Assembly: GCA_003020925.1 (NCBI GenBank)
Contig: PXRT01000004.1
Span: 56,917 to 120,916 of the forward strand
From: Halobacteriales archaeon QS_6_64_34
GTDB taxonomy: Archaea > Halobacteriota > Halobacteria > Halobacteriales > Haloarculaceae
DNA length: 64,000 nucleotides
Direction: 5' to 3'
Shown: piece after piece, positions 1 through 64,000 of the stretch
How positions within the stretch are numbered: the stretch's first letter is position 1
Layout: every line of letters starts with the position of its first letter
Position numbers and translations under genes: made by a program
Notes under the pieces: generated by a model
Told to the model about the DNA's origin: nothing
The model's database searches: none
Seen by the model: the letters and a program-made list of their open reading frames with translations, nothing else

Positions 1-37
1 CGGGAAGGCGGGCGACGTAAGCACCGCAGGCCGAAGG

Positions 38-122
38 CCGAGGAGCGCAGCGAGCCCCCCGACCGAAGCCAGCCGGGGCTTTCTGGCTGTTGACAGTCTA
101 AATCGCCTAACTAAACACCGCC
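38..122. repeat. partial copy of MITE-like element (right end)
   Basis: These 85 bases match 32231-32315 with three differences that I can count. They contain the same hairpin (AGCCAG ... CTGGCT) and end in the same terminal sequence, AACTAAACACCGCCG here. Bases 1-37 do not resemble the other copy and the left end lies outside the window, so this could be a truncated element or the right end of a larger parent insertion sequence. Bases 123-166, up to the pccX stop, hold nothing that I recognise. Confidence 0.7.
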
Positions 123-166
123 GCCGAGAGCGACACAAAACATATAGACGTGTTATTGTCACACAA

Positions 167-481
167 TCAGTAACGCGCCCGCGCCGCCGCTTTCCACTCC
201 TCGCCCCGCTCGACGTCGCGGGGCCGACGCGTCTTTCCGAACCGCGCGAGCCGACCCGCGAAGGTCCACTCGTCGACGTAGTCGGCCGACCCGCCTGCGG
301 CTGCCGCCGCTGTGGCGGCCCGCTGACGGTCCGTAATGTGTGCGCTGACCGCCGCCGAGATTGCCGCCGCCTCGGCCTCGGTCGCGTCGTCCGGGACAGA
401 TACGGTGACCGTGGGTTCGTCCTCGGCCGCTGGTGCCGTCGTGCCCGTGTCGCCATCAGGTGGGTCTTCGAGCGATGACAT
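167..481 (-). CDS. pccX: PccX-like small subunit of acyl-CoA carboxylase
   Basis: A 104-residue protein directly downstream of the carboxyltransferase gene. Its start codon overlaps the pccB stop by one base (TAATG), so the two are translationally coupled. The N-terminal third is acidic and low in complexity, followed by an Ala-rich helix. The C-terminal segment around residues 70-80 ([12 protein letters not shown]) resembles the conserved end of small epsilon-type subunits of acyl-CoA carboxylases. In Haloferax mediterranei a protein of this size and position, PccX, is needed for propionyl-CoA carboxylase, which feeds 3-hydroxyvalerate units into polyester. No biotin carboxylase gene follows within the window, so that partner must be encoded elsewhere or beyond the left edge. 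Confidence 0.72.
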
Positions 482-2061
482 TACAGTGGGATGTTGCCGT
501 GGTCTTTCGGCGGGCTGTCCTCGCGCTTGCGCTGGAGCAGGTCCAGGTCGTCTATGAGGCGCTTGCGCGTGTCCTTCGGTTCGATAACGTCGTCCAGGTA
601 GCCGCGTTTGGCCGGGCCGTAGGGGTGGGCGAACTCCTCGCGGAAGTCGTCCATCAGTTCCTGGCGCCGGGTGTCGGGGTCGTCGGCGTCGGCGATTTCG
701 TTGCGGTAGAGGATATTGACTGCGCCCCGCGGTCCCAGGACCGCCATCTCCGAACCGGGCCAGGCGTAGTTGACGTCGCTGCCCAGGAACTTCGATGACA
801 TGACGATGTAGGCGCCACCGTAGGCCTTGCGGACGACCACCGAGAGCAGGGGCACCGTCGCCTCGGCGTAGGCGTAGATGAGCTTCGCGCCCCGGCGAAT
901 GATGCCGTTGTGTTCCTGGTCGGTCCCGGGCATGAAGCCGGGGACGTCGACGAAGGTGAGGATGGGAATGTTGAACGAATCACAGAACCGGACGAACCGG
1001 GCGGCCTTCTCGGCAGCGTCGATATCCAGGGTCCCCGCCGAGACGCGGGGCTGGTTCGCGACCACGCCGACGCTCTGCCCGTCCATCCGGGCGAAGCCGA
1101 CGATGACGTTTCGGGCCCAGTTGCCGTGGACCTCGAAGAAGGATTCCTCGTCGACGATGTGGCCGACGACCTTGGACATGTCGTATGGCTTGCGCGGCGC
1201 CGAGGGGACGATGTCGGTGAGTTCAGGGGTCTCCCTGTCCGGCTCGTCCCACGGCTGGACTCGCGGGGGCTCCTCCATGTTGTTCTGTGGGAGATACGAG
1301 AGGAGCCGGCGGATGTTCTCCAAGGCCTCCTCCTCGGAGGGATAGGAGAAGTGTGCCACGCCGGATTTCGTGGCGTGGGAACTCGCGCCGCCGAGTTCCT
1401 CCTTTGACACCTGCTCGCCGGTGACCGTCTCGATGACGTTCGGCCCGGTGATGAACATGTGGCTGGTGTCCTGGACCATAAACGTAAAGTCAGTCAGCGC
1501 GGGCGAGTAGGTCGCTCCACCGGCACAGGGGCCCATGATGGCCGAAATCTGGGGAACGAGTCCGCTGGCTTTCGTGTTGCGCTCGAAGATTTTGGCGAAC
1601 CCGACCAGCGAGTCGACGCCCTCCTGAATGCGTGCGCCACCGGAGTCGTTCAGCCCGATGACGGGGACGCCGTTCTCGATGGCCTTGTCCATCACCTTGC
1701 ATATCTTCTCGGCGACGACCTCGCCCACGGAGCCGCCCAGCACGGTGAAGTCGTGGGCGAAGAGGAACGCCTTCCGGCCGTCGATGTCGCCGTAGCCGGT
1801 GACGACGGCGTCGCCGGGGAACTTCTTGTCTTCCATCCCGAAGTTCGTCGACCGGTGTTCGACGAAGGGGTCGACTTCGATAAACGAGCCCTCGTCGACG
1901 AGGAAGTCGATGCGCTCGCGGGCGGTCATCTTCCCTTTCCCGTGTTGGGCCTCGATGCGTGACTCGCCCCCGCCGAGTTCGGCCTCGCGGCGCTTCTCTC
2001 GGAGCTCCTCGATGGGGTCGTCGGTCGTGTCCGGTGTATCGTCTTCTTCCTGTTTGCTCAT
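481..2061 (-). CDS. pccB: acyl-CoA (propionyl-CoA) carboxylase carboxyltransferase subunit
   Basis: A 526-residue protein of the biotin-dependent carboxyltransferase family, which moves CO2 from carboxybiotin to acetyl- or propionyl-CoA. The N-terminal domain carries the acyl-CoA site ([12 protein letters not shown], then [18 protein letters not shown]). The C-terminal domain carries the carboxybiotin site ([20 protein letters not shown], then [11 protein letters not shown]). Length is normal for PccB/AccD5-type proteins. It starts one base after the reductase stop codon (TAACATG) and overlaps pccX, giving an operon reductase-pccB-pccX. Pairing with PccX favours propionyl-CoA as a substrate, but acetyl-CoA cannot be excluded from sequence. 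Confidence 0.9.
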
Positions 2062-2062
2062 G

Positions 2063-2806
2063 TTACCACTCCATCCCGCCGTTGACGCCGAGGACCTGGC
2101 CGGTCATGTAGCTCGATTCCTCGCTGGCGACAAAGCGGACGATGCCGGCGATATCCTCGACGGTGGCAAAGCGGTCCAGCGGAATATCCCGGAGTATCTT
2201 CTCCTGGACGCGCTCGGGCACCTCGTTGAGCATATCGGTCTCGACGAAGCCAGGCGCGACGCAGTTTGCGGTCGCGCCCGTGTGTGCGAGTTCGAGGGCG
2301 AGCGTTCGGGTAAACCCAAAGAGGCCGGATTTCGTCGTCGCGTAGTTGGCCTGTCCGATGTTGCCCTGCTGGCCCACGACCGAGGAGATGTTGATGAGAC
2401 GGCCGTGGTCCGCGCGCTTGAGGTCCTCGTAGAAGGCGTCGGTGCAGTTGTACACGCCCCCGAGGTTCACGTGGATGACCGTGTCCCAGTCCTCCCGGGT
2501 CATGTTCTCGAACTTCTTGTCGATGGTGATGCCGGCGTTGTTGACGAGCACGTCGACGGTGCCGAACTCGTCGGTGACCGCCTCGCGCATCCGGCGGACG
2601 TCGTCAGCCGTTGCCACGTCGGCCTGTGCGGCCATAGCGTCGCCGCCGGCGTCGCGTATCTCCTCGACGACCGCCTGGGCCTCCGCCTCCGAGGAGCGGT
2701 AGTTGACGACGACGTTGGCCCCGTGGTCACCGAGGTCGGTCGCAATGGCGCGACCGATACCCCGCGAGGAGCCGGTGACCACGCAGGTCTGGTTTTCGAG
2801 GTTCAT
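2063..2806 (-). CDS. fabG: short-chain dehydrogenase, 3-oxoacyl reductase (FabG/PhaB type)
   Basis: A 247-residue classical SDR. It has the nucleotide-binding motif TGSSRGIGRA near residues 11-20, NNAG near residue 88, the catalytic serine in INISSVVG, and the YATTK catalytic pair. The C-terminal end GQVLGVNGGMEW is typical of FabG. Haloarchaea lack a bacterial-type fatty acid synthase, so homologues usually act as acetoacetyl-CoA reductases in polyhydroxyalkanoate synthesis (PhaB) or in fatty acid breakdown. First gene of the operon with pccB and pccX. That grouping fits polyester precursor supply, but the exact substrate is inferred. Confidence 0.82.
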   Translation of the reverse strand: MNLENQTCVVTGSSRGIGRAIATDLGDHGANVVVNYRSSEAEAQAVVEEIRDAGGDAMAAQADVATADDVRRMREAVTDEFGTVDVLVNNAGITIDKKFENMTREDWDTVIHVNLGGVYNCTDAFYEDLKRADHGRLINISSVVGQQGNIGQANYATTKSGLFGFTRTLALELAHTGATANCVAPGFVETDMLNEVPERVQEKILRDIPLDRFATVEDIAGIVRFVASEESSYMTGQVLGVNGGMEW

Positions 2807-2966
2807 CCCGTGGGACGACCTCCGTCGGTTCCTGTAGTCATTGCTCGACTAGTCACCCAGAGCACAGCCAGATAATAGTTCGGCTTAAGAGAACGACGAC
2901 AGCCGCGAGAAGAGTATCACCCCGCCGTTCGTGCGGTCCGACGCGGGTCACTGTGTTCTCCGTGAT

Positions 2967-2982
2967 ATTTGGCCGACCTAAA
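2967..2982. promoter_or_regulatory. imperfect iron-box (DtxR/IdeR-type) upstream of the RGP gene
   Basis: ATTTGG-CCGA-CCTAAA. The right half is a perfect CCTAAA and the spacing of four bases equals that of the two perfect palindromes nearby. Read on the other strand it is TTTAGG-TCGG-CCAAAT, close to the site at 11786. It may be an auxiliary site next to the main one at 2993. Confidence 0.45.
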
Positions 2983-2992
2983 ACAGAACGTT

Positions 2993-3010
2993 CTTTAGGG
3001 CACCCTAAAG
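2993..3010. promoter_or_regulatory. iron-box palindrome (DtxR/IdeR type) at the RGP gene
   Basis: An 18-base inverted repeat with perfect 8-base arms, CTTTAGGG and CCCTAAAG, around CA. It ends 10 bases before the ATG at 3021, so in a leaderless promoter it would cover the transcription start and block it when bound. The core TTTAGG-N4-CCTAAA is that of the metal-dependent DtxR/IdeR/SirR repressors. Confidence 0.7.
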
Positions 3011-3020
3011 ATTTGGCACC

Positions 3021-4193
3021 ATGACAAGCGAGGACATCTGTGTGATGGTTCCGACGATACGGAACCCCGAATGCATGCGCGAATACTTCGAGAACGCCCG
3101 CGACCACGGCTTCGACCTGGACCGGCTGTTCGTCGTCCTCATCACCGAGGACTTCTGTGACAGCGAGTCGATGCAGGTAATGCTCGACGAGGAGGGCGTC
3201 GACGGTGCCGTCTTCGACGGCGAGGCCCGCAGCGAGTGGTACGACGAGTACGGCATCTCGGAGTTCTCCCATCTGGTTCCGGCGGCCAGCCACGCCCAGA
3301 CCTCCTTTGGACTGTTGTACCTCTGGGCGGGCGACTACGACTACGGTGTCTTCATCGACGACGATACCGCCCCCCACGACGACATCGACTTCTTCGGCAC
3401 CCACATGGCGAACCTGGCCTTCGAGGGCGAAATCCAGCGTGTCCAGTCCGACGAGAACTGGGTGAACGTCCTCTACCGGAACGCGGACGACCACGGCCTC
3501 TACCCGCGTGGCTACCCCTACGCCGCGATGGACGAGACCGTCGAGACCGACACGACCGAAGTCGGGAAAGTCGTCGCCTCCCAGGGGCTGTGGACCAACG
3601 TGCCCGACCTCGACGCGGTCCGCATCCTGATGGACGGCGACCTCCAGGGCCAGGCCCAGACCCGCACTTCGGAAGCCGACTTCGACGGCGACTTCGTGGC
3701 CGCCGACGGCCACTACCTCACCGTCTGCTCGATGAATCTGGCCTTCCGCCGTGAGGTCGTCCCCGCCTTCTACCAGTTGCCGATGGACGACAACGAGTGG
3801 GACGTAGGCCGGTTCGACGATATCTGGTCTGGCCTCTTTCTCAAGCGCGCCTGTGACGTGCTGGGCGGGAAGATATACAACGGCGACCCGCTGTGTGAAC
3901 ACAACAAGGCCCCCCGCTCGACGTTCTCGGACCTGACGAACGAGGTCCACGGCCTCGAACTCAACGAACACGTCTGGGAGGAGATAGACGCCGTCGGCGG
4001 CGACGCCGACTCCTACCGCGAGGTGTTCGCGGCGATGGCCGACCGACTCGCCGAGGGCGACTACGCCGAGTGGGAGAACGGCGCCTTCCTCAACCACTGC
4101 GGGGAGTACATGCGCGACTGGCTCGACTGCCTCGCGACACTGGAAGCAAGCCCCAGGGAAGCCGAGCCGGCCCCGCCGGCCGCCGACGACTGA
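3021..4193 (+). CDS. reversibly glycosylated polypeptide (RGP) family protein
   Basis: A 390-residue cytoplasmic protein resembling the RGP family (alpha-1,4-glucan-protein synthase, UDP-forming / UDP-arabinopyranose mutase), which is GT-A-like and uses nucleotide sugars. The N-terminal part (MVPTIRNPECMREYF) and a DxD-like metal and nucleotide site at about residues 113-115 (FIDDDTAPHDD) are visible. A second conserved block near residues 230-270 includes NLAFRREVVPAFYQL. There is no signal peptide. It sits behind an iron-box-like palindrome and just upstream of an iron importer, so it is probably made under iron limitation. A role in glycan or polysaccharide synthesis is inferred; the true sugar substrate is unknown. 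Confidence 0.68.
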   Translation: MTSEDICVMVPTIRNPECMREYFENARDHGFDLDRLFVVLITEDFCDSESMQVMLDEEGVDGAVFDGEARSEWYDEYGISEFSHLVPAASHAQTSFGLLYLWAGDYDYGVFIDDDTAPHDDIDFFGTHMANLAFEGEIQRVQSDENWVNVLYRNADDHGLYPRGYPYAAMDETVETDTTEVGKVVASQGLWTNVPDLDAVRILMDGDLQGQAQTRTSEADFDGDFVAADGHYLTVCSMNLAFRREVVPAFYQLPMDDNEWDVGRFDDIWSGLFLKRACDVLGGKIYNGDPLCEHNKAPRSTFSDLTNEVHGLELNEHVWEEIDAVGGDADSYREVFAAMADRLAEGDYAEWENGAFLNHCGEYMRDWLDCLATLEASPREAEPAPPAADD

Positions 4194-4205
4194 AAACGCA
4201 AACCA

Positions 4206-4221
4206 TTTAGGTAAACCTAAA
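4206..4221. promoter_or_regulatory. iron-box palindrome (DtxR/IdeR type) at the iron ABC operon
   Basis: TTTAGG-TAAA-CCTAAA, perfect 6-base arms with a 4-base spacer. It lies 17 bases upstream of the ATG at 4238 and overlaps the region expected to hold the promoter of the importer operon. The same core and spacing occur at 2993-3010. Confidence 0.75.
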
Positions 4222-4237
4222 ACATACTCAACCAACC

Positions 4238-5383
4238 ATGACTGACGACACATCCTCCCGGCGCCGATTTCTGGCGCTGGGTGGCGCCACCGCTGCCGGC
4301 TCGCTGGCCGGCTGTTTCGGGCTGTTCAGCAACGATTCTAACAATCAGGTCGGCGTCTCACTGTCGGATTTCCGTGGCTCGGGCCCGCTGGTCGAATCTC
4401 GCGGTGACCCCGGTGGCACCTCGATACAGGACCTGCCGCCACTCGAAGGCGACCTCACCGTCTACGTCGGCGGCGGCGAAGGTGGTCTCTATCTGGACCT
4501 GCTCAGCCTCTTCGAGCAGGCCTACGATAACTTCAACGTCGAACAGAGTGTCAAAGGCTCCAGCAGCCTCGCCAACACCATCATCGAGGAAAACGAGAAC
4601 AACGCGACCCAGGCCGACGTGTTCATGTCCGTCGACGCGGGCTCGCTGGGCGCGGTCGCCAACGCCGGCGCGACCCAGTCCCTGCCGAGCGAGGCGCTGA
4701 ACGCGGTTCCGAACAGCTTTCAGGACGGCGACGGCCGCTGGGTCGGCTTTGCCGGCCGCGCCCGGGCGATTCCGTACAACACCAACACGCTCTCGGAGTC
4801 CGACATCCCGAACTCCGTCCACGACTTCCCGGACACGGGTGCCCTCGAAGGGACGATGGGGTGGGCGCCCACCTACGGGGCCTTCCAGTCCTTTATCACC
4901 GCGATGCGACTCAACAGGAGCGACGACGCGGCCCGCTCCTGGCTCAACGAAATGCAGAACCACGGCATCACGGAGTACGGCAACGAGTTCGCCATCTCCA
5001 ACAGCGCCGCCGACGGCGAACTGGCTGCGGGCTTTGCGAACCACTACTACTCGCTGCGGGTCCGGTCGGACCGCCCGAATGCGCCGCTCGACCTCGCCTT
5101 TACCGAGGGCGACGCCGGCGCGCTCGTCAACGTCTCCGGCTTGGAGATTCTCGACGGGACGAACAAGTCGGAACTGGCCGGGAACTTCGTCCGCCACGTC
5201 CTCTCCTCGGAGGCCCAGGAGTTTTTCGCCACGCGGACCTTCGCCTACCCGATGATTTCGGGCGTGGCGCCCGTCGGCGGCCTCCCGCGTATCGACGACC
5301 TGAACCCGCCGGATATCGACCTCACCGAGCTGGCTGACGTCTCCGGGACCGTCGACCTGATGCGGGACGCGGGCGTCCTCTGA
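4238..5383 (+). CDS. Fe(III)-type ABC transporter substrate-binding lipoprotein
   Basis: A 381-residue extracytoplasmic binding protein. The N terminus has a twin-arginine signal (RRRFLALGG, residues 8-16) followed by a lipobox ending LAGC with Cys26, so it should be exported folded and anchored by lipid. The mature part resembles the FbpA/SfuA/FutA ferric-binding group of the family-1 solute-binding fold (LTVYVGGGEGGLY, and later YNTNTLSE). First gene of a three-gene operon with the permease and ATPase. The iron-box-like palindrome 17 bases upstream supports iron(III) as the ligand. Thiamine or phosphonate-type ligands are less likely alternatives in the same fold. Confidence 0.85.
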   Translation: MTDDTSSRRRFLALGGATAAGSLAGCFGLFSNDSNNQVGVSLSDFRGSGPLVESRGDPGGTSIQDLPPLEGDLTVYVGGGEGGLYLDLLSLFEQAYDNFNVEQSVKGSSSLANTIIEENENNATQADVFMSVDAGSLGAVANAGATQSLPSEALNAVPNSFQDGDGRWVGFAGRARAIPYNTNTLSESDIPNSVHDFPDTGALEGTMGWAPTYGAFQSFITAMRLNRSDDAARSWLNEMQNHGITEYGNEFAISNSAADGELAAGFANHYYSLRVRSDRPNAPLDLAFTEGDAGALVNVSGLEILDGTNKSELAGNFVRHVLSSEAQEFFATRTFAYPMISGVAPVGGLPRIDDLNPPDIDLTELADVSGTVDLMRDAGVL

Positions 5384-5384
5384 G

Positions 5385-6998
5385 ATGGGCACGAGCGACC
5401 GTCTGGAGCGGATTCGCGAGCAGGCGACCGTCGCCGACCGCGACGCCGACGAGCCGACGGTCCTCGCACTCGTCGTCCTGGCCATCTCCCTGCTGCTCCT
5501 CTCGCCCATCGCCTGGGTGCTCATAGAGGCAAGCGAGATGCCGACCGGGCGGCTGGTCGAACTCGTCCTGAGCGGGACGACGACGACGGTGACGGTCAAC
5601 ACGCTCGTGTTGGTCACTGCCGTCACGACGATGTCGGTCCTCGTCGGCGTCCCGCTGGCACTGCTGACCGTCCAGACCGACCTCCCGTTCAAGCGGTTCT
5701 GGACGGTCACTGCGGCGCTCCCGCTGGTGGTGCCCAGCTACATCGGCGCCTTCGCGTTCGTCTCTGCCTTTGGCCCGCGTGGCGAACTCGCAGACCTGCT
5801 GGCTCCGCTTGGCATCGAGACCATTCCGACCATCTACGGGCTGTACGGGACTATCCTCGTGTTGACGCTGTTTACGTACCCCTACGTCTTCCTCACCACG
5901 CGGGCGTCGCTCATCTCCTTCGACGGAACGGTCATCGAAGCGGCCCGGACGCTGAACGCCAGCCGCTGGGACGCGTTCAAGCGCGTCACGTTACCCCAGA
6001 TTATGCCCGGCATCGCCGCCGGAGCCCTGCTGGTGGCGCTGTACACGCTCTCGGATTTCGGGACGCCGGCTATCATGCGCTACGACGTGTTCACGCGGAT
6101 GATATTCGTCGAGGAGCAGGCCAGAAATCTGGACGCCGCCGCTGTCCTCTCTCTGCTCTTGCTTGTGCTCGCGATGACGATACTCGCCGTCGAATCACGC
6201 ATCGGCGCGAGCCGTGACGGCGCCTACGTCGCCAGCGGCGACCGCCGGGCCGGGGAGATACAGCTGGGCTACTGGAAACTGCCCGCGATGGGGTTCTGTT
6301 CGCTCATCGCCGGGCTCTGTCTCGTTCTCCCGGTCGGCATCCTCGGGCTGTGGCTGGTCCGGTCGACCGAGGCCGCTCCCGAGGGGTTCGTCTTCGAGGT
6401 CCAGCACGTCACCAACTCGGTGATGCTCGCCGCCGGCGCGGCCGCCCTCTGTGTGGTCGTCGCCCTGCCGATAGCGTATCTCTCGGCGCGCGGTGACGGC
6501 ACGCTCTCCTCGCTGCCCGAGCGGGTGTCCTACATCGGCTACGCCGTCCCGGGCGTCGTCATCGGGCTCTCGCTTATCTACCTCTCGCTTCGCTTTGTCC
6601 CCTTCCTCTACCAGAGCCTCTTCGTACTCGTGTTCGCCTACGTCGTCCGCTTTCTCCCACAGGCCGTCGGGACGACGGAGTCGTCGGTGTTACAGGTCGA
6701 CCCGAGCTACATCGAGGCGGCCCGCTCGCTTGGCTACGGCCCGATAACCTCGTTCCGGAAGGTGGTGCTGCCCCTGGTCGCGCCGGGCATCGCCGCCGGA
6801 GCGGCACTCGTCTTCCTGACCACGATGAAGGAGCTGCCGGCGACGCTGCTGCTCCGGCCAATCGGCTTCGAGACCATCGTAACGTACATCTGGCTGGTCC
6901 GTGGAGCAGCCTACCAAGGACAGGCGGCCGTCCCGGCGCTGATTCTCGTCGGCGTCTCGGGGCTCTCGATGCTCATCATCCTCAGACAGGAGGCCTAA
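5385..6998 (+). CDS. Fe(III)-type ABC transporter permease, fused two-domain
   Basis: A 537-residue polytopic membrane protein with two tandem permease domains, as in FbpB/SfuB. Each half carries an EAA-type loop that contacts the ATPase: EAARTLNASRWDAFKRVTLP at about residues 185-204 and EAARSLGYGPITSFRKVVLP in the second half. About twelve hydrophobic helices are visible. It begins one base after the binding-protein stop codon and is followed one base later by the ATPase gene, so the three are one operon. Confidence 0.88.
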   Translation: MGTSDRLERIREQATVADRDADEPTVLALVVLAISLLLLSPIAWVLIEASEMPTGRLVELVLSGTTTTVTVNTLVLVTAVTTMSVLVGVPLALLTVQTDLPFKRFWTVTAALPLVVPSYIGAFAFVSAFGPRGELADLLAPLGIETIPTIYGLYGTILVLTLFTYPYVFLTTRASLISFDGTVIEAARTLNASRWDAFKRVTLPQIMPGIAAGALLVALYTLSDFGTPAIMRYDVFTRMIFVEEQARNLDAAAVLSLLLLVLAMTILAVESRIGASRDGAYVASGDRRAGEIQLGYWKLPAMGFCSLIAGLCLVLPVGILGLWLVRSTEAAPEGFVFEVQHVTNSVMLAAGAAALCVVVALPIAYLSARGDGTLSSLPERVSYIGYAVPGVVIGLSLIYLSLRFVPFLYQSLFVLVFAYVVRFLPQAVGTTESSVLQVDPSYIEAARSLGYGPITSFRKVVLPLVAPGIAAGAALVFLTTMKELPATLLLRPIGFETIVTYIWLVRGAAYQGQAAVPALILVGVSGLSMLIILRQEA

Positions 6999-6999
6999 C

Positions 7000-8133
7000 A
7001 TGGCAGAACAGAAACCATCACAGCGGATATCCGAGTTCGAAACTGTTGAGACGGCGGTCGACGACCCGGAGCGAACCGTCCTCTCCATCGACGGCGTCTC
7101 GAAGGAATACGGAAAAGAGAAAGCCGTCGAGGAGCTCTCCCTGTCGGTCAGGGACGGCGAACTCCTGACGCTTCTGGGGCCCTCGGGCTGTGGGAAGACG
7201 ACGACGCTCCGGATGATAGCCGGCCTCGAAGCGCCGTCGTCGGGGACCATCTCCATCGCCGGCGAGACCGTGACCGGCGACGCGGACGGCCCGTTCAGAA
7301 AGCCCGAGGAGCGTGACGTGGGTATCGTCTTCCAGGACTACGCCCTCTTTCCCCATCTCACCGTCGCCGAGAACATCGCCTTCGGGCTCACGGAACTGGA
7401 CGACGACGAGATGGACACGCGGGTCGCCGACCTGCTGGAACTGGTCGACCTCGAAGCTCACGACGAGAAGATGCCCAGTCAACTCTCCGGAGGCCAACAG
7501 CAGCGGGTGGCGCTGGCGCGCTCGCTGGCCCCCGAGCCCGACGTCCTCCTGCTCGACGAGCCGTTCTCGAATCTCGACGTGCGCCTGCGCGTGGAGATGC
7601 GCGAGGAGGTCCGACACATTTTGAAACGGGCTGGCGTCACCGCCATCTCGGTGACCCACGACCAGGAGGAGGCCCTCTCCATCAGCGACCGCGTCGCCAT
7701 CATGAACGACGGCGCCATCGCCCAGGTGGGCAACCCCGGCGGGGTGTTCGAGAACCCCGAGAGCCGCTTCGTCGCGAGCTTCCTCGGGCAGGCGAGTTTC
7801 CTCTCCGCCCGCGTGACCGACCGGCTCGAAACCGAACTCGGCAGTTTCGGCCTCGAGCGGCTGAACGGCCCAATCGAGGCCTACGACGGCGCGATGATAG
7901 ACGTACTGGTCCGCCCGGACGACCTGCAGGCGATGCCGACCAGCGAGCCCAAAGCCGACGGCTACGTCGTCCACCGCCAGTACAACGGCCCCAACTTCAT
8001 CTACCGGGTTGAACTCCACAGCGGCGACGTGGTCCACTGCATGCACAACCACGTCGAGACGTTCGAGGCCGGCCAGCCGGTCGCGGTCGACCTGGCCGCC
8101 GACCACGAACTGGCCTGGTACCCCGCCGAATGA
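7000..8133 (+). CDS. Fe(III)-type ABC transporter ATP-binding protein
   Basis: A 377-residue ATPase. Walker A is GPSGCGKTTT near residue 59, the Q-loop is in FQDYALFPH, the signature is LSGGQQQRVALARSLA, Walker B is VLLLDEPFSNLD, and the switch histidine is in SVTHDQEEAL. A C-terminal TOBE-like regulatory domain follows from about residue 280. An unusually clear Shine-Dalgarno (GGAGG at 6989-6993, inside the end of the permease gene) sets the ATG at 7000. It energises the permease encoded immediately upstream. Its stop codon overlaps the next gene by four bases, so that glycosyltransferase may share the iron-regulated transcript. Confidence 0.9.
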   Translation: MAEQKPSQRISEFETVETAVDDPERTVLSIDGVSKEYGKEKAVEELSLSVRDGELLTLLGPSGCGKTTTLRMIAGLEAPSSGTISIAGETVTGDADGPFRKPEERDVGIVFQDYALFPHLTVAENIAFGLTELDDDEMDTRVADLLELVDLEAHDEKMPSQLSGGQQQRVALARSLAPEPDVLLLDEPFSNLDVRLRVEMREEVRHILKRAGVTAISVTHDQEEALSISDRVAIMNDGAIAQVGNPGGVFENPESRFVASFLGQASFLSARVTDRLETELGSFGLERLNGPIEAYDGAMIDVLVRPDDLQAMPTSEPKADGYVVHRQYNGPNFIYRVELHSGDVVHCMHNHVETFEAGQPVAVDLAADHELAWYPAE

Positions 8134-10142
8134 GCCGACTGCGACAGCCCCGCGTGCAGGCGGCGCTCGTCGCAATCGTCGGCGGTCTCCTCGTCTACAC
8201 CGTCGCGAACGTCGTCTTTCCGTACCACACCTCCAATCACGACGAGGCGGTGTATCTCCAGCAGGCCGCGATGTTACTGGAGGGACAGCTGTTTCTCCGC
8301 CCGCCGGTCGACGGCCCGTTCCGGCCGTGGTTCTTCGTCGAGAGCGGGCGGGGCCTGTACTCCAAATACACGCCGCCGACGGCGGCGATGTTCGCCGTCG
8401 GGAAGCTACTCGGCGGGTACCGTATCGCGCTCGGACTCGTCGCGACCGGCGCGCTCGCGGGGACCTACCACACCGTCCGCGAGGCCTTCGACGCCCGGAC
8501 CGGCGTCGTCGCCACGGTTCTAATGCTCGCCTCTCCCCTGTTCGTCGTGGAAGCCTCGGTCTTTCTCTCGTACGTGCCAGCGATGTGCTGGAACCTCGCC
8601 TTCGCGGCGTTGTACCTCCATGCCGACCGGACCGGGAGCCGCCGGACGGCCACACTGGCCGGGCTGGCGGTCGGTGTCGCCTTCTTCACTCGCCCGTACA
8701 CGGCAGTCCTGTTCGCGACGCCGTTTATCTTCCATGCGCTGTGGTCGCTCCGCGAACGGGGGCGGGCGGTCCTCGACCGCGTCGGGCTGACGGCCCTGTT
8801 CGGATTGGTCGGCGTCGCGGTCACGCTTTGCTACAACGCCGTGATGACCGGCCATCCGACCGTGTTCCCCTATCAGGCGTTCGCGCCGCTAGACGACTTG
8901 GGCTTTGGCCACCGTGAGATAGCCGGCTACTCGCGGACCTTCACCCCGCAGCTATCGCTACGAGTGAACGCAGAGGTGCTGTGGCTGTTCGCGACGGAGT
9001 GGGTCGTCGCCGGCCCGCTCGGGACACTCGCCGCGCTGGTGGGTCTCCGGACCGTCCGCCGGCGCGGGTTCGACGACCGCCAGCTCGCACTCGCCGGGCT
9101 GGGCCTCAGTATCCCGCTTGGGAACCTCTTCTTCTGGGGGAATCTAAACGTCCTCGGCGAACTCGCCGACCCCTCGGACGGACTCATCTCCTTTTTTGGT
9201 CCGTACTACCACACGGACCTGCTCGTCCCCGTCGTCGCCTTCGGGGCCGTTGGCCTCCTCGCTACGGTCGAGTGGGCCCACGAGACGCTGCCCCGTCACG
9301 TGAGCGCCCGACGGGCGAAACCGGCCGTAACCGCGCTGTTGCTCGTCGGGGCTACCGTGGGAGCCGGGGCCACCGTCGCTGCGGTCGCCGCCCCGGTCGG
9401 CGAGAACTACGACGTGACCCGGCAGTACGAGCAGGCCTACGAGCCCTTCGAGGGCCGGGACCTGGACGACACCGTTGTCTTCCTGCCCCGGACCTACGGC
9501 GACTGGCTCAACCACCCGTTCCAGACACTCCGCAACGACCCCGACTTCGACGGCGAGACGGTGTATGCCATGCAGCGCCAGCAGTTCGCCGTAATCGACA
9601 GCTACCCCGACCGGAGCTACTACCGGTACGTCTACCGGGGGCAGTGGGCGCCGTTCCTCGACCGGTCCGTCGAGCCTCGGCTCCAGCGCGTGCGGACGAC
9701 CAGCGGGGAGGCGGTGACGACCGACATCACGGCGACAGTGCCTGCAGCAGCCGAGTCGGTCACTATCCAGATAACTAACGGGACCGCAAACACCAGCGCG
9801 AACGAGTACACGACCGCAACCGACTCCTCGCTGGTCTCCCTGCAGCTTCGCACCGACGCGAACCGGAGTCGACTCACGGGCGACAGTATCGAGGACAGCA
9901 TCGGCGTCCCGACGCCCGAGCGGGGGACAGTGACGGTCGTCGCCTTCGTCGACTACGGCGCGGACCGAGCCGTAAAGTACCGCTGGGCCCTCCCGGTAAA
10001 CGGGACTGACTCGGGCGTGCGGGTCCTGACGCCGCGAACGGAGGTGTGCTGGTCCGAACGGCTCTGTGGCGGCCAGGCTGCATACGTTCCCGGGGCCCAC
10101 CGAGACGGAATCGCACTCAACGCTACGGTGAGACAGGGATGA
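8130..10142 (+). CDS. GT-C fold membrane glycosyltransferase (GT39/ArnT-like)
   Basis: A 670-residue integral membrane protein. The first extracytoplasmic loop holds the acidic motif SNHDEAVYLQ (residues about 35-44), the GT-C signature seen in ArnT/PMT-like transferases that use lipid-phosphate sugars. About ten hydrophobic helices fill residues 10-420. A soluble, Asp/Thr-rich domain facing outward follows, with SANEYTTATDSSL-type beta-rich sequence. It overlaps the ABC ATPase stop by four bases (ATGA) and itself overlaps the next gene, so it may be transcribed with the iron importer. Donor and acceptor are unknown; surface glycoprotein or glycolipid modification is inferred from the family. 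Confidence 0.72.
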   Translation: MSRLRQPRVQAALVAIVGGLLVYTVANVVFPYHTSNHDEAVYLQQAAMLLEGQLFLRPPVDGPFRPWFFVESGRGLYSKYTPPTAAMFAVGKLLGGYRIALGLVATGALAGTYHTVREAFDARTGVVATVLMLASPLFVVEASVFLSYVPAMCWNLAFAALYLHADRTGSRRTATLAGLAVGVAFFTRPYTAVLFATPFIFHALWSLRERGRAVLDRVGLTALFGLVGVAVTLCYNAVMTGHPTVFPYQAFAPLDDLGFGHREIAGYSRTFTPQLSLRVNAEVLWLFATEWVVAGPLGTLAALVGLRTVRRRGFDDRQLALAGLGLSIPLGNLFFWGNLNVLGELADPSDGLISFFGPYYHTDLLVPVVAFGAVGLLATVEWAHETLPRHVSARRAKPAVTALLLVGATVGAGATVAAVAAPVGENYDVTRQYEQAYEPFEGRDLDDTVVFLPRTYGDWLNHPFQTLRNDPDFDGETVYAMQRQQFAVIDSYPDRSYYRYVYRGQWAPFLDRSVEPRLQRVRTTSGEAVTTDITATVPAAAESVTIQITNGTANTSANEYTTATDSSLVSLQLRTDANRSRLTGDSIEDSIGVPTPERGTVTVVAFVDYGADRAVKYRWALPVNGTDSGVRVLTPRTEVCWSERLCGGQAAYVPGAHRDGIALNATVRQG

Positions 10143-10684
10143 CGGAACTCGACAGACGCGACGTGTTGAAAGCGCTGGGCGCGGCCGGCATCACCGTCGG
10201 CACCGGCACAGCGCTGCTGGAATGGGCCGATGACGACGAGGAAAGCGGCGACCCGGTCGTCACGGACCACGAGCGCCGCACGCTGCATGCGGTCGCACGG
10301 ACGGTCTACCCAAGCGAGGTCAGCGCCATCCCCTCGTTCGTCGACGGCTACATGTCCCGACGGTTGCGGGCCGACCTCGACCGGGTCGACGCCGTCCTCG
10401 ACGCCCTGTCGGCGCTCGATAGCTACGCCCGCGAGTGGGAAGACGCGGACTTCCGGGAGCTGACGCCGGCAAAACAGGACGAGACGCTCCGAGCGATGGG
10501 CGTCGACAAGGCCGACCCGGTTCCCGACGGCGACCCCCGGGAACGGGTCCGCTACTATCTGGTCAACGAACTGGTGTACGGGCTCTACACCTCGCCCACC
10601 GGCGGGGAGCTCGTCGGCATCGAGAACCCACAGGGGTATCCCGGCGGGACCGGGAGCTACCAGCAGCCGCCCGACGGGCAGTGA
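10139..10684 (+). CDS. gluconate 2-dehydrogenase subunit 3-like protein, Tat signal
   Basis: A protein of about 181 residues from the ATG at 10139, which overlaps the previous stop (ATGA). The in-frame sequence before this ATG is the previous gene read in another frame, so I reject an earlier start. The N terminus DRRDVLKALGAAGITVG is a twin-arginine signal. The body (DHERRTLHAVARTVYPSEVSAIPSF..., ending in a Gly/Pro-rich segment with GYPGG) resembles the small gamma subunit of membrane-bound gluconate or sorbitol dehydrogenases, which helps export and activity of a flavin GMC subunit. No GMC subunit is encoded nearby, so its partner is elsewhere or it is an orphan. Confidence 0.66.
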   Translation: MTELDRRDVLKALGAAGITVGTGTALLEWADDDEESGDPVVTDHERRTLHAVARTVYPSEVSAIPSFVDGYMSRRLRADLDRVDAVLDALSALDSYAREWEDADFRELTPAKQDETLRAMGVDKADPVPDGDPRERVRYYLVNELVYGLYTSPTGGELVGIENPQGYPGGTGSYQQPPDGQ

Positions 10685-11029
10685 CTACAACACCCGGAGC
10701 CGGTACCCTTCGGCCGCGCCCTCGTCGGTGACGCGACCGGCCTCGCTGGCCGCGTCGAGAATCTCCGCGACGAACTCTTTCGGTACGTGCACGCCGATGA
10801 AATCGGTCGCGTTGCTGTCGACGACTAGTCGTGCCATCGTCCGTTCGGTCCCATCGTCGTTGTAGATGCTCCCGACTTTCTCGCCGTCACGCAGGAACCG
10901 TAGCGTCACGTCCGTCGGTTCGACCTCGTCGAAGGTGACCTCGAACACCATCTCGTCGGTCTCCATCCGGGCGAGCATACGGCCGTCGTGTTCGGTAACG
11001 AGCATGACGCCATTATGAACGTCAGCCAC
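10685..11029 (-). CDS. conserved hypothetical protein, 114 residues
   Basis: A small acidic protein with no signal peptide or membrane helix. It looks like a beta-rich N-terminal half (HDGRMLARMETDEMVFEVTF) and a C-terminal helix (VPKEFVAEILDAASEAG). The start is a GTG at 11029; an ATG at 11005 in the same frame would remove eight residues. It lies 12 bases after the GT2 glycosyltransferase stop on the same strand and converges on the gluconate-dehydrogenase-like gene, ending immediately next to it. I do not recognise the family and assign no function. Confidence 0.6.
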   Translation of the reverse strand: MADVHNGVMLVTEHDGRMLARMETDEMVFEVTFDEVEPTDVTLRFLRDGEKVGSIYNDDGTERTMARLVVDSNATDFIGVHVPKEFVAEILDAASEAGRVTDEGAAEGYRLRVL

Positions 11030-11030
11030 T

Positions 11031-11044
11031 TAGGTTGCAACCTA
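11031..11044. other. perfect 14-base palindrome at a gene junction
   Basis: TAGGTTGCAACCTA is its own reverse complement. It contains the stop codon of the GT2 gene (11042-11044) and lies one base before the GTG start of the 114-residue gene. It could be an operator for that small gene or chance; I see no second copy in the window. Confidence 0.3.
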
Positions 11045-11752
11045 CCGCAGCCGCTCCTCGACGGCGACTTTCAGGATGGACTTGGCGATGGCTGCTCCGC
11101 CCTCGAAGGGGTCGAGTTTGGTTTCGCCCTTGCGCTCGTCGTACTCGATGGGGCGTTCGCGCACGTCGTAGCCCCGCATCAGCGGGCGCATCAACAGCTC
11201 CGCCGAGAGGCCGGTGTTTTCCGTCCACCGAATCTTGTGGAGGAGTTCCCGTCGGTAGGCCCGCATCCCGGTCGTCGTGTCGTGGACGCGCTTGCCCATC
11301 GCGACGGAGGCGAGCAGGGCAAATAGCTCGTTGCCGAGCTTGTTCAGCCCCGGCATCTCGTCGGCGCCGTAGTAGAGCCGGTCACCGCTGACGACGTCGG
11401 CGCCGTCGTTGATTTCTTCGAGGAAGTCGGGGAGCCGTCCCATCGGATAGGTGTCGTCACAGTCTGTGGTGACGACGACGGGGCGCTCGGGCGCCAGGAC
11501 GGCCGCGCGGACGGCGACGCCGTACCCCTGGGGTTCCTGCTCGATGACTGTCCCACCGTGTTCGCGGGCGATATCGGGCGTGCGGTCGCTGGAGCCGTCG
11601 ACACAGACCACCTCTGCGCGGCCGCCGGTGACGGTCTCGATGTCCTCTAGAACGGTCGCGATTGCGTCTTCCTCGTTGTAAGTACCCATCACGACGGCGA
11701 GGTCGTCGAACGTGTACGCCGAATCGGTCTCTCGGGACTGCCGTGAACTCAT
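11042..11752 (-). CDS. glycosyltransferase family 2 (dolichol-phosphate sugar synthase-like)
   Basis: A 236-residue soluble GT-A enzyme. The nucleotide-sugar site begins VVMGTYNEEDAIATVLEDI at about residue 20. The first acidic motif is CVDGSSDRTP, and the metal-binding aspartates are in TTDCDDTYPMG near residue 97. GMRAYRRELL near residue 165 is typical of dolichyl-phosphate mannose/glucose synthases and of the haloarchaeal AglJ/AglD soluble domains. It lacks the C-terminal membrane domain. It probably loads a sugar on a polyprenyl phosphate for protein N-glycosylation or glycolipids. An iron-box-like sequence 34 bases upstream suggests metal-dependent control. Confidence 0.75.
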   Translation of the reverse strand: MSSRQSRETDSAYTFDDLAVVMGTYNEEDAIATVLEDIETVTGGRAEVVCVDGSSDRTPDIAREHGGTVIEQEPQGYGVAVRAAVLAPERPVVVTTDCDDTYPMGRLPDFLEEINDGADVVSGDRLYYGADEMPGLNKLGNELFALLASVAMGKRVHDTTTGMRAYRRELLHKIRWTENTGLSAELLMRPLMRGYDVRERPIEYDERKGETKLDPFEGGAAIAKSILKVAVEERLR

Positions 11753-11785
11753 TACGATAGCACTCTCGCTGGGGGGTTTAGTAAG

Positions 11786-11801
11786 TTTAGGTTCGCCAAA
11801 A
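11786..11801. promoter_or_regulatory. imperfect iron-box upstream of the GT2 gene
   Basis: TTTAGG-TTCG-CCAAAA: a perfect left arm, the same 4-base spacer, and one mismatch in the right arm compared with the palindromes at 2993 and 4206. It lies 34-49 bases upstream of the GT2 start, next to the AT-rich stretch that probably holds its TATA box. Confidence 0.45.
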
Positions 11802-11842
11802 ACAATGTAGGCGATTCAGTGCATGCGCCGTTGTCCGAGCGC

Positions 11843-12895
11843 TCATACGGTGGGCGGGGCGTCCCGCCCCACTCGTATCTCGTAGGCCTCGATGTCCTCG
11901 TAGGCGGCGACCTGTCCGCCCACGTCGACTGGGCCGTCATCGGTCACGACGACGAGCGTCGCCACCTCGCGGTTCGGGCTGAAGGAGACCTCGTCGACGC
12001 GACCCTGGACGACCCAGCTGTCGCCCGACTCGACCTCGCGGCCCTCGATAGTGGCGTAGAACTCACCATCCAGGGTCGCCAGGTCGGAGATACACCGCCG
12101 GATGGTCCCGTAGCGGCGCGGGAACGAAAGTTCCGACTCGTCGACGGCTATCTCGTCGGCCGTCGTCCAGAGGACGGTGTTGAGAAAGCCCGAGACCAGA
12201 AAGCCAAGCTCCGAGCGGTTGAAGATGACGCCGTAGCGGTCGGGGACGCCCTGGACGGACTCCCGGGTGGCGTACATCGAGTAGTTCCCGTCGGCTACGG
12301 CCACTACCGGTGTCGTGATGCCCCGGCGCCCCTTCACCGTGGTCGCGACGCGATTGTAGTCGAAATCGGACGGCTCGGGCGCTTCTGCAGCCGGCGACAG
12401 CAGGATTTCGATGGCGATACCGGCCTCCTGGCGACTCCTGAGCGTGCTCTCGAAGCGTTCGAGCAGCGAGGGCGTAAGCGAGAGCATCAGCTCGTACTCG
12501 GCGGCGTCGATGATATCCTCCAGATACCGCAGGATGGTGGGTCTGGATTTGACCAGCGAGACGGCTTCGGGCTCTCTGGCGGGCGCGGTGTACCGCGAGG
12601 AGAGGTCCTCGACCAGTTCGTCCAGCGAGTCCTGGATGTCGCCAAAGGACTCGCGGGGGTCGATGGCGAGTACCTTCATCGGCCGGGACTCCTTTAGTTC
12701 GACCAGGCCGACCTCGCCGAGGCTCCTGACAGTGTCGTAGACGCGGGGCTGTGGGATATCCGTCCGCTCGGCTATCTCCGAAGCGGTCAGCTCCCCGTGC
12801 TGGAGGACCGCCAGATACGCGGCTATCTCGTACTCGCCGAGGTTGAACCGCGAGATGACCGCCTCCAGGGCCGCCTCCAGGTCGTCGGATGGCAT
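11843..12895 (-). CDS. TrmB-family transcriptional regulator
   Basis: A 350-residue protein. An N-terminal winged helix (residues about 10-80: YEIAAYLAVLQHGELTASEI, then PQPRVYDTVRSLGEVGLVEL) is the TrmB DNA-binding domain. Residues about 110-230 resemble the PLD-like region, and the C-terminal beta-rich domain corresponds to the sugar-sensing part of TrmB. Members repress or activate sugar transport and central carbon genes. It stands alone between the GT2 gene and a DUF7344 gene, and no sugar gene is adjacent, so its target is not obvious from position. It is a paralogue of the regulator at 25382. Confidence 0.82.
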   Translation of the reverse strand: MPSDDLEAALEAVISRFNLGEYEIAAYLAVLQHGELTASEIAERTDIPQPRVYDTVRSLGEVGLVELKESRPMKVLAIDPRESFGDIQDSLDELVEDLSSRYTAPAREPEAVSLVKSRPTILRYLEDIIDAAEYELMLSLTPSLLERFESTLRSRQEAGIAIEILLSPAAEAPEPSDFDYNRVATTVKGRRGITTPVVAVADGNYSMYATRESVQGVPDRYGVIFNRSELGFLVSGFLNTVLWTTADEIAVDESELSFPRRYGTIRRCISDLATLDGEFYATIEGREVESGDSWVVQGRVDEVSFSPNREVATLVVVTDDGPVDVGGQVAAYEDIEAYEIRVGRDAPPTV

Positions 12896-13026
12896 ACGGA
12901 CGTGGGTTGGCCGGACCGCTACAAAGAAGTTCGGACCGTCGGTGTTCTCAACGCCTCCTCGACCGAGCTATGTTCGCCGATGCCATCTGGCTCCGACGCG
13001 CCGGTGAGACGTCACCGAAACTCCGG

Positions 13027-13704
13027 TTAGGACATGGAGTGCATCCACGGAACGGACAATTGTGGATGGCCTGCGTACGCGACCGTCTGCTCGCCGGAGT
13101 CATACTCGACCAATCCCGTGTCCGCCAGCTTCGGGAGGTGGACGTGAGTGAGCTGCGCGAGAATCTCATCGACGGTGTCCGCCGGGACCTCGGCTTCAGC
13201 GATGCCCTGTTCTTTCGCGCCGAGTTCACGCGCCAGCGTGTCCGTGTAGATGGGGGTGAGCTGATGGCTAAGCACGTCGAGGATAGTCCGGCGGCGACCG
13301 TCTGCGAGCGCCCGGAAAAGCTCAGCGAGTGAGTCACTGGTGGTATCCGAGTCCGAACGGATGACGGCACTGATCCTCTCGTCATCGAACACAGGGTGGT
13401 CAGTGATTGCAATTCTTTTCCCATCTGTATCGTTCACAATCAGTTTAGCAGCTTCTAGTTTCGGTAGATGCGTGTGATAGAGCACGTGACTCGCCTGCTG
13501 AACGTCTCTGTCTGACTCCGCTATGTCCGAGTGACCGCTCGAAACCAGGCGCGTGGCGAGCTCTCGCCGGCTCAACGAGTTCGGTGCCTGCTCGTCGAGA
13601 ATCCCGAGAACTCGACGGCGGTCACTGCTTGCCAAGCAGTCAAAGACGGCGTTCAGCGACCGCTCTTCCGGACTCTCGGTGTTGGAGGACTGGGTTGTAG
13701 TCAT
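13027..13704 (-). CDS. tandem DUF7344 winged-helix regulator
   Basis: A 225-residue protein made of two similar winged-helix units: residues about 15-105 (LNAVFDCLASSDRRRVLGIL ... VLYHTHLPKLEAAKLI) and about 125-220 (LAELFRALADGRRRTILDVL ... LTHVHLPKLADTGLVEYD). The repeated R-R-x-(I/V)-L and H-(T/V)-HLPKL pattern is characteristic of the haloarchaeal DUF7344 group, inferred to be DNA-binding. It is divergently transcribed from the large sensor-regulator at 13917 with 212 bases between them, so the pair may share a control region. The ligand and targets are unknown. Confidence 0.74.
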   Translation of the reverse strand: MTTTQSSNTESPEERSLNAVFDCLASSDRRRVLGILDEQAPNSLSRRELATRLVSSGHSDIAESDRDVQQASHVLYHTHLPKLEAAKLIVNDTDGKRIAITDHPVFDDERISAVIRSDSDTTSDSLAELFRALADGRRRTILDVLSHQLTPIYTDTLARELGAKEQGIAEAEVPADTVDEILAQLTHVHLPKLADTGLVEYDSGEQTVAYAGHPQLSVPWMHSMS

Positions 13705-13916
13705 ATGGTGCGTACTCCTACGGAGACCCCCCGTCCAAGTAAGGAAATTCTAGAAGTGATTAGGGGGGAGTCGACGCGATAGACGGTCAGTTTACACACC
13801 AGGTAGCGACTAATAGTTACCCGGTGGTTTCGAGGAACGACCGACTATTTGTGAGTCCGTTGGTGCCAGTGAATTCCATCGACGGAGATTAATGTCAGCG
13901 GCTGTATAATATTGCA

Positions 13917-16900
13917 ATGGCCTCGGAACCGTTGACTGACCGCCTCCGCGAAACGCTCGCTCTCTTCCAGGCGGAAGGAGAGCCGCTGACGACGGCTGAA
14001 GTGGCGGACTCCCTCGATGTCGGTCGCCGGACGACCTACGGGCGGCTCGAAACGCTCGTCGAACACGACCGACTCGAGACGAAGAAAGTCGGCGCGAACG
14101 CACGGGTTTGGTGGCGGCCATCGATGACCCCCAGTGCGAACGCGCGAGAGTGGCCGGCTGTCGCAGAATCGCTGGTCGATGACGTTCTTGACGGCGTCGC
14201 GGTTGGCATCTTCGTTCTCGACGAGAACCTCGAGATCGCCTGGCTCAACGAGGCGGCCGAACGGTATTTCGGACTCGACCGGCAGGAAGTGCTCGGCGGC
14301 CACAAGGGCGCGCTCGTCAGTGAACGCATCGCGCCGATAATCGAGGATTCAGACAGGTTCGCGGAGACAGTGCTTGCGACCTACGACGACAAATCCTACA
14401 CCGAGCAGTTCGAGTGTCGCGTGACCGCCGGCGACGGGCGCGAGGCGCGCTGGCTCGAACACCGGAGCAAGCCCATCGAAGCTGGCGCGTACGCGGATGG
14501 TCGGGTCGAGGTGTATTACGATATCACGGACCGCAAGCGTCGGGAGGCCGAACGCGAGTTGCAGTACGAGACGACGCGCGACATCGCCGAGGCCGAAACC
14601 TTCGAGGACGGGTTACGGGCGACACTACAGGACGTTTGCGAACTGACTGACTGGGAGTATGGCGAGGTCTGGCTCCCGACGGACAACGGGAAGCTACGGC
14701 GGACGGATATCGACTATCACGGCGACGAGTTCGCCGAGTTCGCGGCCTTCACGGAGGGACATACGGTCGGTCGGAACGAGGGGCTCCCCGGGCGCGTGTG
14801 GGCGACCGGAGCGTTCGAGTGGGCAGCGGACCTTTCGAGTGGTTCGGCCGACGCGTATCTACGGCGCGAGTGGGCCCTGAAAGCCGAACTGAAATCGTCG
14901 CTCGGTGTGCCAGTCGTCGCGGACGGTAACGTCGTGGCCGTGCTTACCTTCCTCATGAGCGAGGCCCGAGACACCGACGACCGACTGGTCGAAGTTGTCT
15001 CCTCCGTCACGGCGGGGCTCGGAAATCTCGTCGTTCGGCGACAGGCCGAGGAGGAGCGGCAACACGAACAGGACCTTATTGACCAAATCCTCGCAGTGAG
15101 TCCAGTTGGGATACAGGTGCTGAACGCGGACGGGGAGATAACGCGGATGAACGACCGTGCGCGGGATATTCTCGAAATTCCCGACGACCAAGCCGAGTCC
15201 TATACACCCGCAGAACGAACGACCTACAACGCGGATGGAGAACGTATTCCTCACGATGAGCATCCCTTCTCGCGGGCGCTAAAAACTGGTGAAGCGGTGT
15301 TTGACTGCCAAGTCAAAGTCGAGCTTCCCGACGGTAAACAACGGTGGTTGCTAATCAACGCGGCCCCGATTCTCGATGCCGAGGGCGAGGTCGAACGAGT
15401 GGTTACGACCGGGGAGGATATCACGCAGCTCAAGGAGCAAACTCGCCGTCTCGAACGCCAGCGTGAGGAACTCAGGACGGAACTCGACGAGATATTCGAG
15501 CGTATCTCGGACGGCTTCTACGCGCTCGATAACGAGTTGCGGATTACCTACGTCAACGACCGCGCAGAGGCACTCCTCGGGCTAGACGAGTCGTCGGTGC
15601 TCGGGCAAGCTCTCGGAGAGACGATTAACCTTACCGACGAGTTCGAAGCCGCCCTCCATCGGGCCCTCGAAGAGCAGACTTCGGGCCACATCGAGGACTA
15701 CTTCGAACCGCTTGATGCCTGGTTCGAGACCACCATCTATCCCTCGGAGTCAGGGGTTTCAGTCCATTTCAGGGACGTTACTGAACGTAAGGAACGCGAG
15801 CGCACCCTCGAACAGTACGAGTCAGTCGCAGAAACCGCCTCGGACGTCATCCTCAGTATCGACGACCAGGGCCAAATACACAGTGTCAACTCCGCCGTCG
15901 AAGAGATGTTCGGCTATACGCCCGATGAACTGCTTGGTGAGTCGCTCGAGAGACTCGTGCCGGACCGGTTAACCGACGCCCACGACAGGGGCATGGGTCA
16001 GTATCTCCGGATGGGTGACCGCACGCTGAATGGGGACCACGTCGAGTTGCCCGGCGTCACCGCCGACGGCACCGAGATTCCGCTATCCATCTCCTTTAGC
16101 GAATACGAATACGACGGGCAACATTACTTCACCGGCATCGTTCGGGACATCAGCGAACGCAAGAACCGCGAGCGCGTCCTCCGCGAAATACACGACATCA
16201 TCTCGGACCGAGCACAGTCCTTCGAGGACCAGGTAGAGTCGCTGCTCCAACTCGGGCGGTCGGAGTTTGACACGCGATACGGCACGCTCTCGAATATACA
16301 GGGTGATGACTACGTCTTCGAATTCGTCGACGCGGACGACGACAGCATCCAGGCCGGGGACCGGGTGCCGGTATCAGCGACGGTCTGTGATATCGCCGCC
16401 AGCAAGGAAGAGACCGTCGTACTCGGTGACATCGAGCGCGATGCACCGGACGAAACCGACCGGACCGGGGTCACCGACTGGGGCATCTCGTGTTACCTCG
16501 GCGCCCCGGTCTTCGTCGACGACGACATCTACGGGACGTTTTGCTTCTACGACACGGAGACCCGGAGCGGGCAGTTCTCGGAATGGGCGGAGACGCTCAT
16601 CGACCTGATGAGCCGCTGGCTGAGCTACGAACTCCAGCGGCGAAAGACCAACGAGCGGCTCCACGAGCAAAACGAGCAACTGGCAGCACTGAACAGCCTC
16701 AACGAGGTCGTCTTGGAAATAGCGAACGCAGTCATCGAGCAGTCCACGCGCGAGGAAATCGAAGCGATAGCATGCGAGCGGCTCGCGGATTCGGACTCGT
16801 ACCGGCTCGCCTGGATTGGCGAGGTCGCGGCGAACTCCCGGGAAGTGAACGCACGGACTGAGGCGGGCGGAGAGGACTACCTCGACGACATCGTGATAAC

Positions 16901-17882
16901 GGTCGACCCCGACGACGAACGCAGTCAGGGGCCGACGGGGCGGGCGTTCCGGACGGGTGAGATACAGGTCGCCAACGACATCCAGGCGGACTCTCAGCAC
17001 GACCTGTGGCGCGAGCACGTCGAGCAGCGTGGATGCCGCTCGTCCGTTGCGATTCCAATCGTCCACGAAGACACGGTCTACGGGGTGTTGAACGTCTACG
17101 CCGAGCGGCCGAACGCGTTCACCGGACAGGAGCGAGCCACGGTCGGACAGCTTGGCGAAATCGTCGGCCACGCCATCGCCGCTGCGGAACGGAAACAGGC
17201 ATTGGTGAGCGACGAGCTTGTCGAACTCGCCTTCCAAATACCGGACGTATTTGCGGACCATGACACGCCGGTCGACCTGCCCGGGACAGTGACACTCGAC
17301 CACACAGTCGCAGTCGGTGACAGTGAGTATCTCATCTACGGCACGACGACGCCTGACGCGCTTGACGCCCTGACACGTCTCGTCGAAAGCCGACCCCACT
17401 GGGAGTCACTCACCGTTCGTTCGGAAGACGACCCCGCTCGTTTCGAACTTCGGGTGACCGAGTCACCGATACTGTCGGTCATTGCCTCCTGCGGTGGCTA
17501 CCTCGACCAGGCTGTCATTGAAGACAGTAACCTCCAGATGACGGTTCACCTTGCACCGACTACCGATGTGCGACAGGTCATCGACGCTGTCGAAGAGGTT
17601 TATCCACTGGCCGAGATGGTCCGTCGCAAACAGATCAGCCGGGACCGAGATGATGTGTACCGTTTCCACCGCCGCCTCATGACGGAGCTCACTGACCGCC
17701 AGCGCGCTGCCCTGGAGGCTGCCTATCACGCGGGCTTTTTCGAGTGGCCTCGCGACACGTCCGGGGAAGAAGTTGCCGACTCGATGGGCGTCGCCCCGCC
17801 GACCTTCCACCAGCACCTTCGGAAGGCCGAGCGGAAGGTCATCAACGCAATCTTTTCGTCCGCCATGGAAAGTACCGGGTAG
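13917..17882 (+). CDS. multi-sensor PAS/GAF bacterio-opsin-activator-like HTH-10 regulator
   Basis: A 1321-residue soluble protein. In order: N-terminal winged helix (about 1-65), PAS (about 80-200), GAF (about 225-370), PAS (about 385-500), PAS (about 505-625), PAS (about 635-755, ending in FTGIVRDISERKNRER), GAF (about 770-915), GAF (about 940-1095), a Bat-type linker domain, and a C-terminal HTH-10 helix-turn-helix from about residue 1258 (LTDRQRAALEAAYHAGFF). There is no kinase domain, so sensing is coupled directly to DNA binding, as in Bat of Halobacterium. Such proteins respond to oxygen, light or redox. Having DNA-binding domains at both ends is notable. A TATA-like stretch lies just before the ATG. 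Confidence 0.85.
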   Translation: MASEPLTDRLRETLALFQAEGEPLTTAEVADSLDVGRRTTYGRLETLVEHDRLETKKVGANARVWWRPSMTPSANAREWPAVAESLVDDVLDGVAVGIFVLDENLEIAWLNEAAERYFGLDRQEVLGGHKGALVSERIAPIIEDSDRFAETVLATYDDKSYTEQFECRVTAGDGREARWLEHRSKPIEAGAYADGRVEVYYDITDRKRREAERELQYETTRDIAEAETFEDGLRATLQDVCELTDWEYGEVWLPTDNGKLRRTDIDYHGDEFAEFAAFTEGHTVGRNEGLPGRVWATGAFEWAADLSSGSADAYLRREWALKAELKSSLGVPVVADGNVVAVLTFLMSEARDTDDRLVEVVSSVTAGLGNLVVRRQAEEERQHEQDLIDQILAVSPVGIQVLNADGEITRMNDRARDILEIPDDQAESYTPAERTTYNADGERIPHDEHPFSRALKTGEAVFDCQVKVELPDGKQRWLLINAAPILDAEGEVERVVTTGEDITQLKEQTRRLERQREELRTELDEIFERISDGFYALDNELRITYVNDRAEALLGLDESSVLGQALGETINLTDEFEAALHRALEEQTSGHIEDYFEPLDAWFETTIYPSESGVSVHFRDVTERKERERTLEQYESVAETASDVILSIDDQGQIHSVNSAVEEMFGYTPDELLGESLERLVPDRLTDAHDRGMGQYLRMGDRTLNGDHVELPGVTADGTEIPLSISFSEYEYDGQHYFTGIVRDISERKNRERVLREIHDIISDRAQSFEDQVESLLQLGRSEFDTRYGTLSNIQGDDYVFEFVDADDDSIQAGDRVPVSATVCDIAASKEETVVLGDIERDAPDETDRTGVTDWGISCYLGAPVFVDDDIYGTFCFYDTETRSGQFSEWAETLIDLMSRWLSYELQRRKTNERLHEQNEQLAALNSLNEVVLEIANAVIEQSTREEIEAIACERLADSDSYRLAWIGEVAANSREVNARTEAGGEDYLDDIVITVDPDDERSQGPTGRAFRTGEIQVANDIQADSQHDLWREHVEQRGCRSSVAIPIVHEDTVYGVLNVYAERPNAFTGQERATVGQLGEIVGHAIAAAERKQALVSDELVELAFQIPDVFADHDTPVDLPGTVTLDHTVAVGDSEYLIYGTTTPDALDALTRLVESRPHWESLTVRSEDDPARFELRVTESPILSVIASCGGYLDQAVIEDSNLQMTVHLAPTTDVRQVIDAVEEVYPLAEMVRRKQISRDRDDVYRFHRRLMTELTDRQRAALEAAYHAGFFEWPRDTSGEEVADSMGVAPPTFHQHLRKAERKVINAIFSSAMESTG

Positions 17883-17897
17883 CAAATAGAACCGCCC

Positions 17898-18962
17898 TCA
17901 CAGCGAGTCGAACTCGACGACGGCCTTTATCTGGTCGTCGCCGTCCTCGAAGGCCGCATCGAGGTTCTCCGGGCCCACGACCGTCGTCACGAGGTCCTCG
18001 AGGAGCCACTCGGGCATCTCCTCGAGCGTGTCGACGGCGGCCTCGAAGTGCTTGACGTGGGAGTTGACGGTGCCGATGAGACACTTGTTGTGCAGGACGA
18101 TTTCCTTGTGCAGGGTGCCGCCGTCGATTTCGAACTCCCAGGGGCCGGGGATACCGAGCAAGGCGCCGACGCCGTTTGGGGCCAGGGCGTGGACCGTCTG
18201 GACGGCGTGGGGCGCGTAGCCGGTCGCCTCGAAGACGTAGTCGACGGGTTCGTGGGCGTCGGGAATCTCCTCGACGCTGGTCTCCCGGGAGTCGACGTAG
18301 GTCGCGCCGAGTTCGTCGATGACGTCGACTGTCGGGTCGGGTCGGTCACGCCGGCCGACGCAGTAGGTGCGGTCGAAGTCCCGCCCGAGCATCCACAGCG
18401 TCAGCAGGCCAAGCGAACCGTTGCCAAGGACACAGGCGGCCTCGGGGCGCCACTCGAAGGGGTCACGCGTCGAGAACGCGTGGTCGTTTGCCTTCTCCGC
18501 GATGGAGATGGGTTCGACTAGCATCCCGTAGTCGGCCAGTTCCTCGGGGATGGGGACGAGCGTGTCGGCCGGCGAGGTGAAGTATTCGGCCATGAACCCG
18601 TGGTCGCCGACGATACCGCGCTCGACGTACTGGCCGTCGGGGGCCATGTCGGGCTCGCCGCGCCGGAAGTAGTCGTTCGTCTCGCCGTTCGGTTTCCGGC
18701 GGACGGTCGGGACGACCACCTGGCCGGCTTCGAGCCCGGAGCCGTTACCGTCCTCGACGACGCCGACGGCCTCGTGGCCCAGAATCATATGCTGGGACCC
18801 ATCCGGATAGCCGCCGTGTGAGCCGGCGAGGACCTCGTGGTCGGTGCCGTCGACACCGACGCGAAGCGTCCTGACGAGCGCCTCGCCGTCGCCGGGCTCC
18901 GGGCGCTCCACGTCGAGTAGCTCCACGTCGTCCCCGTCGCGAGTGACACCGATAGCTTTCAT
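17898..18962 (-). CDS. gdh: glucose 1-dehydrogenase (zinc MDR family)
   Basis: A 354-residue protein very similar to the well-studied Haloferax mediterranei enzyme. It oxidises glucose to gluconolactone with NADP(H), the first step of the haloarchaeal semi-phosphorylative Entner-Doudoroff route. The expected zinc ligands are visible: Asp38 in RVGVDGTDHE and His63-Glu64 in ILGHEAVG. The coenzyme region GNGSLGLLTLWML and CVGRRDRPDPT are also conserved. It is the last gene of a run on the minus strand that starts with the sugar importer at 25057. Together with the dehydratase (34572), KDG kinase (55605) and pyruvate kinase (53729) it makes up most of the pathway. Confidence 0.93.
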   Translation of the reverse strand: MKAIGVTRDGDDVELLDVERPEPGDGEALVRTLRVGVDGTDHEVLAGSHGGYPDGSQHMILGHEAVGVVEDGNGSGLEAGQVVVPTVRRKPNGETNDYFRRGEPDMAPDGQYVERGIVGDHGFMAEYFTSPADTLVPIPEELADYGMLVEPISIAEKANDHAFSTRDPFEWRPEAACVLGNGSLGLLTLWMLGRDFDRTYCVGRRDRPDPTVDVIDELGATYVDSRETSVEEIPDAHEPVDYVFEATGYAPHAVQTVHALAPNGVGALLGIPGPWEFEIDGGTLHKEIVLHNKCLIGTVNSHVKHFEAAVDTLEEMPEWLLEDLVTTVVGPENLDAAFEDGDDQIKAVVEFDSL

Positions 18963-19005
18963 AACTGAAACTCCGTCGAAGCATGGTTAAAATTATGCAT
19001 GATTG

Positions 19006-20079
19006 TCACTCCGGCAGCGAGACGGCCCGGCCGGCTTCGCTGGACCGGTAGATACCATCCAGTACCCGTTGGACAGTCAGCGCCTGGTCGACGGTGTTGG
19101 TTCCGGGGGGGTCGCCGGTGGCGACGCTCTCGACGAACTGCTCCAGTTCGATGCCGTGGGCGTCATCGGACGCCATCTCGATTGCGGCGGTCCGATGGTG
19201 GTCCACGCCGGTCGAGACGGTCTCGTACAGTTCCATGTCGCCGTTGCTCAAATCGAGTCTGGCGCCGGCACCCGACCCCCGGACGACGTACTCCTGGCTG
19301 TCGGGGCGGTTCGACGCCCAGGCCACTTCGAGAGCGATGGTCGAGCCGTCGGCACAGCGGATGAAAGCCGAGACCGAGTCGTCGACGTCGAAGCCCTCGG
19401 CGCCCTGGTCCTCGCCCCACATCGACACGTACGTGTAGTTCGGACGGCTTCCGAACGTCGACCGCGTCTGTCCGGAGACCTCGACTACCTCCGGGAACTC
19501 CAGCAGATACAGCGAGAGGTCGATAGCGTGTACGCCGATGTCGATGAGCGCGCCGCCGCCGGCCAGGGGCTTGCGCGTAAACCACGAGCCGCGACCGGGG
19601 ACGCCCCGCCGGCGGAGATAGTTCGCCTCGATGTGGTCGATATCGCCCATCGTCCCGTCGTCTCGGTAGCCACGGAGCACCCGGACCGGGTTTCGAAAGC
19701 GGTTGTGGAAGCCGACCATACAGAATCCTTCGGCAGTGGTGGCAGCCTCGGCGATTCGCTCGGCGCTCTCGACGGTGTGGGCGAGCGGTTTCTCCACGAA
19801 CACGTCGAGGCCCGCCTCGAGCGCGCTGACGACGTACTCCTCGTGGAACCTGTTCGGTGTCGTCACGAGGATGGCGTCGACGCCTTCGTAGAGGTCGTCC
19901 TGTCGTTCGTAGACGGTCGCGTCGTACTGTGCGGCAAAGTGGGCTCGCGCGTCGGGGTTGACGTCCAGTCCGGCGGTGACGATATCCCCATAGCCCGCCT
20001 TCTGGAGGCGGTCGCAGTGGTGTCGTGCGATATTTCCGAGGCCGATAACGCCCAACCTGATCTCATGCATCTCACTCAT
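19006..20079 (-). CDS. Gfo/Idh/MocA-family oxidoreductase
   Basis: A 357-residue NAD(P)-dependent sugar or cyclitol dehydrogenase-like protein. The Rossmann motif GVIGLGNIARHHCDRL is at about residues 10-25, followed by the family signature FVEKPLAHT near residue 95 (the catalytic EKP), with the C-terminal alpha/beta dimerisation domain after about 125. It lies between the sugar importer genes and gdh on the same strand (38 bases from the previous stop), so it probably works on the imported sugar. Substrate unknown; a second, distant paralogue is at 32324. Confidence 0.85.
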   Translation of the reverse strand: MSEMHEIRLGVIGLGNIARHHCDRLQKAGYGDIVTAGLDVNPDARAHFAAQYDATVYERQDDLYEGVDAILVTTPNRFHEEYVVSALEAGLDVFVEKPLAHTVESAERIAEAATTAEGFCMVGFHNRFRNPVRVLRGYRDDGTMGDIDHIEANYLRRRGVPGRGSWFTRKPLAGGGALIDIGVHAIDLSLYLLEFPEVVEVSGQTRSTFGSRPNYTYVSMWGEDQGAEGFDVDDSVSAFIRCADGSTIALEVAWASNRPDSQEYVVRGSGAGARLDLSNGDMELYETVSTGVDHHRTAAIEMASDDAHGIELEQFVESVATGDPPGTNTVDQALTVQRVLDGIYRSSEAGRAVSLPE

Positions 20080-20117
20080 TGTGATGTAAAAAGCGCCGAA
20101 GACGGATAGTCCTCCGG

Positions 20118-20324
20118 TCAGTACAGCTGTTGTTCACGCTCGTCGCGTTCCTGCTCGCGTTCGCGTTCGGCCGCTTCGGCCTGCCGACCGCGTCGATACC
20201 GGACGATACCGGGGATAATCTTGTTCTTCAGGTCCAGTGTGAACGACGCGATACCGTACGCCCAGAAGAAAAAGAGCACGAGCATTCCGCCCCAATAGAC
20301 CGTGGCTACGAGTGTCGATGCCAT
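20118..20324 (-). CDS. small membrane protein linked to the sugar ABC transporter
   Basis: A 68-residue protein with one hydrophobic helix (residues about 5-28, VATVYWGGMLVLFFFWAYGI) and a strongly charged C-terminal tail of Arg/Glu (REREQERDEREQQ) likely to be cytoplasmic and helical. It starts two bases after the ATPase stop codon and is clearly in the same operon. Small proteins of this sort accompany some haloarchaeal sugar importers. A role as an accessory or stabilising subunit is only inferred. Confidence 0.62.
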   Translation of the reverse strand: MASTLVATVYWGGMLVLFFFWAYGIASFTLDLKNKIIPGIVRYRRGRQAEAAEREREQERDEREQQLY

Positions 20325-20326
20325 GG

Positions 20327-21523
20327 TCAGTCGTCCGATTCGGCCTCGCTCTCAGTCAGTCCATCGCCGTCCCAGACCGCTTCGAGGGTGTGGGTGATGG
20401 CCTCGCCCGTGGCCGTATCGAAGAGATGGACGTTTCTGCGGTCGAGGACTACCTGGATGTCCTCGTCCTCCTCGATAACTGAGTCGGGGTCGATGCTTAC
20501 GAGCAACTGGTCGTTGGTGGCCTGCTTCTGTGACATCGAGGTCTCACCCTCGCCAAGCAGCATGTAGGCGAATATCTCATCGCCCATCGGCTCGAGGATG
20601 TCCGTCCGGGCGTCGATGCGCTCCGAGGGGTCGGCGACCTCCTCGTGCAGCGCAGCGGGATAGATGTCCTCGGGCCGGACGCCGAGGGTCACCTCGTCAC
20701 CGACGCCGATACCGTCGACGCTCGCCGGGTCGAAATCGAGCGAGAAGTTCTTCGTCTCGATGGCGTCCGCGGTGACGGAGCCCTCGACGAAGTTCATCGA
20801 CGGGGAGCCGATGAAGCCGGCGACAAAGAGGTTGTCGGGCTCGTTATAACAGGTCAGCGGCGGGTCGATCTGCTGAAGGCGGCCCCCGTCGAGGACGGCG
20901 ATGCGGTCCGAGAGCGTCATCGCCTCCTCCTGGTCGTGGGTGACGTAGATGATAGTCGTGTCCAGTTCCTTGTGCAGGCGCTGGAGTTCGGTCCGCATGT
21001 GGACTTTGAGCTTGGCGTCTAAGTTCGCCAGGGGCTCGTCCATCAGGAAGACGTCCGGTTCGCGCACGATGGCGCGGGCGATAGCGACGCGCTGGCGCTG
21101 GCCGCCGGACATCTCCTCGGGCATCCGTCCGAGCATCCCCTCCAGCTGGACGATGTCGGCCGCGTGTTCGACCCGACGGTCGATTTCGTCCTGCGGGTAA
21201 TCCCGGAGCCGCAGGCCAAAGGAGATGTTGTCGTAGACGTCCATGTGCGGGAACAGCGCGATGTTCTGGAACACCATCGCGATGCCCCGGTCTTTCGGGG
21301 GGAGGTTCGTGACGTCGCGGTCGCCGATGTGAACCGTCCCCTCGGTGGGGATGGTCAGCCCGGCGATGGTCTCCATCGTCGTCGATTTCCCACAGCCCGA
21401 GGGGCCGACGAAGCAGATGAACTCTCCGTGGTCGATGTCGAGGTTCATGTCGTCGACTGCGGTGACTACCTCGCCCTGGTCGTCGTAGCGTTTCGTGACG
21501 TGTTCGAGTTTGAGTTTTGCCAT
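20327..21523 (-). CDS. sugar ABC transporter ATP-binding protein (MalK/UgpC type)
   Basis: 398 residues from the ATG at 21523, which lies five bases after the permease stop. GGAG overlaps that stop and serves as the Shine-Dalgarno. An in-frame extension upstream is the permease gene in another frame. Motifs: Walker A GPSGCGKSTT, signature MSGGQRQRVAIARAIV, Walker B VFLMDEPLANLD, and VTHDQEEAMT. The C-terminal MalK-like OB-fold regulatory domain is from about residue 240 (LGVRPEDIYPA). It powers the two permeases encoded upstream. Confidence 0.9.
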   Translation of the reverse strand: MAKLKLEHVTKRYDDQGEVVTAVDDMNLDIDHGEFICFVGPSGCGKSTTMETIAGLTIPTEGTVHIGDRDVTNLPPKDRGIAMVFQNIALFPHMDVYDNISFGLRLRDYPQDEIDRRVEHAADIVQLEGMLGRMPEEMSGGQRQRVAIARAIVREPDVFLMDEPLANLDAKLKVHMRTELQRLHKELDTTIIYVTHDQEEAMTLSDRIAVLDGGRLQQIDPPLTCYNEPDNLFVAGFIGSPSMNFVEGSVTADAIETKNFSLDFDPASVDGIGVGDEVTLGVRPEDIYPAALHEEVADPSERIDARTDILEPMGDEIFAYMLLGEGETSMSQKQATNDQLLVSIDPDSVIEEDEDIQVVLDRRNVHLFDTATGEAITHTLEAVWDGDGLTESEAESDD

Positions 21524-21528
21524 ATGTG

Positions 21529-22521
21529 TTACTCCTTGAGTGCGCCTGAGGTCAGTCCGCTGACGATGCGCTCCTGGGCGACGATGACGAGTATCACGAC
21601 CGGCAGGACGCCGACGATGCTCGCGGCCGCCATGAGGTTGTACTGCGTGGTGTACTGGGTCTGGTAGCTGAGGATACCGCCGACGATGGGCGACCACCTG
21701 GCCGCCTCGGTCGAGGTCGCCATAATCGAGCTGAAGAAGTACTCGTTGTAGACGGCGATGAAGGTCAACACGGCGGCCGTGGCCACACCGGGGGCCGACA
21801 GCGGCATGATGACCCGGAACAGCGCGCCCAGCCGGGTCGTTCCCTCGACGCGAGCGGCGTCCTCCAGCCCGTCCGGAATCTGGCCGTAGAACGTCGTGAG
21901 GATGAAGATAGACAGCGGCATGAACAGCGCGCTAAACGGCAACACCATCGACCCCGGCGTGTTCAGCAGACGCGGCGGGGTAAACAGCGGGATGTCCGTA
22001 AATGGCAGCGTAATCGGCGCGTTGCCGGCGAACGCCTGGAACAGCGGGATGACGAAGGCCGCCGGCGGGAAGTAGCTGACCGCCAGAATCCCGAGCATCA
22101 GGAACGCCCGCCCGGGGAACCGCAGTCGGCCGAAGACGTATCCCGCGAGACTCGCCACGACGATGACGATGACCGTCGTCGTCACCGCCAGGGCGAAGCT
22201 GTTCAGCATGTACAGGTGAAACGGGACCTGCTCGAAGACGGTGATAAAGGCCTGCGGGTTGAACCCCTTTGGCACCGGCAGCGGGAACGTCGCGCTGACG
22301 CCAAAGAGGGTCACCTCCGGCAGGAAACTCCCCGCGAGCAGCCGCCCGGACGGCGTGACCGCCAGGACGAGCAGCCAGTAGAACGGGAACAGCGTCGTCA
22401 CCAGGAAGAAAGCCATTGCGACGTAGAACAGCGCCCTGTACACCCGTTCGGGGTCCTGGATGGCGCGCTGTGTCCATCGAGCGAGCGGTCCCTCACTTTC
22501 GTTGTCGGTTGCGGTTGCCAT
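21529..22521 (-). CDS. sugar ABC transporter permease (MalG type)
   Basis: A 330-residue protein with six hydrophobic helices and the EAA-like loop LEDAARVEGTTRLGALFRVI near residue 225. The C terminus RIVSGLTSGALKE is typical of MalG-type carbohydrate permeases. It starts one base after the stop of the MalF-type permease and is followed by the ATPase, confirming an operon in the order binding protein, MalF, MalG, ATPase. Confidence 0.9.
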   Translation of the reverse strand: MATATDNESEGPLARWTQRAIQDPERVYRALFYVAMAFFLVTTLFPFYWLLVLAVTPSGRLLAGSFLPEVTLFGVSATFPLPVPKGFNPQAFITVFEQVPFHLYMLNSFALAVTTTVIVIVVASLAGYVFGRLRFPGRAFLMLGILAVSYFPPAAFVIPLFQAFAGNAPITLPFTDIPLFTPPRLLNTPGSMVLPFSALFMPLSIFILTTFYGQIPDGLEDAARVEGTTRLGALFRVIMPLSAPGVATAAVLTFIAVYNEYFFSSIMATSTEAARWSPIVGGILSYQTQYTTQYNLMAAASIVGVLPVVILVIVAQERIVSGLTSGALKE

Positions 22522-22522
22522 G

Positions 22523-23503
22523 TCAGATAGCGTCCTCCCCTTGCCACACGATGAGCGCCATCACGGCGACGCCGATGATGGCGGCCGTGACGAAGGCGAT
22601 TGCCGCTGCGGTCCCTTCGCGGGTGTTGAACGTCGCGACGACCATACAGGACAGCGACGGGATGACGGCACAGCTCGAGACGGTGTCGATGATGCCGTAG
22701 ACCCGCATCGCCTGCACGGACCGGAACAGCACGGCGACGCCGATGGTCGGCAGGATGAGCGGGAACGTGATGTACTTGAACTGTTGCCACTTGCTCGCGC
22801 CCGCGACCTTCGCCACGTCGTAGAGCCCGCGGTCGATACTCTGGAGCCCGGCGAGGATGAGCAGCGCCATGAAGGCCGATGTCTTCCAGATGTCGGCGAC
22901 GATGATGATGAACGTCGCGCTCGCGGTGTCGTTCAGCGTGTTCGTCGGCGCCAGCAGGCCGAGGTCGGCCAGTGGCGGCGTCGCGAAGCCGACGTTCGAG
23001 TTGAACATCAGGAAGAATATCATCCCCTGGATGACGATGGGCACCGCCCACGGGATGATGATTGCCGCACGGACCCACTTTCGCCCGGTGAAGTCTTGGT
23101 CGAGGATGAGCGCCTGTCCCAGTCCAATCACCGTCTCGAAAGCGACGCTCACTACGGCGAAGATAATCGTCACGACGAGGGCGCTGTTCAGCAGCGCCGT
23201 CAGCGACAGCGACGAGGGAACGAAGGTCGTCCCGCCCGGCAGGAACCTGTTTTTATCGCCCGTAAACAGCTGGACGTAGTTGTCGATACCCACGAAAGCC
23301 CTACCGGTGAGGTCGAGCGACGTCGCAAATAGCGACAGTTCGAACGTCCGAATCAGCGGATACAGTGCGACGACCCCGAGGAGGACGAAGACGGGAACGA
23401 GCAACAGATACGCGTACTGGGTGTCGCTCAGGTTCTCCATCCACCGCATCGCGTCGACGAGTAGGCCCGAGCGGCGGGACTCACGCCCCGTTTCGGTGCT
23501 CAT
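22523..23503 (-). CDS. sugar ABC transporter permease (MalF type)
   Basis: A 326-residue protein with six hydrophobic helices and an EAA-type loop (YDVAKVAGASKWQQFKYITF near residue 230). The long second periplasmic loop of E. coli MalF is absent, as in most archaeal and Gram-positive homologues. It forms the channel with the MalG-type partner. It is separated from the binding-protein gene by 72 bases. Confidence 0.9.
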   Translation of the reverse strand: MSTETGRESRRSGLLVDAMRWMENLSDTQYAYLLLVPVFVLLGVVALYPLIRTFELSLFATSLDLTGRAFVGIDNYVQLFTGDKNRFLPGGTTFVPSSLSLTALLNSALVVTIIFAVVSVAFETVIGLGQALILDQDFTGRKWVRAAIIIPWAVPIVIQGMIFFLMFNSNVGFATPPLADLGLLAPTNTLNDTASATFIIIVADIWKTSAFMALLILAGLQSIDRGLYDVAKVAGASKWQQFKYITFPLILPTIGVAVLFRSVQAMRVYGIIDTVSSCAVIPSLSCMVVATFNTREGTAAAIAFVTAAIIGVAVMALIVWQGEDAI

Positions 23504-23575
23504 CTGCGTGACCCTCCGTGGCTGGTCGGCTTCATGATGATTAATTGTCTCCTTTTAGTTTCAATCTATCGACGC

Positions 23576-25057
23576 TTACTGTGACTCGGTGTCCTCAAGT
23601 GCGCTCTGGAGTGTCGCCATCGCGTTGGCCGAGGAGGTGTCCTGACCGACCGCGCGGTTGGCCTGCTGAGAGATGTTGCTCGACTGGTCGCTCCAGACGG
23701 CGGTCACCGGGCGCGCCATCGTGTTGCTTCCGGCAACCTGCAGGGTGTCCATGTACCGACCGACGACGTCGACGTTCTGGGCCTCACTGGAGTTGAACAG
23801 CTCCGGCCGGGGCGGGAGCCAGCCCTGGACGGACAGCAACATGAGCTGGAAGTCCGGCTCCATCGCGGCGCGGATGACCTCGGCGACGTCCTCCTGGTTG
23901 TTGATGTTCGGGTTGACGGTCATGTGCCAGCCACCGAGGGCGGCCGTGGTGCCGCCGGTGCCGGGCTGGGCGGCCTCGCTCTCGGGGACCGCGTACGGAA
24001 TCGGCATCGCGCCGAGGTCCTCGCCCAGTGCGGGGTCTTCGGTCTCATCCGGGTTCCGGCCGGTCAACGCGAGCGAGTACGGCCAGTTGCGGTGGAACAC
24101 GGAGTTGCCCTCCGCGAAGGGCGTCCGGGCGCCCTCTTCTATCCAGCCGAGGATGTTGGTGGGAGTAAAGCCCCCACCGTAACTCCGGAACTGACTCTCG
24201 GCGTTTTCGTCGTGGACGAACTTCCGCATCATGTTCAGCGAGCTGATGACCTCCGGGCGGTCGACCGTGACCGGACGGTCCCCGATGGGACCGAAGAGGT
24301 TGTCGCGGCCGCCGAAGTAGGCGCCGCCCCACGAGGACATGACCTCGTTGAACGTACAGCAGGCGGTCCCCTCGTAGATGTCCCACTGGGTCGTAAAGCC
24401 GTACTGCGTCCCGGCGTTGTCCTGGACATCCTCGGCGATGGTGGACCACTCCTCCCAGGTCATGGGCTCGGTCGCCCAGTTGTCCGATTCGGGGCTATAA
24501 CCCGCGTCTTCGACGAGGTCCTTGCGGTACTGCATCGTCGGGAAGTCCGGGAACACCGGCACGCCGTAGAGGTCGCCGCTGCCCGGGTCACGGGCCGTTT
24601 CGGTGAACGCGGTGAAGTAGTTCTCCGAGATGTCATTGACCAGTTCGTCGGGCAGGGCCTCCGAGAGGTTCTGGAGCTGGCCGCGCTGGATGAAGATGTT
24701 CGTCCAGCCGTTGTCCATCAGGAACATGTCGGGGTCCGTCTCCCCGGCGTTCAGGAGGCGGTTGTAGTTCGACCGGGCCGCACCGGTGTCCTGGTCCCGA
24801 GGGACGAACTCGACCGTGATGTCCTCGGTGAGGCCGTTGTCGTGCAGGGACTGTTTGATGGCGTCACCGTTGTTCTGGACCGCGACAGGGTCAAAGCCCC
24901 ACGTGACTGTCCGCCCCGAGCCGCCCTGGCCGCCGCCGCCAATGAGGTCCGCACAGCCGGCCAGCCCGGCTGTGACTCCCGAAACTCCGGCGGCCTGAAC
25001 GAACCGCCGTCGCGATACTGCTGACGAACGGGTCTCGTGTGTGTCGTTCTTCGACAT
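23576..25057 (-). CDS. sugar ABC transporter substrate-binding lipoprotein
   Basis: A 493-residue protein with a twin-arginine signal (SRRRFVQAAG, residues 15-24) and lipobox LAGC with Cys35. The mature sequence has the carbohydrate-binding family-1 pattern, with many aromatic residues and a conserved GGWHMTVNP block near residue 370. It is the first gene of the importer operon and lies behind two operator-like sequences (25103, 25141). Neighbouring gdh and alpha-glucosidases suggest glucose or a glucose oligosaccharide such as maltose or trehalose as ligand; the sequence alone does not decide. Confidence 0.85.
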   Translation of the reverse strand: MSKNDTHETRSSAVSRRRFVQAAGVSGVTAGLAGCADLIGGGGQGGSGRTVTWGFDPVAVQNNGDAIKQSLHDNGLTEDITVEFVPRDQDTGAARSNYNRLLNAGETDPDMFLMDNGWTNIFIQRGQLQNLSEALPDELVNDISENYFTAFTETARDPGSGDLYGVPVFPDFPTMQYRKDLVEDAGYSPESDNWATEPMTWEEWSTIAEDVQDNAGTQYGFTTQWDIYEGTACCTFNEVMSSWGGAYFGGRDNLFGPIGDRPVTVDRPEVISSLNMMRKFVHDENAESQFRSYGGGFTPTNILGWIEEGARTPFAEGNSVFHRNWPYSLALTGRNPDETEDPALGEDLGAMPIPYAVPESEAAQPGTGGTTAALGGWHMTVNPNINNQEDVAEVIRAAMEPDFQLMLLSVQGWLPPRPELFNSSEAQNVDVVGRYMDTLQVAGSNTMARPVTAVWSDQSSNISQQANRAVGQDTSSANAMATLQSALEDTESQ

Positions 25058-25102
25058 ATCTGTTCAGTGGTGATGTGGGCCACTACTTAACTATTGCCCA
25101 TA

Positions 25103-25124
25103 ATTAACCACAGTCGTTGTTAAT
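25103..25124 (-). promoter_or_regulatory. operator-like site next to the importer promoter
   Basis: ATTAAC-N10-GTTAAT, a perfect 6-base inverted repeat. Read on the minus strand it contains TAACAA followed by a variant right half. Its centre is about 25 bases upstream of a TATA-like ACTTAACTA (25083-25091), nearly the same distance as between site 30923 and the TATA box of the glucosidase operon. The TATA box predicts transcription starting about five bases before the ATG at 25057. The remaining part of the 324-base gap (25158-25381) is AT-rich and holds a further TAACAATC half-site near 25178; I see no gene in it. Confidence 0.45.
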
Positions 25125-25140
25125 GAGTTTTAAACTCGGG

Positions 25141-25157
25141 TACAACAAGGATTGTTA
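25141..25157 (-). promoter_or_regulatory. TAACAA-N7-TGTA motif upstream of the sugar importer
   Basis: On the minus strand TAACAA-TCCTTGT-TGTA. It has the symmetric core ACAA-N6-TTGT and the same spacing as the sites at 26510, 26623 and 30923. It lies 84-100 bases upstream of the binding-protein gene. Confidence 0.6.
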
Positions 25158-25381
25158 CTGATAAATCCCGGCTGAAGCTAACAATCATTATATAAATATC
25201 CCGGCGCTCCGTGACTGGCGCTCCGGAGGGAGAATCTCAAACGCACAAACTGTGGTACAATTTATTCAGCCGCGTCACTGGTGCTCCTGTGTGGACAGCC
25301 CCCTCAAAACGGTGTCGGTCCAGTAATCGCCGTCAAAAGAACTGCGACACAGAGCGACGTACAGCCGGGCACTCGGGCTGA

Positions 25382-26458
25382 CTAGTCGTAGCGGACGTCG
25401 GTTATCGTGATTTCGGTGGCCTCGATTGTCTCGAGGACGGCCCCCCAGCCACCGATGTCGTACTGCTTCCCGTCGGCCTCAAGAGTGAGATTGATACGGC
25501 CCGCAAGCTGGGCCAGCGGGACCGGGTCCTGGCGACCCATGGAGCTGCCGGTGTAATCGATGCTTACGACCTGACCGGTCAGGTCGACCGGCTCCTTCGT
25601 GTCGGTCTCGTACCCCTGGACGGTAGCCTCGACCGTCGCGCCCTTCGCCAGAATCGGCTCCAGGTCCCGGACCGCATGGCGCAGGTCCACGTAGGTCGTC
25701 GGCGTCTCCGGGGTGCGAACGGTGTACACCGTCTCCCATATCTCCCAGAGACAGGTGAGGAAAAACCAGTGGAACAGATAGGTGTGGGTGCGGTCGTTGA
25801 CGAGCACGCCGTACTCGTTGACGGACTGCCGGTGGGGGGCAAAACAGGTCCAGCGACGGTCGACAAGCACCAGAAACGGCGACGGGATATCCCGGTGACG
25901 GGTTTCCGTACACGCGCCCTCTATCTTCGACTGGTCGGGAATGTCGTCGTCTGAATTGGTACAGATGCTGAGCTTGATGTTGACGCCCCGGTCGTGGGCG
26001 GCGACAAGCTCCGACCGGAGCGCGCGAAACTGCTCGGTGTCGACGCCCAGTTGAATCTGCTGGTCCGCAGCGCCGATGAGTTCCTTCGCTCGCTTGAGCA
26101 CCGTGTCGAACCGCTTGACGATGCTCACCTCGTGGTCTGACATCTCCGGCTCGTTCCACCGTTTTTCGATGGCCGCCGCGGCGTCGAGATACTTGCTCGA
26201 CTGGGAGCGGAGGTCTTCGAGGACCCCCTGTGGGTCGTGTGCCCGAGCGGTGAGCGAGTCCTGCTGGAAGGTCTCGATGTATCCCTTCGATTCGAGGTCC
26301 CGGAGCACGTCATAGATACGCGGGTCCGGCACCTCGGAGGCGTCGGCGATATCCGTCGCCGAGGCCGTCCCAAGCCCTAACAGCGCGACGTAGGCCTCCG
26401 CCTGATACGGCGAGAGACCTGCGTCTTCCAGTGTCGCTGTCAGTTCGTCGTCGTCCAT
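25382..26458 (-). CDS. TrmB-family sugar regulator of the importer/glucosidase locus
   Basis: A 358-residue regulator with an N-terminal TrmB winged helix (residues about 10-80: SPYQAEAYVALLGLGTASAT, then VPDPRIYDVLRDLESKGYIE), a middle PLD-like region, and a C-terminal beta-rich sensor domain (residues about 265-355). It lies directly upstream of the sugar importer on the same strand. A TAACAA-N7-TGTA motif overlaps its own predicted TATA box, and the same motif lies before the importer and glucosidase operons, so it is the best candidate for the protein that binds this motif. GfcR, encoded divergently, is the alternative. Confidence 0.85.
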   Translation of the reverse strand: MDDDELTATLEDAGLSPYQAEAYVALLGLGTASATDIADASEVPDPRIYDVLRDLESKGYIETFQQDSLTARAHDPQGVLEDLRSQSSKYLDAAAAIEKRWNEPEMSDHEVSIVKRFDTVLKRAKELIGAADQQIQLGVDTEQFRALRSELVAAHDRGVNIKLSICTNSDDDIPDQSKIEGACTETRHRDIPSPFLVLVDRRWTCFAPHRQSVNEYGVLVNDRTHTYLFHWFFLTCLWEIWETVYTVRTPETPTTYVDLRHAVRDLEPILAKGATVEATVQGYETDTKEPVDLTGQVVSIDYTGSSMGRQDPVPLAQLAGRINLTLEADGKQYDIGGWGAVLETIEATEITITDVRYD

Positions 26459-26509
26459 TCGTCTCCCTGCTGTGTGGTCGTTCGGTAGCTGTTTTCTGGT
26501 TCCATATTT

Positions 26510-26526
26510 TACACCCCTTGTTGTTA
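26510..26526 (-). promoter_or_regulatory. TAACAA-N7-TGTA motif over the trmB promoter
   Basis: On the minus strand TAACAA-CAAGGGG-TGTA, continuing AAAT. The last bases merge with a TATA-like GTAAAATATGG that would give a start about 24 bases before the ATG at 26458. Overlap with the TATA box fits autorepression. Confidence 0.55.
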
Positions 26527-26622
26527 TTTTTGAGACGTAATTGTGGGTACTTTTCTACTTCGGTACGCTACGGACGCCGTTCCCGTGGTGTGGCACCCGT
26601 CGACCGATTTCGTGTGATTCAA

Positions 26623-26639
26623 TAACAATGGGCGTTGTA
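26623..26639 (+). promoter_or_regulatory. TAACAA-N7-TGTA motif between trmB and gfcR
   Basis: TAACAA-TGGGCGT-TGTA, continuing AAAT exactly as at 26510, so a TATA-like stretch again overlaps the right half. It faces gfcR, which would then have a second promoter with a leader of about 165 bases. The 373-base gap 26459-26831 otherwise contains no convincing gene. Confidence 0.55.
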
Positions 26640-26798
26640 AAATTCTATTGCATGAGAGATAACCGTAGCCGGAGGGCCCGACCCGGGTACACCGACCACG
26701 GGACGTCACCGGAGGAGATACTGGTCCGTTCCTCGGGGCCGCGCCCGAGTGTGTGGCAGGCCGGAGTGGGACCCGCTGATATCGCGGCCAAAAGGCAT

Positions 26799-26808
26799 TG
26801 ATATTAAG
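26799..26808 (+). promoter_or_regulatory. TATA box of gfcR (leaderless)
   Basis: TGATATTAAG centred about 28 bases before the ATG at 26832, the distance expected for a leaderless haloarchaeal transcript. Confidence 0.5.
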
Positions 26809-26831
26809 CCCTGCCGGACAGACGTTCGCGT

Positions 26832-27473
26832 ATGAAGAATATCGACGACCTCGTCGACAGTGCAGCGGACCTCGCCGAGCGAGGACTGTCCAAGGGTGAG
26901 ATAGCCGACGAACTGAACGTCTCCCGCGAGACTGCGAGCTGGCTGGTCGAGCGGAGCGGGTCCGGCCCCACGCCGACGGAGACGCCCAAGAGCGGTCCCC
27001 ACGACATCCACGTCGACTGGTCCGCGCTGGGACGGGACAGCGCGCGGCTCCATCACGTCGGCTGTGCGATGGCCGACCTCCTCTCGAAGCAGGGCGAAGA
27101 CGTCGACCTCACTATCGGCATCGAGAAGGCCGGTGCGCCGCTGGCCACCACGGTCGCACGGGAACTGGATACGGACCTCGGGACCTACGCTCCCTCGAAA
27201 CACCAGTGGGACGACGACGAGAGCGACACCTCCGATGGCTCGTTCTCCCGGAACTTCGCCCAGATTCGGGACCGGGACTGCTACGTCGTCGACGACACCA
27301 TCACCAGTGGCAACACGATGACCGAGACCGTCGATGCCATCCAGAAACAGGGCGGCAACCCCATCGCCTGTGTCGTACTGGCCGACAAGCAGGGCATCGA
27401 AGACATCCACGGCGTCCCCGTCTACTCGCTGTTGCAGGTCATCCGCGTGGGCAGCGACGACCCCTCGGCCTGA
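26832..27473 (+). CDS. gfcR: GfcR, glucose/fructose catabolism regulator
   Basis: A 213-residue protein that joins an N-terminal helix-turn-helix (residues about 10-45, LAERGLSKGEIADELNVSRE) to a phosphoribosyltransferase domain resembling orotate phosphoribosyltransferase. The PRPP motif CYVVDDTITSGNT is at about residues 156-168. In Haloferax volcanii GfcR activates genes of sugar degradation, apparently using the transferase fold as a metabolite sensor. Here it is divergent from the TrmB-type regulator, and its likely target genes (gdh, kdgK, pyk) are also in this window. Confidence 0.9.
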   Translation: MKNIDDLVDSAADLAERGLSKGEIADELNVSRETASWLVERSGSGPTPTETPKSGPHDIHVDWSALGRDSARLHHVGCAMADLLSKQGEDVDLTIGIEKAGAPLATTVARELDTDLGTYAPSKHQWDDDESDTSDGSFSRNFAQIRDRDCYVVDDTITSGNTMTETVDAIQKQGGNPIACVVLADKQGIEDIHGVPVYSLLQVIRVGSDDPSA

Positions 27474-27503
27474 ACGCCGGACGATAAACACCGGTTTCGA
27501 CGG

Positions 27504-29216
27504 CTACTCGAGCCGGAACACGCGGGCCTCGTAGGGTTCGTGGGCCGTCGTGGGCGTGATGGCGTCCCGGTCGTAGTTCGACAGCAACAGGTCGGCGTCC
27601 TCGACCGTCGTCGGAAGCTCCACGGGTTCCCGGTCCGCCGAGAAGTTGAGCACCGCGAGCATCCGCTCGCTGACGCCACCGTCGGGGTACTCAAGCGTCT
27701 GTGTGTAGGCGGCCAGTCGTTCGTGCTCGGGGTGGAGGTCCTCGTATGTGCCATAGACGAAGGCGTCGTGTTCGGCGCGCAACTCGATGAGCGAGCGGTA
27801 GTACGCCGTGACTGAGTCGTCCGCCTGGGCGGCGACGTTGACCTCCTCGTAGTTGGTGTTGACCGGGAGCCACGGTTCGCCGTCGGTAAAGCCCGCGTGG
27901 TCGCTGTCGTCCCACTGCATCGGCGTCCGGGCGTTGTCCCGCGAACGATACCCCACGATGTCGGCGACCTCCTCGAAACTGTCGTACTGTCCGGAGTCGA
28001 GCAGCTCCCTGGTCGCCCGTCGAGCGTCGACGTCCGCCAGACTCTCCACGTCCGTCCACTGGGCGTTGGTCATCCCCAGCTCCTGCCCCTGATAGACGTA
28101 GGGCGTCCCGGAACGGGTCAGCATGAACGTCCCGAGCATCGTCGCCGACTCGCGGTGGTACGTCTCGGGGTCGCCGTAGCGAGAGACGACCCGTGGCTGG
28201 TCGTGGTTCTCCCAGAACAGCGCGTTCCAGCCCTCCGCCGAGAGCCCGTCGTGCCACCGGCGGGTTATCTGTTTGAGTTCGGGCAGGTCCCAGTCGCCGA
28301 CGCTCCAGCGCTTGCCGTCCTCGTAGTCGAGCTTCGTGTGCTGGAAGTGAAAGGCCATGTCCAGCGGGCCGTCCGTCCCCGCGTACTTGCGGGCCTGCTC
28401 GACGCTCAGCTGCGGCATCTCGCCGACGGTCATGGCGTCGTAGTTCGAGAGGACCTGCTCGTCCATCGCCTCGAGATACGCCAGCAACCGGGGGCCGTCG
28501 ACGAAGTGCCGTGCACCGGTCCACTCGGCATCGGGGTCGCCGTCCGGTAGCCCGGCCGCCTTCGAGAGCAGATTGATGACGTCCAACCGGAATCCGTCGA
28601 TGCCCTTCTCCAGCCACCACTCCATCGTGTCGAAGATGTCCCGCCGCACCGCCGGATTTCGCCAGTTCAGGTCCGGCTGTGACTCGTCGTACAGATGTAG
28701 GTAGTACTTGCCCCGTTCCTCGTCGTACGTCCAGGCGGACCCGCCGAAAAACGACTCCCAGTTGTTGGGCGCCTCGCCGTCCTCGCCCTCGCGCCAGATG
28801 TAGTAGTCCTCGTAGTCCGGGTCGCGCCGTCGGGAGCGCTGGAACCACTCGTGGTCGACGGAGGTGTGGTTGACGACGAGGTCCATCACCAGCCGCATAT
28901 CCCGCTCGTGTACCTGTGCCAGTAGCTCCTCCCAGTCGCCCATCGTCCCGTACTCGTGGTGGATGGAGCGGTAGTCGCTGATGTCGTAGCCGTTGTCGTG
29001 CTGTGGCGACTCGTACACCGGGTTCAACCAGATGGCGTCGGCGCCCAGGTCAGCGACGTGGTCGAGTCGGTCGATAATCCCGGGAATGTCGCCGATGCCG
29101 TCGCCGTCGCTGTCTGCGAAGCTTCGCGGGTATATCTGATAGACGACCGACTCCTTCCACCACGTTCGCTCAGCCTCCGGGACCGGGCAACTGGTCTGTT
29201 GTGGTGGTTTGGTCAT
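27504..29216 (-). CDS. alpha-glucosidase, GH13 (second gene of pair)
   Basis: 570 residues from the ATG at 29216, two bases after the stop of the upstream paralogue; the longer in-frame version would run into that gene. GH13 signatures: VVNHTS (region I), DGFRLDVIN with the nucleophile Asp, MTVGEMP with the acid/base Glu, and ENHDQPRV with the transition-state Asp. The group is oligo-1,6-glucosidase / alpha-glucosidase. No signal peptide, so it acts inside the cell on imported oligosaccharides, releasing glucose for Gdh or the ROK kinase. Its N terminus has a Pro/Gln-rich extension of about 18 residues compared with its neighbour. Confidence 0.9.
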   Translation of the reverse strand: MTKPPQQTSCPVPEAERTWWKESVVYQIYPRSFADSDGDGIGDIPGIIDRLDHVADLGADAIWLNPVYESPQHDNGYDISDYRSIHHEYGTMGDWEELLAQVHERDMRLVMDLVVNHTSVDHEWFQRSRRRDPDYEDYYIWREGEDGEAPNNWESFFGGSAWTYDEERGKYYLHLYDESQPDLNWRNPAVRRDIFDTMEWWLEKGIDGFRLDVINLLSKAAGLPDGDPDAEWTGARHFVDGPRLLAYLEAMDEQVLSNYDAMTVGEMPQLSVEQARKYAGTDGPLDMAFHFQHTKLDYEDGKRWSVGDWDLPELKQITRRWHDGLSAEGWNALFWENHDQPRVVSRYGDPETYHRESATMLGTFMLTRSGTPYVYQGQELGMTNAQWTDVESLADVDARRATRELLDSGQYDSFEEVADIVGYRSRDNARTPMQWDDSDHAGFTDGEPWLPVNTNYEEVNVAAQADDSVTAYYRSLIELRAEHDAFVYGTYEDLHPEHERLAAYTQTLEYPDGGVSERMLAVLNFSADREPVELPTTVEDADLLLSNYDRDAITPTTAHEPYEARVFRLE

Positions 29217-29218
29217 GG

Positions 29219-30877
29219 TTACTCCAGTCGATAGACGCGTGCTTCGTAGGGTCGCAGCGTCAGCGAGGCGCCCGCTTCCGTCGGCGGGTTGTAGTTCGAG
29301 CACAGCAGTTCCTCGGTACGGGCGGCGTCGTCGAGTGTCACTGTCGTCTCCGTGTCGTCGACGTTCAATGCCACTAAAACGGCGTCGTCTTCGAGTTCCA
29401 TCCGATAGGCCCACACGGATTCGTGGTTCGGAAGCAAAAGGTTATACGCACCATATATCAACTCCTCGTGGGTTTCTCGCAGTTCGACGAGGTCGCGGTA
29501 GTAGTGAAGCACCGAGTCACGGTCGGTCACGGCGGCCGCCGCGTTGATTGTCTCGTGGTTGGGGTTGACCGGGAGCCACGGCTCGCCGTCGGTGAAGCCG
29601 GCGTGTTCGCTGTCGTCCCACTGCATCGGCGTCCGGGCGTTGTCCCGAGAGCGGTCCCTGACAGCCTGCTTGACTTCCTCGAAGTCCGCTATCTCGCCCG
29701 CCTCGATAGCGGCCTCGACCTTGCCGACTGACTGGAGGTCGTCCAGTTGTTCGAGACGTTCCCACGGGTAGTTCGTCATTCCGAGTTCCTGGCCCTGGTA
29801 GACGTAGGGCGTCCCGGAGAGCGTAAACAGGAGGGTCCCCAGCAGTTTGGCGGACTCCCGGCGGTACTCGCCGTCGTCGCCAAAGCGGGAAACGATGCGG
29901 GGCTGGTCGTGGTTGGTCAGGTACAGCGAGTTCCAGCCGTCCAAGTCCGTCTGCCACTCCGAGAAGACGGCCTTGAGGTCGGTGAGGTTCCACTCGCTCG
30001 GGGAGAGCCACCCCGATTTCTGGTCGACGGACATATGTTCGAAGTGAAAGAGCATGTCTATCGGGCCGTCGGCGCCGACGTAATCGCTCCCCGTCTCCGG
30101 GTCAACGTCGAGACACTCGCCGACGGTCATCACGTCGTAGTCGTCGTAGGTCTCCGTGGCCATCTCCGTCATGTAGCCCAACGCCTCGGGGCCGTTGGTG
30201 AACTGCTCGATGCCGACCCACTCGCTGTCGGGGTCGCCGTCGGGGAGCCCCTCCGGCTTTGATATCGCGTTGATGACGTCCATCCGGAAGCCGTCGATGC
30301 CCTTCTCCAGCCACCAGTTCATCATGTCATAGACGTTCTCGCGGACGGCTTCGTTGTCCCAGTTCAGGTCCGCCTGCGTCTCGTCAAACAGATGGAGATA
30401 CTGCAGTCCGGCCGTCTCGTCGTAGTTCCAGGCGTCCCCGCCGAAGCCGCTCGTCCAGTTGTTGGGCGCCTCGCCGTCCTCGCCCTCGTGCCAGAAGTAG
30501 TACTCGCGATAGCCGTCCTCGTCGCGCCGGGACTTCTGGAACCACTCGTGGTCGACGGAGGTGTGGTTGACGACGAGGTCCATCACCAGCCGCATATCCC
30601 GCTCGTGTACCTGTGCCAGTAGTTCCTCCCAGTCGCCCATCGTCCCGTACTCCTCGTGAATAGCCCGATAGTCGCTGATGTCGTAGCCGTTGTCGTGCTG
30701 TGGCGACTCGTACACCGGGTTCAACCAGATGACGTCGACGCCCAGGCCTGCGACGTAATCCAGCTTCTCGATGACGCCCCGGAGGTCACCGACGCCGTCC
30801 CCGTCGCTGTCCGCGAAACTCCGTGGATAAATCTGATAGACGACTGCCTCCTTCCACCACGTTCGCTGCTCGTCCAT
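29219..30877 (-). CDS. alpha-glucosidase, GH13 (first gene of pair)
   Basis: 552 residues from the ATG at 30877; a GTG at 30886 would add three residues, and the TATA-derived transcription start near 30881 favours the ATG. Region II is DGFRMDVIN, region III VMTVGECL, region IV TNHDQPRI. It shares long stretches with the downstream paralogue (for example the whole QVHERDMRLVMDLVVNHTSV block), so the pair arose by tandem duplication. Cytoplasmic, family alpha-glucosidase/oligo-1,6-glucosidase. A difference in linkage or chain-length preference is likely but unproven. Confidence 0.9.
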   Translation of the reverse strand: MDEQRTWWKEAVVYQIYPRSFADSDGDGVGDLRGVIEKLDYVAGLGVDVIWLNPVYESPQHDNGYDISDYRAIHEEYGTMGDWEELLAQVHERDMRLVMDLVVNHTSVDHEWFQKSRRDEDGYREYYFWHEGEDGEAPNNWTSGFGGDAWNYDETAGLQYLHLFDETQADLNWDNEAVRENVYDMMNWWLEKGIDGFRMDVINAISKPEGLPDGDPDSEWVGIEQFTNGPEALGYMTEMATETYDDYDVMTVGECLDVDPETGSDYVGADGPIDMLFHFEHMSVDQKSGWLSPSEWNLTDLKAVFSEWQTDLDGWNSLYLTNHDQPRIVSRFGDDGEYRRESAKLLGTLLFTLSGTPYVYQGQELGMTNYPWERLEQLDDLQSVGKVEAAIEAGEIADFEEVKQAVRDRSRDNARTPMQWDDSEHAGFTDGEPWLPVNPNHETINAAAAVTDRDSVLHYYRDLVELRETHEELIYGAYNLLLPNHESVWAYRMELEDDAVLVALNVDDTETTVTLDDAARTEELLCSNYNPPTEAGASLTLRPYEARVYRLE

Positions 30878-30901
30878 ATACACCACGCTAGTACCAACCC
30901 G

Positions 30902-30911
30902 TACTTAAAAT
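30902..30911 (-). promoter_or_regulatory. TATA box of the glucosidase operon
   Basis: On the minus strand ATTTTAAGTA, about 26 bases before a start site that would lie within five bases of the ATG at 30877, so a nearly leaderless message. Confidence 0.5.
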
Positions 30912-30922
30912 TATTCCAAAGT

Positions 30923-30939
30923 TAACAATCGGTGTTGTA
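30923..30939 (+). promoter_or_regulatory. TAACAA-N7-TGTA motif upstream of the glucosidase operon
   Basis: TAACAA-TCGGTGT-TGTA with the symmetric core ACAA-TCGGTG-TTGT. It sits about 24 bases upstream of the TATA box, a position used by activators in archaea. Confidence 0.6.
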
Positions 30940-30970
30940 AATATAACCGAAACAGTTCACACCCCACCGG

Positions 30971-32050
30971 TCACCGTTTTAGTACGGCATGACGGGGAAT
31001 CGCGGTGTCATACCCGACTGCTTCGACCCGTTCGGTCGGCCACTCGCCGGTCCCGGAGAGCAACTCGATGCCGTCGGCCGTGACCAGATGGGTGTCCTCG
31101 CTCTTTGCGCCCCCGACGGTCGGGTTCCAGGCGTACCCCTGTGGCAGGACGACAGACGCCTCGCTGTCGGGGGACCCAATCCACTCCCGGCCGGCGTAGC
31201 CCGCCGCGCCGCCCTGGTGATGGTTGCGCCACTCGCCGTCCCACCCGACGGCGTCGTAGGCCCGCTGGATGGCTTCGAACACGTCACTGGCGGTCCCGCC
31301 CGCTCTCCCCACGGCCCGCGTCGCAGCCAGTGCGGTCGCCTCGATGCACATTGCCGCCGCTGTCCGCTCACTGAGCCAGTTTGGCGGGTCGAAGGCGACC
31401 GTCCGGGTACAGCTGGTACAGAGCCCATCGCGCCCGGCAGTCACCGAAAGCAATGCATACTCGCCGAGCGGTTCGGTCTGTGGGGTGTAGTGACGATACA
31501 GCTGTGCCCGCTCAGCACTGCCGACGAGGGCAACTGGTGAGTCGATGCCAGCCGCCGCCAGTTCGCCCCGGAGGTCGGCCGCGACGGCCCGTTCGGTATC
31601 CGTCGAATCGACCCGCCGCGCCACGCGTTCGACCGCCTCGGCCACGTCGGCACTCAGCGTCCGGTATCGCTGCTGCTGGCGCTCGGTCAGCGGCTGCCGG
31701 AGTGCCGACGCGTCCACGCTCTCGAACTCGGCCACCTCGAAATCGGCCGCCGCCGGCAGCGGACTCACCTCGGCGACGGCCGAGGTCAGGTCGGTCTCGT
31801 ACCAGGTGTAGGTCTCGACGTCGACGTCATCGCGTAGCTCCTCCGCACGCAGGCGCGGCCCTTCGATGCCGTCTGTGACGACCGTGACACCGTCACCGTC
31901 GTAGCCCGCCGCCGCGACGCCGATATCGCCGCCCCGGTCGACGACGTTGCTTCCGCCGGTCACCCAGGCGAAGCTGTTCGGTCGTGCGAACCAGACCGCC
32001 GCGAGACCGTGCCGTTCGAGATACGCGTCGAGTCGGGCGGTAAGTGACAT
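30971..32050 (-). CDS. M24 (creatinase-fold) family protein lacking metal ligands
   Basis: 359 residues from the ATG at 32050; a TTG at 32059 would add three. The fold is recognisable: an N-terminal creatinase-like domain (AVWFARPNSFAWVTGG) and a C-terminal pita-bread domain. In M24 peptidases the metal is held by Asp, Asp, His, Glu and Glu. Here the first Asp position reads SVTAGRDG, the second is SCTRT instead of SDxTRT, and the first Glu reads AWNPTV instead of xxEPG; only a later Glu (KSEDTHLVT) remains clear. It is probably not a metallopeptidase. A metal-free hydrolase (creatinase itself needs none) or a binding role is possible. Confidence 0.7.
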   Translation of the reverse strand: MSLTARLDAYLERHGLAAVWFARPNSFAWVTGGSNVVDRGGDIGVAAAGYDGDGVTVVTDGIEGPRLRAEELRDDVDVETYTWYETDLTSAVAEVSPLPAAADFEVAEFESVDASALRQPLTERQQQRYRTLSADVAEAVERVARRVDSTDTERAVAADLRGELAAAGIDSPVALVGSAERAQLYRHYTPQTEPLGEYALLSVTAGRDGLCTSCTRTVAFDPPNWLSERTAAAMCIEATALAATRAVGRAGGTASDVFEAIQRAYDAVGWDGEWRNHHQGGAAGYAGREWIGSPDSEASVVLPQGYAWNPTVGGAKSEDTHLVTADGIELLSGTGEWPTERVEAVGYDTAIPRHAVLKR

Positions 32051-32089
32051 ACTGAACAAACGGATGGCGGCCGGTTAAACCCGCCCGGT

Positions 32090-32323
32090 GTGACAGCGGT
32101 AGTGTTTAGTTTAGTAGAAAACGCGGAAGAAAGCCAGAAAGCCCCCGACCGCTCGACTACTGCGACTCGCTGCGCGCTTCACTCACTCCGCTCGTTGCAG
32201 TGCTTGCTTCGCCTCGTACGTCGAGCGGTCCCGAGGAGCGCAGCGAGCCCCCCGACCGAAGCCAGCCGGGGCTTTCTGGCTGGTGACAGTCTGAATCGCC
32301 TAACTAAACACCACCGTGACAGC
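32090..32323. mobile_element. MITE-like element with flanking 8-base repeats
   Basis: A non-coding element of about 218 bases between the M24 gene and the Gfo/Idh gene. Ends: CGGTAGTGTTTAGTT (32097-32111) and its near-perfect inverted copy AACTAAACACCACCG (32302-32316), 14 of 15 paired. Outside them GTGACAGC occurs directly repeated at 32090-32097 and 32316-32323, as expected of a target duplication. Inside, AGCCAGAAAGCCCC (32132-32145) and GACCGCTCGAC (32147-32157) pair with 32268-32281 and 32220-32230, giving a long hairpin with an extra 37-base piece in one arm. A second partial copy lies at 38-122. No transposase is encoded. Confidence 0.72.
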
Positions 32324-33430
32324 CTATAGCGACACGCGTTCGCCACGGTCGTCGCTGCGCTCGACCGCATCGAGAACCCGCTGGACCGCCAGCCCGTCGG
32401 CGAAGCTCGGTTCGTACTCGCCGCCCTCGGCCACTGCCGAGAGGAACTCGTAGTCCTCGTGAACGAAGGTGTGTTCCCAGCCGATGACGTGGCCCGGCGG
32501 CCACCAGTGGTCGATGTAGGGGTCGTCAGCGTCCGTCACCAGAATCGTCTCGTACCCCCGCGACCCCTCCCGGAGCACCTCCAGTTCGTTTAGCCGCTCC
32601 AGGGAGAACCGCAGGCTCCCCTTTGCCCCCTCAATCTCGATGGTGTGGTCGTTCTTGTGGCCGTTGGCAAAGCGCGACGCCTCGAGGGTTCCTACCACAC
32701 CGTTCTCGAAGTCCACTTGCGCGCTGTAGGCGTCGTCGACCGTGACCGGGCGGGTCCCGCTGCCGTCTTCCACTGGTCGCTCGTCGACGAACGTCCGGAG
32801 GTGACCGGAGACTTCGGCGATGTCGCCCACGAGAAAGCGTGCGAGGTCGACCGTGTGCGCACCCAGGTCGCCCAGCGCGCCGCTGCCGGCCATCTCGGCG
32901 TCGTTGCGCCAGGACCACGGCGCCTCCGGGTCGACCAGCCAGTCCTGGAGATATCGCCCCCGGAAGTGGTGGAGTTCGCCGAGGTCGCCATTTTCGATGA
33001 GCCGCTTTGCGTACTGGACGGCCGGGACGAACCGGTAGTTGAACGCGACGCCGGCCGGGACCCCGGCGTCGCTCGCCGCGTCGGCCATCGCCTCGGCGTC
33101 CTCTAAGGTGGGCGCGAGCGGCTTCTCACAGAACGTCGGCGTGCCGGCCTCCAAGGCGGCGATGGAGGGCTCCGCGTGGACGTGGTTCGGCCCGAGGTTG
33201 TAGAACACGTCCACCTCGTCGACCACGTCGCGCCAGTCGGTGGCGGTGCGGGCGAAGCCGAGTCGGTCGGCGGCGTCGGCTAACGCCACCTCATCGCGGC
33301 CGACGATGACCTCGCGGTTCACCTCAGGGGCGTCCTCGAAGAACATCGGGAGCCGAGCGAAGGCGTTGGCGTGGGCGTTGCCCATGAAGCGGTAGCCGAG
33401 GACGCCGATGTCGAGTGGGTCTGCGGTCAT
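32324..33430 (-). CDS. Gfo/Idh/MocA-family oxidoreductase
   Basis: A 368-residue NAD(P)-binding protein. The nucleotide site is IGVLGYRFMGNAHANAFARL (residues about 8-27) and the catalytic motif TFCEKPLAPT is near residue 95. The DLGAHTVDLARFL block near 180 is typical of the C-terminal domain. It begins seven bases after the stop of the TIM-barrel isomerase on the same strand, so the two form an operon. Such pairs usually oxidise and epimerise myo-inositol or keto-sugars. The substrate is unknown. Confidence 0.85.
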   Translation of the reverse strand: MTADPLDIGVLGYRFMGNAHANAFARLPMFFEDAPEVNREVIVGRDEVALADAADRLGFARTATDWRDVVDEVDVFYNLGPNHVHAEPSIAALEAGTPTFCEKPLAPTLEDAEAMADAASDAGVPAGVAFNYRFVPAVQYAKRLIENGDLGELHHFRGRYLQDWLVDPEAPWSWRNDAEMAGSGALGDLGAHTVDLARFLVGDIAEVSGHLRTFVDERPVEDGSGTRPVTVDDAYSAQVDFENGVVGTLEASRFANGHKNDHTIEIEGAKGSLRFSLERLNELEVLREGSRGYETILVTDADDPYIDHWWPPGHVIGWEHTFVHEDYEFLSAVAEGGEYEPSFADGLAVQRVLDAVERSDDRGERVSL

Positions 33431-33437
33431 TGGTGGG

Positions 33438-34406
33438 TCACTCCGCCCAGTAGGCGTCGCCCGGCTGTGTCTCGAAGACGGCGCGGTCCAGTACGTCGAC
33501 GGCCTTCTCTAAGCCCTCGCGGGCGCTGGTCAGGGAGTCCTCGTGTTCGATAGAGAGGGCGCCGTCGTAGCCGACCATCCGCAGCGTCGAGACCACGTCC
33601 TTCCAGTGGCCCTCGCCGTGGCCGTAGCCGATAGAGCGGAACAGCCACGAGCGGTCGGGTTCGTGGGTGTATGGTGTCGTATCGAGGACGCCCTTCTCTC
33701 GGGCCCGGTCCTCGTACACCTTGGTGTCCTTGGCGTGGAAGTGATGGATGGCGCCGTGTTCGCCGAGCAGTCTGATTGCTGCGGTCACGTCGATACCCTG
33801 CCAGTAGAGATGTGAGGGGTCGAAGTTCGCGCCGATGTACTCGTTGGTCCGGTCCCGGAGTTCCAGCATCCCGTGGGGCTCGTAGACGAGCATGTTCGGG
33901 TGCATTTCAATGGCCACGTCGACGCCGTGGTCGGCGGCGTGGTCGGCCAGGTCCGTCCAGTACTCCGTCGCCACCTCCCACTGGTAGTCGTGGGCGTCGG
34001 CGTGTTCCTGTGGCCAGGGCGCCGTGACCCAGTTGGGGACCTCGTCGTTCGGCCCGCCGGCTGGCAGCCCGGAGAAACACGTCACCGTGTTCACGTCCAG
34101 CTGGCCGGCAAGCGTAATTGTCTCCCGGAGTTCCGCGTCGGCCGTCCCAGCGCGGTCGTCGTCCGGATGCAGTGGGTTGTTGTGCGTCGCGAGCGCGCTC
34201 ACCCGCATCCCGTATTCGTCGAGCAGGTCGTGCAGTTCGGCCTGTGCGGCCTCGTCATCGAGCAGTTCGCCACGGTCGAGGTGGTCCGAGCCCGGGTAAC
34301 CGCCACAGCCGATTTCGACGGCGTCGACGCCGATACCGTCCAGATACGACAGCGTCTCCCCGAGGGACTGGTCACCGAGCGGAACTGTTAGCACACCGAT
34401 ATCCAT
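33438..34406 (-). CDS. sugar phosphate isomerase/epimerase (xylose isomerase-like TIM barrel)
   Basis: 322 residues from the ATG at 34406; the in-frame sequence before it has no family similarity and overlaps the divergent promoter. The AP-endonuclease-2-like TIM barrel shows IGVDAVEIGCGGYPGSDH near residue 25, and metal-ligand candidates in AIEMHPNML, ANFDPSHLYWQG and HHFHAKDTKV, ending with LSIEHEDSL. Partner of the Gfo/Idh oxidoreductase downstream, and divergent from the gluconate dehydratase gene. Together these suggest uptake of an acid sugar or inositol-like compound, which is inference. Confidence 0.83.
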   Translation of the reverse strand: MDIGVLTVPLGDQSLGETLSYLDGIGVDAVEIGCGGYPGSDHLDRGELLDDEAAQAELHDLLDEYGMRVSALATHNNPLHPDDDRAGTADAELRETITLAGQLDVNTVTCFSGLPAGGPNDEVPNWVTAPWPQEHADAHDYQWEVATEYWTDLADHAADHGVDVAIEMHPNMLVYEPHGMLELRDRTNEYIGANFDPSHLYWQGIDVTAAIRLLGEHGAIHHFHAKDTKVYEDRAREKGVLDTTPYTHEPDRSWLFRSIGYGHGEGHWKDVVSTLRMVGYDGALSIEHEDSLTSAREGLEKAVDVLDRAVFETQPGDAYWAE

Positions 34407-34571
34407 GGAGTCAGGTACAACAGGTGGTGTGATAAAAACACGGGCGGGGGCAGGGACCGCCGCCTGCCGACGGTCGCTCACGCGTACTGCTCCACCAACC
34501 GTCGCAATCGAGAACCGCGATATGGGTCGCTTTCCTCTAGACTTTTCTGACGGGACAAGCAAGCCATCCGC

Positions 34572-35822
34572 ATGGGAAACGCGAACGACATTGATTACGC
34601 CGACCTGCACGACCCCAACGCGGAGTACACGATGCGCGAGCTATCCGCCGAGACGATGGGGGTCACCGCAAAGCGGGGCGGCGGTCGAGACGTCGAGATT
34701 ACCGACGTCCAGACGACGATGGTCGACGGGAACTTCCCGTGGACGCTGGTTCGTATCTACACCGACGCCGGCGTCGTCGGCACCGGTGAGGCCTACTGGG
34801 GCGCGGGCGTCCCCGAACTCATCGAGCGGATGAAACCCTTCGTCATCGGCGAGAACCCCCTCGATATCGACCGGCTCTACGAGCAGCTGATTCAGAAGAT
34901 GTCGGGCGAGGGCTCGGTCGAAGGCGTCACCGTCACCGCCATCGCCGGCATCGAAATCGCGCTGCACGACCTCGCCGGGAAGATTCTGGCGGTGCCGGCC
35001 TACCAGCTCCTGGGCGGGAAATACCGCGACGAGATGCGTGTCTACTGTGACTGCCACACCGAGGCGGAGGCCGACCCCGACGCCTGTGCTGCGGAGGCCC
35101 GACGGGTCGTCGACGAACTCGGCTACGACGCGCTGAAGTTCGACCTTGACGTCCCGAGCGGCCTGGAGAAGGACCGCGCGAACCGCCATCTCCGCCCCGG
35201 AGAGGTCCGTCACAAGGCCGAAATCGTCGAGAAGGTCACCGAGGAGGTCAAAGACGAGGCCGACGTGGCCTTCGACTGTCACTGGACCTTCTCCGGTGGC
35301 TCGGCGAAGCGACTGGCCGACGCCATCGAGGAGTACGACGTCTGGTGGCTGGAAGACCCCGTCCCGCCGGAGAACATCCAGGTCCAGGAGGAGGTCACCA
35401 AGTCCACGACGACGCCCATCACCGTCGGCGAGAACCGCTATCGCGTAACCGAGGAGCGACGGCTCATCGAGAACCAGGCCGTCGACATGGTCGCGCCGGA
35501 CCTCCCGAAGGTCGGCGGGATGCGCGAGACCCGCAAGATTGCCGACGTGGCAAACCAGTACTACATCCCAGTCGCGATGCACAACGTCGCCTCGCCGGTT
35601 GCGACGATGGCAAGCGCACAGGTCGGCGCTGCCGTCCCGAACTCGCTTGCCGTCGAGTACCACTCCTACGAACTGGGCTGGTGGGACGACCTCGTAGAAG
35701 AGACAGTCATCGAGGACGGCTACATCGAGATTCCGGAAGAACCCGGGCTCGGCGTCACGGTCGATATGGACGCCGTCGAGGCGCACATGGTCGACGGCGA
35801 CACCCTCTTCGACGAGGCGTAG
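34572..35822 (+). CDS. gad: gluconate dehydratase (enolase superfamily)
   Basis: A 416-residue protein of the mandelate racemase/muconate lactonising group, very like the gluconate dehydratase described in Haloferax volcanii. It should convert gluconate to 2-keto-3-deoxygluconate, the second step after glucose dehydrogenase. The capping domain is residues about 40-150. In the barrel, ALKFDLDVPSG, VAFDCHWTF (metal Asp), WWLEDPVPPEN (metal Glu), TVGENRYRV (metal Glu) and AMHNVASPV (catalytic His region) are visible. The product is phosphorylated by the KDG kinase at 55605. It has no TAACAA-type motif upstream in the 165-base divergent region. Confidence 0.87.
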   Translation: MGNANDIDYADLHDPNAEYTMRELSAETMGVTAKRGGGRDVEITDVQTTMVDGNFPWTLVRIYTDAGVVGTGEAYWGAGVPELIERMKPFVIGENPLDIDRLYEQLIQKMSGEGSVEGVTVTAIAGIEIALHDLAGKILAVPAYQLLGGKYRDEMRVYCDCHTEAEADPDACAAEARRVVDELGYDALKFDLDVPSGLEKDRANRHLRPGEVRHKAEIVEKVTEEVKDEADVAFDCHWTFSGGSAKRLADAIEEYDVWWLEDPVPPENIQVQEEVTKSTTTPITVGENRYRVTEERRLIENQAVDMVAPDLPKVGGMRETRKIADVANQYYIPVAMHNVASPVATMASAQVGAAVPNSLAVEYHSYELGWWDDLVEETVIEDGYIEIPEEPGLGVTVDMDAVEAHMVDGDTLFDEA

Positions 35823-35852
35823 GAGTTCACCGTCGACACGACACCGCTCCCG

Positions 35853-37403
35853 TCACTGGGTGCCGAACCGCTCGGCGACGGCCTGCCGGTCCAGCTTCTC
35901 CGGCCCAGAGGTGGGCATCTCGTCGATGAATTCCAGATGCCTGGGCAGCTTGTACCGTGCGAGCCGACCCTCACAGACGGCCTCGATATCGGCGAGGGTC
36001 AGCGACTCGTCGCCCTCGACGACGGCCTTACCGACCTCGCCCCACTGCTCGTCCGGGACCGGTATCACGACCACCTCGTCGACGCCCTCGTGGTCCGAGA
36101 GCACCGACTCGACCTCGGCCGGATAGACGTTCTCGCCCCCGCTGACGAACACGTCTTTCTTGCGGCCCTCGATGCGGTAGTAGCCGTCGGCGTCGACGCT
36201 GGCGAGGTCCCCGGTCGACACCCACCCGGAGCCGAAGGTCGCCACACTCTCCTCGCTGTCGAGATACCCCGAGGCCGCGTGGGGCGAGCGCAACTCGAGT
36301 TCCCCGACAGTGCCGGTGTCGACGGGCTCGCCGTCGTCGACGACTCTGGCGTCGACGTGCATCGCCGGCTTGCCGACCGTGTCTGCCTTCTCCCCGGGCC
36401 ACCCGTCGGGCATCGCGAAGTTGTTCGGGCCACACTCGGTGAGGCCGTACCCCTGTGACAGCTCGACCCCACGGTCCCACCAGGTCTCCATGACGGACTG
36501 CCGGCAGGGGCCGCCGCCGGATTTGACGATGCGAAGCGTCGAGAGCGTCGTCGTGACCCAGTCGTCGTGCTCGGTGAGCATCCTGAGGACGGCGGGGACG
36601 GCCACGAGCACCGTGGCCGCCTCGCGCTCGACGGTCGCAAGTAGCCCGCCCGGGTCGAACTCGCGGGCTATCACGACTGTCCCGCCCATGTGCCAGACCG
36701 GGACCGTGATGACGTTCCAGCCGCCGGTGTGGAACATCGGAAAGGTAAGCGGCGTCACGTCGTCGTCCCGCAGTCCCCACGACGTGATTGTGTTCAGCGA
36801 GTTCCAGACGACGGCCCGATGGCTGATGACCGCCTCCTTCGGTGTCCCGGTCGACCCCCCGGTGTGCAGGAGTAGATGGATGTCCTCGGGCGCGAGCGTC
36901 GCCGGCTCCACCGGGTTCGGGTCTTCCGGGAGTGTGTCGGCGTACGACGGGTGGTCTGCAGGGAGGTCGGCGTCCGACGATTCGACCACCAGCAACGGCG
37001 TCTCCGACCTGTCGCAGGCCTCCAGGCCGGCCGCCACGTCGTCGACGAACGGCGCTTCGACGACGACCAGCCCGGGGTCGACCCGGTCGAGCAGTTCGCC
37101 GAGTTCGGGCGGGGCCAGCCGGTGTGAAAGCGGCGCGAGCACGCCGCCGGTCTTGCCGGTCGCGAAAAAGAGGTCGACGACGGCCGGGCGGTTCCGCGAG
37201 ACGACGGCCACACGGTCGTCCCGGCCGACGCCGAACTCCCTCAGCAGTCCCACGACGCGGTTGGCCCGCCGGTCGAGGTCGGCGTAGGTGAACCGCCGGC
37301 CGGTGGTCGCGTCCACCAGGGCCGTCCGCTCCGGCGTGAGAGTGGCGCGCTTCTCGCTCCAGGCGCCGACCCACGCCTGCGGGCCGTCGCTGAACTCAGA
37401 CAT
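35853..37403 (-). CDS. AMP-binding acyl-CoA synthetase
   Basis: A 516-residue class-I adenylate-forming enzyme that activates a carboxylic acid with ATP and CoA. Motifs in order: LLLHTGGSTGTPKEAVISH (phosphate loop, about residues 184-202), YGLTECGPNNF near 315, STGDLASVDADGYYRIEGRKKD near 390, and the C-terminal catalytic Lys in a shifted form (SGPEKLDRQAV). Similar to medium- or long-chain fatty acid and aromatic acid CoA ligases. It overlaps the upstream hydrolase gene by eight bases, so they are coupled. Substrate not determinable. Confidence 0.85.
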   Translation of the reverse strand: MSEFSDGPQAWVGAWSEKRATLTPERTALVDATTGRRFTYADLDRRANRVVGLLREFGVGRDDRVAVVSRNRPAVVDLFFATGKTGGVLAPLSHRLAPPELGELLDRVDPGLVVVEAPFVDDVAAGLEACDRSETPLLVVESSDADLPADHPSYADTLPEDPNPVEPATLAPEDIHLLLHTGGSTGTPKEAVISHRAVVWNSLNTITSWGLRDDDVTPLTFPMFHTGGWNVITVPVWHMGGTVVIAREFDPGGLLATVEREAATVLVAVPAVLRMLTEHDDWVTTTLSTLRIVKSGGGPCRQSVMETWWDRGVELSQGYGLTECGPNNFAMPDGWPGEKADTVGKPAMHVDARVVDDGEPVDTGTVGELELRSPHAASGYLDSEESVATFGSGWVSTGDLASVDADGYYRIEGRKKDVFVSGGENVYPAEVESVLSDHEGVDEVVVIPVPDEQWGEVGKAVVEGDESLTLADIEAVCEGRLARYKLPRHLEFIDEMPTSGPEKLDRQAVAERFGTQ

Positions 37404-38199
37404 CGTCGAGGAACTCCGTGAGAGCGTCGTTTACCTGTTGGGCCCGCTCGATGAACAGGAGATGTGGGGCCCCCGAAAGCGTCTGAAACCGGGCGTTCGG
37501 GAGCCGCGCTGCCAGCAGTTCCCCGTTCTCGACGGGAACGACCCGGTCGGCGGTGCCGTGCAGGACCAGCGCGGGCACGCGAATCTCCCCGAGGCGGTCG
37601 GCGACGTCGAACGCCTGGACCGCAGCGCCCTGCCACAGTCGGGCCTGGTCGCTCGCGTCGCTGTCGAGCCGCCAGTCGACGATATCCGCGACGAGGCCGT
37701 CGTTCGACGCCATGAACTCGTCGGTCATCGCGGGCCCCATCTTGTACCGGATTTCCTCGCGGGCGTCGAAGTCGTCGGGCACGTCGTACATGCGCGCCTG
37801 TGTCTCCTCGGGAATCGGGACGGCCTCGGGCCCGCCCGGCGAGGTACACATGAGCGTCAGCGACCGGGTGCGGTCGCACTCCAGCGCGAACTGCAGCGCT
37901 ATCATCCCGCCCATGCTGGCGCCGACAACGTGGGCCGACTGCACGCCGGCGTGGTCCATGACGGCTGCGAGGTCGCTCGCCATCTCGGCCATCGTGTAGG
38001 GGCCCTCCGGCGTCCCGGAGTCGCCGGTACCCCGGTTGTCCGGGACGATGGTGTCGTACGCCTCGACGACGGCGCGGCGCTGCCACTGCCACATCCACCG
38101 ACTGTAGCCGATGCCCTCGACGAACACGACTGTCTCGGCGTCGGCGGGGCCCTCCCGCTCGTAGGCGAGGCGGACGCCGTCGTTGTGTGCTATCTCCAT
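37396..38199 (-). CDS. alpha/beta hydrolase
   Basis: A 267-residue hydrolase. The nucleophile elbow GASMGGMIALQ holds the catalytic Ser near residue 98, LHGTADRVVP the acid, and SGAPHLLFIE the His near 245. The closest remembered groups are 3-oxoadipate enol-lactonase-like and carboxylesterase proteins. First gene of a two-gene operon with the acyl-CoA ligase, which suggests hydrolysis of an ester or lactone followed by CoA activation of the acid released. Confidence 0.85.
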   Translation of the reverse strand: MEIAHNDGVRLAYEREGPADAETVVFVEGIGYSRWMWQWQRRAVVEAYDTIVPDNRGTGDSGTPEGPYTMAEMASDLAAVMDHAGVQSAHVVGASMGGMIALQFALECDRTRSLTLMCTSPGGPEAVPIPEETQARMYDVPDDFDAREEIRYKMGPAMTDEFMASNDGLVADIVDWRLDSDASDQARLWQGAAVQAFDVADRLGEIRVPALVLHGTADRVVPVENGELLAARLPNARFQTLSGAPHLLFIERAQQVNDALTEFLDDV

Positions 38200-38597
38200 T
38201 GGCTATCTCCCGACGTGGTGTGGGTGTGTCAGTGTCATGTGTGGTCGAAGCGGCCAAAGCGGTTCGCGGCCACAGCGGCCAGCGTGCTCGCGCCGTACCG
38301 GTCATCGTCTCGACGGTGGGCAACACCTCGTACTGGACCGGCGACGTGACCAGCAGATGGTACACCGACGGGTGGACGGCCAGCGGAGTCATAAATTGTG
38401 TTGTCCAAAAACGCACCCGTTTGTTACTAATTAGGTATCGACTGTCTCGACCGTTCAACACGCCATCACGAACCCGCGAATTTCGGGGGACTTGACGCCC
38501 AAAACAACCGTTTCTATCACGAACGACCACAGGGGACGGCGCGACAGTATCTCCCTGATTCAATAGTGTTTTAGGCTTCGGATATGGAGAGACTGAT
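38200..38597. other. 398-base intergenic region, divergent promoters
   Basis: No convincing gene. Bases 38200-38390 are GC-rich and can be read as an open frame on either strand but show no family feature. The stretch 38390-38570 is AT-rich and should contain the promoters for the hydrolase operon (leftward) and ppc (rightward). A TATA-like GTTTTAGG lies near 38564, about 30 bases before ppc. Confidence 0.4.
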
Positions 38598-41294
38598 ATG
38601 ACTTTGCACGCCAGAGAGATAAACCAAGACGTGCGGGAGCTTGGTGAGCTCTTGGGCGACGTTCTCGAGACGCAATCTTCGACTGAGGCGTTCAAAATCG
38701 TCGAGCGAACACGGAAAGCCTCTATCGAGTACCGGCGTGGCGACGCCGATACCCGAAAGGAGGTCGACGAGACCCTCGACCGCCTCAACCCGGAGATGCA
38801 GGATATCGTCGCCCGGGCCTTTACCACGTATTTCGAGCTTATCAACCTCGCCGAGGAGCGCGAGCGAGTCCGGGAGACCCGCGAGGGCAGCCAGGAGGGC
38901 ATCCTCGCCGACAGCGTCGAGGCGGCCGTCGACATGCTGGACGACCGCGGCGCCGACACCGAGGAACTCCAGCAGGTACTCGACGACGTACTCATCGAGC
39001 CGACCTTCACCGCCCACCCGACCGAGGCCCGCCGCAAGACTGTCAAGGCGAAGCTCCGCTCGGTCGCGGAGGACCTGGAGCTACTTGACGAGGTCCGGCT
39101 GACCGACCGCGAGGAAGACCACATCGAACGCGACCTCGCCGCCGAGGTGACGAGCCTTTGGCAGACCCCGCAAGTCCGCGAGCGACGCCCGGAAGTGACA
39201 GACGAGGCGCTCAACATCCAGTGGTACCTCGAGAACGTCCTCTTCGAGGTCATCGACGGGGTGTACGACGAACTAGAACGCGCCATCGAAGAGCGGTACG
39301 ACGAGGATATCGAGGTCCCCAAGCTCTACGAGTTCCGTTCGTGGGCCGGGTCGGACCGCGACGGCAACCCCTTCGTGACCCCCGAGGTCACCGAGGAGAC
39401 ACTGGAGCGCCAGCGCGACACCATCCTCCCGCTGTACCGCGACAAGCTCAAGGAGCTCTCCGGCGTGCTCTCTCAGGACGCCTCGAACATCACGACCGAC
39501 GCGACGTTCGACGAGCGCCTGGGCGAGCACAAAGAGCGCCTCCCCGGCATCGCCAGCGAGGCCGAAGAACGCTACCCCGACGAGCCCTACCGCCAGAAGC
39601 TCAAGCTGATGCGCGAGTCGGTGCTCCGGGTCAGCGACGTCCGACAGGGCGGCTACGACAATCCCGAGGACCTGCTGAAGGACCTCCGTTCTATCGCGGA
39701 GAGTCTCCGGGAGAACAACGCCGAGGTCGTCGCCGAGTCCCACGTCGACCCCCTGATTCGGAAGGTCGACACCTTCGGCTTCTCGCTTGCGGGGCTGGAC
39801 CTCCGTGACCACCGGAAGATGCACACGGACGCCATCGCCGAGACGATGGACCGACAGGGCATCGACTACGCCGGGATGGACGAGGACGAGCGCGTCGAGT
39901 GCCTCACGGAGGCCCTCCTCCAGGACGGCACGGTCGTCGATATGGAGGACGAGACGGGCCTGTCCGACGATTCGGCCCGCGTCCTCGAACGGTTCCGCAA
40001 GACCGCCGACTGGCAAAACGAGTTCGGCGTCGACGCCATCGACACCTACGCCATCTCCTGGTGTGAGGAGCCAAGCCACGTACTCGAGGTCCTCTTCCTC
40101 GCCGACCAGGTCGGCATCGTCGACCTTCCGGGCTACTGCGGGCTGGACATCGTCCCGCTGCTCGAATCGGAGTACGCCCTCTCGGGCGCCCGGCGCATCA
40201 TGGGGACCCTCTTCGAGAACGAGGCCTACGAGATGGCGCTGAACGCCCGCAACGGCGTCCAGGAGATAATGCTGGGGTACTCCGACTCCAACAAGGAAAA
40301 CGGCTTCCTGGCTGCGAACTGGTCGCTGTACAACAACCAGAAGCGCCTGGCCGACATCACCAGCGACTTCGACGTCGACATGCGTCTGTTCCACGGTCGC
40401 GGGGGCTCTATCTCCCGTGGCGGCGGGCCGATGAACGACGCGATGCTTGCACTGCCAAACGAGACCGTCACCGGCCAGATAAAGTTCACCGAGCAGGGCG
40501 AAGCCATCGCCGAAAAATACGCCAATCCCGACATCGCCCAGCGCAACTTAGAGCAGATGCTCAACGCGCAGGTCCGGGCCCGGCACAACGCGATGGAGGA
40601 CCCCGTCGAAGAGATTCCCGACGCCTGGCGCGAGGCCATGGAGAAGTCGGCCCCCGCCGCCCGCGAGGAGTATCAGGACCTCCTGCAGACCGACGGCTTC
40701 GTCGACTACTTCGAGCAGGCCACGCCCATCACGGTCATCGAGAACTTGAACATGGGCTCCCGGCCCGCCTCCCGCAGCGAGGACCGCAGCGTCGACGACC
40801 TCCGGGCTATCCCGTGGGTGTTCTCCTGGACCCAGGCCCGCTGTATCATCCCCGGCTGGTACTCCATCGCTACGGGGCTGAACGCCTACCTCGAGGACGG
40901 CGGCGACATCGAGACGCTCCGGGAGATGTACGAGGAATGGCCGTTCTTCCGGACGAAAATCGACAACGCCTCGCTCGCGCTGGCCCGGACGGACTTCGAC
41001 ATCGCAACGGAGTACGCCGACCTCGCCGACGACGACCTGCGCGAACGCATCTTCCCGCGAATCAAAAGCGAGTACGACGACACCGTCGACCTCGTGCTCG
41101 ATATCACGGAGCGTGACAGCTTACTCTCCCGGGAGTGGCTAGAGGAAAACCTCGAACGCCGCAACCCATACGTCGACCCGCTGAACCTCCTGCAGGTCCG
41201 ACTGCTCGCCCAGTCTCACCTGACAGAGACCGAAAAGCGGACGCTGCGACTGACCGTACAGGGTATCGCCGCCGGGATGAAAAACACTGGATAA
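38598..41294 (+). CDS. ppc: phosphoenolpyruvate carboxylase
   Basis: An 898-residue full-length bacterial-type PEP carboxylase that adds bicarbonate to PEP to make oxaloacetate. Catalytic blocks: FTAHPTEARRKTV with the essential His (about residue 137), MLGYSDSNKENGFLAANW, LFHGRGGSISRGGGP, and the C-terminal QVRLLAQSHL ... GIAAGMKNTG ending typical of the family. A Shine-Dalgarno GGAG (38586-38589) lies eight bases before the ATG. A minimal frame ATG GAG AGA CTG ATA TGA stops across the ppc start codon. Supplies oxaloacetate for the citric acid cycle during growth on sugars or glycerol. Confidence 0.95.
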   Translation: MTLHAREINQDVRELGELLGDVLETQSSTEAFKIVERTRKASIEYRRGDADTRKEVDETLDRLNPEMQDIVARAFTTYFELINLAEERERVRETREGSQEGILADSVEAAVDMLDDRGADTEELQQVLDDVLIEPTFTAHPTEARRKTVKAKLRSVAEDLELLDEVRLTDREEDHIERDLAAEVTSLWQTPQVRERRPEVTDEALNIQWYLENVLFEVIDGVYDELERAIEERYDEDIEVPKLYEFRSWAGSDRDGNPFVTPEVTEETLERQRDTILPLYRDKLKELSGVLSQDASNITTDATFDERLGEHKERLPGIASEAEERYPDEPYRQKLKLMRESVLRVSDVRQGGYDNPEDLLKDLRSIAESLRENNAEVVAESHVDPLIRKVDTFGFSLAGLDLRDHRKMHTDAIAETMDRQGIDYAGMDEDERVECLTEALLQDGTVVDMEDETGLSDDSARVLERFRKTADWQNEFGVDAIDTYAISWCEEPSHVLEVLFLADQVGIVDLPGYCGLDIVPLLESEYALSGARRIMGTLFENEAYEMALNARNGVQEIMLGYSDSNKENGFLAANWSLYNNQKRLADITSDFDVDMRLFHGRGGSISRGGGPMNDAMLALPNETVTGQIKFTEQGEAIAEKYANPDIAQRNLEQMLNAQVRARHNAMEDPVEEIPDAWREAMEKSAPAAREEYQDLLQTDGFVDYFEQATPITVIENLNMGSRPASRSEDRSVDDLRAIPWVFSWTQARCIIPGWYSIATGLNAYLEDGGDIETLREMYEEWPFFRTKIDNASLALARTDFDIATEYADLADDDLRERIFPRIKSEYDDTVDLVLDITERDSLLSREWLEENLERRNPYVDPLNLLQVRLLAQSHLTETEKRTLRLTVQGIAAGMKNTG

Positions 41295-41369
41295 TCCAGC
41301 CGGTCTGATTCTTTACAACAGCTGTTGTTCTATCGAAGCCTTTAGGCTCCGGTAGCTGCCATATATCGT

Positions 41370-41822
41370 ATGGCACTCGAAACCCTGCTCCTCGCGGTCG
41401 GACCGAACGACGCCAGCCGTATCGAGGAGCTCGCACGCACCGTTATCGACATCGGGGGCCCGGCCGGGGCCGACGTGGTCATCGCCCACGTCTTCACCGA
41501 CGACGAGTACGAGACGGCCGTCGAGCGACTGGAGTTCGAGGCCGTGGCCGAAGCGGACCCCGACGACGTGGCCGACCGCCACGCCACTGTTCGGGAGCTG
41601 CGCGACCGCCTCTCCGAGGCCGACATCCCGACCAGCGTCCGTGGGGCGGTCGGCGAGCACAGCGACGAAATTGTCGCGCTCGCCGGCACGACGCGTGCGG
41701 ACCTCGTCGTCGTCGGCGGCCGGAAGCGCTCGCCGGCCGGGAAAGCCGTCTTCGGCTCCGTCGCACAGGAGGTCATGCTCGAGGCGCCCTGTCCAGTGAC
41801 CTTCGTCCGCGGCGACGAGTAG
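41370..41822 (+). CDS. universal stress protein, UspA family
   Basis: A 150-residue alpha/beta protein with the ATP-binding signature G-x2-G-x9-G-S partly visible (VVGGRKRSPAGKAVFGSVAQEV, residues about 113-134) and the closing VTFVRGDE. Haloarchaea have dozens of these; the function is nucleotide-dependent stress adaptation in general terms. It follows ppc by 75 bases on the same strand with its own AT-rich upstream sequence (CATATATCGTATGG), so it is probably transcribed separately. Confidence 0.85.
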   Translation: MALETLLLAVGPNDASRIEELARTVIDIGGPAGADVVIAHVFTDDEYETAVERLEFEAVAEADPDDVADRHATVRELRDRLSEADIPTSVRGAVGEHSDEIVALAGTTRADLVVVGGRKRSPAGKAVFGSVAQEVMLEAPCPVTFVRGDE

Positions 41823-41864
41823 CGGACGGAGAAAGCATTTATTTCAGGGGCGTATCCCCAGCGT

Positions 41865-42236
41865 ATGCAACGGTCTCGGCGCGCGCTCCTGGCACTGGCT
41901 AGCGCTACGCTGGGCGCGTCACTCGCCGGCTGTGCCTCGACAGAGCCGGCCCAATCCACCGCGACCCAACAGCCGGTCCTGGAGCTGACGAGCAGCGTTG
42001 TGGCCCAGTCATCGGCCGAGGAGCCAACACGGATAGCGGCGACGCTGACGAACGCAGGGTCGGGCACCGTCTCGGTTGGTTTCGGACCGACCCTGCTGTT
42101 CTCTGACAACGGTCCCGGCGAAGAACTGGCCTCCCCGGACCCGCTCGTTATCGACGACACGCAGACGCTCTCCGTGTCGGGCGCGGCGACACCGCTGTCC
42201 GAACAGTCAACGCAGCGAACCGAACCGGGCGAATAA
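41865..42236 (+). CDS. small predicted lipoprotein, unknown function
   Basis: A 123-residue protein with an Arg-Arg signal (SRRALLALASATLGASLAGC) ending in a lipobox Cys23, so exported and lipid-anchored. The mature part is a single beta-rich domain (ARIAATLTNAG-type stretch: EPTRIAATLTNAGSGTVSVG) like those in many haloarchaeal surface lipoproteins. It is short for that group and ends just 25 bases before the IS element, but its own stop codon is outside the element. No function assigned. Confidence 0.65.
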   Translation: MQRSRRALLALASATLGASLAGCASTEPAQSTATQQPVLELTSSVVAQSSAEEPTRIAATLTNAGSGTVSVGFGPTLLFSDNGPGEELASPDPLVIDDTQTLSVSGAATPLSEQSTQRTEPGE

Positions 42237-42399
42237 ATCGAAAAACCGGACTGTCAGTTACAGCGGTAGCGAGGCGAAAGCCCATCGGCTTTAACCGTGG
42301 GATGAAGCCGACAACTGGGAACCAATCCACGTTCATAGCCACGTCCGGGGTTAGATGTTTGCGTATCATTTTTAGGTGAATGGTTTCTATATATTGACG

Positions 42400-42838
42400 A
42401 TGCCTCGTGGGTTCGACAGGGAACGTACCAACGTCCACAAACTCCAGTACCACTTTATCTGGTGTCCGAAGTCAAGCAAAGCGTAGCTTTGCGTACATCG
42501 CGGAGCTTCGCTCCGCTCAGTACCGCAAATCGGTGCTTGAGGGCGAGGTACGCACCCATCTCGAAGAACTCATCGAGGAGAAAGCCGACGAACTCGACTT
42601 GGAGATACTGGAGTTAGCGATTCGTCCCGACCACGTACACCTGTTCATCACGGGCGACCCGACGCTCGCCCCGAACAAGATAATGCAACAGGTCAAAGGC
42701 TACTCCTCGCGCCGACTTCGGGACGAGTTCAATTTTGGTCTCCCCTCGCTGTGGACACGCTCGTACTTCGTCTCAAGTGCTGGCGACGTGTCCAGCGAGG
42801 TCATCGAGGAGTACATCGACGCCCAAGCAGGTGAGTAG
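42400..42838 (+). pseudogene. tnpA: tnpA, Y1 (HUH) transposase, interrupted
   Basis: The reading frame starts at the ATG at 42400 (MPRGFDRERTNVHKLQYHFI, then WCPK) and meets TAG at 42484. The rest of the protein continues from 42521 in another frame (YRKSVLEGEVRTHLEEL ...), including the His-x-His nickase motif in RPDHVHLFI. The C terminus EYIDAQ is present, although the usual catalytic Tyr cannot be placed with certainty. The interruption is exactly 49 bases (42472-42520), two hairpins back to back. Without it the frames join at CCG AAG | TAC CGC, as in intact relatives. The enzyme is therefore not made from this copy unless the insert is skipped. Confidence 0.85.
42472..42520. repeat. 49-base double-hairpin insertion in tnpA
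   Basis: TCAA, then GCAAAGC-GTA-GCTTTGC (42476-42492), linker GTACATC, then GCGGAGC-TTC-GCTCCGC (42500-42516), then TCAG. Both stems are perfect, seven pairs with three-base loops. AGT is found at both borders (42470-42472 and 42519-42521), so a 46-base insert with a 3-base target repeat is one reading. It shifts the frame and brings in a stop codon. Confidence 0.75.
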
Positions 42839-42840
42839 CC

Positions 42841-43995
42841 ATGCAACAGACAGTCAAAACCACGGTGCGGGTCAAACTCCACACGCTGACCAACAGGAAG
42901 GCTGACCTGCTCGCCCGAGAGTACGAGGCGTTCCAGACTGAGGTTCACGGCGGAGACGCCGACCTGTACTCTGCAACCGACCAGCAGGCGTCGAAGGTAC
43001 AACGGCAGAAAGACCCAAATCCCGGTACCAAGCAACCTGTCGTCCTTCGCAACGACGTGTTCGACGTGGCCTACGACGAAGACACCGTTCTCTCGTCGTG
43101 GTGGGTGAAAGTCCCTGTATATGACCCCGAGAAAGGACAGGGCAACTCCATCTGGTGTCCAGCTCACGTCCCACGAAAGGACGCACAACTCGTTCGTAAC
43201 GGGAATCTTCGAGACAGCGAACTGGTGCGCCGTGACGGTAACTGGTACGTGCATCTCGTCGTCAAGCGGTCTGTGACCGTCCAAGACGAGTACGACGACA
43301 TGCTGGCCATCGACATGGGCGCACGGTGGGTCGCCACCTGCGCGTTCCTCTCTGACCGCAAAACCACGTTCTACGGCGAGGAAGTACGCCGTATCCGCGA
43401 ACACTACAAGCAACTCCGCAAGTCCATCGGGAAAGCCAAACCCCGACAGGGACAGCAGGTAATTGAGCGTATCGGGGACGCCGAAGCGCGGAAGGTAGAC
43501 GACCGCCTCCACAAGATTGCTCGCCAAATCGTGGAGGATGCCGAGGAACGGAACGCGGTCATCGTAGTGGGCGACCTCGGTGGGATTCGCAAGGACAACG
43601 ACAAAGGGCGGTACGTCAACGACAAGACCCACAAGATGCCGTTCGCCCGCTTGCTGAACTCCATCGAGTACAAAGCCTACGACGCTGGTATCGACGTGCA
43701 GTTGGTCGAAGAATACGACACGTCTCAGACGTGCAATCGGTGTGCCTGCGAGGGCGTCCGTGAAACGCAGGGACGGTTCGAATGTCCCGAATGTGGACTC
43801 GATGACAACGCCGACAAGAACGGTGCACTGAACATCGGCAAACGAGCCTTAGGCAAGTTCTCGAAACCGCTGTCCGAGGCGGGGGCCGTACTGGCACGGC
43901 CCGAAACGCAGGTCATCGTCCAACGTGACGACGAACCTGCGAACCTCCCGCTACTCGTGGACTCAACCCCCAGTGGGGGAACCCCACGGCTTTAG
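42841..43995 (+). CDS. tnpB: TnpB, RNA-guided endonuclease of IS200/IS605
   Basis: A 384-residue TnpB starting two bases after the tnpA stop. RuvC-I: LAIDMGARW with Asp158. RuvC-II: IVVGDLGGIR, where the usual Glu position (244) is Gly. Zinc finger: Cys298, Cys301, Cys315, Cys318. RuvC-III: NADKNGALNI with Asp325. TnpB nucleases cut DNA next to a short motif, guided by an RNA made from the right end of the element, which helps keep the IS at its site. A Glu-Glu pair at 290-291 could replace the missing acidic residue, as described for TnpB lineages with rearranged RuvC-II. Length is normal for haloarchaeal TnpB. Confidence 0.9.
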   Translation: MQQTVKTTVRVKLHTLTNRKADLLAREYEAFQTEVHGGDADLYSATDQQASKVQRQKDPNPGTKQPVVLRNDVFDVAYDEDTVLSSWWVKVPVYDPEKGQGNSIWCPAHVPRKDAQLVRNGNLRDSELVRRDGNWYVHLVVKRSVTVQDEYDDMLAIDMGARWVATCAFLSDRKTTFYGEEVRRIREHYKQLRKSIGKAKPRQGQQVIERIGDAEARKVDDRLHKIARQIVEDAEERNAVIVVGDLGGIRKDNDKGRYVNDKTHKMPFARLLNSIEYKAYDAGIDVQLVEEYDTSQTCNRCACEGVRETQGRFECPECGLDDNADKNGALNIGKRALGKFSKPLSEAGAVLARPETQVIVQRDDEPANLPLLVDSTPSGGTPRL

Positions 43996-44013
43996 CCGTG
44001 TGGAGGATGTCAG
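43950..44013 (+). ncRNA. candidate omega RNA (right-end RNA) of TnpB
   Basis: The tnpB 3' end and right terminus hold the two hairpins (43967-43979, 43985-44000) expected in the guide RNA scaffold, overlapping the tnpB stop codon. The guide would start just after the right border and match the 3' end of glpC. The 5' end of such an RNA is not visible from sequence. Confidence 0.4.
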
Positions 44014-45380
44014 TTCACGATAGCGGCTTCGAGCAGTTCGAGCGGGTGGCGAATCTCGTAGCCGGTGCCGTGTTCCATCTGCATCGCGCAGGTGGGACAC
44101 TCGGTCATGCCGACCTCGCCGTCGGCGTGCTCCATGTGCTCGAACATCTCCTCGCCGATGTCCATGGACTTCTCGTATTTCTCCTCTTTCCAGCCGTAGG
44201 TGCCCGAGATGCCCGAACAGGACTCGCCGACGTCCTCGATGCCGGCGCCATCGAGGTCACGGAACAGCTCGACGGACTGGCGTTCCAGCCCCTGGTTGCG
44301 GGCGTGACACGGCGCGTGGTAGGCGAACTCCTCTGCCAGCTCCCCGGAGACCTCTGCCGCCTGGACGTCCGCTTTGACGTCCTCGTGGATGCGCAGGTAC
44401 TCGACGGCCTCGAAGGTGTTCGAGGAGACCTTCTCGATGCCGTCGATGTCGAACAGCTCGGGGTACTCCTGGCGCAGCGCCATCGAACAGGAGGTACACG
44501 ACGCGATGGCGTCGTACCCCTGGTCGACGAGGTCGGACATCGAGGAGACGTTGACCTCGGCGTGGCGACGGGCGTCGTCGAGCATCCCGTTGGCGAACAT
44601 GGGCGTTCCGGAGCACTTCTGCTCGGGGGCGACGACCTCGTAGCCGTAGTGCTCGTAGACCCGGACCATCGCCTTGGCGACGCCGACGGTGTTGTAGTTG
44701 GAGTAACAGCCATGGAAGTACGCCACCTTCCTGTCGGCGTTGCGGTCGAGCCCCAGTTCTTCACGGCGCTGCTGGGCGTTCCGCCGGGAGGCGTCGGCGC
44801 CGCCGCGTTCGGCCCACCACTCGCGGAACGTCTGGGGCGCGAAATCGGGGAAGTCACGCTCCTTGGTGACGCCCATCGTCTTCTCCATGAGCCAGCGGGC
44901 CGGCCCGAAGTTCATCGCCCAAGTCGAGAGGCGCGGGACTTTGCTGGCGATAGATGCCGAGAGCCGGTAGTTCGAGAGGATGCGGTTGCGCCAGTACTCG
45001 ATGTCCGTCTTGGACATCTGCTCTTCGACGTACTCCCCGCGAGCCGTGTTGTGCATCTGGCTGAGCGGGACGCCCGACGGACAGGCGTTGTCACAGCGCA
45101 TGCAGTTCGAACACGACATCACGGAGTCGTCTATCTCGTAGTCGTCGTCGGTCTGTTTGAGCCGCCACTGCTCGGGACCCTGGAACTTCGGGCCGGGGAA
45201 GTCGTCGTCGACCTCCGCGACCGGACAGTTCGTATCACACACCGAGCACTTGAAACAGGAGTCGGCACCGGGTCGCAGGTCGAAGTCGTTGCTGTCGGGG
45301 AAGACATCGACGGGCTCGAAGTCGTGGCCCGTGTTCGGTTCGACTGGGTCGAAGTCTGTTGGGGATTGTGCGTCGCTCAT
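44010..45380 (-). CDS. glpC: anaerobic glycerol-3-phosphate dehydrogenase subunit C
   Basis: A 456-residue iron-sulfur protein that carries electrons from GlpAB to the quinone pool. Two 4Fe-4S motifs are visible near the N terminus, CFKCSVCDTNCPV (about residues 42-54) and CSNCMRCDNACPSG (about 94-107), followed by two CCG-type domains with FHGCYSNYN, CSGTPMFANG, HAPCHARNQG, CSGISGTYG and CPTCAMQMEHG. It overlaps glpB by four bases. Its stop codon coincides with the border of the IS element, so the insertion may have supplied the last base or bases. Confidence 0.92.
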   Translation of the reverse strand: MSDAQSPTDFDPVEPNTGHDFEPVDVFPDSNDFDLRPGADSCFKCSVCDTNCPVAEVDDDFPGPKFQGPEQWRLKQTDDDYEIDDSVMSCSNCMRCDNACPSGVPLSQMHNTARGEYVEEQMSKTDIEYWRNRILSNYRLSASIASKVPRLSTWAMNFGPARWLMEKTMGVTKERDFPDFAPQTFREWWAERGGADASRRNAQQRREELGLDRNADRKVAYFHGCYSNYNTVGVAKAMVRVYEHYGYEVVAPEQKCSGTPMFANGMLDDARRHAEVNVSSMSDLVDQGYDAIASCTSCSMALRQEYPELFDIDGIEKVSSNTFEAVEYLRIHEDVKADVQAAEVSGELAEEFAYHAPCHARNQGLERQSVELFRDLDGAGIEDVGESCSGISGTYGWKEEKYEKSMDIGEEMFEHMEHADGEVGMTECPTCAMQMEHGTGYEIRHPLELLEAAIVN

Positions 45381-46651
45381 CGTGCCTCCGCTGCAGCGTT
45401 CTCGCCTGCCACGTAGCCTGTCGCAATCGACACTCCGCTACCGGATTTCTCTGTGGCGAAGTCATAGCCGCCAAGCACCGACCCCGCCGCCCGCAGGTTC
45501 TCGTACTGGACTGCGCTGTTGGCGGTCAGCGGGCGCAGGGTCCCGTCGGTCTCGACGCCGAAACTGGCAAAGGGGTGGTCACCGAAGGCGTCGCCGTCGA
45601 ACCACTCGTAGCGGTCCTCACCGTGTTCGATGTGACAGTCGAAAATCGGTTCGTACACTTCCTCGCGGTCGGACTCGATGCCTTTGCCGACGAGCCCGCC
45701 GGTCGCGAGGATGTACTGGTCGGCGCTGTTTGGAATCCGTGCGCCGTTTTTCTCAATGTACACCGTCTCTATCCTGTCGCCGTCGGCGTCGAAGTCGACG
45801 ACGGGGTTGCCGGTCTCGAAGCTCGCGCCGGACTCATCGAGTGCCTCGAAGAGAGCGTCCTCGAGGCGGAGCCCCGGCAGCGACGGCGGCCCCATCGGGA
45901 CCTCGAAGACCTCGGCGCCGATTTTCTCTTCCAGTGTCGCCCGGACCGCGTCCGTGTGGGCGTCGCCCAAAACTGCGGGGAAGCCGACCCGCGCTTCCGT
46001 GTCCCGAACGGTGTTTACCCGTTCGGCCAGCGCGTCGCGGGCGCCTTTCTTGCGGCCCCGCACCGCCACCTCGCCGTTGTTGTCGAGCAGCTTGGCGTAG
46101 CGGGTAATCTTCGCGTCGGCCTGCAGGTCCCCCGGGAAACGGATGGTCTCGCCCCGGACGTCGAAGGGGACGCCGGCCGCCTCCAGGTGGGCAGCGGCGT
46201 GTGGCGCGTCGAAGTCGACCAGTGACTCGAGACCCACCAGCAACACGTCGCGGTCGTCACTTGCCAGCCCCGCCTGGGCGCCGGTCGGATACCGCGCCGT
46301 CGGTTTGACCGTTCCGCCGTGTGTCGGGAGCAAGGCGTTGGTGTCGGTGTGGTCGCCCCGATAGTCGGTCACCTCGTCGAACATCGACATCGACTCCCGA
46401 ACCGTGTCGACGCCGACCTGCTGGTACGGATGTGACTCGTGTAAGTCGCTCATCGCCGCGTACGGGTCCGTTACCGGGCCCTCGCCGTCGGGCGTGTAGC
46501 CCAGCAAGTCCACCAGCCCGGAGGCGTGGCGCAGCGAACTCTGTTTGTACGAGACCAGGCGCACGTCCGCGCCCTCGCGTGTGGCCTTGAGGGCGCTGGT
46601 CAGCCCGGCGAGCCCGCCGCCGATGACCAGCACCTCGGAGTTAATCGCCAT
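45377..46651 (-). CDS. glpB: anaerobic glycerol-3-phosphate dehydrogenase subunit B
   Basis: 424 residues from the ATG at 46651 ([17 protein letters not shown]); the longer frame upstream is glpA read out of frame. The FAD-binding [17 protein letters not shown] is at the N terminus, and a second flavin-contact block, [16 protein letters not shown], is near residue 325. The C-terminal [13 protein letters not shown] closes the FAD domain. It overlaps glpA by 11 bases and glpC by 4, so glpABC is one tightly coupled operon. GlpB is thought to join the flavin subunit to the iron-sulfur subunit. Confidence 0.9.
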
Positions 46652-48398
46652 CTCGGCGTCCTCCGTCGGCGGCCACGTCGGCAGTCCTCGGGGCCTCGCC
46701 CGCACTCACGCCGCTGTCGAAGGCGGCGAAGTCGACCGGGTTCCCATCGGCCGGGTCGTTGTCGCGGTTCTGCGTCGTCGAGTGGAGCGCGTAGTTCAGC
46801 GCGGCCTGTGAGAGCTGTTCGCCCCACAGGGCGTGGCGTTGCCCCTTCCAGCGTTCCTGGAGCAGTTCGTCCCACGCCTCGCGAGCGATGTCCTCGCTGT
46901 ACTCGCCGTGGAGTTCGCTGGCCAGGCGGCTACAACAGAAGCCCCCCTGGCAGTTCCCCATCGAGGCGCGGGTCCGGATGCGGACCGCGTTGAGGTCCGA
47001 GCCCGACTGTTCGATGGCGTCCTGGACCTCCGCGCGGGTCACGCCCTCACACCCACAGACCGTCGGATTGGGGTCGCTGGTCTTGAGTACCTCGTCGGCC
47101 CGCGAGCCCAGCCGTTCGACGCTGCGCCGGCCGATTGGCGAGCGCAGCCCGAACTCGTCCATGTAATCCCGGAGCACCGAGAAGTCCTCGCTGCCCGGCA
47201 GGGGCTCGTCGGCGGTTCGACACTCGGCGTCGATATCGAACTTGGCACAGACGTGGTCGGAAATCTCCTCGCCCATCATCCGGTAGGTCGTGAACTTCCC
47301 GCCGACGATGGAGGTCATCCCCTGGAGGTCGTCCCGCTCGTCGTGGTCGAGCAGGAAGTAGTCCCGGGTGATGTCCGTCGGGTCGTCGCTGCCGACGTCC
47401 GGGGGCTCGTACAGCGGACGCACGCCCCAGAACGAGCGGATGGTTCGGGCCTCTTCGAGCATCGGCACGAGCTCTTTGAGGGTGTCTATCATCTTATCGA
47501 CCTCCCAGCCCTCTTCGGGGTAGTCCTCTGGGTCCTCGACCTCCTCGTCGGTCGTCCCCAGGATGGCTGTCGTCTCGTGGGGGACGACGATATCGGCGTC
47601 GCCTTTCGGTTTGCAGCGGTTGATGACCGTATCGACCTGGCGGATATTCATGATGGTCATCACGCCCTTGGAGGGACGCACCGCGATGTCGACGTCGGCC
47701 ATGTCGCCGATGCGGCCGGCCCACGCGCCCGTCGCGTTGATGACGTAGTCCGCACGAATCTCCTCGGTGCCGCCTTCGGTGCCGTGGACGCGCTTGCCCG
47801 ACCCGGAGGCGTGGTCCACTTCGAGGCCGACGACTTCGCCGCCCTCGATGATGAGGTCCGTGACCTTCGAGTGGGTCTCGATGCGAGCGCCGTGTTCCTC
47901 GGCGCTTGCGGCGTTGGCGACGACGAGTCGGAACGGGTCGATAGCGCCGTCGGGGACGGTGATTGCTTTCTCGACGTCTTTCGCGAGGTGTGGCTCCATC
48001 GCGCGGGCCTCTTCCCCTGAGATGACCTCGGCGGGGATGCCACACTCCTTGCAGCCGTCGAGTTTCTTCTGGAAGTACTCCTCCGAGTCCTCGGGGCGTT
48101 TGACGAACAGGCCACCGGTCATCTCAACGCAGTGAGTCGCGATATCCCGCAGGACTCGGTTTTCCTCGATACATTCGGTCGCGCTGGCCTGGTCGGCCAC
48201 GGCGTACCGGCCCCCGCTGTGGAGAAGTCCGTGCATTCGGCCGGTCGTTCCATGTGTCAGGTTCCCTTGCTCGACCAGCGTGACATCGAGCCCCCGCATA
48301 GCGAGGTCCCTGGCGATGCCAATACCGGTCGAACCGCCGCCGATGACGGCGATATGTGGTGTCCGTGCCATCTGTTGTATCTCGGCTTTGGACCACAT
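46641..48398 (-). CDS. glpA: glycerol-3-phosphate dehydrogenase subunit A (FAD)
   Basis: A 585-residue flavoprotein that oxidises glycerol-3-phosphate to dihydroxyacetone phosphate. The FAD motif [18 protein letters not shown] is at residues about 15-32, with [17 protein letters not shown] close behind. The C-terminal BFD-like 2Fe-2S domain has [11 protein letters not shown] and [13 protein letters not shown]. An alternative ATG at 48371 (MARTPHIAV) would drop nine residues and fits a TATA-like TAAAATAAA just upstream of the first ATG. First gene of glpABC, divergent from glpK with 608 bases between. Confidence 0.92.
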
Positions 48399-49006
48399 AC
48401 ACTTTATTTTACCGCTAAACAGGGGTCCGCCAGTAAATTTTATTAGTAATCATGAATGTTACTGCACCCCACAGTCACGGGCGAACTGGGAGCACCCTAT
48501 CTATCCCGCAAGAGGCTCGCGACAACATCTCCCGTAGTGGATCGCCCGTACGTGTGACCTTCGACCCGTGCGTAAAGAATCATTCAGTGTTCAATACGAA
48601 GGCCGAAACTTTTACGAAATGGATATAACAGTGGCAGTTCACCCGAGATAATTAAACGATTTCGCGATGGACACGGTTTATCATATATTTTACTGGCCCT
48701 CTGTCGCGTGACGGAATAATAGGCAAATACACCCGTATTTTTCGCCGTTCCACCGGCATCGAGTGCGCCAGAGCCCCCACCGTGCGTAGAGAAATAGTTC
48801 AATAAGCGTGAAAAATTGCGTAATAATCCCAAAGTGGATAGGTCTAATCCGGCGAATATCCGCTTTAACTCATCTCATACCCGGTCTTAGCTGTTTTTTA
48901 CTACCTCTCGGACGGCAGCAGTAATCTTTATAATGATTCACTATATTGTTTACTCTCAAGGCGGGGTCTTGGATAAACAAGGTCCGCCCAACGGAGAACA
49001 CACACA
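48399..49006. promoter_or_regulatory. 608-base AT-rich divergent control region of glpA and glpK
   Basis: No convincing gene; an 82-codon frame at 48584-48832 has no family feature. The composition is clearly richer in A+T than the rest of the window. An inverted repeat AGTAA-N9-TTACT (48445-48463) lies about 50 bases before glpA. TTTATAATG near 48927 is a likely TATA box for glpK. Similar AGTAATC strings occur on both sides. These are candidate sites for a GlpR-type regulator. Confidence 0.45.
48960..48988 (+). other. hairpin in the predicted glpK leader
   Basis: GGCGGGGTCTTG pairs with CAAGGTCCGCC around the loop GATAAA: 11 pairs with one bulged G and two G-U pairs. It lies between the TATA-like sequence and the Shine-Dalgarno GGAG (48993-48996) before the ATG at 49007. 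Confidence 0.4.
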
Positions 49007-50408
49007 ATGGCAGACACAGCGGCCAAGTCGTCACAAACGCATATGAGAAGCACGAACAGATTTACCCGGAGCCCGGTTGGGTCGAACACGACCCGATGGA
49101 GATCTGGGAGAACACAAAAGACGTCGTGACCACAGGTCTCGACGAAGCCGACCTCGACCCCGAGCAGCTCGAGGCCATCGGCATCACGAACCAGCGTGAG
49201 ACCACGATTGTGTGGGACAAGGAGACCGGCAAGCCGGTCCACAACGCGCTGGTCTGGCAGGACCGACGGACGACCGACCGCGTCGAGGAGATTCAGGAAG
49301 CGGACAAGGTCGAATGGATTCGCGAGAAGACCGGCCTCGAATGCGACGCGTACTTCTCGGCGACCAAGACCGAGTGGATTCTCGACAACGCCGAGCCCCT
49401 GAAGATGGAGGCCTCCCGTGGCGAGGACGTTCGCAAGCGAGCCGAGCAGGGCGAACTCCTCATGGGGACCATCGACACGTGGGTTATCTACAACCTCACC
49501 GGCAACCACATCACGGACGTTTCCAACGCATCCCGGACGATGCTGTACAACATCCGTGACCTCGAGTGGGACGACGAACTCCTCGAGGAGTTCGGCGTGC
49601 CCAAATCGATGGTTCCGGAAGTCCGACCGTCCTCGGACGAGAACACCTACGGCAGCACGGACGCCGACGGGTTCCTCGGTGCAGAGGTGCCCGTCGCAGG
49701 CGCGCTGGGTGACCAGCAGGCCGCGCTGTTCGGCCAGACCTGTTTCGACGAAGGTGACGCGAAAAACACCTACGGGACCGGTTCGTTCTACCTCATGAAC
49801 ACCGGGACCGAAGCCGTCGCGTCCGACCACGGGCTCCTGACCACCATCGGCTTCCAGATGTCCGGTGAGCCGGTCCAGTACGCCCTCGAAGGCGCCATCT
49901 TCATCACTGGTGCCGCCATCGAGTGGCTCGAAGACGTCGACCTCATCAACAACGCCGCCCAGACGGCGGAACTGGCCCGCTCCGTGGATTCGACGGACGG
50001 TGTCTACATGGTCCCGGCCTTCACCGGCCTGGGTGCCCCCCACTGGGACGGCCGCGCCCGAGGTACCATCGTCGGCATGACGCGTGGTACCCGGAAAGAG
50101 CACATCGTGCGTGCACGACCCTGCGTGTCGACGGTGGTGCAGTCAAGAACAACTTCCTCTGTCAGCTCCAGTCCGACATCATCCAGACGGACATCGCGCG
50201 ACCGGAGGTCGACGAGACCACGGCGCTGGGCTCGGCGTACGCCGCCGGCCTCGCCGTCGGCTACTGGGACACCGTCGACGAGCTGCGAGACAACTGGCAG
50301 ATAGACCACGAGTTCAGCCCCGAGAAGGACGCTGAAGAGGTCGACAAGCTCTACAACCGCTGGGACGACGCTGTCGAGAAGTCCCTCGACTGGGCACAGG
50401 AGGAATAA
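49007..50408 (+). pseudogene. glpK: glycerol kinase, broken by two internal deletions
   Basis: The protein is a clear GlpK: ITNQRETTIVWDKETGKPVH, WQDRRTTDRVEEIQ, GALGDQQAALFGQ, YGTGSFYLMNTG, AFTGLGAPHWDGRARGTIVG. It cannot be read in one frame. After MADT the phosphate-loop segment (equivalent to YVGAIDQGTTGTRF...) is missing and the frame changes; homologue length suggests about 58 bases lost near 49019. A second change near 50115, after EHIVRA, removes the part equivalent to TLESI...ADSG (about 73 bases), and the end (TLRVDGGAVKNNFLCQ ... SLDWAQEE) is in a third frame. Without the ATP/phosphate loop the product would be inactive. Assembly error is an alternative. Confidence 0.85.
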
Positions 50409-50411
50409 CAT

Positions 50412-51479
50412 ATGAGTGCAGTACTCCAACTCGGCTTCGACACGCCGACCGCGCTGGTCTACTGGCTCATCGCCGCCTTCGGTGGGGGCGCGTTCGGTGC
50501 GGCCATCGGTGCACTGCCGGCGTTCTGTTTCACCGGCTTCGCGGTCATCGCCGGCGAAGCGGCGAACGCCATCGGTATCAGCGGTGTCGAGGGTGCCGAA
50601 CTCGGTGCGTCCGGAATAACCGGTCTCGTCGGCTTCGGTCCGGTGTTCGGTCCGCACATCTCCTTTGCAGCAGGTGCGGCCGCAGCCGCCTACGCCGCAA
50701 AGAAGGAAGGCGCCATGCCGCCCCAGGAAGACGGCGGCTACCACCCCGGTAAGGACATCGCCTACGCGCTCGGGACCCGTCCCGACGTCCTCGCCGTCGG
50801 TGGTGCCTTCGGTATCTTCGGCGCTCTCTGCAACAACGTGCTTGCAACCTTCGTCGCCTCGGCAGTCGCCTTCGACACCATCGCGTTCACGGTGTTCTTC
50901 TCTGCACTACTCCACCGTGTCGTCTTCGGCTACTCGCTGTTTGGCTCACCCGGCGGCAGTGGCTACTTCGACATGACGCCGTTCGAGAACGGCGAAGAGG
51001 TCGCCGCCGACGGTGGCAGCGAGGTCATGCGCCCGGCCGTCGAGCCGTGGCTCCCCCACCAGTACACCTGGGGCAACGTCGCCATGATCGGCCTCGTCGC
51101 CGGGCTGCTCGGTGGCTTCCTCGTCATCTCGACGGGGAGCATGTTCCTCGGCTTCGGTATCTCCGCGGCGTCCCTAACCTTCCTGAACCTGGGCGTCGAG
51201 AAGATTCCGGTGACCCACCACATGACGCTGCCCGCCAGCGCCGGCGCGGCCGCGCTCGTGAGTGACCCGTCCGGGTCCGGCCAGGTCGTCGCCATCATCA
51301 TCGCCGGTGTCTTCGGCATGGCCGGTGCGCTCATCGGTGAGGCCGGCCAGCGTGTGTTCTACGCACACGGCGACACCCACGTCGACCCGCCCGCGTTCGC
51401 TATCTTCGTCTGCACGCTCATCATCGGCGTCCTTGGCGTCGCCGGTGTCACGCAGCGAGGGCTGTTTGTCCCCTTCTAA
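50412..51479 (+). CDS. polytopic membrane protein of the glycerol locus
   Basis: A 355-residue protein with about ten hydrophobic helices, rich in Gly and Ala, three bases after the glpK stop. It shows GGGAFGAAIGALPAFCFTGF near the N terminus and repeated TGLVGFGP-like segments. It belongs, as far as I remember, to a haloarchaea-specific family (DUF7973) that is regularly next to glpK. It is not an aquaporin (no NPA motifs). A role in glycerol uptake is inferred from position only. Confidence 0.72.
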   Translation: MSAVLQLGFDTPTALVYWLIAAFGGGAFGAAIGALPAFCFTGFAVIAGEAANAIGISGVEGAELGASGITGLVGFGPVFGPHISFAAGAAAAAYAAKKEGAMPPQEDGGYHPGKDIAYALGTRPDVLAVGGAFGIFGALCNNVLATFVASAVAFDTIAFTVFFSALLHRVVFGYSLFGSPGGSGYFDMTPFENGEEVAADGGSEVMRPAVEPWLPHQYTWGNVAMIGLVAGLLGGFLVISTGSMFLGFGISAASLTFLNLGVEKIPVTHHMTLPASAGAAALVSDPSGSGQVVAIIIAGVFGMAGALIGEAGQRVFYAHGDTHVDPPAFAIFVCTLIIGVLGVAGVTQRGLFVPF

Positions 51480-51541
51480 CTGGGACACCACGTCGGGTTT
51501 TCATTTTTATACGAACATCGTAGTCCGAGAGTACCCCAGTA

Positions 51542-52714
51542 ATGGATATAGAAGCCAGAATCAAGCGACGGCAGCGACACGACGGAGAGCCAAGCTTGGT
51601 TCAGGACTACGAAACGCTGTCGCCGGTGACTCACATCAACGAGCCGGCCGACAGGGGGCCGCTGCTCGAGCGGTTGCTCGACCATCTGGACCCCGTTTTG
51701 GACGGGAAGCTACCCGCCAACGCGTATCTATACGGCCAGAGCGGGGTCGGCAAGAGCGCCGTGGTGACGGCCCTTTTCAGACAGCTGAACAAGCTACCGA
51801 CCGAGACCCGGACGGTCATCCACACGACGACGCGGGCACAGTCGCTGACCTCGCCGACGTTCGTCTATCTGGATACCAGACAGACGACGAGCGAGTTCGC
51901 CTTTTATCATGCGGTGCTCGATGCACTCGTCGATGAATCGGTGCCCGAACACGGTATCGGCACGGATACGTTGCGGGCGCGCCTCCACGACGAACTGGAC
52001 GGCTCGCGAACGGGCGTCGTCGTCGCCGTCGACCACGTCGGCGAGCCACGGAGCACCGCCGAGAGCGACTTAGTCGAGCTGTTGGCGGGGTTGCCAAGCA
52101 ACGTGAGCTGGCTGGCGATAGGTCGTAAACGGCCCACAGAGGCGGAACTAGCCGAGTACACTGCCGAATCGATACGGGTCGACCCGTACCAACAGCAGAT
52201 GCTGGTCGACGTGTTGATGACGCGGGCCTCTATCGGGCTCTCCCAGCAGGCCATCGAACATGACCTCGCAAACGAGATAACCACGTGGGCAAACGGGAAC
52301 GCACACGACGCGCTGGCCGCCCTGTTTATCGCGACACACCACGCCGAAACGGCTGGGCGGGTGGAGCTGACACGGGCGGACGTCAAGACGGCCATCGAGG
52401 AAATCCCGATTCCCTCTGTCTCGCTGGGAGTCGTTCTCGCACTGCCGGCGAATCGCCAGGCGGTGTTGCGCGAACTCGTCGACCTGAACGAGGAGGAGCG
52501 CTCCTCGGTCACGGCGACTACCGCAGCTATCGGCGGCTCCGAATCAGTCGACCTCTCGCCCGGGACGGTCAAACGGTTCCTCTACGAGATGGCGGAAGCC
52601 GGCGTCGTCGAGCGGGTCCAGGCGGCGACCCAGGGCGGGCAAGGCCGACCGCCAAGTCGGGTCGAGCCGCGATTCCCGCCGACGGTGTTCCGGCGGCTCT
52701 ATGACCTCCGTTAG
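51542..52714 (+). CDS. Orc1/Cdc6-family AAA+ protein, atypical
   Basis: A 390-residue protein with the Orc1/Cdc6 layout: an N-terminal segment ending in YETLSPVTHINEPADRG, Walker A GQSGVGKSA (about residues 65-73), and a C-terminal winged helix (from about 300; VDLSPGTVKRFLYEMAEAGV). The Walker B region reads VVVAVDHVGEP, Asp-His where Asp-Glu is expected, so ATP hydrolysis may be impaired. No repeats resembling origin recognition boxes are visible within the 62 bases upstream or elsewhere nearby, so I do not call an origin. It overlaps the convergent ROK gene by four bases. Similar orphan copies are common in this group. Confidence 0.75.
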   Translation: MDIEARIKRRQRHDGEPSLVQDYETLSPVTHINEPADRGPLLERLLDHLDPVLDGKLPANAYLYGQSGVGKSAVVTALFRQLNKLPTETRTVIHTTTRAQSLTSPTFVYLDTRQTTSEFAFYHAVLDALVDESVPEHGIGTDTLRARLHDELDGSRTGVVVAVDHVGEPRSTAESDLVELLAGLPSNVSWLAIGRKRPTEAELAEYTAESIRVDPYQQQMLVDVLMTRASIGLSQQAIEHDLANEITTWANGNAHDALAALFIATHHAETAGRVELTRADVKTAIEEIPIPSVSLGVVLALPANRQAVLRELVDLNEEERSSVTATTAAIGGSESVDLSPGTVKRFLYEMAEAGVVERVQAATQGGQGRPPSRVEPRFPPTVFRRLYDLR

Positions 52715-53676
52715 CGGGAGGCGTCCCCGGTCCCACCGGTCAACGCGGAGGCCAGCGCTCCGCGCACGACGACGTCGTCACCGTGTGACGTCAGCTGGAT
52801 ATCGGGGATGTTGGCCATCACCATGTCGTCGAGGCGCTCCCGGATGGGGTCCATAATCTGGTCGGGGTTGTTGATAGCGACGCCACCGCCGATGGAAACG
52901 ACTAGCGGAGCAAAGGAGTGAACCATATTGGCGACGCCGATGGCGTTCCAGTGTGATATCTGGTCCAAGACGTGGGTCGCAAACTCGTCCTCGCCGGCGT
53001 ACTCGAAGACGTCGGCTGCGGTAAACCCCTCCGTGTCGATGGGGAGTGCGGTCTCGACCGGGTCCTCCCGGTGGAGCCGAGTCGCATAGCGAGGGATGTT
53101 ATCGCCGGAACAGTACGCCTCCCAGTGGCCGTCGTGGCCACAGCCACAGGTCATGAATCCGTGTGGGTCGATGGTGAGGTGGCCGACTTCGCCGGCGTTG
53201 CCGTCCCAGCCCCGGAGGACGTTCCCGTCGACGGCGACGCCGGCGCCGATGCCCGACGAGATAGTGAGATACACCATATCGTCGGGGTTGCGGTCGGCGT
53301 AGTAGCGCTCGCCGATGAGCCCAGCGTTGGCGTCGTTGTGGAGGTAGACGCGGTCGGTGTCGAAGAGGTTCTGTACGGGCCCGACAAGGGGGATGCGGTC
53401 GATAGAGTTCGGGAGGTTCGCCGGGTTCTCGACCGCCCCCTCGGCCAGGTCCAGCGGGCCAAAAGAGCCAATACCGGCTGCAATTATCTCCGACGGCGGG
53501 ACGTCTGCGGCCTCGCACGCCCCCCGAAGGGCGTCGAGGACGGCTTCGGTCACGTCGATACCAGTCGGGCCGCGCGGGGTGTCGGACTTGTAGGAGGCGA
53601 TGAGCGCCCCATCAGCGTCACCGACGACGGCCCTGATATGTGTCGCTCCAAGGTCGACCCCAGCGTATGCGCCCAT
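52711..53676 (-). CDS. ROK-family sugar kinase (probable glucokinase)
   Basis: A 321-residue protein. The phosphate site AGVDLGATHIRAVVGD is at the N terminus, the catalytic Asp is in LHNDANAGLIGE, and the zinc motif is TCGCGHDGHWEAYCSG near residue 175 (the common C-x-C-G-x2-G-C-x-E with His in place of one Cys, a variant seen in archaeal ROK kinases). It phosphorylates glucose or a related sugar with ATP. It lies 52 bases after pyk on the same strand, and kdgK is upstream, so the three form a sugar-phosphate cluster. Confidence 0.82.
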   Translation of the reverse strand: MGAYAGVDLGATHIRAVVGDADGALIASYKSDTPRGPTGIDVTEAVLDALRGACEAADVPPSEIIAAGIGSFGPLDLAEGAVENPANLPNSIDRIPLVGPVQNLFDTDRVYLHNDANAGLIGERYYADRNPDDMVYLTISSGIGAGVAVDGNVLRGWDGNAGEVGHLTIDPHGFMTCGCGHDGHWEAYCSGDNIPRYATRLHREDPVETALPIDTEGFTAADVFEYAGEDEFATHVLDQISHWNAIGVANMVHSFAPLVVSIGGGVAINNPDQIMDPIRERLDDMVMANIPDIQLTSHGDDVVVRGALASALTGGTGDASR

Positions 53677-53728
53677 TTGCTCAGATGGTGGCTCTTTGAG
53701 TACTTAATTGCACAGATTCACGGCAGCG

Positions 53729-55486
53729 TTACCGCTCGGGCAACTGCTCCCGGTCGGCGACCTCCCGGTAGACGACGCCGCGCTCTGCGTCCAGTGTCAG
53801 AATATCGCCGTCGTCGATGTGGTCGGGTAACGTGACGTCTGCGACCATCGGAATCGACAGCTCGCGGGCGACGATGGCAGCGTAGCTCGTGAGGCCCTCG
53901 TGGGCATCGACGATGCCGCTGATGTGGCCGGTCTTACCCGTGAACTCCCCATCGAAGGCGTCGGGGACGGCGAGAATCGCTCCGTCCGGCGCCCCGGAAA
54001 TGTCGCCGTCTTCTACCTGATAGACGGGACCGGTTGCAAGTCCCTCGACGACCGAGCGGCCGCTGGCCACCGTCTCGGCGGCGACGTGGACTTTCAGCGT
54101 GTTCGCGGTGTTCATCCCCTCGAGTTCCGTCATCATCCCCGAGAGGACGACCATGATGTCGCCGCCCTCCGCTGCGTCCGTATCGAGCGCAGCCTGGGCG
54201 GCGCTCTGGATGACGGCGTCGGCGCCGTCTTGGGCGTACTCAGTCGTGACCGGGATGATGCCCCACGAGAGCGCGAGTTTGCGACGGACGCGCTCGCTGG
54301 GCGTAGATGCGACGATGGGAATCGACGGCCGGTACTTCGCGGCCTTGAGCGCCGTGTAGCCTGATTCGGAGGCCGCGACGACGGTATCGGCGCCGATGTC
54401 ACGCGCAAGGAAGCGGGCCGAACGGGCCAGGGCGTCGGTCCGCGTCTTGCCGGCGTCGGGAACGCGCTGTTCACGTGACTCGGCGTACTCTTTGCTGCTC
54501 TCGACGTCACGAACGATGCGGTCCATCGTCTCGACGACGCGGGTGGGGTGGTTTCCGATGGCCGTCTCCCCGGAGAGCATGACGGCGTCGGTGCCATCGA
54601 GGACGGCGTTGGCCACGTCGGAGGCCTCCGCACGGGTCGGCCGTCGGGAGTGAATCATCGAGTCCAGCATCTCAGTCGCGGTGATGACGGGGACGCCGGC
54701 CTGATGACACTTCCGGATGATGCGTTTCTGGATGATGGGAACGTCTTCGAGTGGCGTCTCGACGCCGAGGTCGCCCCGGGCGACCATGATACCGTAGGCG
54801 GCATCGATGATGCTGTCGATGTTCTCGATGGCACCCGCTCGCTCTATCTTGGCGATGATGGGGATATCGACGCCTTGCTGCTCCAGGGCCTCGTTTATTT
54901 CGTAGATAGCGTCGCCGTCCCGGACGAACGACGACGCCACGAAGTCGGGCTCTTTCTCTGCGGCGACTTCGATTTCCTGCCGGTCGTTCTCCGTGATAGT
55001 CGCCAGGTCTAAGTCGACGCCGGGAACGTTAACGCCCTTCCGGGCACCTAGCTCGCCGCCATTTTCCACGTGGGCAATAACAGCGTCGCCGTCGATGCGC
55101 TCGACAGTAGTCTCGATGCGGCCGTCGTCGAGCAACACGCGGTCGCCGGGTTTCGCACTGGTTATCGACTGCGAGAGACCGACCGCTGTGGGAGTGGCAT
55201 CGTCACCGACGACGAAGCGGACCGTCGACCCGGCCTCGAGCCGAATGGGCTCATCGATAGGCGCGGTCCGGACTTCCGGGCCGGGCATATCGAGCATCGA
55301 AGCGACCGGCGTGTCGACCCGCTCGTCGACCGCCTTGATTCGGTCAATCATCGTGCGGCGGTGCTCGGGCGAGCCGTGGCTCGCGTTGAGCCGGGCGACG
55401 GACATCCCGGCCTCCGCCAAGGACTCTATCTGCTCGACAGACTCACTGGCCGGCCCGAGTGTACAGACGATTTTCGCGCTACGCAT
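53729..55486 (-). CDS. pyk: pyruvate kinase with C-terminal swivelling domain
   Basis: A 585-residue enzyme, final step of sugar degradation (PEP + ADP to pyruvate + ATP). Signatures: MRSAKIVCTLGPAS, VARLNASHG, the active-site IIAKIERAGAIENID, and VARGDLGVE. About 110 extra residues at the C terminus form a PEP-utiliser-type swivelling domain as in Bacillus Pyk. In that domain the position of the phosphohistidine (usually TSHAA) is Tyr (TSYAAIVARELSIP), so it cannot carry phosphate. Upstream is kdgK, and a perfect hairpin lies between the two. Confidence 0.93.
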   Translation of the reverse strand: MRSAKIVCTLGPASESVEQIESLAEAGMSVARLNASHGSPEHRRTMIDRIKAVDERVDTPVASMLDMPGPEVRTAPIDEPIRLEAGSTVRFVVGDDATPTAVGLSQSITSAKPGDRVLLDDGRIETTVERIDGDAVIAHVENGGELGARKGVNVPGVDLDLATITENDRQEIEVAAEKEPDFVASSFVRDGDAIYEINEALEQQGVDIPIIAKIERAGAIENIDSIIDAAYGIMVARGDLGVETPLEDVPIIQKRIIRKCHQAGVPVITATEMLDSMIHSRRPTRAEASDVANAVLDGTDAVMLSGETAIGNHPTRVVETMDRIVRDVESSKEYAESREQRVPDAGKTRTDALARSARFLARDIGADTVVAASESGYTALKAAKYRPSIPIVASTPSERVRRKLALSWGIIPVTTEYAQDGADAVIQSAAQAALDTDAAEGGDIMVVLSGMMTELEGMNTANTLKVHVAAETVASGRSVVEGLATGPVYQVEDGDISGAPDGAILAVPDAFDGEFTGKTGHISGIVDAHEGLTSYAAIVARELSIPMVADVTLPDHIDDGDILTLDAERGVVYREVADREQLPER

Positions 55487-55540
55487 TGGACCGTCCCTCT
55501 GCGAAACGAGATTGCTGCACTATCGGTAATTGAATCATAC

Positions 55541-55561
55541 TCCCCCGTACTGAGCGGGGGA
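55541..55561. terminator. perfect 7-base hairpin between kdgK and pyk
   Basis: TCCCCCG-TACTGAG-CGGGGGA. It lies 44 bases after the kdgK stop (transcription runs leftward) and 55 bases before the pyk start. No U-run follows on the transcribed strand, so a terminator is only one option; it could also be an mRNA-processing or operator structure in the pyk leader. Confidence 0.35.
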
Positions 55562-55604
55562 ATAAGAAGCTTATCAGACACTGCAGTTTCCGCGAGGGGG
55601 TGGG

Positions 55605-56564
55605 TCACCGCGACAGGGACTCCGTCGTCCCGCCGAGAACTTCGCGGACTTCCTCGGGGGTGACAGTCGCCACGTCACCGGGGACCGACCGTTTGAGTGC
55701 GGCCGTCGCGGCGCCCCAGGCCAGTGCTTCCGGGACCGGGTCGCCATCGAGATACTGCGAGAGAAAGCCACCGACAAAGGAGTCACCGGTGCCGATGGGG
55801 TAGGCGTCGGCGGCCTCGTAGGTGGGCTGGGTGTAGACCGTGTCGTCTTCCAGTGCCAGTACACCCTCGTCGCCACGAGTGACGATGACGACCTCGAATC
55901 CGTGCGTCTCGTCAAGCTCCCGAGCGATAGCCTCGGCATCACCCGCTTCGTCGAGGACGACCCGGGCGTCGCGTTCGGCGACGACCAGTACGTCGATATG
56001 CGGGCACAGGTCGACGAGGACGTCTTTGGCTTCCGGAGGCGTCCAGAGGCTGGAGCGAAAGTTCACGTCGAAACTCCGCAACGTCCCGGCCGTCCCCGCA
56101 CGCTGGAGCAACTCGGCCGTCGTCGTTGCCAGCGTCTCCGAGAGTGCGGGCGTGATTCCCGTCGTGTGAAAACAGTCCGCTGCCGCCAGAACCGACGTCG
56201 ACAGCTCGTCGGTCGTCGCCGTCGTCACGCTCGCGTGTGCGCGGTCATATATTACGTCACTTCCACGCGGTGGCCGCCCCTGTTCCAGATAGTACGTCCC
56301 CTGGCGTCGCGCTGGCGAGTCGTCCCAGACAACGTCCACCGAGAGACCGTGACTCCGGAGTTCGCCGGCGACTTTCCGGCCAACGGGCGAGTTCGGGAGC
56401 TTCGACAGCCAGGCGCAGTCGAGTCCGAGCCGCTGGGCGGCGACAGCGACGTTGGACTCGGCGCCGGCGACGTCGACATCGTACTGGTCTGTGGTTTCGA
56501 GACGCTCCTCGTCGGGCGGTGAGAGACGGAGCATCGTCTCGCCGAACGTAACCAGGTCAGTCAT
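55605..56564 (-). CDS. kdgK: 2-keto-3-deoxygluconate kinase (PfkB family)
   Basis: 319 residues from the ATG at 56564 (MTDLVTFGETMLRL); the longer in-frame reading belongs to the ureohydrolase shadow. PfkB features: GAESNVAVAAQRLG near residue 33, and the second signature with the catalytic Asp in DAYPIGTGDSFVGGFLS near residue 265. It phosphorylates KDG, the product of the dehydratase at 34572, in the semi-phosphorylative Entner-Doudoroff route. The operon with pyk and the ROK kinase supports this assignment over ribokinase-like alternatives. Confidence 0.87.
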   Translation of the reverse strand: MTDLVTFGETMLRLSPPDEERLETTDQYDVDVAGAESNVAVAAQRLGLDCAWLSKLPNSPVGRKVAGELRSHGLSVDVVWDDSPARRQGTYYLEQGRPPRGSDVIYDRAHASVTTATTDELSTSVLAAADCFHTTGITPALSETLATTTAELLQRAGTAGTLRSFDVNFRSSLWTPPEAKDVLVDLCPHIDVLVVAERDARVVLDEAGDAEAIARELDETHGFEVVIVTRGDEGVLALEDDTVYTQPTYEAADAYPIGTGDSFVGGFLSQYLDGDPVPEALAWGAATAALKRSVPGDVATVTPEEVREVLGGTTESLSR

Positions 56565-56644
56565 ATCCCCTCGTCGTCGCCGTGTGGATATAAAACCAGT
56601 CAATATGACCGGGCACGGTAGTACCGTAGAACGCCGGCGAGCAA

Positions 56645-57754
56645 TCAGTCGTCGGCCGGCGTCTCGGCGGAGTCGGTCGGTCCGAGGGGCTCTTTCGGTT
56701 TGATTGGCTCGCCGGATTCGAGGCCCTGTTCGGCGAGGGCCATGCTCCCCATGACCTCGATGATGAGTCGGTTGGCGAAGCCGCTGGTGATACCGCCGTT
56801 GTACGAGGAGGTGTCGCTGACGTCGTACTGCGGGGCAACCTCCACCACGTCGAAGCCGAAGTGCTCGGGGTCGAGCGCCTTGACGACCTCCCGGACCATG
56901 TAGATGGCCTCCCGGGGGATGAGGCCACCTGGCTCGGGCTCGCCGGTACCGGGGCAGTACGCCGGCTCCATCACGTCCACGTCGAACGAGACCCAGACGG
57001 CGTCGGTCCCGTCCGTGGCCCGCTGGACGGCGTCGGCGACGATGTCGTCTAGGTCCATCCCGCCGACCTCCATGGCGGTGTACCACTTCATGCCGGCGTC
57101 ACGCATGTCCTCGTAGGTGTCAGGCCCGGGCCAGAACCCGCGAGGCCCGATAAGCGTGTAGTTCTCGCCGTCCATGATGCCCTCGTCGTAGACGCGCTTG
57201 ACCCACGCGCCGTGGTCGTACTCGAAGCCGGTGAGGCCGTCCTCGCCGGTGTCGGCGTGGCAGTCGAAGTGGATGAGGCCGATGTCCTCGTAGCCGTTGG
57301 CCTCCGCCCAGCCCTTGATATCGGGATGGCTGATGGAGTGGTCTCCCCCGATGACGATGGGCGTCGCCTGTTCGCTTATCTCGTAGACCGCGTCTTCGAT
57401 GTTGCGCTGACTCTGGCGCGTGTCACCGGGCGATACCTGTGCGTCGCCGGTGTCGACCACGCTGAAGTTGTCAAAGGGGTCGACCCCCGTCTCGATGTTG
57501 AAATGCTCGTAGGGCGGCGAGGGGACCGTCGACGCCGCGCGCACTGCTCGGGGGCCGTAGCGTGTTCCCGGACGGATGGTCGTCGCGGTGTCCAGTGGCG
57601 CGCCGAGAATGCCGATATCGACGTCTTCCGCCGCGAGTTCGTCGCGGTCGGCCTCCGGGAGTTTGAGGAATGTGGGGATGCCGCTGAAGATAGGTTCGTT
57701 CGCTGCTTTGTGCTTCTCGCCGTAGATGTCTTCGCCGTTGCGTTCGTCGGTCAT
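56645..57754 (-). CDS. ureohydrolase (agmatinase/guanidino-acid hydrolase family)
   Basis: A 369-residue manganese- or nickel-type ureohydrolase that splits a guanidino group to give urea. Metal blocks: VIGGDHSISHPD, LIHFDCHADT (Cys where Ala is usual), and SFDVDVMEPAYCPGTG with EPEPGGL. The N-terminal FSGIPTFLKLP and RPGTRYGPRAVR are characteristic of the guanidinobutyrase/guanidinopropionase/guanidine hydrolase side of the family more than of classic agmatinase. Agmatine, guanidinobutyrate or guanidine are the possible substrates. Urease and a nickel transporter are encoded a few kb away, which would consume the urea. Confidence 0.8.
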   Translation of the reverse strand: MTDERNGEDIYGEKHKAANEPIFSGIPTFLKLPEADRDELAAEDVDIGILGAPLDTATTIRPGTRYGPRAVRAASTVPSPPYEHFNIETGVDPFDNFSVVDTGDAQVSPGDTRQSQRNIEDAVYEISEQATPIVIGGDHSISHPDIKGWAEANGYEDIGLIHFDCHADTGEDGLTGFEYDHGAWVKRVYDEGIMDGENYTLIGPRGFWPGPDTYEDMRDAGMKWYTAMEVGGMDLDDIVADAVQRATDGTDAVWVSFDVDVMEPAYCPGTGEPEPGGLIPREAIYMVREVVKALDPEHFGFDVVEVAPQYDVSDTSSYNGGITSGFANRLIIEVMGSMALAEQGLESGEPIKPKEPLGPTDSAETPADD

Positions 57755-57913
57755 GTATACGTTGTGTTTTTATCGCATCGGGGAGCGGTCTCCCCCAGTT
57801 ATTACGACATAACTGGATGGTCGAGTAATACTGAAAAGCGTTCCTTCGGATGTATAATAGCCACTCAGATGACCATGTGTAGACATGTACCGTTCGAGTC
57901 TCCTTTAGGTATC

Positions 57914-58993
57914 CTAGGACTGGTCATTGCCGGTGACCAGCGTCGGGTCGTCTCGAAACGCCAGGTGGGTCGCGACCGAGAGGCTGTCGCGGGCGTGTCT
58001 GGCGCTCCGTTCGAGCAGGACGACCGTTCGCTGGAGGGCCAACAGCGGTTCGGGACGTTCGGCGGCGAGATGGTCGTTCATCGTCACGACGTGCTCGTCG
58101 ACCATGTCGAGGGCACTGCGTGCGTCTTCGGTCGCGTCGTAGTCCGGGGTCGTCACGGCCGCCCGGGTAGCGCTTGCCGCGTCGTCAAGCGCGTCGCCCA
58201 ACTCGGAGAGTTTCCGGGCGGTCGTCTCGTCGAGTGGCTCGCTCTCACACTCCGTGGCGATATCGGCAATCTCGACGGCGGTGTCGGCCATCAACACCAC
58301 GTCCTGTGCGACCGACCGGTAGCCAATTAGCGGGAACCCGGTCTCCAGTCCGACCGTCTGGTTGAGCCGGGGGTTGCGGTAGGTGGCAAAGACCAGCCGG
58401 AGGAACAGGTAGAACAGCTTCTCGACCTGGTCGTTCCGGTCAGTGACCTGTGCTGCGGCCGCCGGGTCGCCGTCGACGAACGCCTGCAGGACGTCACCGC
58501 GAATAGTTGCTTCCGTGCGACTGAGCCGCCCGAGCAGCGTCGGGAGATTGAAATCCCCGGGCGCGACCGAACAGCGGACAGTGACCGTCTTCTCGGCTTG
58601 CTCTACGACGCCGAGGCCCATCAACCGCCGCTCGGCGGCGAGAACGGCGTTGCGCTGGTCGAGAGAGAGCGGCGTCGTCGCCTCGATGCGGATGAGCTGT
58701 CGACCCAGGACGTACTGCGTGACGATGGCCCGCTCTAAGGCGTCGCCGCCCAGCGCGTCCGCGTCGATGGTCGCCTCGATGTCCTCGATTGTCGGCTGCT
58801 GTGGGACGACCAGCAGCGACCCGCCGTTCTCGTCGCGCTGAATGATGAGTTCGTCGCCCTTCTCGATGTCGTGGTGGCGGGCCCACTCGGCCGGGACGGT
58901 GACCGCGAGGGTCGACGAACCGAGTTGCTGGACCTTCCGTTTCATTCGAACCGGGTCGGCAGTCACTGTTCGATACCCCCGATAGACTTCCAT
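57914..58993 (-). CDS. AbrB-PhoU regulator protein
   Basis: A 359-residue protein with a SpoVT/AbrB swapped-hairpin DNA-binding domain (RKVQQLGSSTLAVTVPAEWA, from about residue 18) and a PhoU-type helical region after about 190 (EKLFYLFLRLVF, then DVVLMADTAVEIADIA). Haloarchaea carry many such proteins next to transporters. Related proteins commonly start at the Met at 58945 (MKRKVQQ), 16 residues downstream of the first ATG, so the start is uncertain. It is divergent from the symporter at 59356. A role in phosphate or in control of that symporter cannot be separated. Confidence 0.75.
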   Translation of the reverse strand: MEVYRGYRTVTADPVRMKRKVQQLGSSTLAVTVPAEWARHHDIEKGDELIIQRDENGGSLLVVPQQPTIEDIEATIDADALGGDALERAIVTQYVLGRQLIRIEATTPLSLDQRNAVLAAERRLMGLGVVEQAEKTVTVRCSVAPGDFNLPTLLGRLSRTEATIRGDVLQAFVDGDPAAAAQVTDRNDQVEKLFYLFLRLVFATYRNPRLNQTVGLETGFPLIGYRSVAQDVVLMADTAVEIADIATECESEPLDETTARKLSELGDALDDAASATRAAVTTPDYDATEDARSALDMVDEHVVTMNDHLAAERPEPLLALQRTVVLLERSARHARDSLSVATHLAFRDDPTLVTGNDQS

Positions 58994-59059
58994 ATATCCA
59001 TCAATCGCACTGTATACCGCCAGAACGGCCAGCTGTTTGTGCCTTTGGTTGGAAGAAAA

Positions 59060-59075
59060 TATACGAGCACGTATA
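59060..59075. promoter_or_regulatory. palindrome at the phoU-like/symporter promoters
   Basis: TATACG-AGCA-CGTATA, perfect 6-base arms, running into TATAAATAAA, so it overlaps a TATA-like sequence. It lies 67 bases before the AbrB-PhoU gene in the 362-base gap 58994-59355. A regulator of the divergent genes, possibly the AbrB domain protein itself, could bind here. Confidence 0.4.
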
Positions 59076-59251
59076 TAAATAAACGGGCGCGAGCGTCGAG
59101 AGTGGTTAAATTATTAAAATACTGTTAGGGGACTGGTACTGCATGTGTATCCACGAATGGACACCTACGGTGGATGCGCGTTATGAGTGAACACCACTCT
59201 GTAAACAATATCTTGAAAAACCCTTTGTGTGATGACTAATTCGGAATCCAT

Positions 59252-59359
59252 ATGCGAGATTCGTGTATGAGACCGACCCCGCCTCGGGGGAAAACTGTCG
59301 AATCGTTCGATGATACCAACTATTCCAAGCCGCTCGTCAACCGAGGTGATGGCCGGTGA
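59252..59359 (+). CDS. possible 35-residue ORF coupled to the symporter
   Basis: ATG at 59252 to TGA at 59357; the stop overlaps the GTG start of the symporter (GTGA). The product would be basic and not hydrophobic, so it is not one of the small membrane partners found with some symporters. I see no similarity; only the exact overlap supports it. Confidence 0.25.
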   Translation: MRDSCMRPTPPRGKTVESFDDTNYSKPLVNRGDGR

Positions 59360-60915
59360 GTGTCATCATCTACAGCATCGCCGCCACGGTTGTGACGATG
59401 ATGGCCATCGGGTTCTACGTCGCCAAGAAGGTCAACGGCGACAGCATCAACTACATCGTCGCCGGCCGTGGGCTCATCCTCCCGCTTGCCGCGGCGACGC
59501 TGATGGCACAGTCCCTCGACTCCAACGCGACGCTCGGTAACACCGACCTCACAGCGAGTTTCGGCTTCTGGGCCGGCGCGTCGCTGCCCATCGGGCTGGC
59601 ATTGTGTCTGTTCATCACCGGCCTCTTCTTTGCGAAGCCGATGAACCGGCTGAATCTCACGACGCTGCCGGACTTCTTCCGCAGGAAGTACGGCCGAACC
59701 GTCGAAATCGTCGCCAGTTTCATCATGTCTGTCGCGTATGCGTTCCTGCTGGCGGGGAATCTGGTCGCCGGCGGCTTCCTCTTCGAAATTTTCGTCGGGA
59801 CGAGCTTCCAGGTCGGCGTGTTGATAATCGCCGCGCTGGTGCTCGCATACACCGTCGCCGGCGGCCTATTCGCGGTCGCGTACACCGACGTGATACAGGC
59901 CGGCATCGCCTTCCTTGGCTCCATGGCGCTGATTATCTTCGTCGCGATGAACTACGGGTTCACGATTCCGGAGGGCATGGGGCCGACGAACCTCGGACAG
60001 CTCACTGACCCGAGCCAGGGAGCGTACATCAACCTCGCGACCATCGTCGCGCTCGGGCTCGGTGACATCGTGGCCATCGACTTCATGGAGCGGGTGTTCG
60101 CGGCCAAGGACCCCGAGACCGCCCAGAAAGCCTGCTTCATCGGAGGTATCGGCACGCTCGTCATCGGCATCCCGTTCTCGGTCGTCGCGCTGTCGGCGAA
60201 CTCCATTCTCGCCGAACTCGGCGTCGAGGCCGGAAACCAGGCCGTGTTGTACGCGCTGTTGCAAAACGCCGTGCCCCCGTGGCTCGCCGCGCTCGTACTG
60301 GCCGGTATCGTCGCCGCATCGTTCTCGACGAGCGACGGGGCGATACTTGGCACCTCGGCGGTCATGGCCCGGAACGTCATCGGCATCCGTGTCGACGAGG
60401 ACGATAGCGGTCCGGCTACCGCCGCCGACGGCGGCGAGGAGACGGGTATCTTCGGCACCGAGAGCGACAAGCTGCTCACCGTCACGCGGCTGATGTCCAT
60501 CCCGATAACCCTGCTTGGCGTGTTCTTCGCGCTACGGGTGTCCGCGACCGGGATGTTGCTCGTGCTGGCGTTTGACATCATGCTCGCCGGCGCGCTCGTC
60601 CCGCTGGTGATGGGGCTGTACTGGTCCGATATCTCGACCACGCCGGCGGCGCTCACCTCGATGATTGCCGGCTCCGGGACGCGACTCGTGCTCTTCATGC
60701 TGGTGCCGACGACCTACGGCATCGAGAACACGCTCCTGTACATTCAAAACGATATCTTCACCACGGCCTTCGACGGGCTCCCGACGTTCATCGCCGCCGC
60801 GGTGAGCCTCGTGACCTTCCTCGGAGCCGCCTACCTCACCAAGGACGACTACCCGATTCACAGCCTCGAGAAACACGAGAGCCCGAACATCGTGGCCGGG
60901 GGCGAAGAGGACTGA
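59356..60915 (+). CDS. sodium:solute symporter (SSS family)
   Basis: A 519-residue protein starting with GTG at 59356, supported by GAGGTG ten bases before it. About 13 hydrophobic helices. The SSS pattern is clear: YIVAGRGLILPLAAATLMAQ at residues 35-54, GGLFAVAYTDVIQAG near 170, and LVLAGIVAASFSTSDGAILG near 320, where the Ser/Thr residues bind sodium. It could carry urea (DUR3-like), a guanidino compound or an organic acid; the neighbouring ureohydrolase and urease favour a nitrogen compound. That is inference from context. Confidence 0.82.
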   Translation: MSVIIYSIAATVVTMMAIGFYVAKKVNGDSINYIVAGRGLILPLAAATLMAQSLDSNATLGNTDLTASFGFWAGASLPIGLALCLFITGLFFAKPMNRLNLTTLPDFFRRKYGRTVEIVASFIMSVAYAFLLAGNLVAGGFLFEIFVGTSFQVGVLIIAALVLAYTVAGGLFAVAYTDVIQAGIAFLGSMALIIFVAMNYGFTIPEGMGPTNLGQLTDPSQGAYINLATIVALGLGDIVAIDFMERVFAAKDPETAQKACFIGGIGTLVIGIPFSVVALSANSILAELGVEAGNQAVLYALLQNAVPPWLAALVLAGIVAASFSTSDGAILGTSAVMARNVIGIRVDEDDSGPATAADGGEETGIFGTESDKLLTVTRLMSIPITLLGVFFALRVSATGMLLVLAFDIMLAGALVPLVMGLYWSDISTTPAALTSMIAGSGTRLVLFMLVPTTYGIENTLLYIQNDIFTTAFDGLPTFIAAAVSLVTFLGAAYLTKDDYPIHSLEKHESPNIVAGGEED

Positions 60916-61000
60916 TAGTGTAGCGGCGGCTGGCGATATGCGGGCGCTGACATCCGGTCCCGGGTGGCGGCCCGCTGGTCGGCTGTCTGTTCCCCCACGC

Positions 61001-61465
61001 TCAGACGAGTCGCGGCAGTCTTGGCGGCTCGTCGGGGTCCCCGCTCCCGTCCCCGTCCGCCGTCGTGACTGGCATCTCCTGCCAGCTGAACAGCCCGAGC
61101 CGAAACAGCCGGTAGCTGTACGGCGTCCCGTGTGGCGCGAACACGACGAGTGCCAGCGAATCAGTGATGTTCCGCCGGTCGACACCCGTCAGCCCGGACA
61201 GCGTCGACGGGGACGTATGCGAGTGATAGAACACCCGTGGAGTCGGTGGCACCCGGTCGGAGGTCGTCGCGACGAACCGCCGCCGTGGCTCCGTGGCAAC
61301 GTTATCCAGCGGGACGTGGTCGGTGGCATACAGCCGGTCGCCCCGCCGCGTACACGCGAGATACCCGCCGGCCTCGTGGGGGTGACTCGCCGCGATGGTG
61401 GCCCCAATCGAGTCCCGCAGCTCACCGGGGATACTGAGCGAATCGAGCCGACGGGGAAACGACAC
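61001..61465 (-). CDS. JAMM/MPN-domain metalloprotease-like protein
   Basis: A 154-residue protein. Glu31 (HEAGGYLAC), His81-x-His83 (YHSHTSP) and Asp96 (GLTGVDRRN) match the order of the JAMM zinc site, with the distance from the second His to the Asp two residues longer than the standard motif and Thr in place of the usual Ser. Archaeal JAMM proteins remove SAMP-type ubiquitin-like modifiers or act in cofactor assembly. It lies between the symporter and the nickel transporter, convergent with the former; a link with urease is unproven. Confidence 0.65.
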   Translation of the reverse strand: MSFPRRLDSLSIPGELRDSIGATIAASHPHEAGGYLACTRRGDRLYATDHVPLDNVATEPRRRFVATTSDRVPPTPRVFYHSHTSPSTLSGLTGVDRRNITDSLALVVFAPHGTPYSYRLFRLGLFSWQEMPVTTADGDGSGDPDEPPRLPRLV

Positions 61466-61531
61466 GGTGTCAGATGTACGCGACGCGGATATAGAACGGT
61501 TTCGGCCGGAAATCGTCCCGGTGACGGCGCC

Positions 61532-62248
61532 CTACAGCAAGACCCCGGCAGTCTCGACCAGCAGCGAGACTGCCAGGCCGACGATTGCCGTCCCGGCGAC
61601 AGTTTTGACGATGCCATACGTGCGCCCGCTGCGCTGCTGTGAGAGCCCGAACAGCGCGCCTGCGCCGGCGCCAAGCAGGCTCATCGTGACGGTAATTGTC
61701 AGCCCGTAGGCCGCCACGGCCATGGCGATGACAGCCACCCCGTAGTCGGGCAGCAGCGTCGAGGAGAAGAGAATCATCGACACCGGCGGCGAGAGAGTAA
61801 ACAGCGCGCCGACAAGCCCGGTTTTGAGGTACGACACTGTGTCGTGGCCGTGGTCGTGGCTATCGAACCCCGGCAGTGGCAGATGGACGTGGAGGTGACT
61901 GTGTGTCTCCTCGCCGTGGTCGTGTTCGTCCACGCGGATAATCCGCCGGAGCCCGCTGACAGCCATCGTAGCGCCGAACACGCTCAGGAGGATACCGACA
62001 CCCAGCGTGCCGACGGCTTCCATAATCGGCGGAAACTCGGTCTGGCCGAGTACCAGGTAGGCGATTACGAGCCACGCGGCCACGAGCGCGATATGCCCGA
62101 CGCTGAAGCAAGCACCGACCAGCGCGGAGAGCCGGGAGTCCCCGTACTCGCTGGTCAGCGACGAGATGCCTGCGACGTGGTCCGGTTCGAGGGCGTGGGT
62201 CACCCCGAGCAAGCCCGCTGTCGCCAGCGCGCCAGCGACGGTACTCAT
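61532..62248 (-). CDS. nickel/cobalt transporter, HupE/UreH-like
   Basis: A 238-residue protein with six to seven helices. The first helix carries HALEPDHVAGISS (His18, Asp23, His24), equivalent to the H-x4-D-H nickel-binding signature of NiCoT/UreH permeases. A His-rich loop at residues about 105-135 (DEHDHGEETHSHLHVHLP, then DSHDHGHD) would bind or buffer metal. It is divergent from ureB with 239 bases between. Supplying nickel to urease is the natural role; some ureohydrolases also use nickel. Confidence 0.82.
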   Translation of the reverse strand: MSTVAGALATAGLLGVTHALEPDHVAGISSLTSEYGDSRLSALVGACFSVGHIALVAAWLVIAYLVLGQTEFPPIMEAVGTLGVGILLSVFGATMAVSGLRRIIRVDEHDHGEETHSHLHVHLPLPGFDSHDHGHDTVSYLKTGLVGALFTLSPPVSMILFSSTLLPDYGVAVIAMAVAAYGLTITVTMSLLGAGAGALFGLSQQRSGRTYGIVKTVAGTAIVGLAVSLLVETAGVLL

Positions 62249-62384
62249 CAGTGTTTGACCCCACAGAGCCGGGGGAGATGGGTCACAGACTCGGTTCTCC
62301 GCTGGTTCGGAGAGACGGTCACTCGTTGCATCGCCGGTAAGTAGACGAACACACGAAAAACAACTATCTAACTGTGCAAATATT

Positions 62385-62431
62385 GTCTCTCCCCGCCTAC
62401 TTTAAGTTAGTCCTCTCTGATATGGAGAGAC
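62385..62431. promoter_or_regulatory. inverted repeat around the urease promoter
   Basis: GTCTCTCC (62385-62392) and GGAGAGAC (62424-62431), perfect 8-base arms 31 bases apart, with a TATA-like ACTTTAAG in between. Either a regulator binds both arms around the promoter, or this is a coincidence involving the Shine-Dalgarno contained in the right arm. Confidence 0.4.
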
Positions 62432-62434
62432 GAT

Positions 62435-62491
62435 ATGCGGACATACATAACAATCAATAAACAATCGCGGAGCGAAGGGAGCCCGCGATGA
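62435..62491 (+). CDS. 18-codon leader ORF coupled to ureB
   Basis: ATG at 62435 encodes [18 protein letters not shown] and stops at TGA 62489, which overlaps the ureB ATG (ATGA). A Shine-Dalgarno GGAG lies seven bases before its ATG (62424-62427), the same GATATGGAGAGAC string that precedes ppc. It would be translated first on the urease message. Whether the peptide matters, or only its translation, is unknown. Confidence 0.5.
62465..62488 (+). promoter_or_regulatory. hairpin covering the ureB ribosome-binding site
   Basis: TCGCGG (62465-62470) can pair with CCGCGA (62483-62488). The loop contains GGGAG, the ureB Shine-Dalgarno, and the last paired base is the A of the ATG. Ribosomes reading the leader ORF would melt it, a plausible coupling device. 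Confidence 0.4.
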
Positions 62492-62877
62492 GTGATACGT
62501 TCGTGCCCGGTGAGGTAATCACCGGCGACGGGACAGTCACGCTCAACAAGGGTCGGGAGACCACCGAAGTCGTCGTCGGCAACACCGGGGACCGACCGGT
62601 CCAAGTCGGCTCGCATTTCCACTTTTTCGAGGCCAACGCCGCCCTGGAGTTCGACCGCGAGGCGGCGTTCGGGATGCGGCTGAACATCCCTGCCGGGACA
62701 GCAATCCGGTTCGAGCCCGGCGACGAGCAGACCGTCGAACTCGTCGATATCGGTGGCAAGCGCGTCGCCCACGGGATGAACAGGATGGTCAACGGCAGTG
62801 TCGACGCCGACCCGGCGGAGGCACTCGAACGGCTGCGCGCGGCCGGCTTCGGCGATACCGGGGGTGATTCGGAGTAA
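62488..62877 (+). CDS. ureB: urease subunit beta
   Basis: A 129-residue structural subunit of urease. [20 protein letters not shown] at the N terminus, then the conserved [19 protein letters not shown] and [20 protein letters not shown], and the end [12 protein letters not shown]. Length is normal. It starts at the stop of an 18-codon leader frame and overlaps ureC by one base (TAATG). Haloarculas usually carry ureB-ureC-ureA and accessory genes in one cluster; the rest is beyond the right edge. Confidence 0.93.
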
Positions 62878-64000
62878 TGACCCGCGATATGGACCGCGAC
62901 GCCTACGCCTCGCTGTACGGCCCGACCGAGGGTGATAAGGTCCGACTCGGCGATACCGAACTATTCGCCGAGGTCGAGGAGGACCTCCGGACCGCCGGCG
63001 ACGAGGCCGTCTTCGGCGGCGGCAAGACGCTGCGGGACGGCCTCGGACAGGCCCCCGGCGTCACGCAGGAGGAGGGCGCGATGGACTGGGTGCTGACGAA
63101 CGCGACCATCATCGACCCCATTCTCGGAATCGTCGCGGCGGACATCGGCATCCGCAACGGCGAAATCGCCGGCATCGGGAAGGCCGGCAACCCGGACACG
63201 ATGGACGGCGTCGACCTCATCGTCGGCGCGTCGACGGACGTCTACCCCTGCGAGGGCAAAATAGCCACAGCAGGCGCCCTCGACATCCACGTCCACTGGA
63301 ACTCCGCACAGCTCCACGAGCACGCGTTGTCGGGCGGTATCACGACGATGCTGGGCGGCGGCTACGGCGGCGGGGCGACGACCTGTACGACCGGCCCGGC
63401 AAACGTCAAGCGACATCTCCAGGCCGCCGAAGAGTGGCCGGTCAACGTCGGCTTCTACGGCAAGGGCAACGCCTCGGACCCGGAGCCCCTGCGCGAGTCG
63501 ATTCACGCCGGCGCCTGCACGCTCAAGCTCCACGAGGACTGGGGCTCGATGCCCGACGCTATCGACACCGCGCTGGACGTCGCCGAGGACGAGGACATCC
63601 AGGTGTGTATGCACACCGACACGCTCAACGAGGCCGGCTTCGTCGAGAACACCTTCGACGCCGTGGACGGGCGCACGATGCACCTGTTCCACATCGAGGG
63701 CGCCGGCGGGGGCCACGCGCCGGACATCATGGAGATGGTCGGCCAGCCAAACATGTTGCCCTCCTCGACGAACCCCTCGATGCCCTACACCGACAACACG
63801 TTCGACGAGCACCTGGACATGGTGATGGTCTGTCATCACCTGAACCCGGACGTGCCAGAGGACGTGGCCTTCGCCGAGTCCCGCGTCCGTGCGGAGACCA
63901 TCGCTGCGGAGGACGTGCTCCACGACATGGGCGCCATCTCGATGATGACGACGGACTCCCAGGCGGGGCGCCGACAATCACCGCATCAAACGCTACATCT
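62877..64000 (+). pseudogene. ureC: urease subunit alpha, frameshifted near 63963, runs off window
   Basis: The catalytic subunit. Nickel ligands and active-site residues are visible: [10 protein letters not shown] (two His), [12 protein letters not shown] (carbamylated Lys), [12 protein letters not shown] and [15 protein letters not shown] (His residues), and SMMTTDSQA (Asp). After DSQA the family continues with about 34 residues (MGR...W..K...RG) before DNHRIKRYI. Here DNHRIKRYI (63973 onwards) follows after only 10 bases, in another frame, so roughly 92 bases are missing. The gene as written is truncated after about 361 native residues. Real mutation or assembly fault cannot be told apart here, and the 3' end is outside the window. 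Confidence 0.85.

What the first reader, a model, noticed from the sequence alone, without database searches (positions are those of the whole stretch)
25103..30939. Shared operator-like motif TAACAA-N7-TGTA marks a sugar regulon
Four sites fit exactly: 25141 (minus), 26510 (minus), 26623 (plus) and 30923 (plus); a fifth, at 25103, is a relaxed version. All have the symmetric core ACAA-N6-TTGT, with one mismatch at 26510. They precede the sugar importer, the trmB-type gene, gfcR and the glucosidase operon, and I did not find the motif upstream of gdh, gad, kdgK, pyk or glk. At 30923 and 25103 the site is about 24-25 bases upstream of the TATA box (activation geometry). At 26510 and 26623 it overlaps the TATA box and continues TGTAAAAT in both (repression geometry). 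One protein could therefore activate uptake and hydrolysis while repressing regulators. This differs from the TACT-type motif I recall for Halobacterium TrmB.
Basis: partly seen in the sequence, partly recalled or inferred. Interest (0 to 1): 0.78.

Follow-up and report, generated by a model that had tools for sequence, protein, structure and literature searches.

The report
Haloarchaeal TrmB3 operator and sugar regulon
A short mirror-image DNA signal stands in front of the sugar-import, sugar-splitting and regulator genes of this salt-loving archaeon and many relatives; it is likely the docking site of the neighbouring, so far unstudied sugar regulator, which is predicted to switch genes on or off according to how far the signal lies from the gene start.

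Summary
TAACAA-N7-TGTA has 4 exact hits in the window (0 in 100 shuffles) and 5 in the 2.2-Mb draft genome. Comparison of 81 loci shows a symmetric element, TTWACAAC-N4-GTTGTWAA. It came first in an unbiased inverted-repeat search, and cross-family tests put it between genes 77:2 and 60:3.

It tracks the neighbouring TrmB-family gene (25382-26458), which by synteny and published description corresponds to HAH_1557 (trmB3) of Haloarcula hispanica, uncharacterised. It does not track gfcR: 0 of 30 unlinked gfcR promoters carry it in genomes that have the TrmB gene.

Positions fall in classes. Importer and glucosidase sites lie 50-58 nt before the start codon with a TATA-like box between (activation geometry). 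TIM-barrel and Gfo2 sites, and most relatives' trmB sites (measured to a short leader frame), lie 16-19 nt before an ATG (repression geometry). In 11 of 13 Halorubrum-type importer promoters the site overlaps the start codon.

No binding or expression data exist here; the effector's direction is unknown.

The parts
25104..25123 (-). Main operator of the importer operon; centre 56 nt upstream of the SBP start codon (activation geometry)
   Evidence: Matrix score 25.6; identical in L049; 39 of 41 non-Halorubrum SBP genes have a site, and in 39 of these 39 the strongest is 50-58 nt from an in-frame ATG
25139..25158 (-).
   Evidence: Score 16.3, centre -91; counterpart in L049 scores only 10.0
26508..26527 (-).
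   Evidence: Score 19.7; counterpart in L049 degraded, 6.6
26622..26641 (-). Conserved trmB operator in the trmB/gfcR gap, with a T-rich run on its upstream side as read towards trmB
   Evidence: Score 23.7; L049 20.6; similar arrangement before trmB in other families. Unlike most relatives, the window has no ATG 10-21 nt after this operator
30922..30941 (-). Operator of the alpha-glucosidase operon; centre 54 nt upstream of the GH13 start codon
   Evidence: Score 25.2; 6 of 18 GH13 genes in the loci have a site, all 6 at 53-55 nt; unlinked GH13 genes of other genomes have it at 50-54
34414..34433 (-).
   Evidence: Score 16.8; 3 of 25 TIM genes in the loci have a site, all 3 at 17 nt; also 17 nt at the unlinked TIM genes of L245 and L139
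41312..41331 (+).
   Evidence: Score 28.0; best whole-genome hit of model R1, E 0.0097; best match at -48/-49 in 13 of 15 readable orthologues, 7 of them at 13 bits or more
25382..26458 (-). trmB3: TrmB-family regulator, the likely binder
   Evidence: PF01978 and PF11495; only 149.5 bits against the 500 cut-off of the canonical haloarchaeal TrmB equivalog
23576..25057 (-). Solute-binding protein (SBP), first gene of the CUT1-type importer
   Evidence: PF01547
22523..23503 (-). Importer permease (MalF-like)
   Evidence: PF00528; best NCBIfam match maltose permease MalF, below cut-off
21529..22521 (-). Importer permease (MalG-like)
   Evidence: PF00528; best NCBIfam match MalG, below cut-off
20327..21523 (-). 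Importer ATPase (MalK/UgpC-like)
   Evidence: PF00005, PF17912, PF08402
29219..30877 (-). GH13 alpha-glucosidase, first gene after the 30922 operator
   Evidence: PF00128; start by the codon-usage caller
27504..29216 (-). Second GH13 alpha-glucosidase of the same operon
   Evidence: PF00128
26832..27473 (+). gfcR, divergent from trmB; predicted target in other Haloarculaceae, unlikely to be the binder
   Evidence: NF045507 GfcR equivalog, 379.9 bits against a cut-off of 300; promoter comparison
33438..34406 (-). Xylose isomerase-like TIM-barrel gene, predicted repressed target
   Evidence: PF01261
41370..41822 (+). Universal stress protein gene, predicted activated target
   Evidence: PF00582

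Best explanation
A symmetric element, TTWACAAC-N4-GTTGTWAA, stands in front of the sugar-importer, alpha-glucosidase, TIM-barrel and trmB genes of this haloarchaeon and in front of importer and trmB genes of many relatives, and it is likely the operator of the neighbouring TrmB-family protein (trmB3, 25382-26458), which would activate promoters where the element lies about 54 nt upstream of the start codon and would repress those where it lies about 18 nt upstream. Shown by the calls: the element, its conservation, its intergenic bias, its co-occurrence with trmB3 and its fixed positions. Inferred: a TrmB3 dimer reads the dyad through the invariant VPDPRIYDVL helix. When it sits just upstream of BRE/TATA it helps TBP/TFB bind (importer, glucosidase, stress protein). 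When it sits between TATA and a leaderless start it blocks initiation (trmB in most relatives with a site, the TIM-barrel gene, Gfo2 in Natrialbaceae, the importer in most Halorubrum-type loci). An imported glucoside (sucrose, maltose or trehalose type) would be the signal. Whether it releases the protein from DNA, as in other TrmBs, or strengthens binding is not known.
For: Unbiased search: of 1024 half-sites x 14 gaps in 81 loci, ACAAC-N4-GTTGT was in more loci than any other (22 of 81), with 30 intergenic and 1 coding occurrence. Cross-family test: matrix from Haloarculaceae, tested on 66 other loci, 77 intergenic to 2 coding in 44 loci; reverse direction 60 to 3 in 14 of 15 loci; 200 column-shuffled matrices averaged 5.3 and 2.3 intergenic hits, maxima 27 and 20. 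Whole genomes: the exact form is in 61 of 155 genomes with a trmB3 relative (E 1e-40 or better) and 8 of 138 without (Fisher p 2e-12, relatedness not corrected); the reversed pattern 11 of 155 and 6 of 138 (counts read by hand). 45 of 94 places lie within 11 kb of a listed trmB3-like gene, chance about 0.6% per place. Model R1, built from 57 sites of relatives: its four best distinct places in the own genome are all in this window (a loose first look, 150 of 286 candidates scored; three of the 57 sites come from the close relative L049). Unlinked targets elsewhere fit sugar use: GH13 at 50-54 nt, TIM at 17, a GH68 levansucrase at 40, a LacY/MFS-like transporter at 51; a trehalase lies about 290 nt from its site. 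The Halorubrum-type gene divergent from trmB, beyond the operator, is a GH68 levansucrase in both loci tested. Fixed positions, misses included: SBP 39 of 41 non-Halorubrum genes have a site, 39 of 39 at 50-58 nt; GH13 6 of 18, 6 of 6 at 53-55; TIM 3 of 25, 3 of 3 at 17; Gfo2 9 of 21, 9 of 9 with an in-frame ATG at 19. An AT-rich TATA-like peak lies 20-25 nt on the gene side of importer and GH13 operators and not of trmB, TIM and Gfo2 operators. The recognition helix is invariant in the 15 aligned orthologues. The dual-position rule was shown in vitro for TrmBL1 (passages of PMC4706686) and is summarised for the family (passages of PMC4158304).
Against: No binding, footprint or expression data. 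Only 34 of 77 trmB3-like genes have a site of 13 bits or more within 300 nt upstream; in some Haloarcula the site precedes an upstream aldo/keto reductase gene instead, and the 11 Haloferax loci show no site above 13 bits (helix VPTARIYD in the 8 whose start was called fully). Most TIM and GH13 genes in the loci have no site (22 of 25 and 12 of 18). Eight genomes without a trmB3 relative still have the exact form, about the number with the reversed control (6). 49 of 94 places are not near a listed trmB3-like gene, and several have no obvious sugar link. The AT-rich edge on the far side of repression-class operators is partly the element's own TTWA flank, present in every class. The physiology is awkward: activation geometry at the importer but repression geometry at catabolic genes of the same cluster. 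The Halorubrum start-codon operators are degenerate (14.7-19.5 bits). Related genomes are not independent, and gene starts come from my own caller.
Confidence: 0.82

Rival explanations
1. GfcR, encoded next door, binds the element and co-ordinates sugar uptake with central catabolism.
For: gfcR lies in 15 of the 81 loci (window, L049-L061, L116), and a strong site is centred 68-83 nt before it in 9 of these 15. GfcR is a reported activator of sugar catabolism (passages of PMC11519228).
Against: Where gfcR was sought in other genomes its promoter has no site: 0 of 30 genomes with trmB3 and 1 of 22 without. gfcR occurs in 22 of 30 tested genomes lacking trmB3, yet genomes without trmB3 carry the element only at about control rate. 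The matrix scan shows no site at -50 to -57 or -17 to -19 before gad.
Confidence: 0.06
2. The canonical TrmB (HAH_1548 type), not trmB3, binds these sites, or both share them.
For: Both operators have the same dyad spacing: the published TACT-N7-8-GAGTA includes TACT-N8-AGTA, and TrmB3 sites read WACA-N8-TGTW. Many Natrialbaceae importer sites mix the two half-sites (AACTAC...GTTGTA). The universal stress protein site reads TACTAC-N4-GTAGTA in six genomes of the genus.
Against: Of the 15 ChIP sites of canonical TrmB in Har. hispanica none is assigned to HAH_1556 to HAH_1560 (Table 2 of PMC10817205; one intergenic peak is given without gene names, and that the SBP gene is HAH_1556 is my inference). 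Recognition helices differ, IPQPRVYDTVRSL against VPDPRIYDVLRDL (two of the compared paralogues confirmed as canonical TrmB by NF047392).
Confidence: 0.07
3. An unidentified regulator unrelated to trmB3 binds the element.
For: No experiment names the binder, and eight genomes without trmB3 have the exact form. Most neighbouring genes were not annotated.
Against: The element lies at trmB3's own promoter in several families and near trmB3 in 45 of 94 places. Of 8 genes next to trmB3 scanned in 8 loci none has a regulator domain, though 5 have no Pfam match at all.
Confidence: 0.04
4. The element is chance or a general AT-rich promoter feature.
For: The short core ACAA-N6-TTGT is no commoner than its reversed control.
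Against: Cross-family enrichment, shuffled-matrix controls, fixed spacing and link to trmB3.
Confidence: 0.01

Closest known systems
TrmBL1/Tgr with the Thermococcales Glycolytic Motif (TATCAC-N5-GTGATA)
   Same: TrmB-family regulator; palindrome; activation when the site is upstream of BRE/TATA, repression when downstream (passages of PMC4706686 and PMC4158304)
   Different: Half-site TTWACAAC and a four-base spacer; the Halorubrum trmB sites (TTATCAC-N4-GTGGTA) come near the TGM half-site but keep the N4 spacer
Canonical haloarchaeal TrmB (VNG1451C, HAH_1548), TACT-N7-8-GAGTA
   Same: Same domain architecture and same dyad spacing; dual geometry reported
   Different: Only 149.5 of 500 bits to its equivalog model; 25-30% identity to the canonical paralogues in neighbouring loci (canonical identity checked); different recognition helix and half-site; its published ChIP targets are mainly gluconeogenic and none is assigned to this locus
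Pyrococcus/Thermococcus TrmB of the trehalose/maltose operon (TACT-N3-AGTA)
   Same: Regulator gene beside a CUT1-type importer; glucoside theme
   Different: Operator sequence and spacing differ; that TrmB is described as a repressor at BRE/TATA (passages)
GfcR regulon of Haloferax and Haloarcula
   Same: Sugar catabolism; gfcR itself is a predicted target in 9 of the 15 loci that hold it
   Different: Reported GfcR targets include GAPDH and pyruvate kinase (passages); gfcR promoters in 51 of 52 other genomes lack the element

Membership tests
TrmB family (sugar-sensing) | N-terminal TrmB winged-helix domain PF01978 | tested here: met
   60.8 bits, cut-off 25.6
TrmB family (sugar-sensing) | C-terminal effector domain PF11495 | tested here: met
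   210.3 bits, cut-off 22.2
TrmB family (sugar-sensing) | Tyr-Asp pair in the recognition helix and conserved Gly/Glu of the effector domain | tested here: met
   Y49, D50, G337 and E343 invariant in 15 orthologues; roles from passages of PMC4158304; equivalence of numbering judged by me
TrmB family (sugar-sensing) | Sugar-responsive DNA binding | not testable with these tools
   No assay possible
Canonical haloarchaeal TrmB (NF047392 equivalog) | Score over the equivalog cut-off | tested here: not met
   149.5 bits against 500; the separate canonical paralogues in L049 and L063 score 614 and 610.5
Canonical haloarchaeal TrmB (NF047392 equivalog) | Operator TACT-N7-8-GAGTA at its targets | tested here: not met
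   The consensus reads WACAAC-N4-GTTGTW; some half-sites are TACT-like
TrmBL1/Tgr (NF047390) | Score over the equivalog cut-off | tested here: not met
   81.4 bits against 650
TGM regulon | TATCAC-N5-GTGATA | tested here: not met
   Spacer is four bases in the consensus
GfcR as the binder | Element present at gfcR and GfcR-type target promoters independent of trmB3 | tested here: not met
   0 of 30 and 1 of 22 gfcR promoters in other genomes; other GfcR targets not examined outside the window
Same gene as HAH_1557 (trmB3) of Haloarcula hispanica | Orthology | tested here: inconclusive
   Gene order in Haloarcula loci matches the description of HAH_1557 flanking the importer (passages) and gfcR = HAH_1560 (passages); the H. 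hispanica sequence itself was not compared

The most novel reading that the evidence does not exclude
Two TrmB paralogues of haloarchaea read operators of one dyad spacing that differ at a symmetric base (TACT...AGTA for TrmB, TACA...TGTA for TrmB3), so genes such as the universal stress protein can pass from one regulon to the other by a pair of point mutations. In addition, the TrmB3 operator of one orthologous importer promoter has moved from an activating position (Haloarculaceae, Natrialbaceae) onto the start codon, a repressing position, in most Halorubrum-type loci, turning an activator into a repressor without changing the protein's specificity.
Probability: 0.4. Interest if true: 0.78.

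Novelty: new variant of a known kind. Interest (0 to 1): 0.62.

Why it matters
Haloarchaea average three TrmB-type sugar regulators per genome, and the 2024 Har. hispanica study states that, besides the canonical one, none with both domains had been characterised in haloarchaea and asks what the others do (passages of PMC10817205). This gives one of them a predicted operator, a predicted regulon and promoter positions, testable with published Har. hispanica genetics. It also offers a natural series of promoters in which one operator sits at activating or repressing positions.

Tried and rejected
Core ACAA-N6-TTGT as the motif: rejected, at control frequency.

In named Haloarcula loci the sites deviate from that formula (importer site TTAACAACACCTGTGGTTAA) or lie further from trmB.

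GfcR as binder: tested on 52 gfcR promoters, not supported. A first run picked the wrong strand for many loci and was replaced.

Site 20117 (before Gfo1) and its counterparts in L049, L054, L055 and L059: rejected, because they are the coding end (...EQQLY-stop) of a small conserved reading frame. Site 15335: inside a gene.

A longer TrmB start from the ATG just after the operator: not supported; those ATGs are mostly out of frame with trmB, which led to the short upstream reading frame.

Test that the canonical TrmB operator is TACT-N8-AGTA at fbp: only partly successful. 4 of 19 scanned FBPase-family loci, including this genome's, have it exactly (20 of 33 matches were fetched, one had no called gene); eight genus loci (L270-L273, L275-L277, L281) showed none within 250 nt.

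Structure prediction, protein homology search, viral and plasmid collections were not used.


Full report
WHAT WAS CHECKED. The window lies in a 2.2-Mb haloarchaeal draft genome (17 contigs, 80% complete), whose closest named relative in the fetched set is Haloarcula rara (93% identity of the regulator). The four exact sites exist and are far above chance in the window and in the genome. The short core is not enriched.

THE ELEMENT. The regulator at 25382-26458 has 80 relatives fetched with up to 10 kb of flanking DNA (L049-L128; 105 found, 80 kept). Genes were called with a codon-usage script. Enumerating all inverted repeats with five-base half-sites and gaps of 0-13 over these 80 loci plus window 15001-36000, ACAAC-N4-GTTGT occurred between genes in 22 of 81 loci, 30 times against once inside genes, and ranked first by number of loci. 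An iterated matrix found 164 intergenic and 11 coding sites above 13 bits, although intergenic DNA is only 0.31 of 1.56 Mb (same loci for training and count). The cross-family version, free of that circularity, gave 77:2 (44 of 66 loci) and 60:3 (14 of 15 loci); shuffled-column matrices gave means of 5.3 and 2.3 intergenic hits, maxima 27 and 20. The consensus is TTWACAAC-N4-GTTGTWAA, with C or T tolerated at the third core base.

WHERE IT SITS. The map shows the element before the SBP gene of the adjacent importer in most loci that have one (51 of 54 SBP genes with 13 bits or more within 300 nt), before trmB3 (34 of 77) or an upstream gene of its operon, before gfcR in Haloarculaceae, before some GH13 glucosidases (6 of 18), TIM-barrel genes (3 of 25) and Gfo2 genes (9 of 21). 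In whole genomes the exact form occurs at 94 distinct places in 69 of 293 genomes; 45 places lie within 11 kb of a listed trmB3-like gene, 49 do not. Presence follows the regulator: 61 of 155 genomes with it, 8 of 138 without; the reversed pattern 11 of 155 and 6 of 138 (counts taken by hand). A sequence-only model built from 57 sites of relatives puts its four best distinct places of the own genome in this window: 41312, 26622, 30922, 25104; the next is C1:69139 at E 0.75. In ten other genomes, unlinked hits precede GH13 and TIM genes, a GH68 levansucrase (40 nt), a LacY/MFS-like transporter (51 nt) and lie between a GH13 and a weakly GH15-like gene; elsewhere one lies about 290 nt before a trehalase. 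In two Halorubrum-type loci tested the gene divergent from trmB3 is a GH68 levansucrase, which points to sucrose among the candidate sugars. Several other distant places have no obvious sugar link.

GEOMETRY. Measured to an in-frame ATG, the strongest importer site is at 50-58 nt in 39 of 39 non-Halorubrum SBP genes with a site (41 genes examined; the two without are both in L061), GH13 at 53-55 in 6 of 6, TIM at 17 in 3 of 3, Gfo2 at 19 in 9 of 9, though in L068 and L085 the caller chose another start. For trmB3 the distance is to the ATG of a short leader frame: 16-19 nt in 29 of 34 genes with a site, 12 in one, none in the window, L049, L057 and L086. Importer and GH13 operators have a TATA-like AT peak 20-25 nt on the gene side; trmB, TIM and Gfo2 operators lack it there. 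All classes show an AT peak at the operator's far edge, partly the element's own TTWA flank, so a TATA box there in the second class is inferred from the 27-29 nt left to the ATG. Haloarchaeal transcripts are often leaderless (recalled), so the first class fits activation and the second repression, as shown in vitro for TrmBL1 (passages of PMC4706686). In 11 of 13 Halorubrum-type importer promoters with a site (14 genes examined) the start codon lies inside a degenerate operator, in most of them downstream of a TATA-like box (not clear in L112); the other two have it at 48-49 nt. This suggests a change of regulatory mode at one orthologous promoter, which is inference.

WHICH PROTEIN. For trmB3: linkage, co-occurrence, own-promoter sites in several families, invariant recognition helix, and the absence of sites above 13 bits in the 11 Haloferax loci, whose helix starts VPTARIYD where it was called (these also lack the adjacent importer, so the comparison is confounded). 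Against GfcR: 0 of 30 and 1 of 22 gfcR promoters in other genomes. Against canonical TrmB: none of its 15 published binding sites in Har. hispanica is assigned to this locus (Table 2 of PMC10817205, section 21 read in full), and its helix differs. The gene order of Haloarcula loci (gfcR, one or two genes, trmB3, importer, glucose dehydrogenase, canonical TrmB) matches the published description of HAH_1557 = trmB3 and HAH_1548 = trmB (passages). HAH_1557 appears in one paper of the held library, which in the passages I saw gives it no function.

WINDOW SITES REVISITED. 25104, 26622 and 30922 are the solid ones; 34414 is supported by the fixed 17-nt position in a few relatives; 41312 is the strongest match. 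25139 and 26508 score lower and are not kept in the sister species. gfcR in the window has no site at the 68-83 nt seen in 9 of 15 loci; its nearest site, 26622, is 200 nt away and matches the trmB operator of other species.

PARALOGUE OPERATORS. The published canonical motif TACT-N7-8-GAGTA (passages) includes TACT-N8-AGTA, the dyad spacing found here. At the universal stress protein promoter the best match is at -48/-49 in 13 of 15 readable orthologues (two of 17 loci could not be read). It is TrmB3-like in the window and its nearest relatives, but TACTAC-N4-GTAGTA, 10.4-12.5 bits, in six genomes of the genus. Canonical TrmB binds two universal stress protein promoters in Har. hispanica; whether either is this gene was not tested. 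The fbp check gave exact TACT-N8-AGTA in 4 of 19 loci.

OPEN POINTS. The effector and its direction are unknown. Activation geometry at the importer with repression geometry at catabolic genes would mean import genes are primed without sugar, if sugar releases the protein as in other TrmBs; or that sugar promotes binding. Literature searches listed no paper whose title or opening abstract describes such an operator; the primary GfcR paper was not held, and subscription papers are mostly absent from the library.

Noticed in passing
L051, L058-L122 upstream of trmB3 (e.g. L102, L077): In 30 of 34 trmB3 genes with an operator, an ATG lies 10-21 nt (29 of them 16-19) after the operator centre and opens a short reading frame (17-81 codons); in 29 of 30 it stops within -12 to +30 nt of the trmB3 start (where two ATGs were possible the script took the better one), suggesting translational coupling through a leader ORF. 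The peptides look different between families (by eye).
   Followed up: partly
L102, L108, L109, L111-L113, L115, L118, L119, L122 upstream of trmB3: Halorubrum-type trmB3 operators read TTATCAC-N4-GTGGTA, close to the half-site of the Thermococcales Glycolytic Motif but with a four-base spacer.
   Followed up: partly
L118 and L123 (Halorubrum kocurii, H. aidingense), upstream of SBP: L118 has an upstream-position site (49 nt) and further on a sequence resembling the L123 start-codon operator: possible intermediates of a position switch.
   Followed up: no
window 19006-20079, 32324-33430, 33438-34406: Two Gfo/Idh/MocA oxidoreductases and a TIM-barrel protein recur in the loci; Gfo2 scores 345 bits to the levoglucosan dehydrogenase model (cut-off 650), hinting at an oxidation route for glycosides.
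   Followed up: no
window, small frame ending near 20117 on the minus strand (between importer ATPase and Gfo1): A small conserved reading frame (72-95 codons stop to stop, ending ...EQQLY) follows the importer ATPase in the window, L049, L054, L055 and L059; not mentioned in the finding.
   Followed up: partly
L015 (own genome C12:14490) and L146 (C1:69140): Exact elements before a dihydroxyacetone kinase (Dak1) gene, 57 nt upstream, and between an aldo/keto reductase and a gene that looks glyoxalase-like by eye.
   Followed up: partly
L001 1501-1517 (own genome C2:63130): The fifth genome-wide TAACAA-N7-TGTA site lies before a nitrile hydratase alpha gene in AT-rich DNA; probably chance.
   Followed up: partly
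L159-L188 gfcR promoters: Outside Haloarculaceae many gfcR promoters share a stretch like GACGACACGACTATAAAAACGGCGGTCGAATT just before the start codon, mostly TATA region; a possible GfcR autoregulatory signal was not tested.
   Followed up: no
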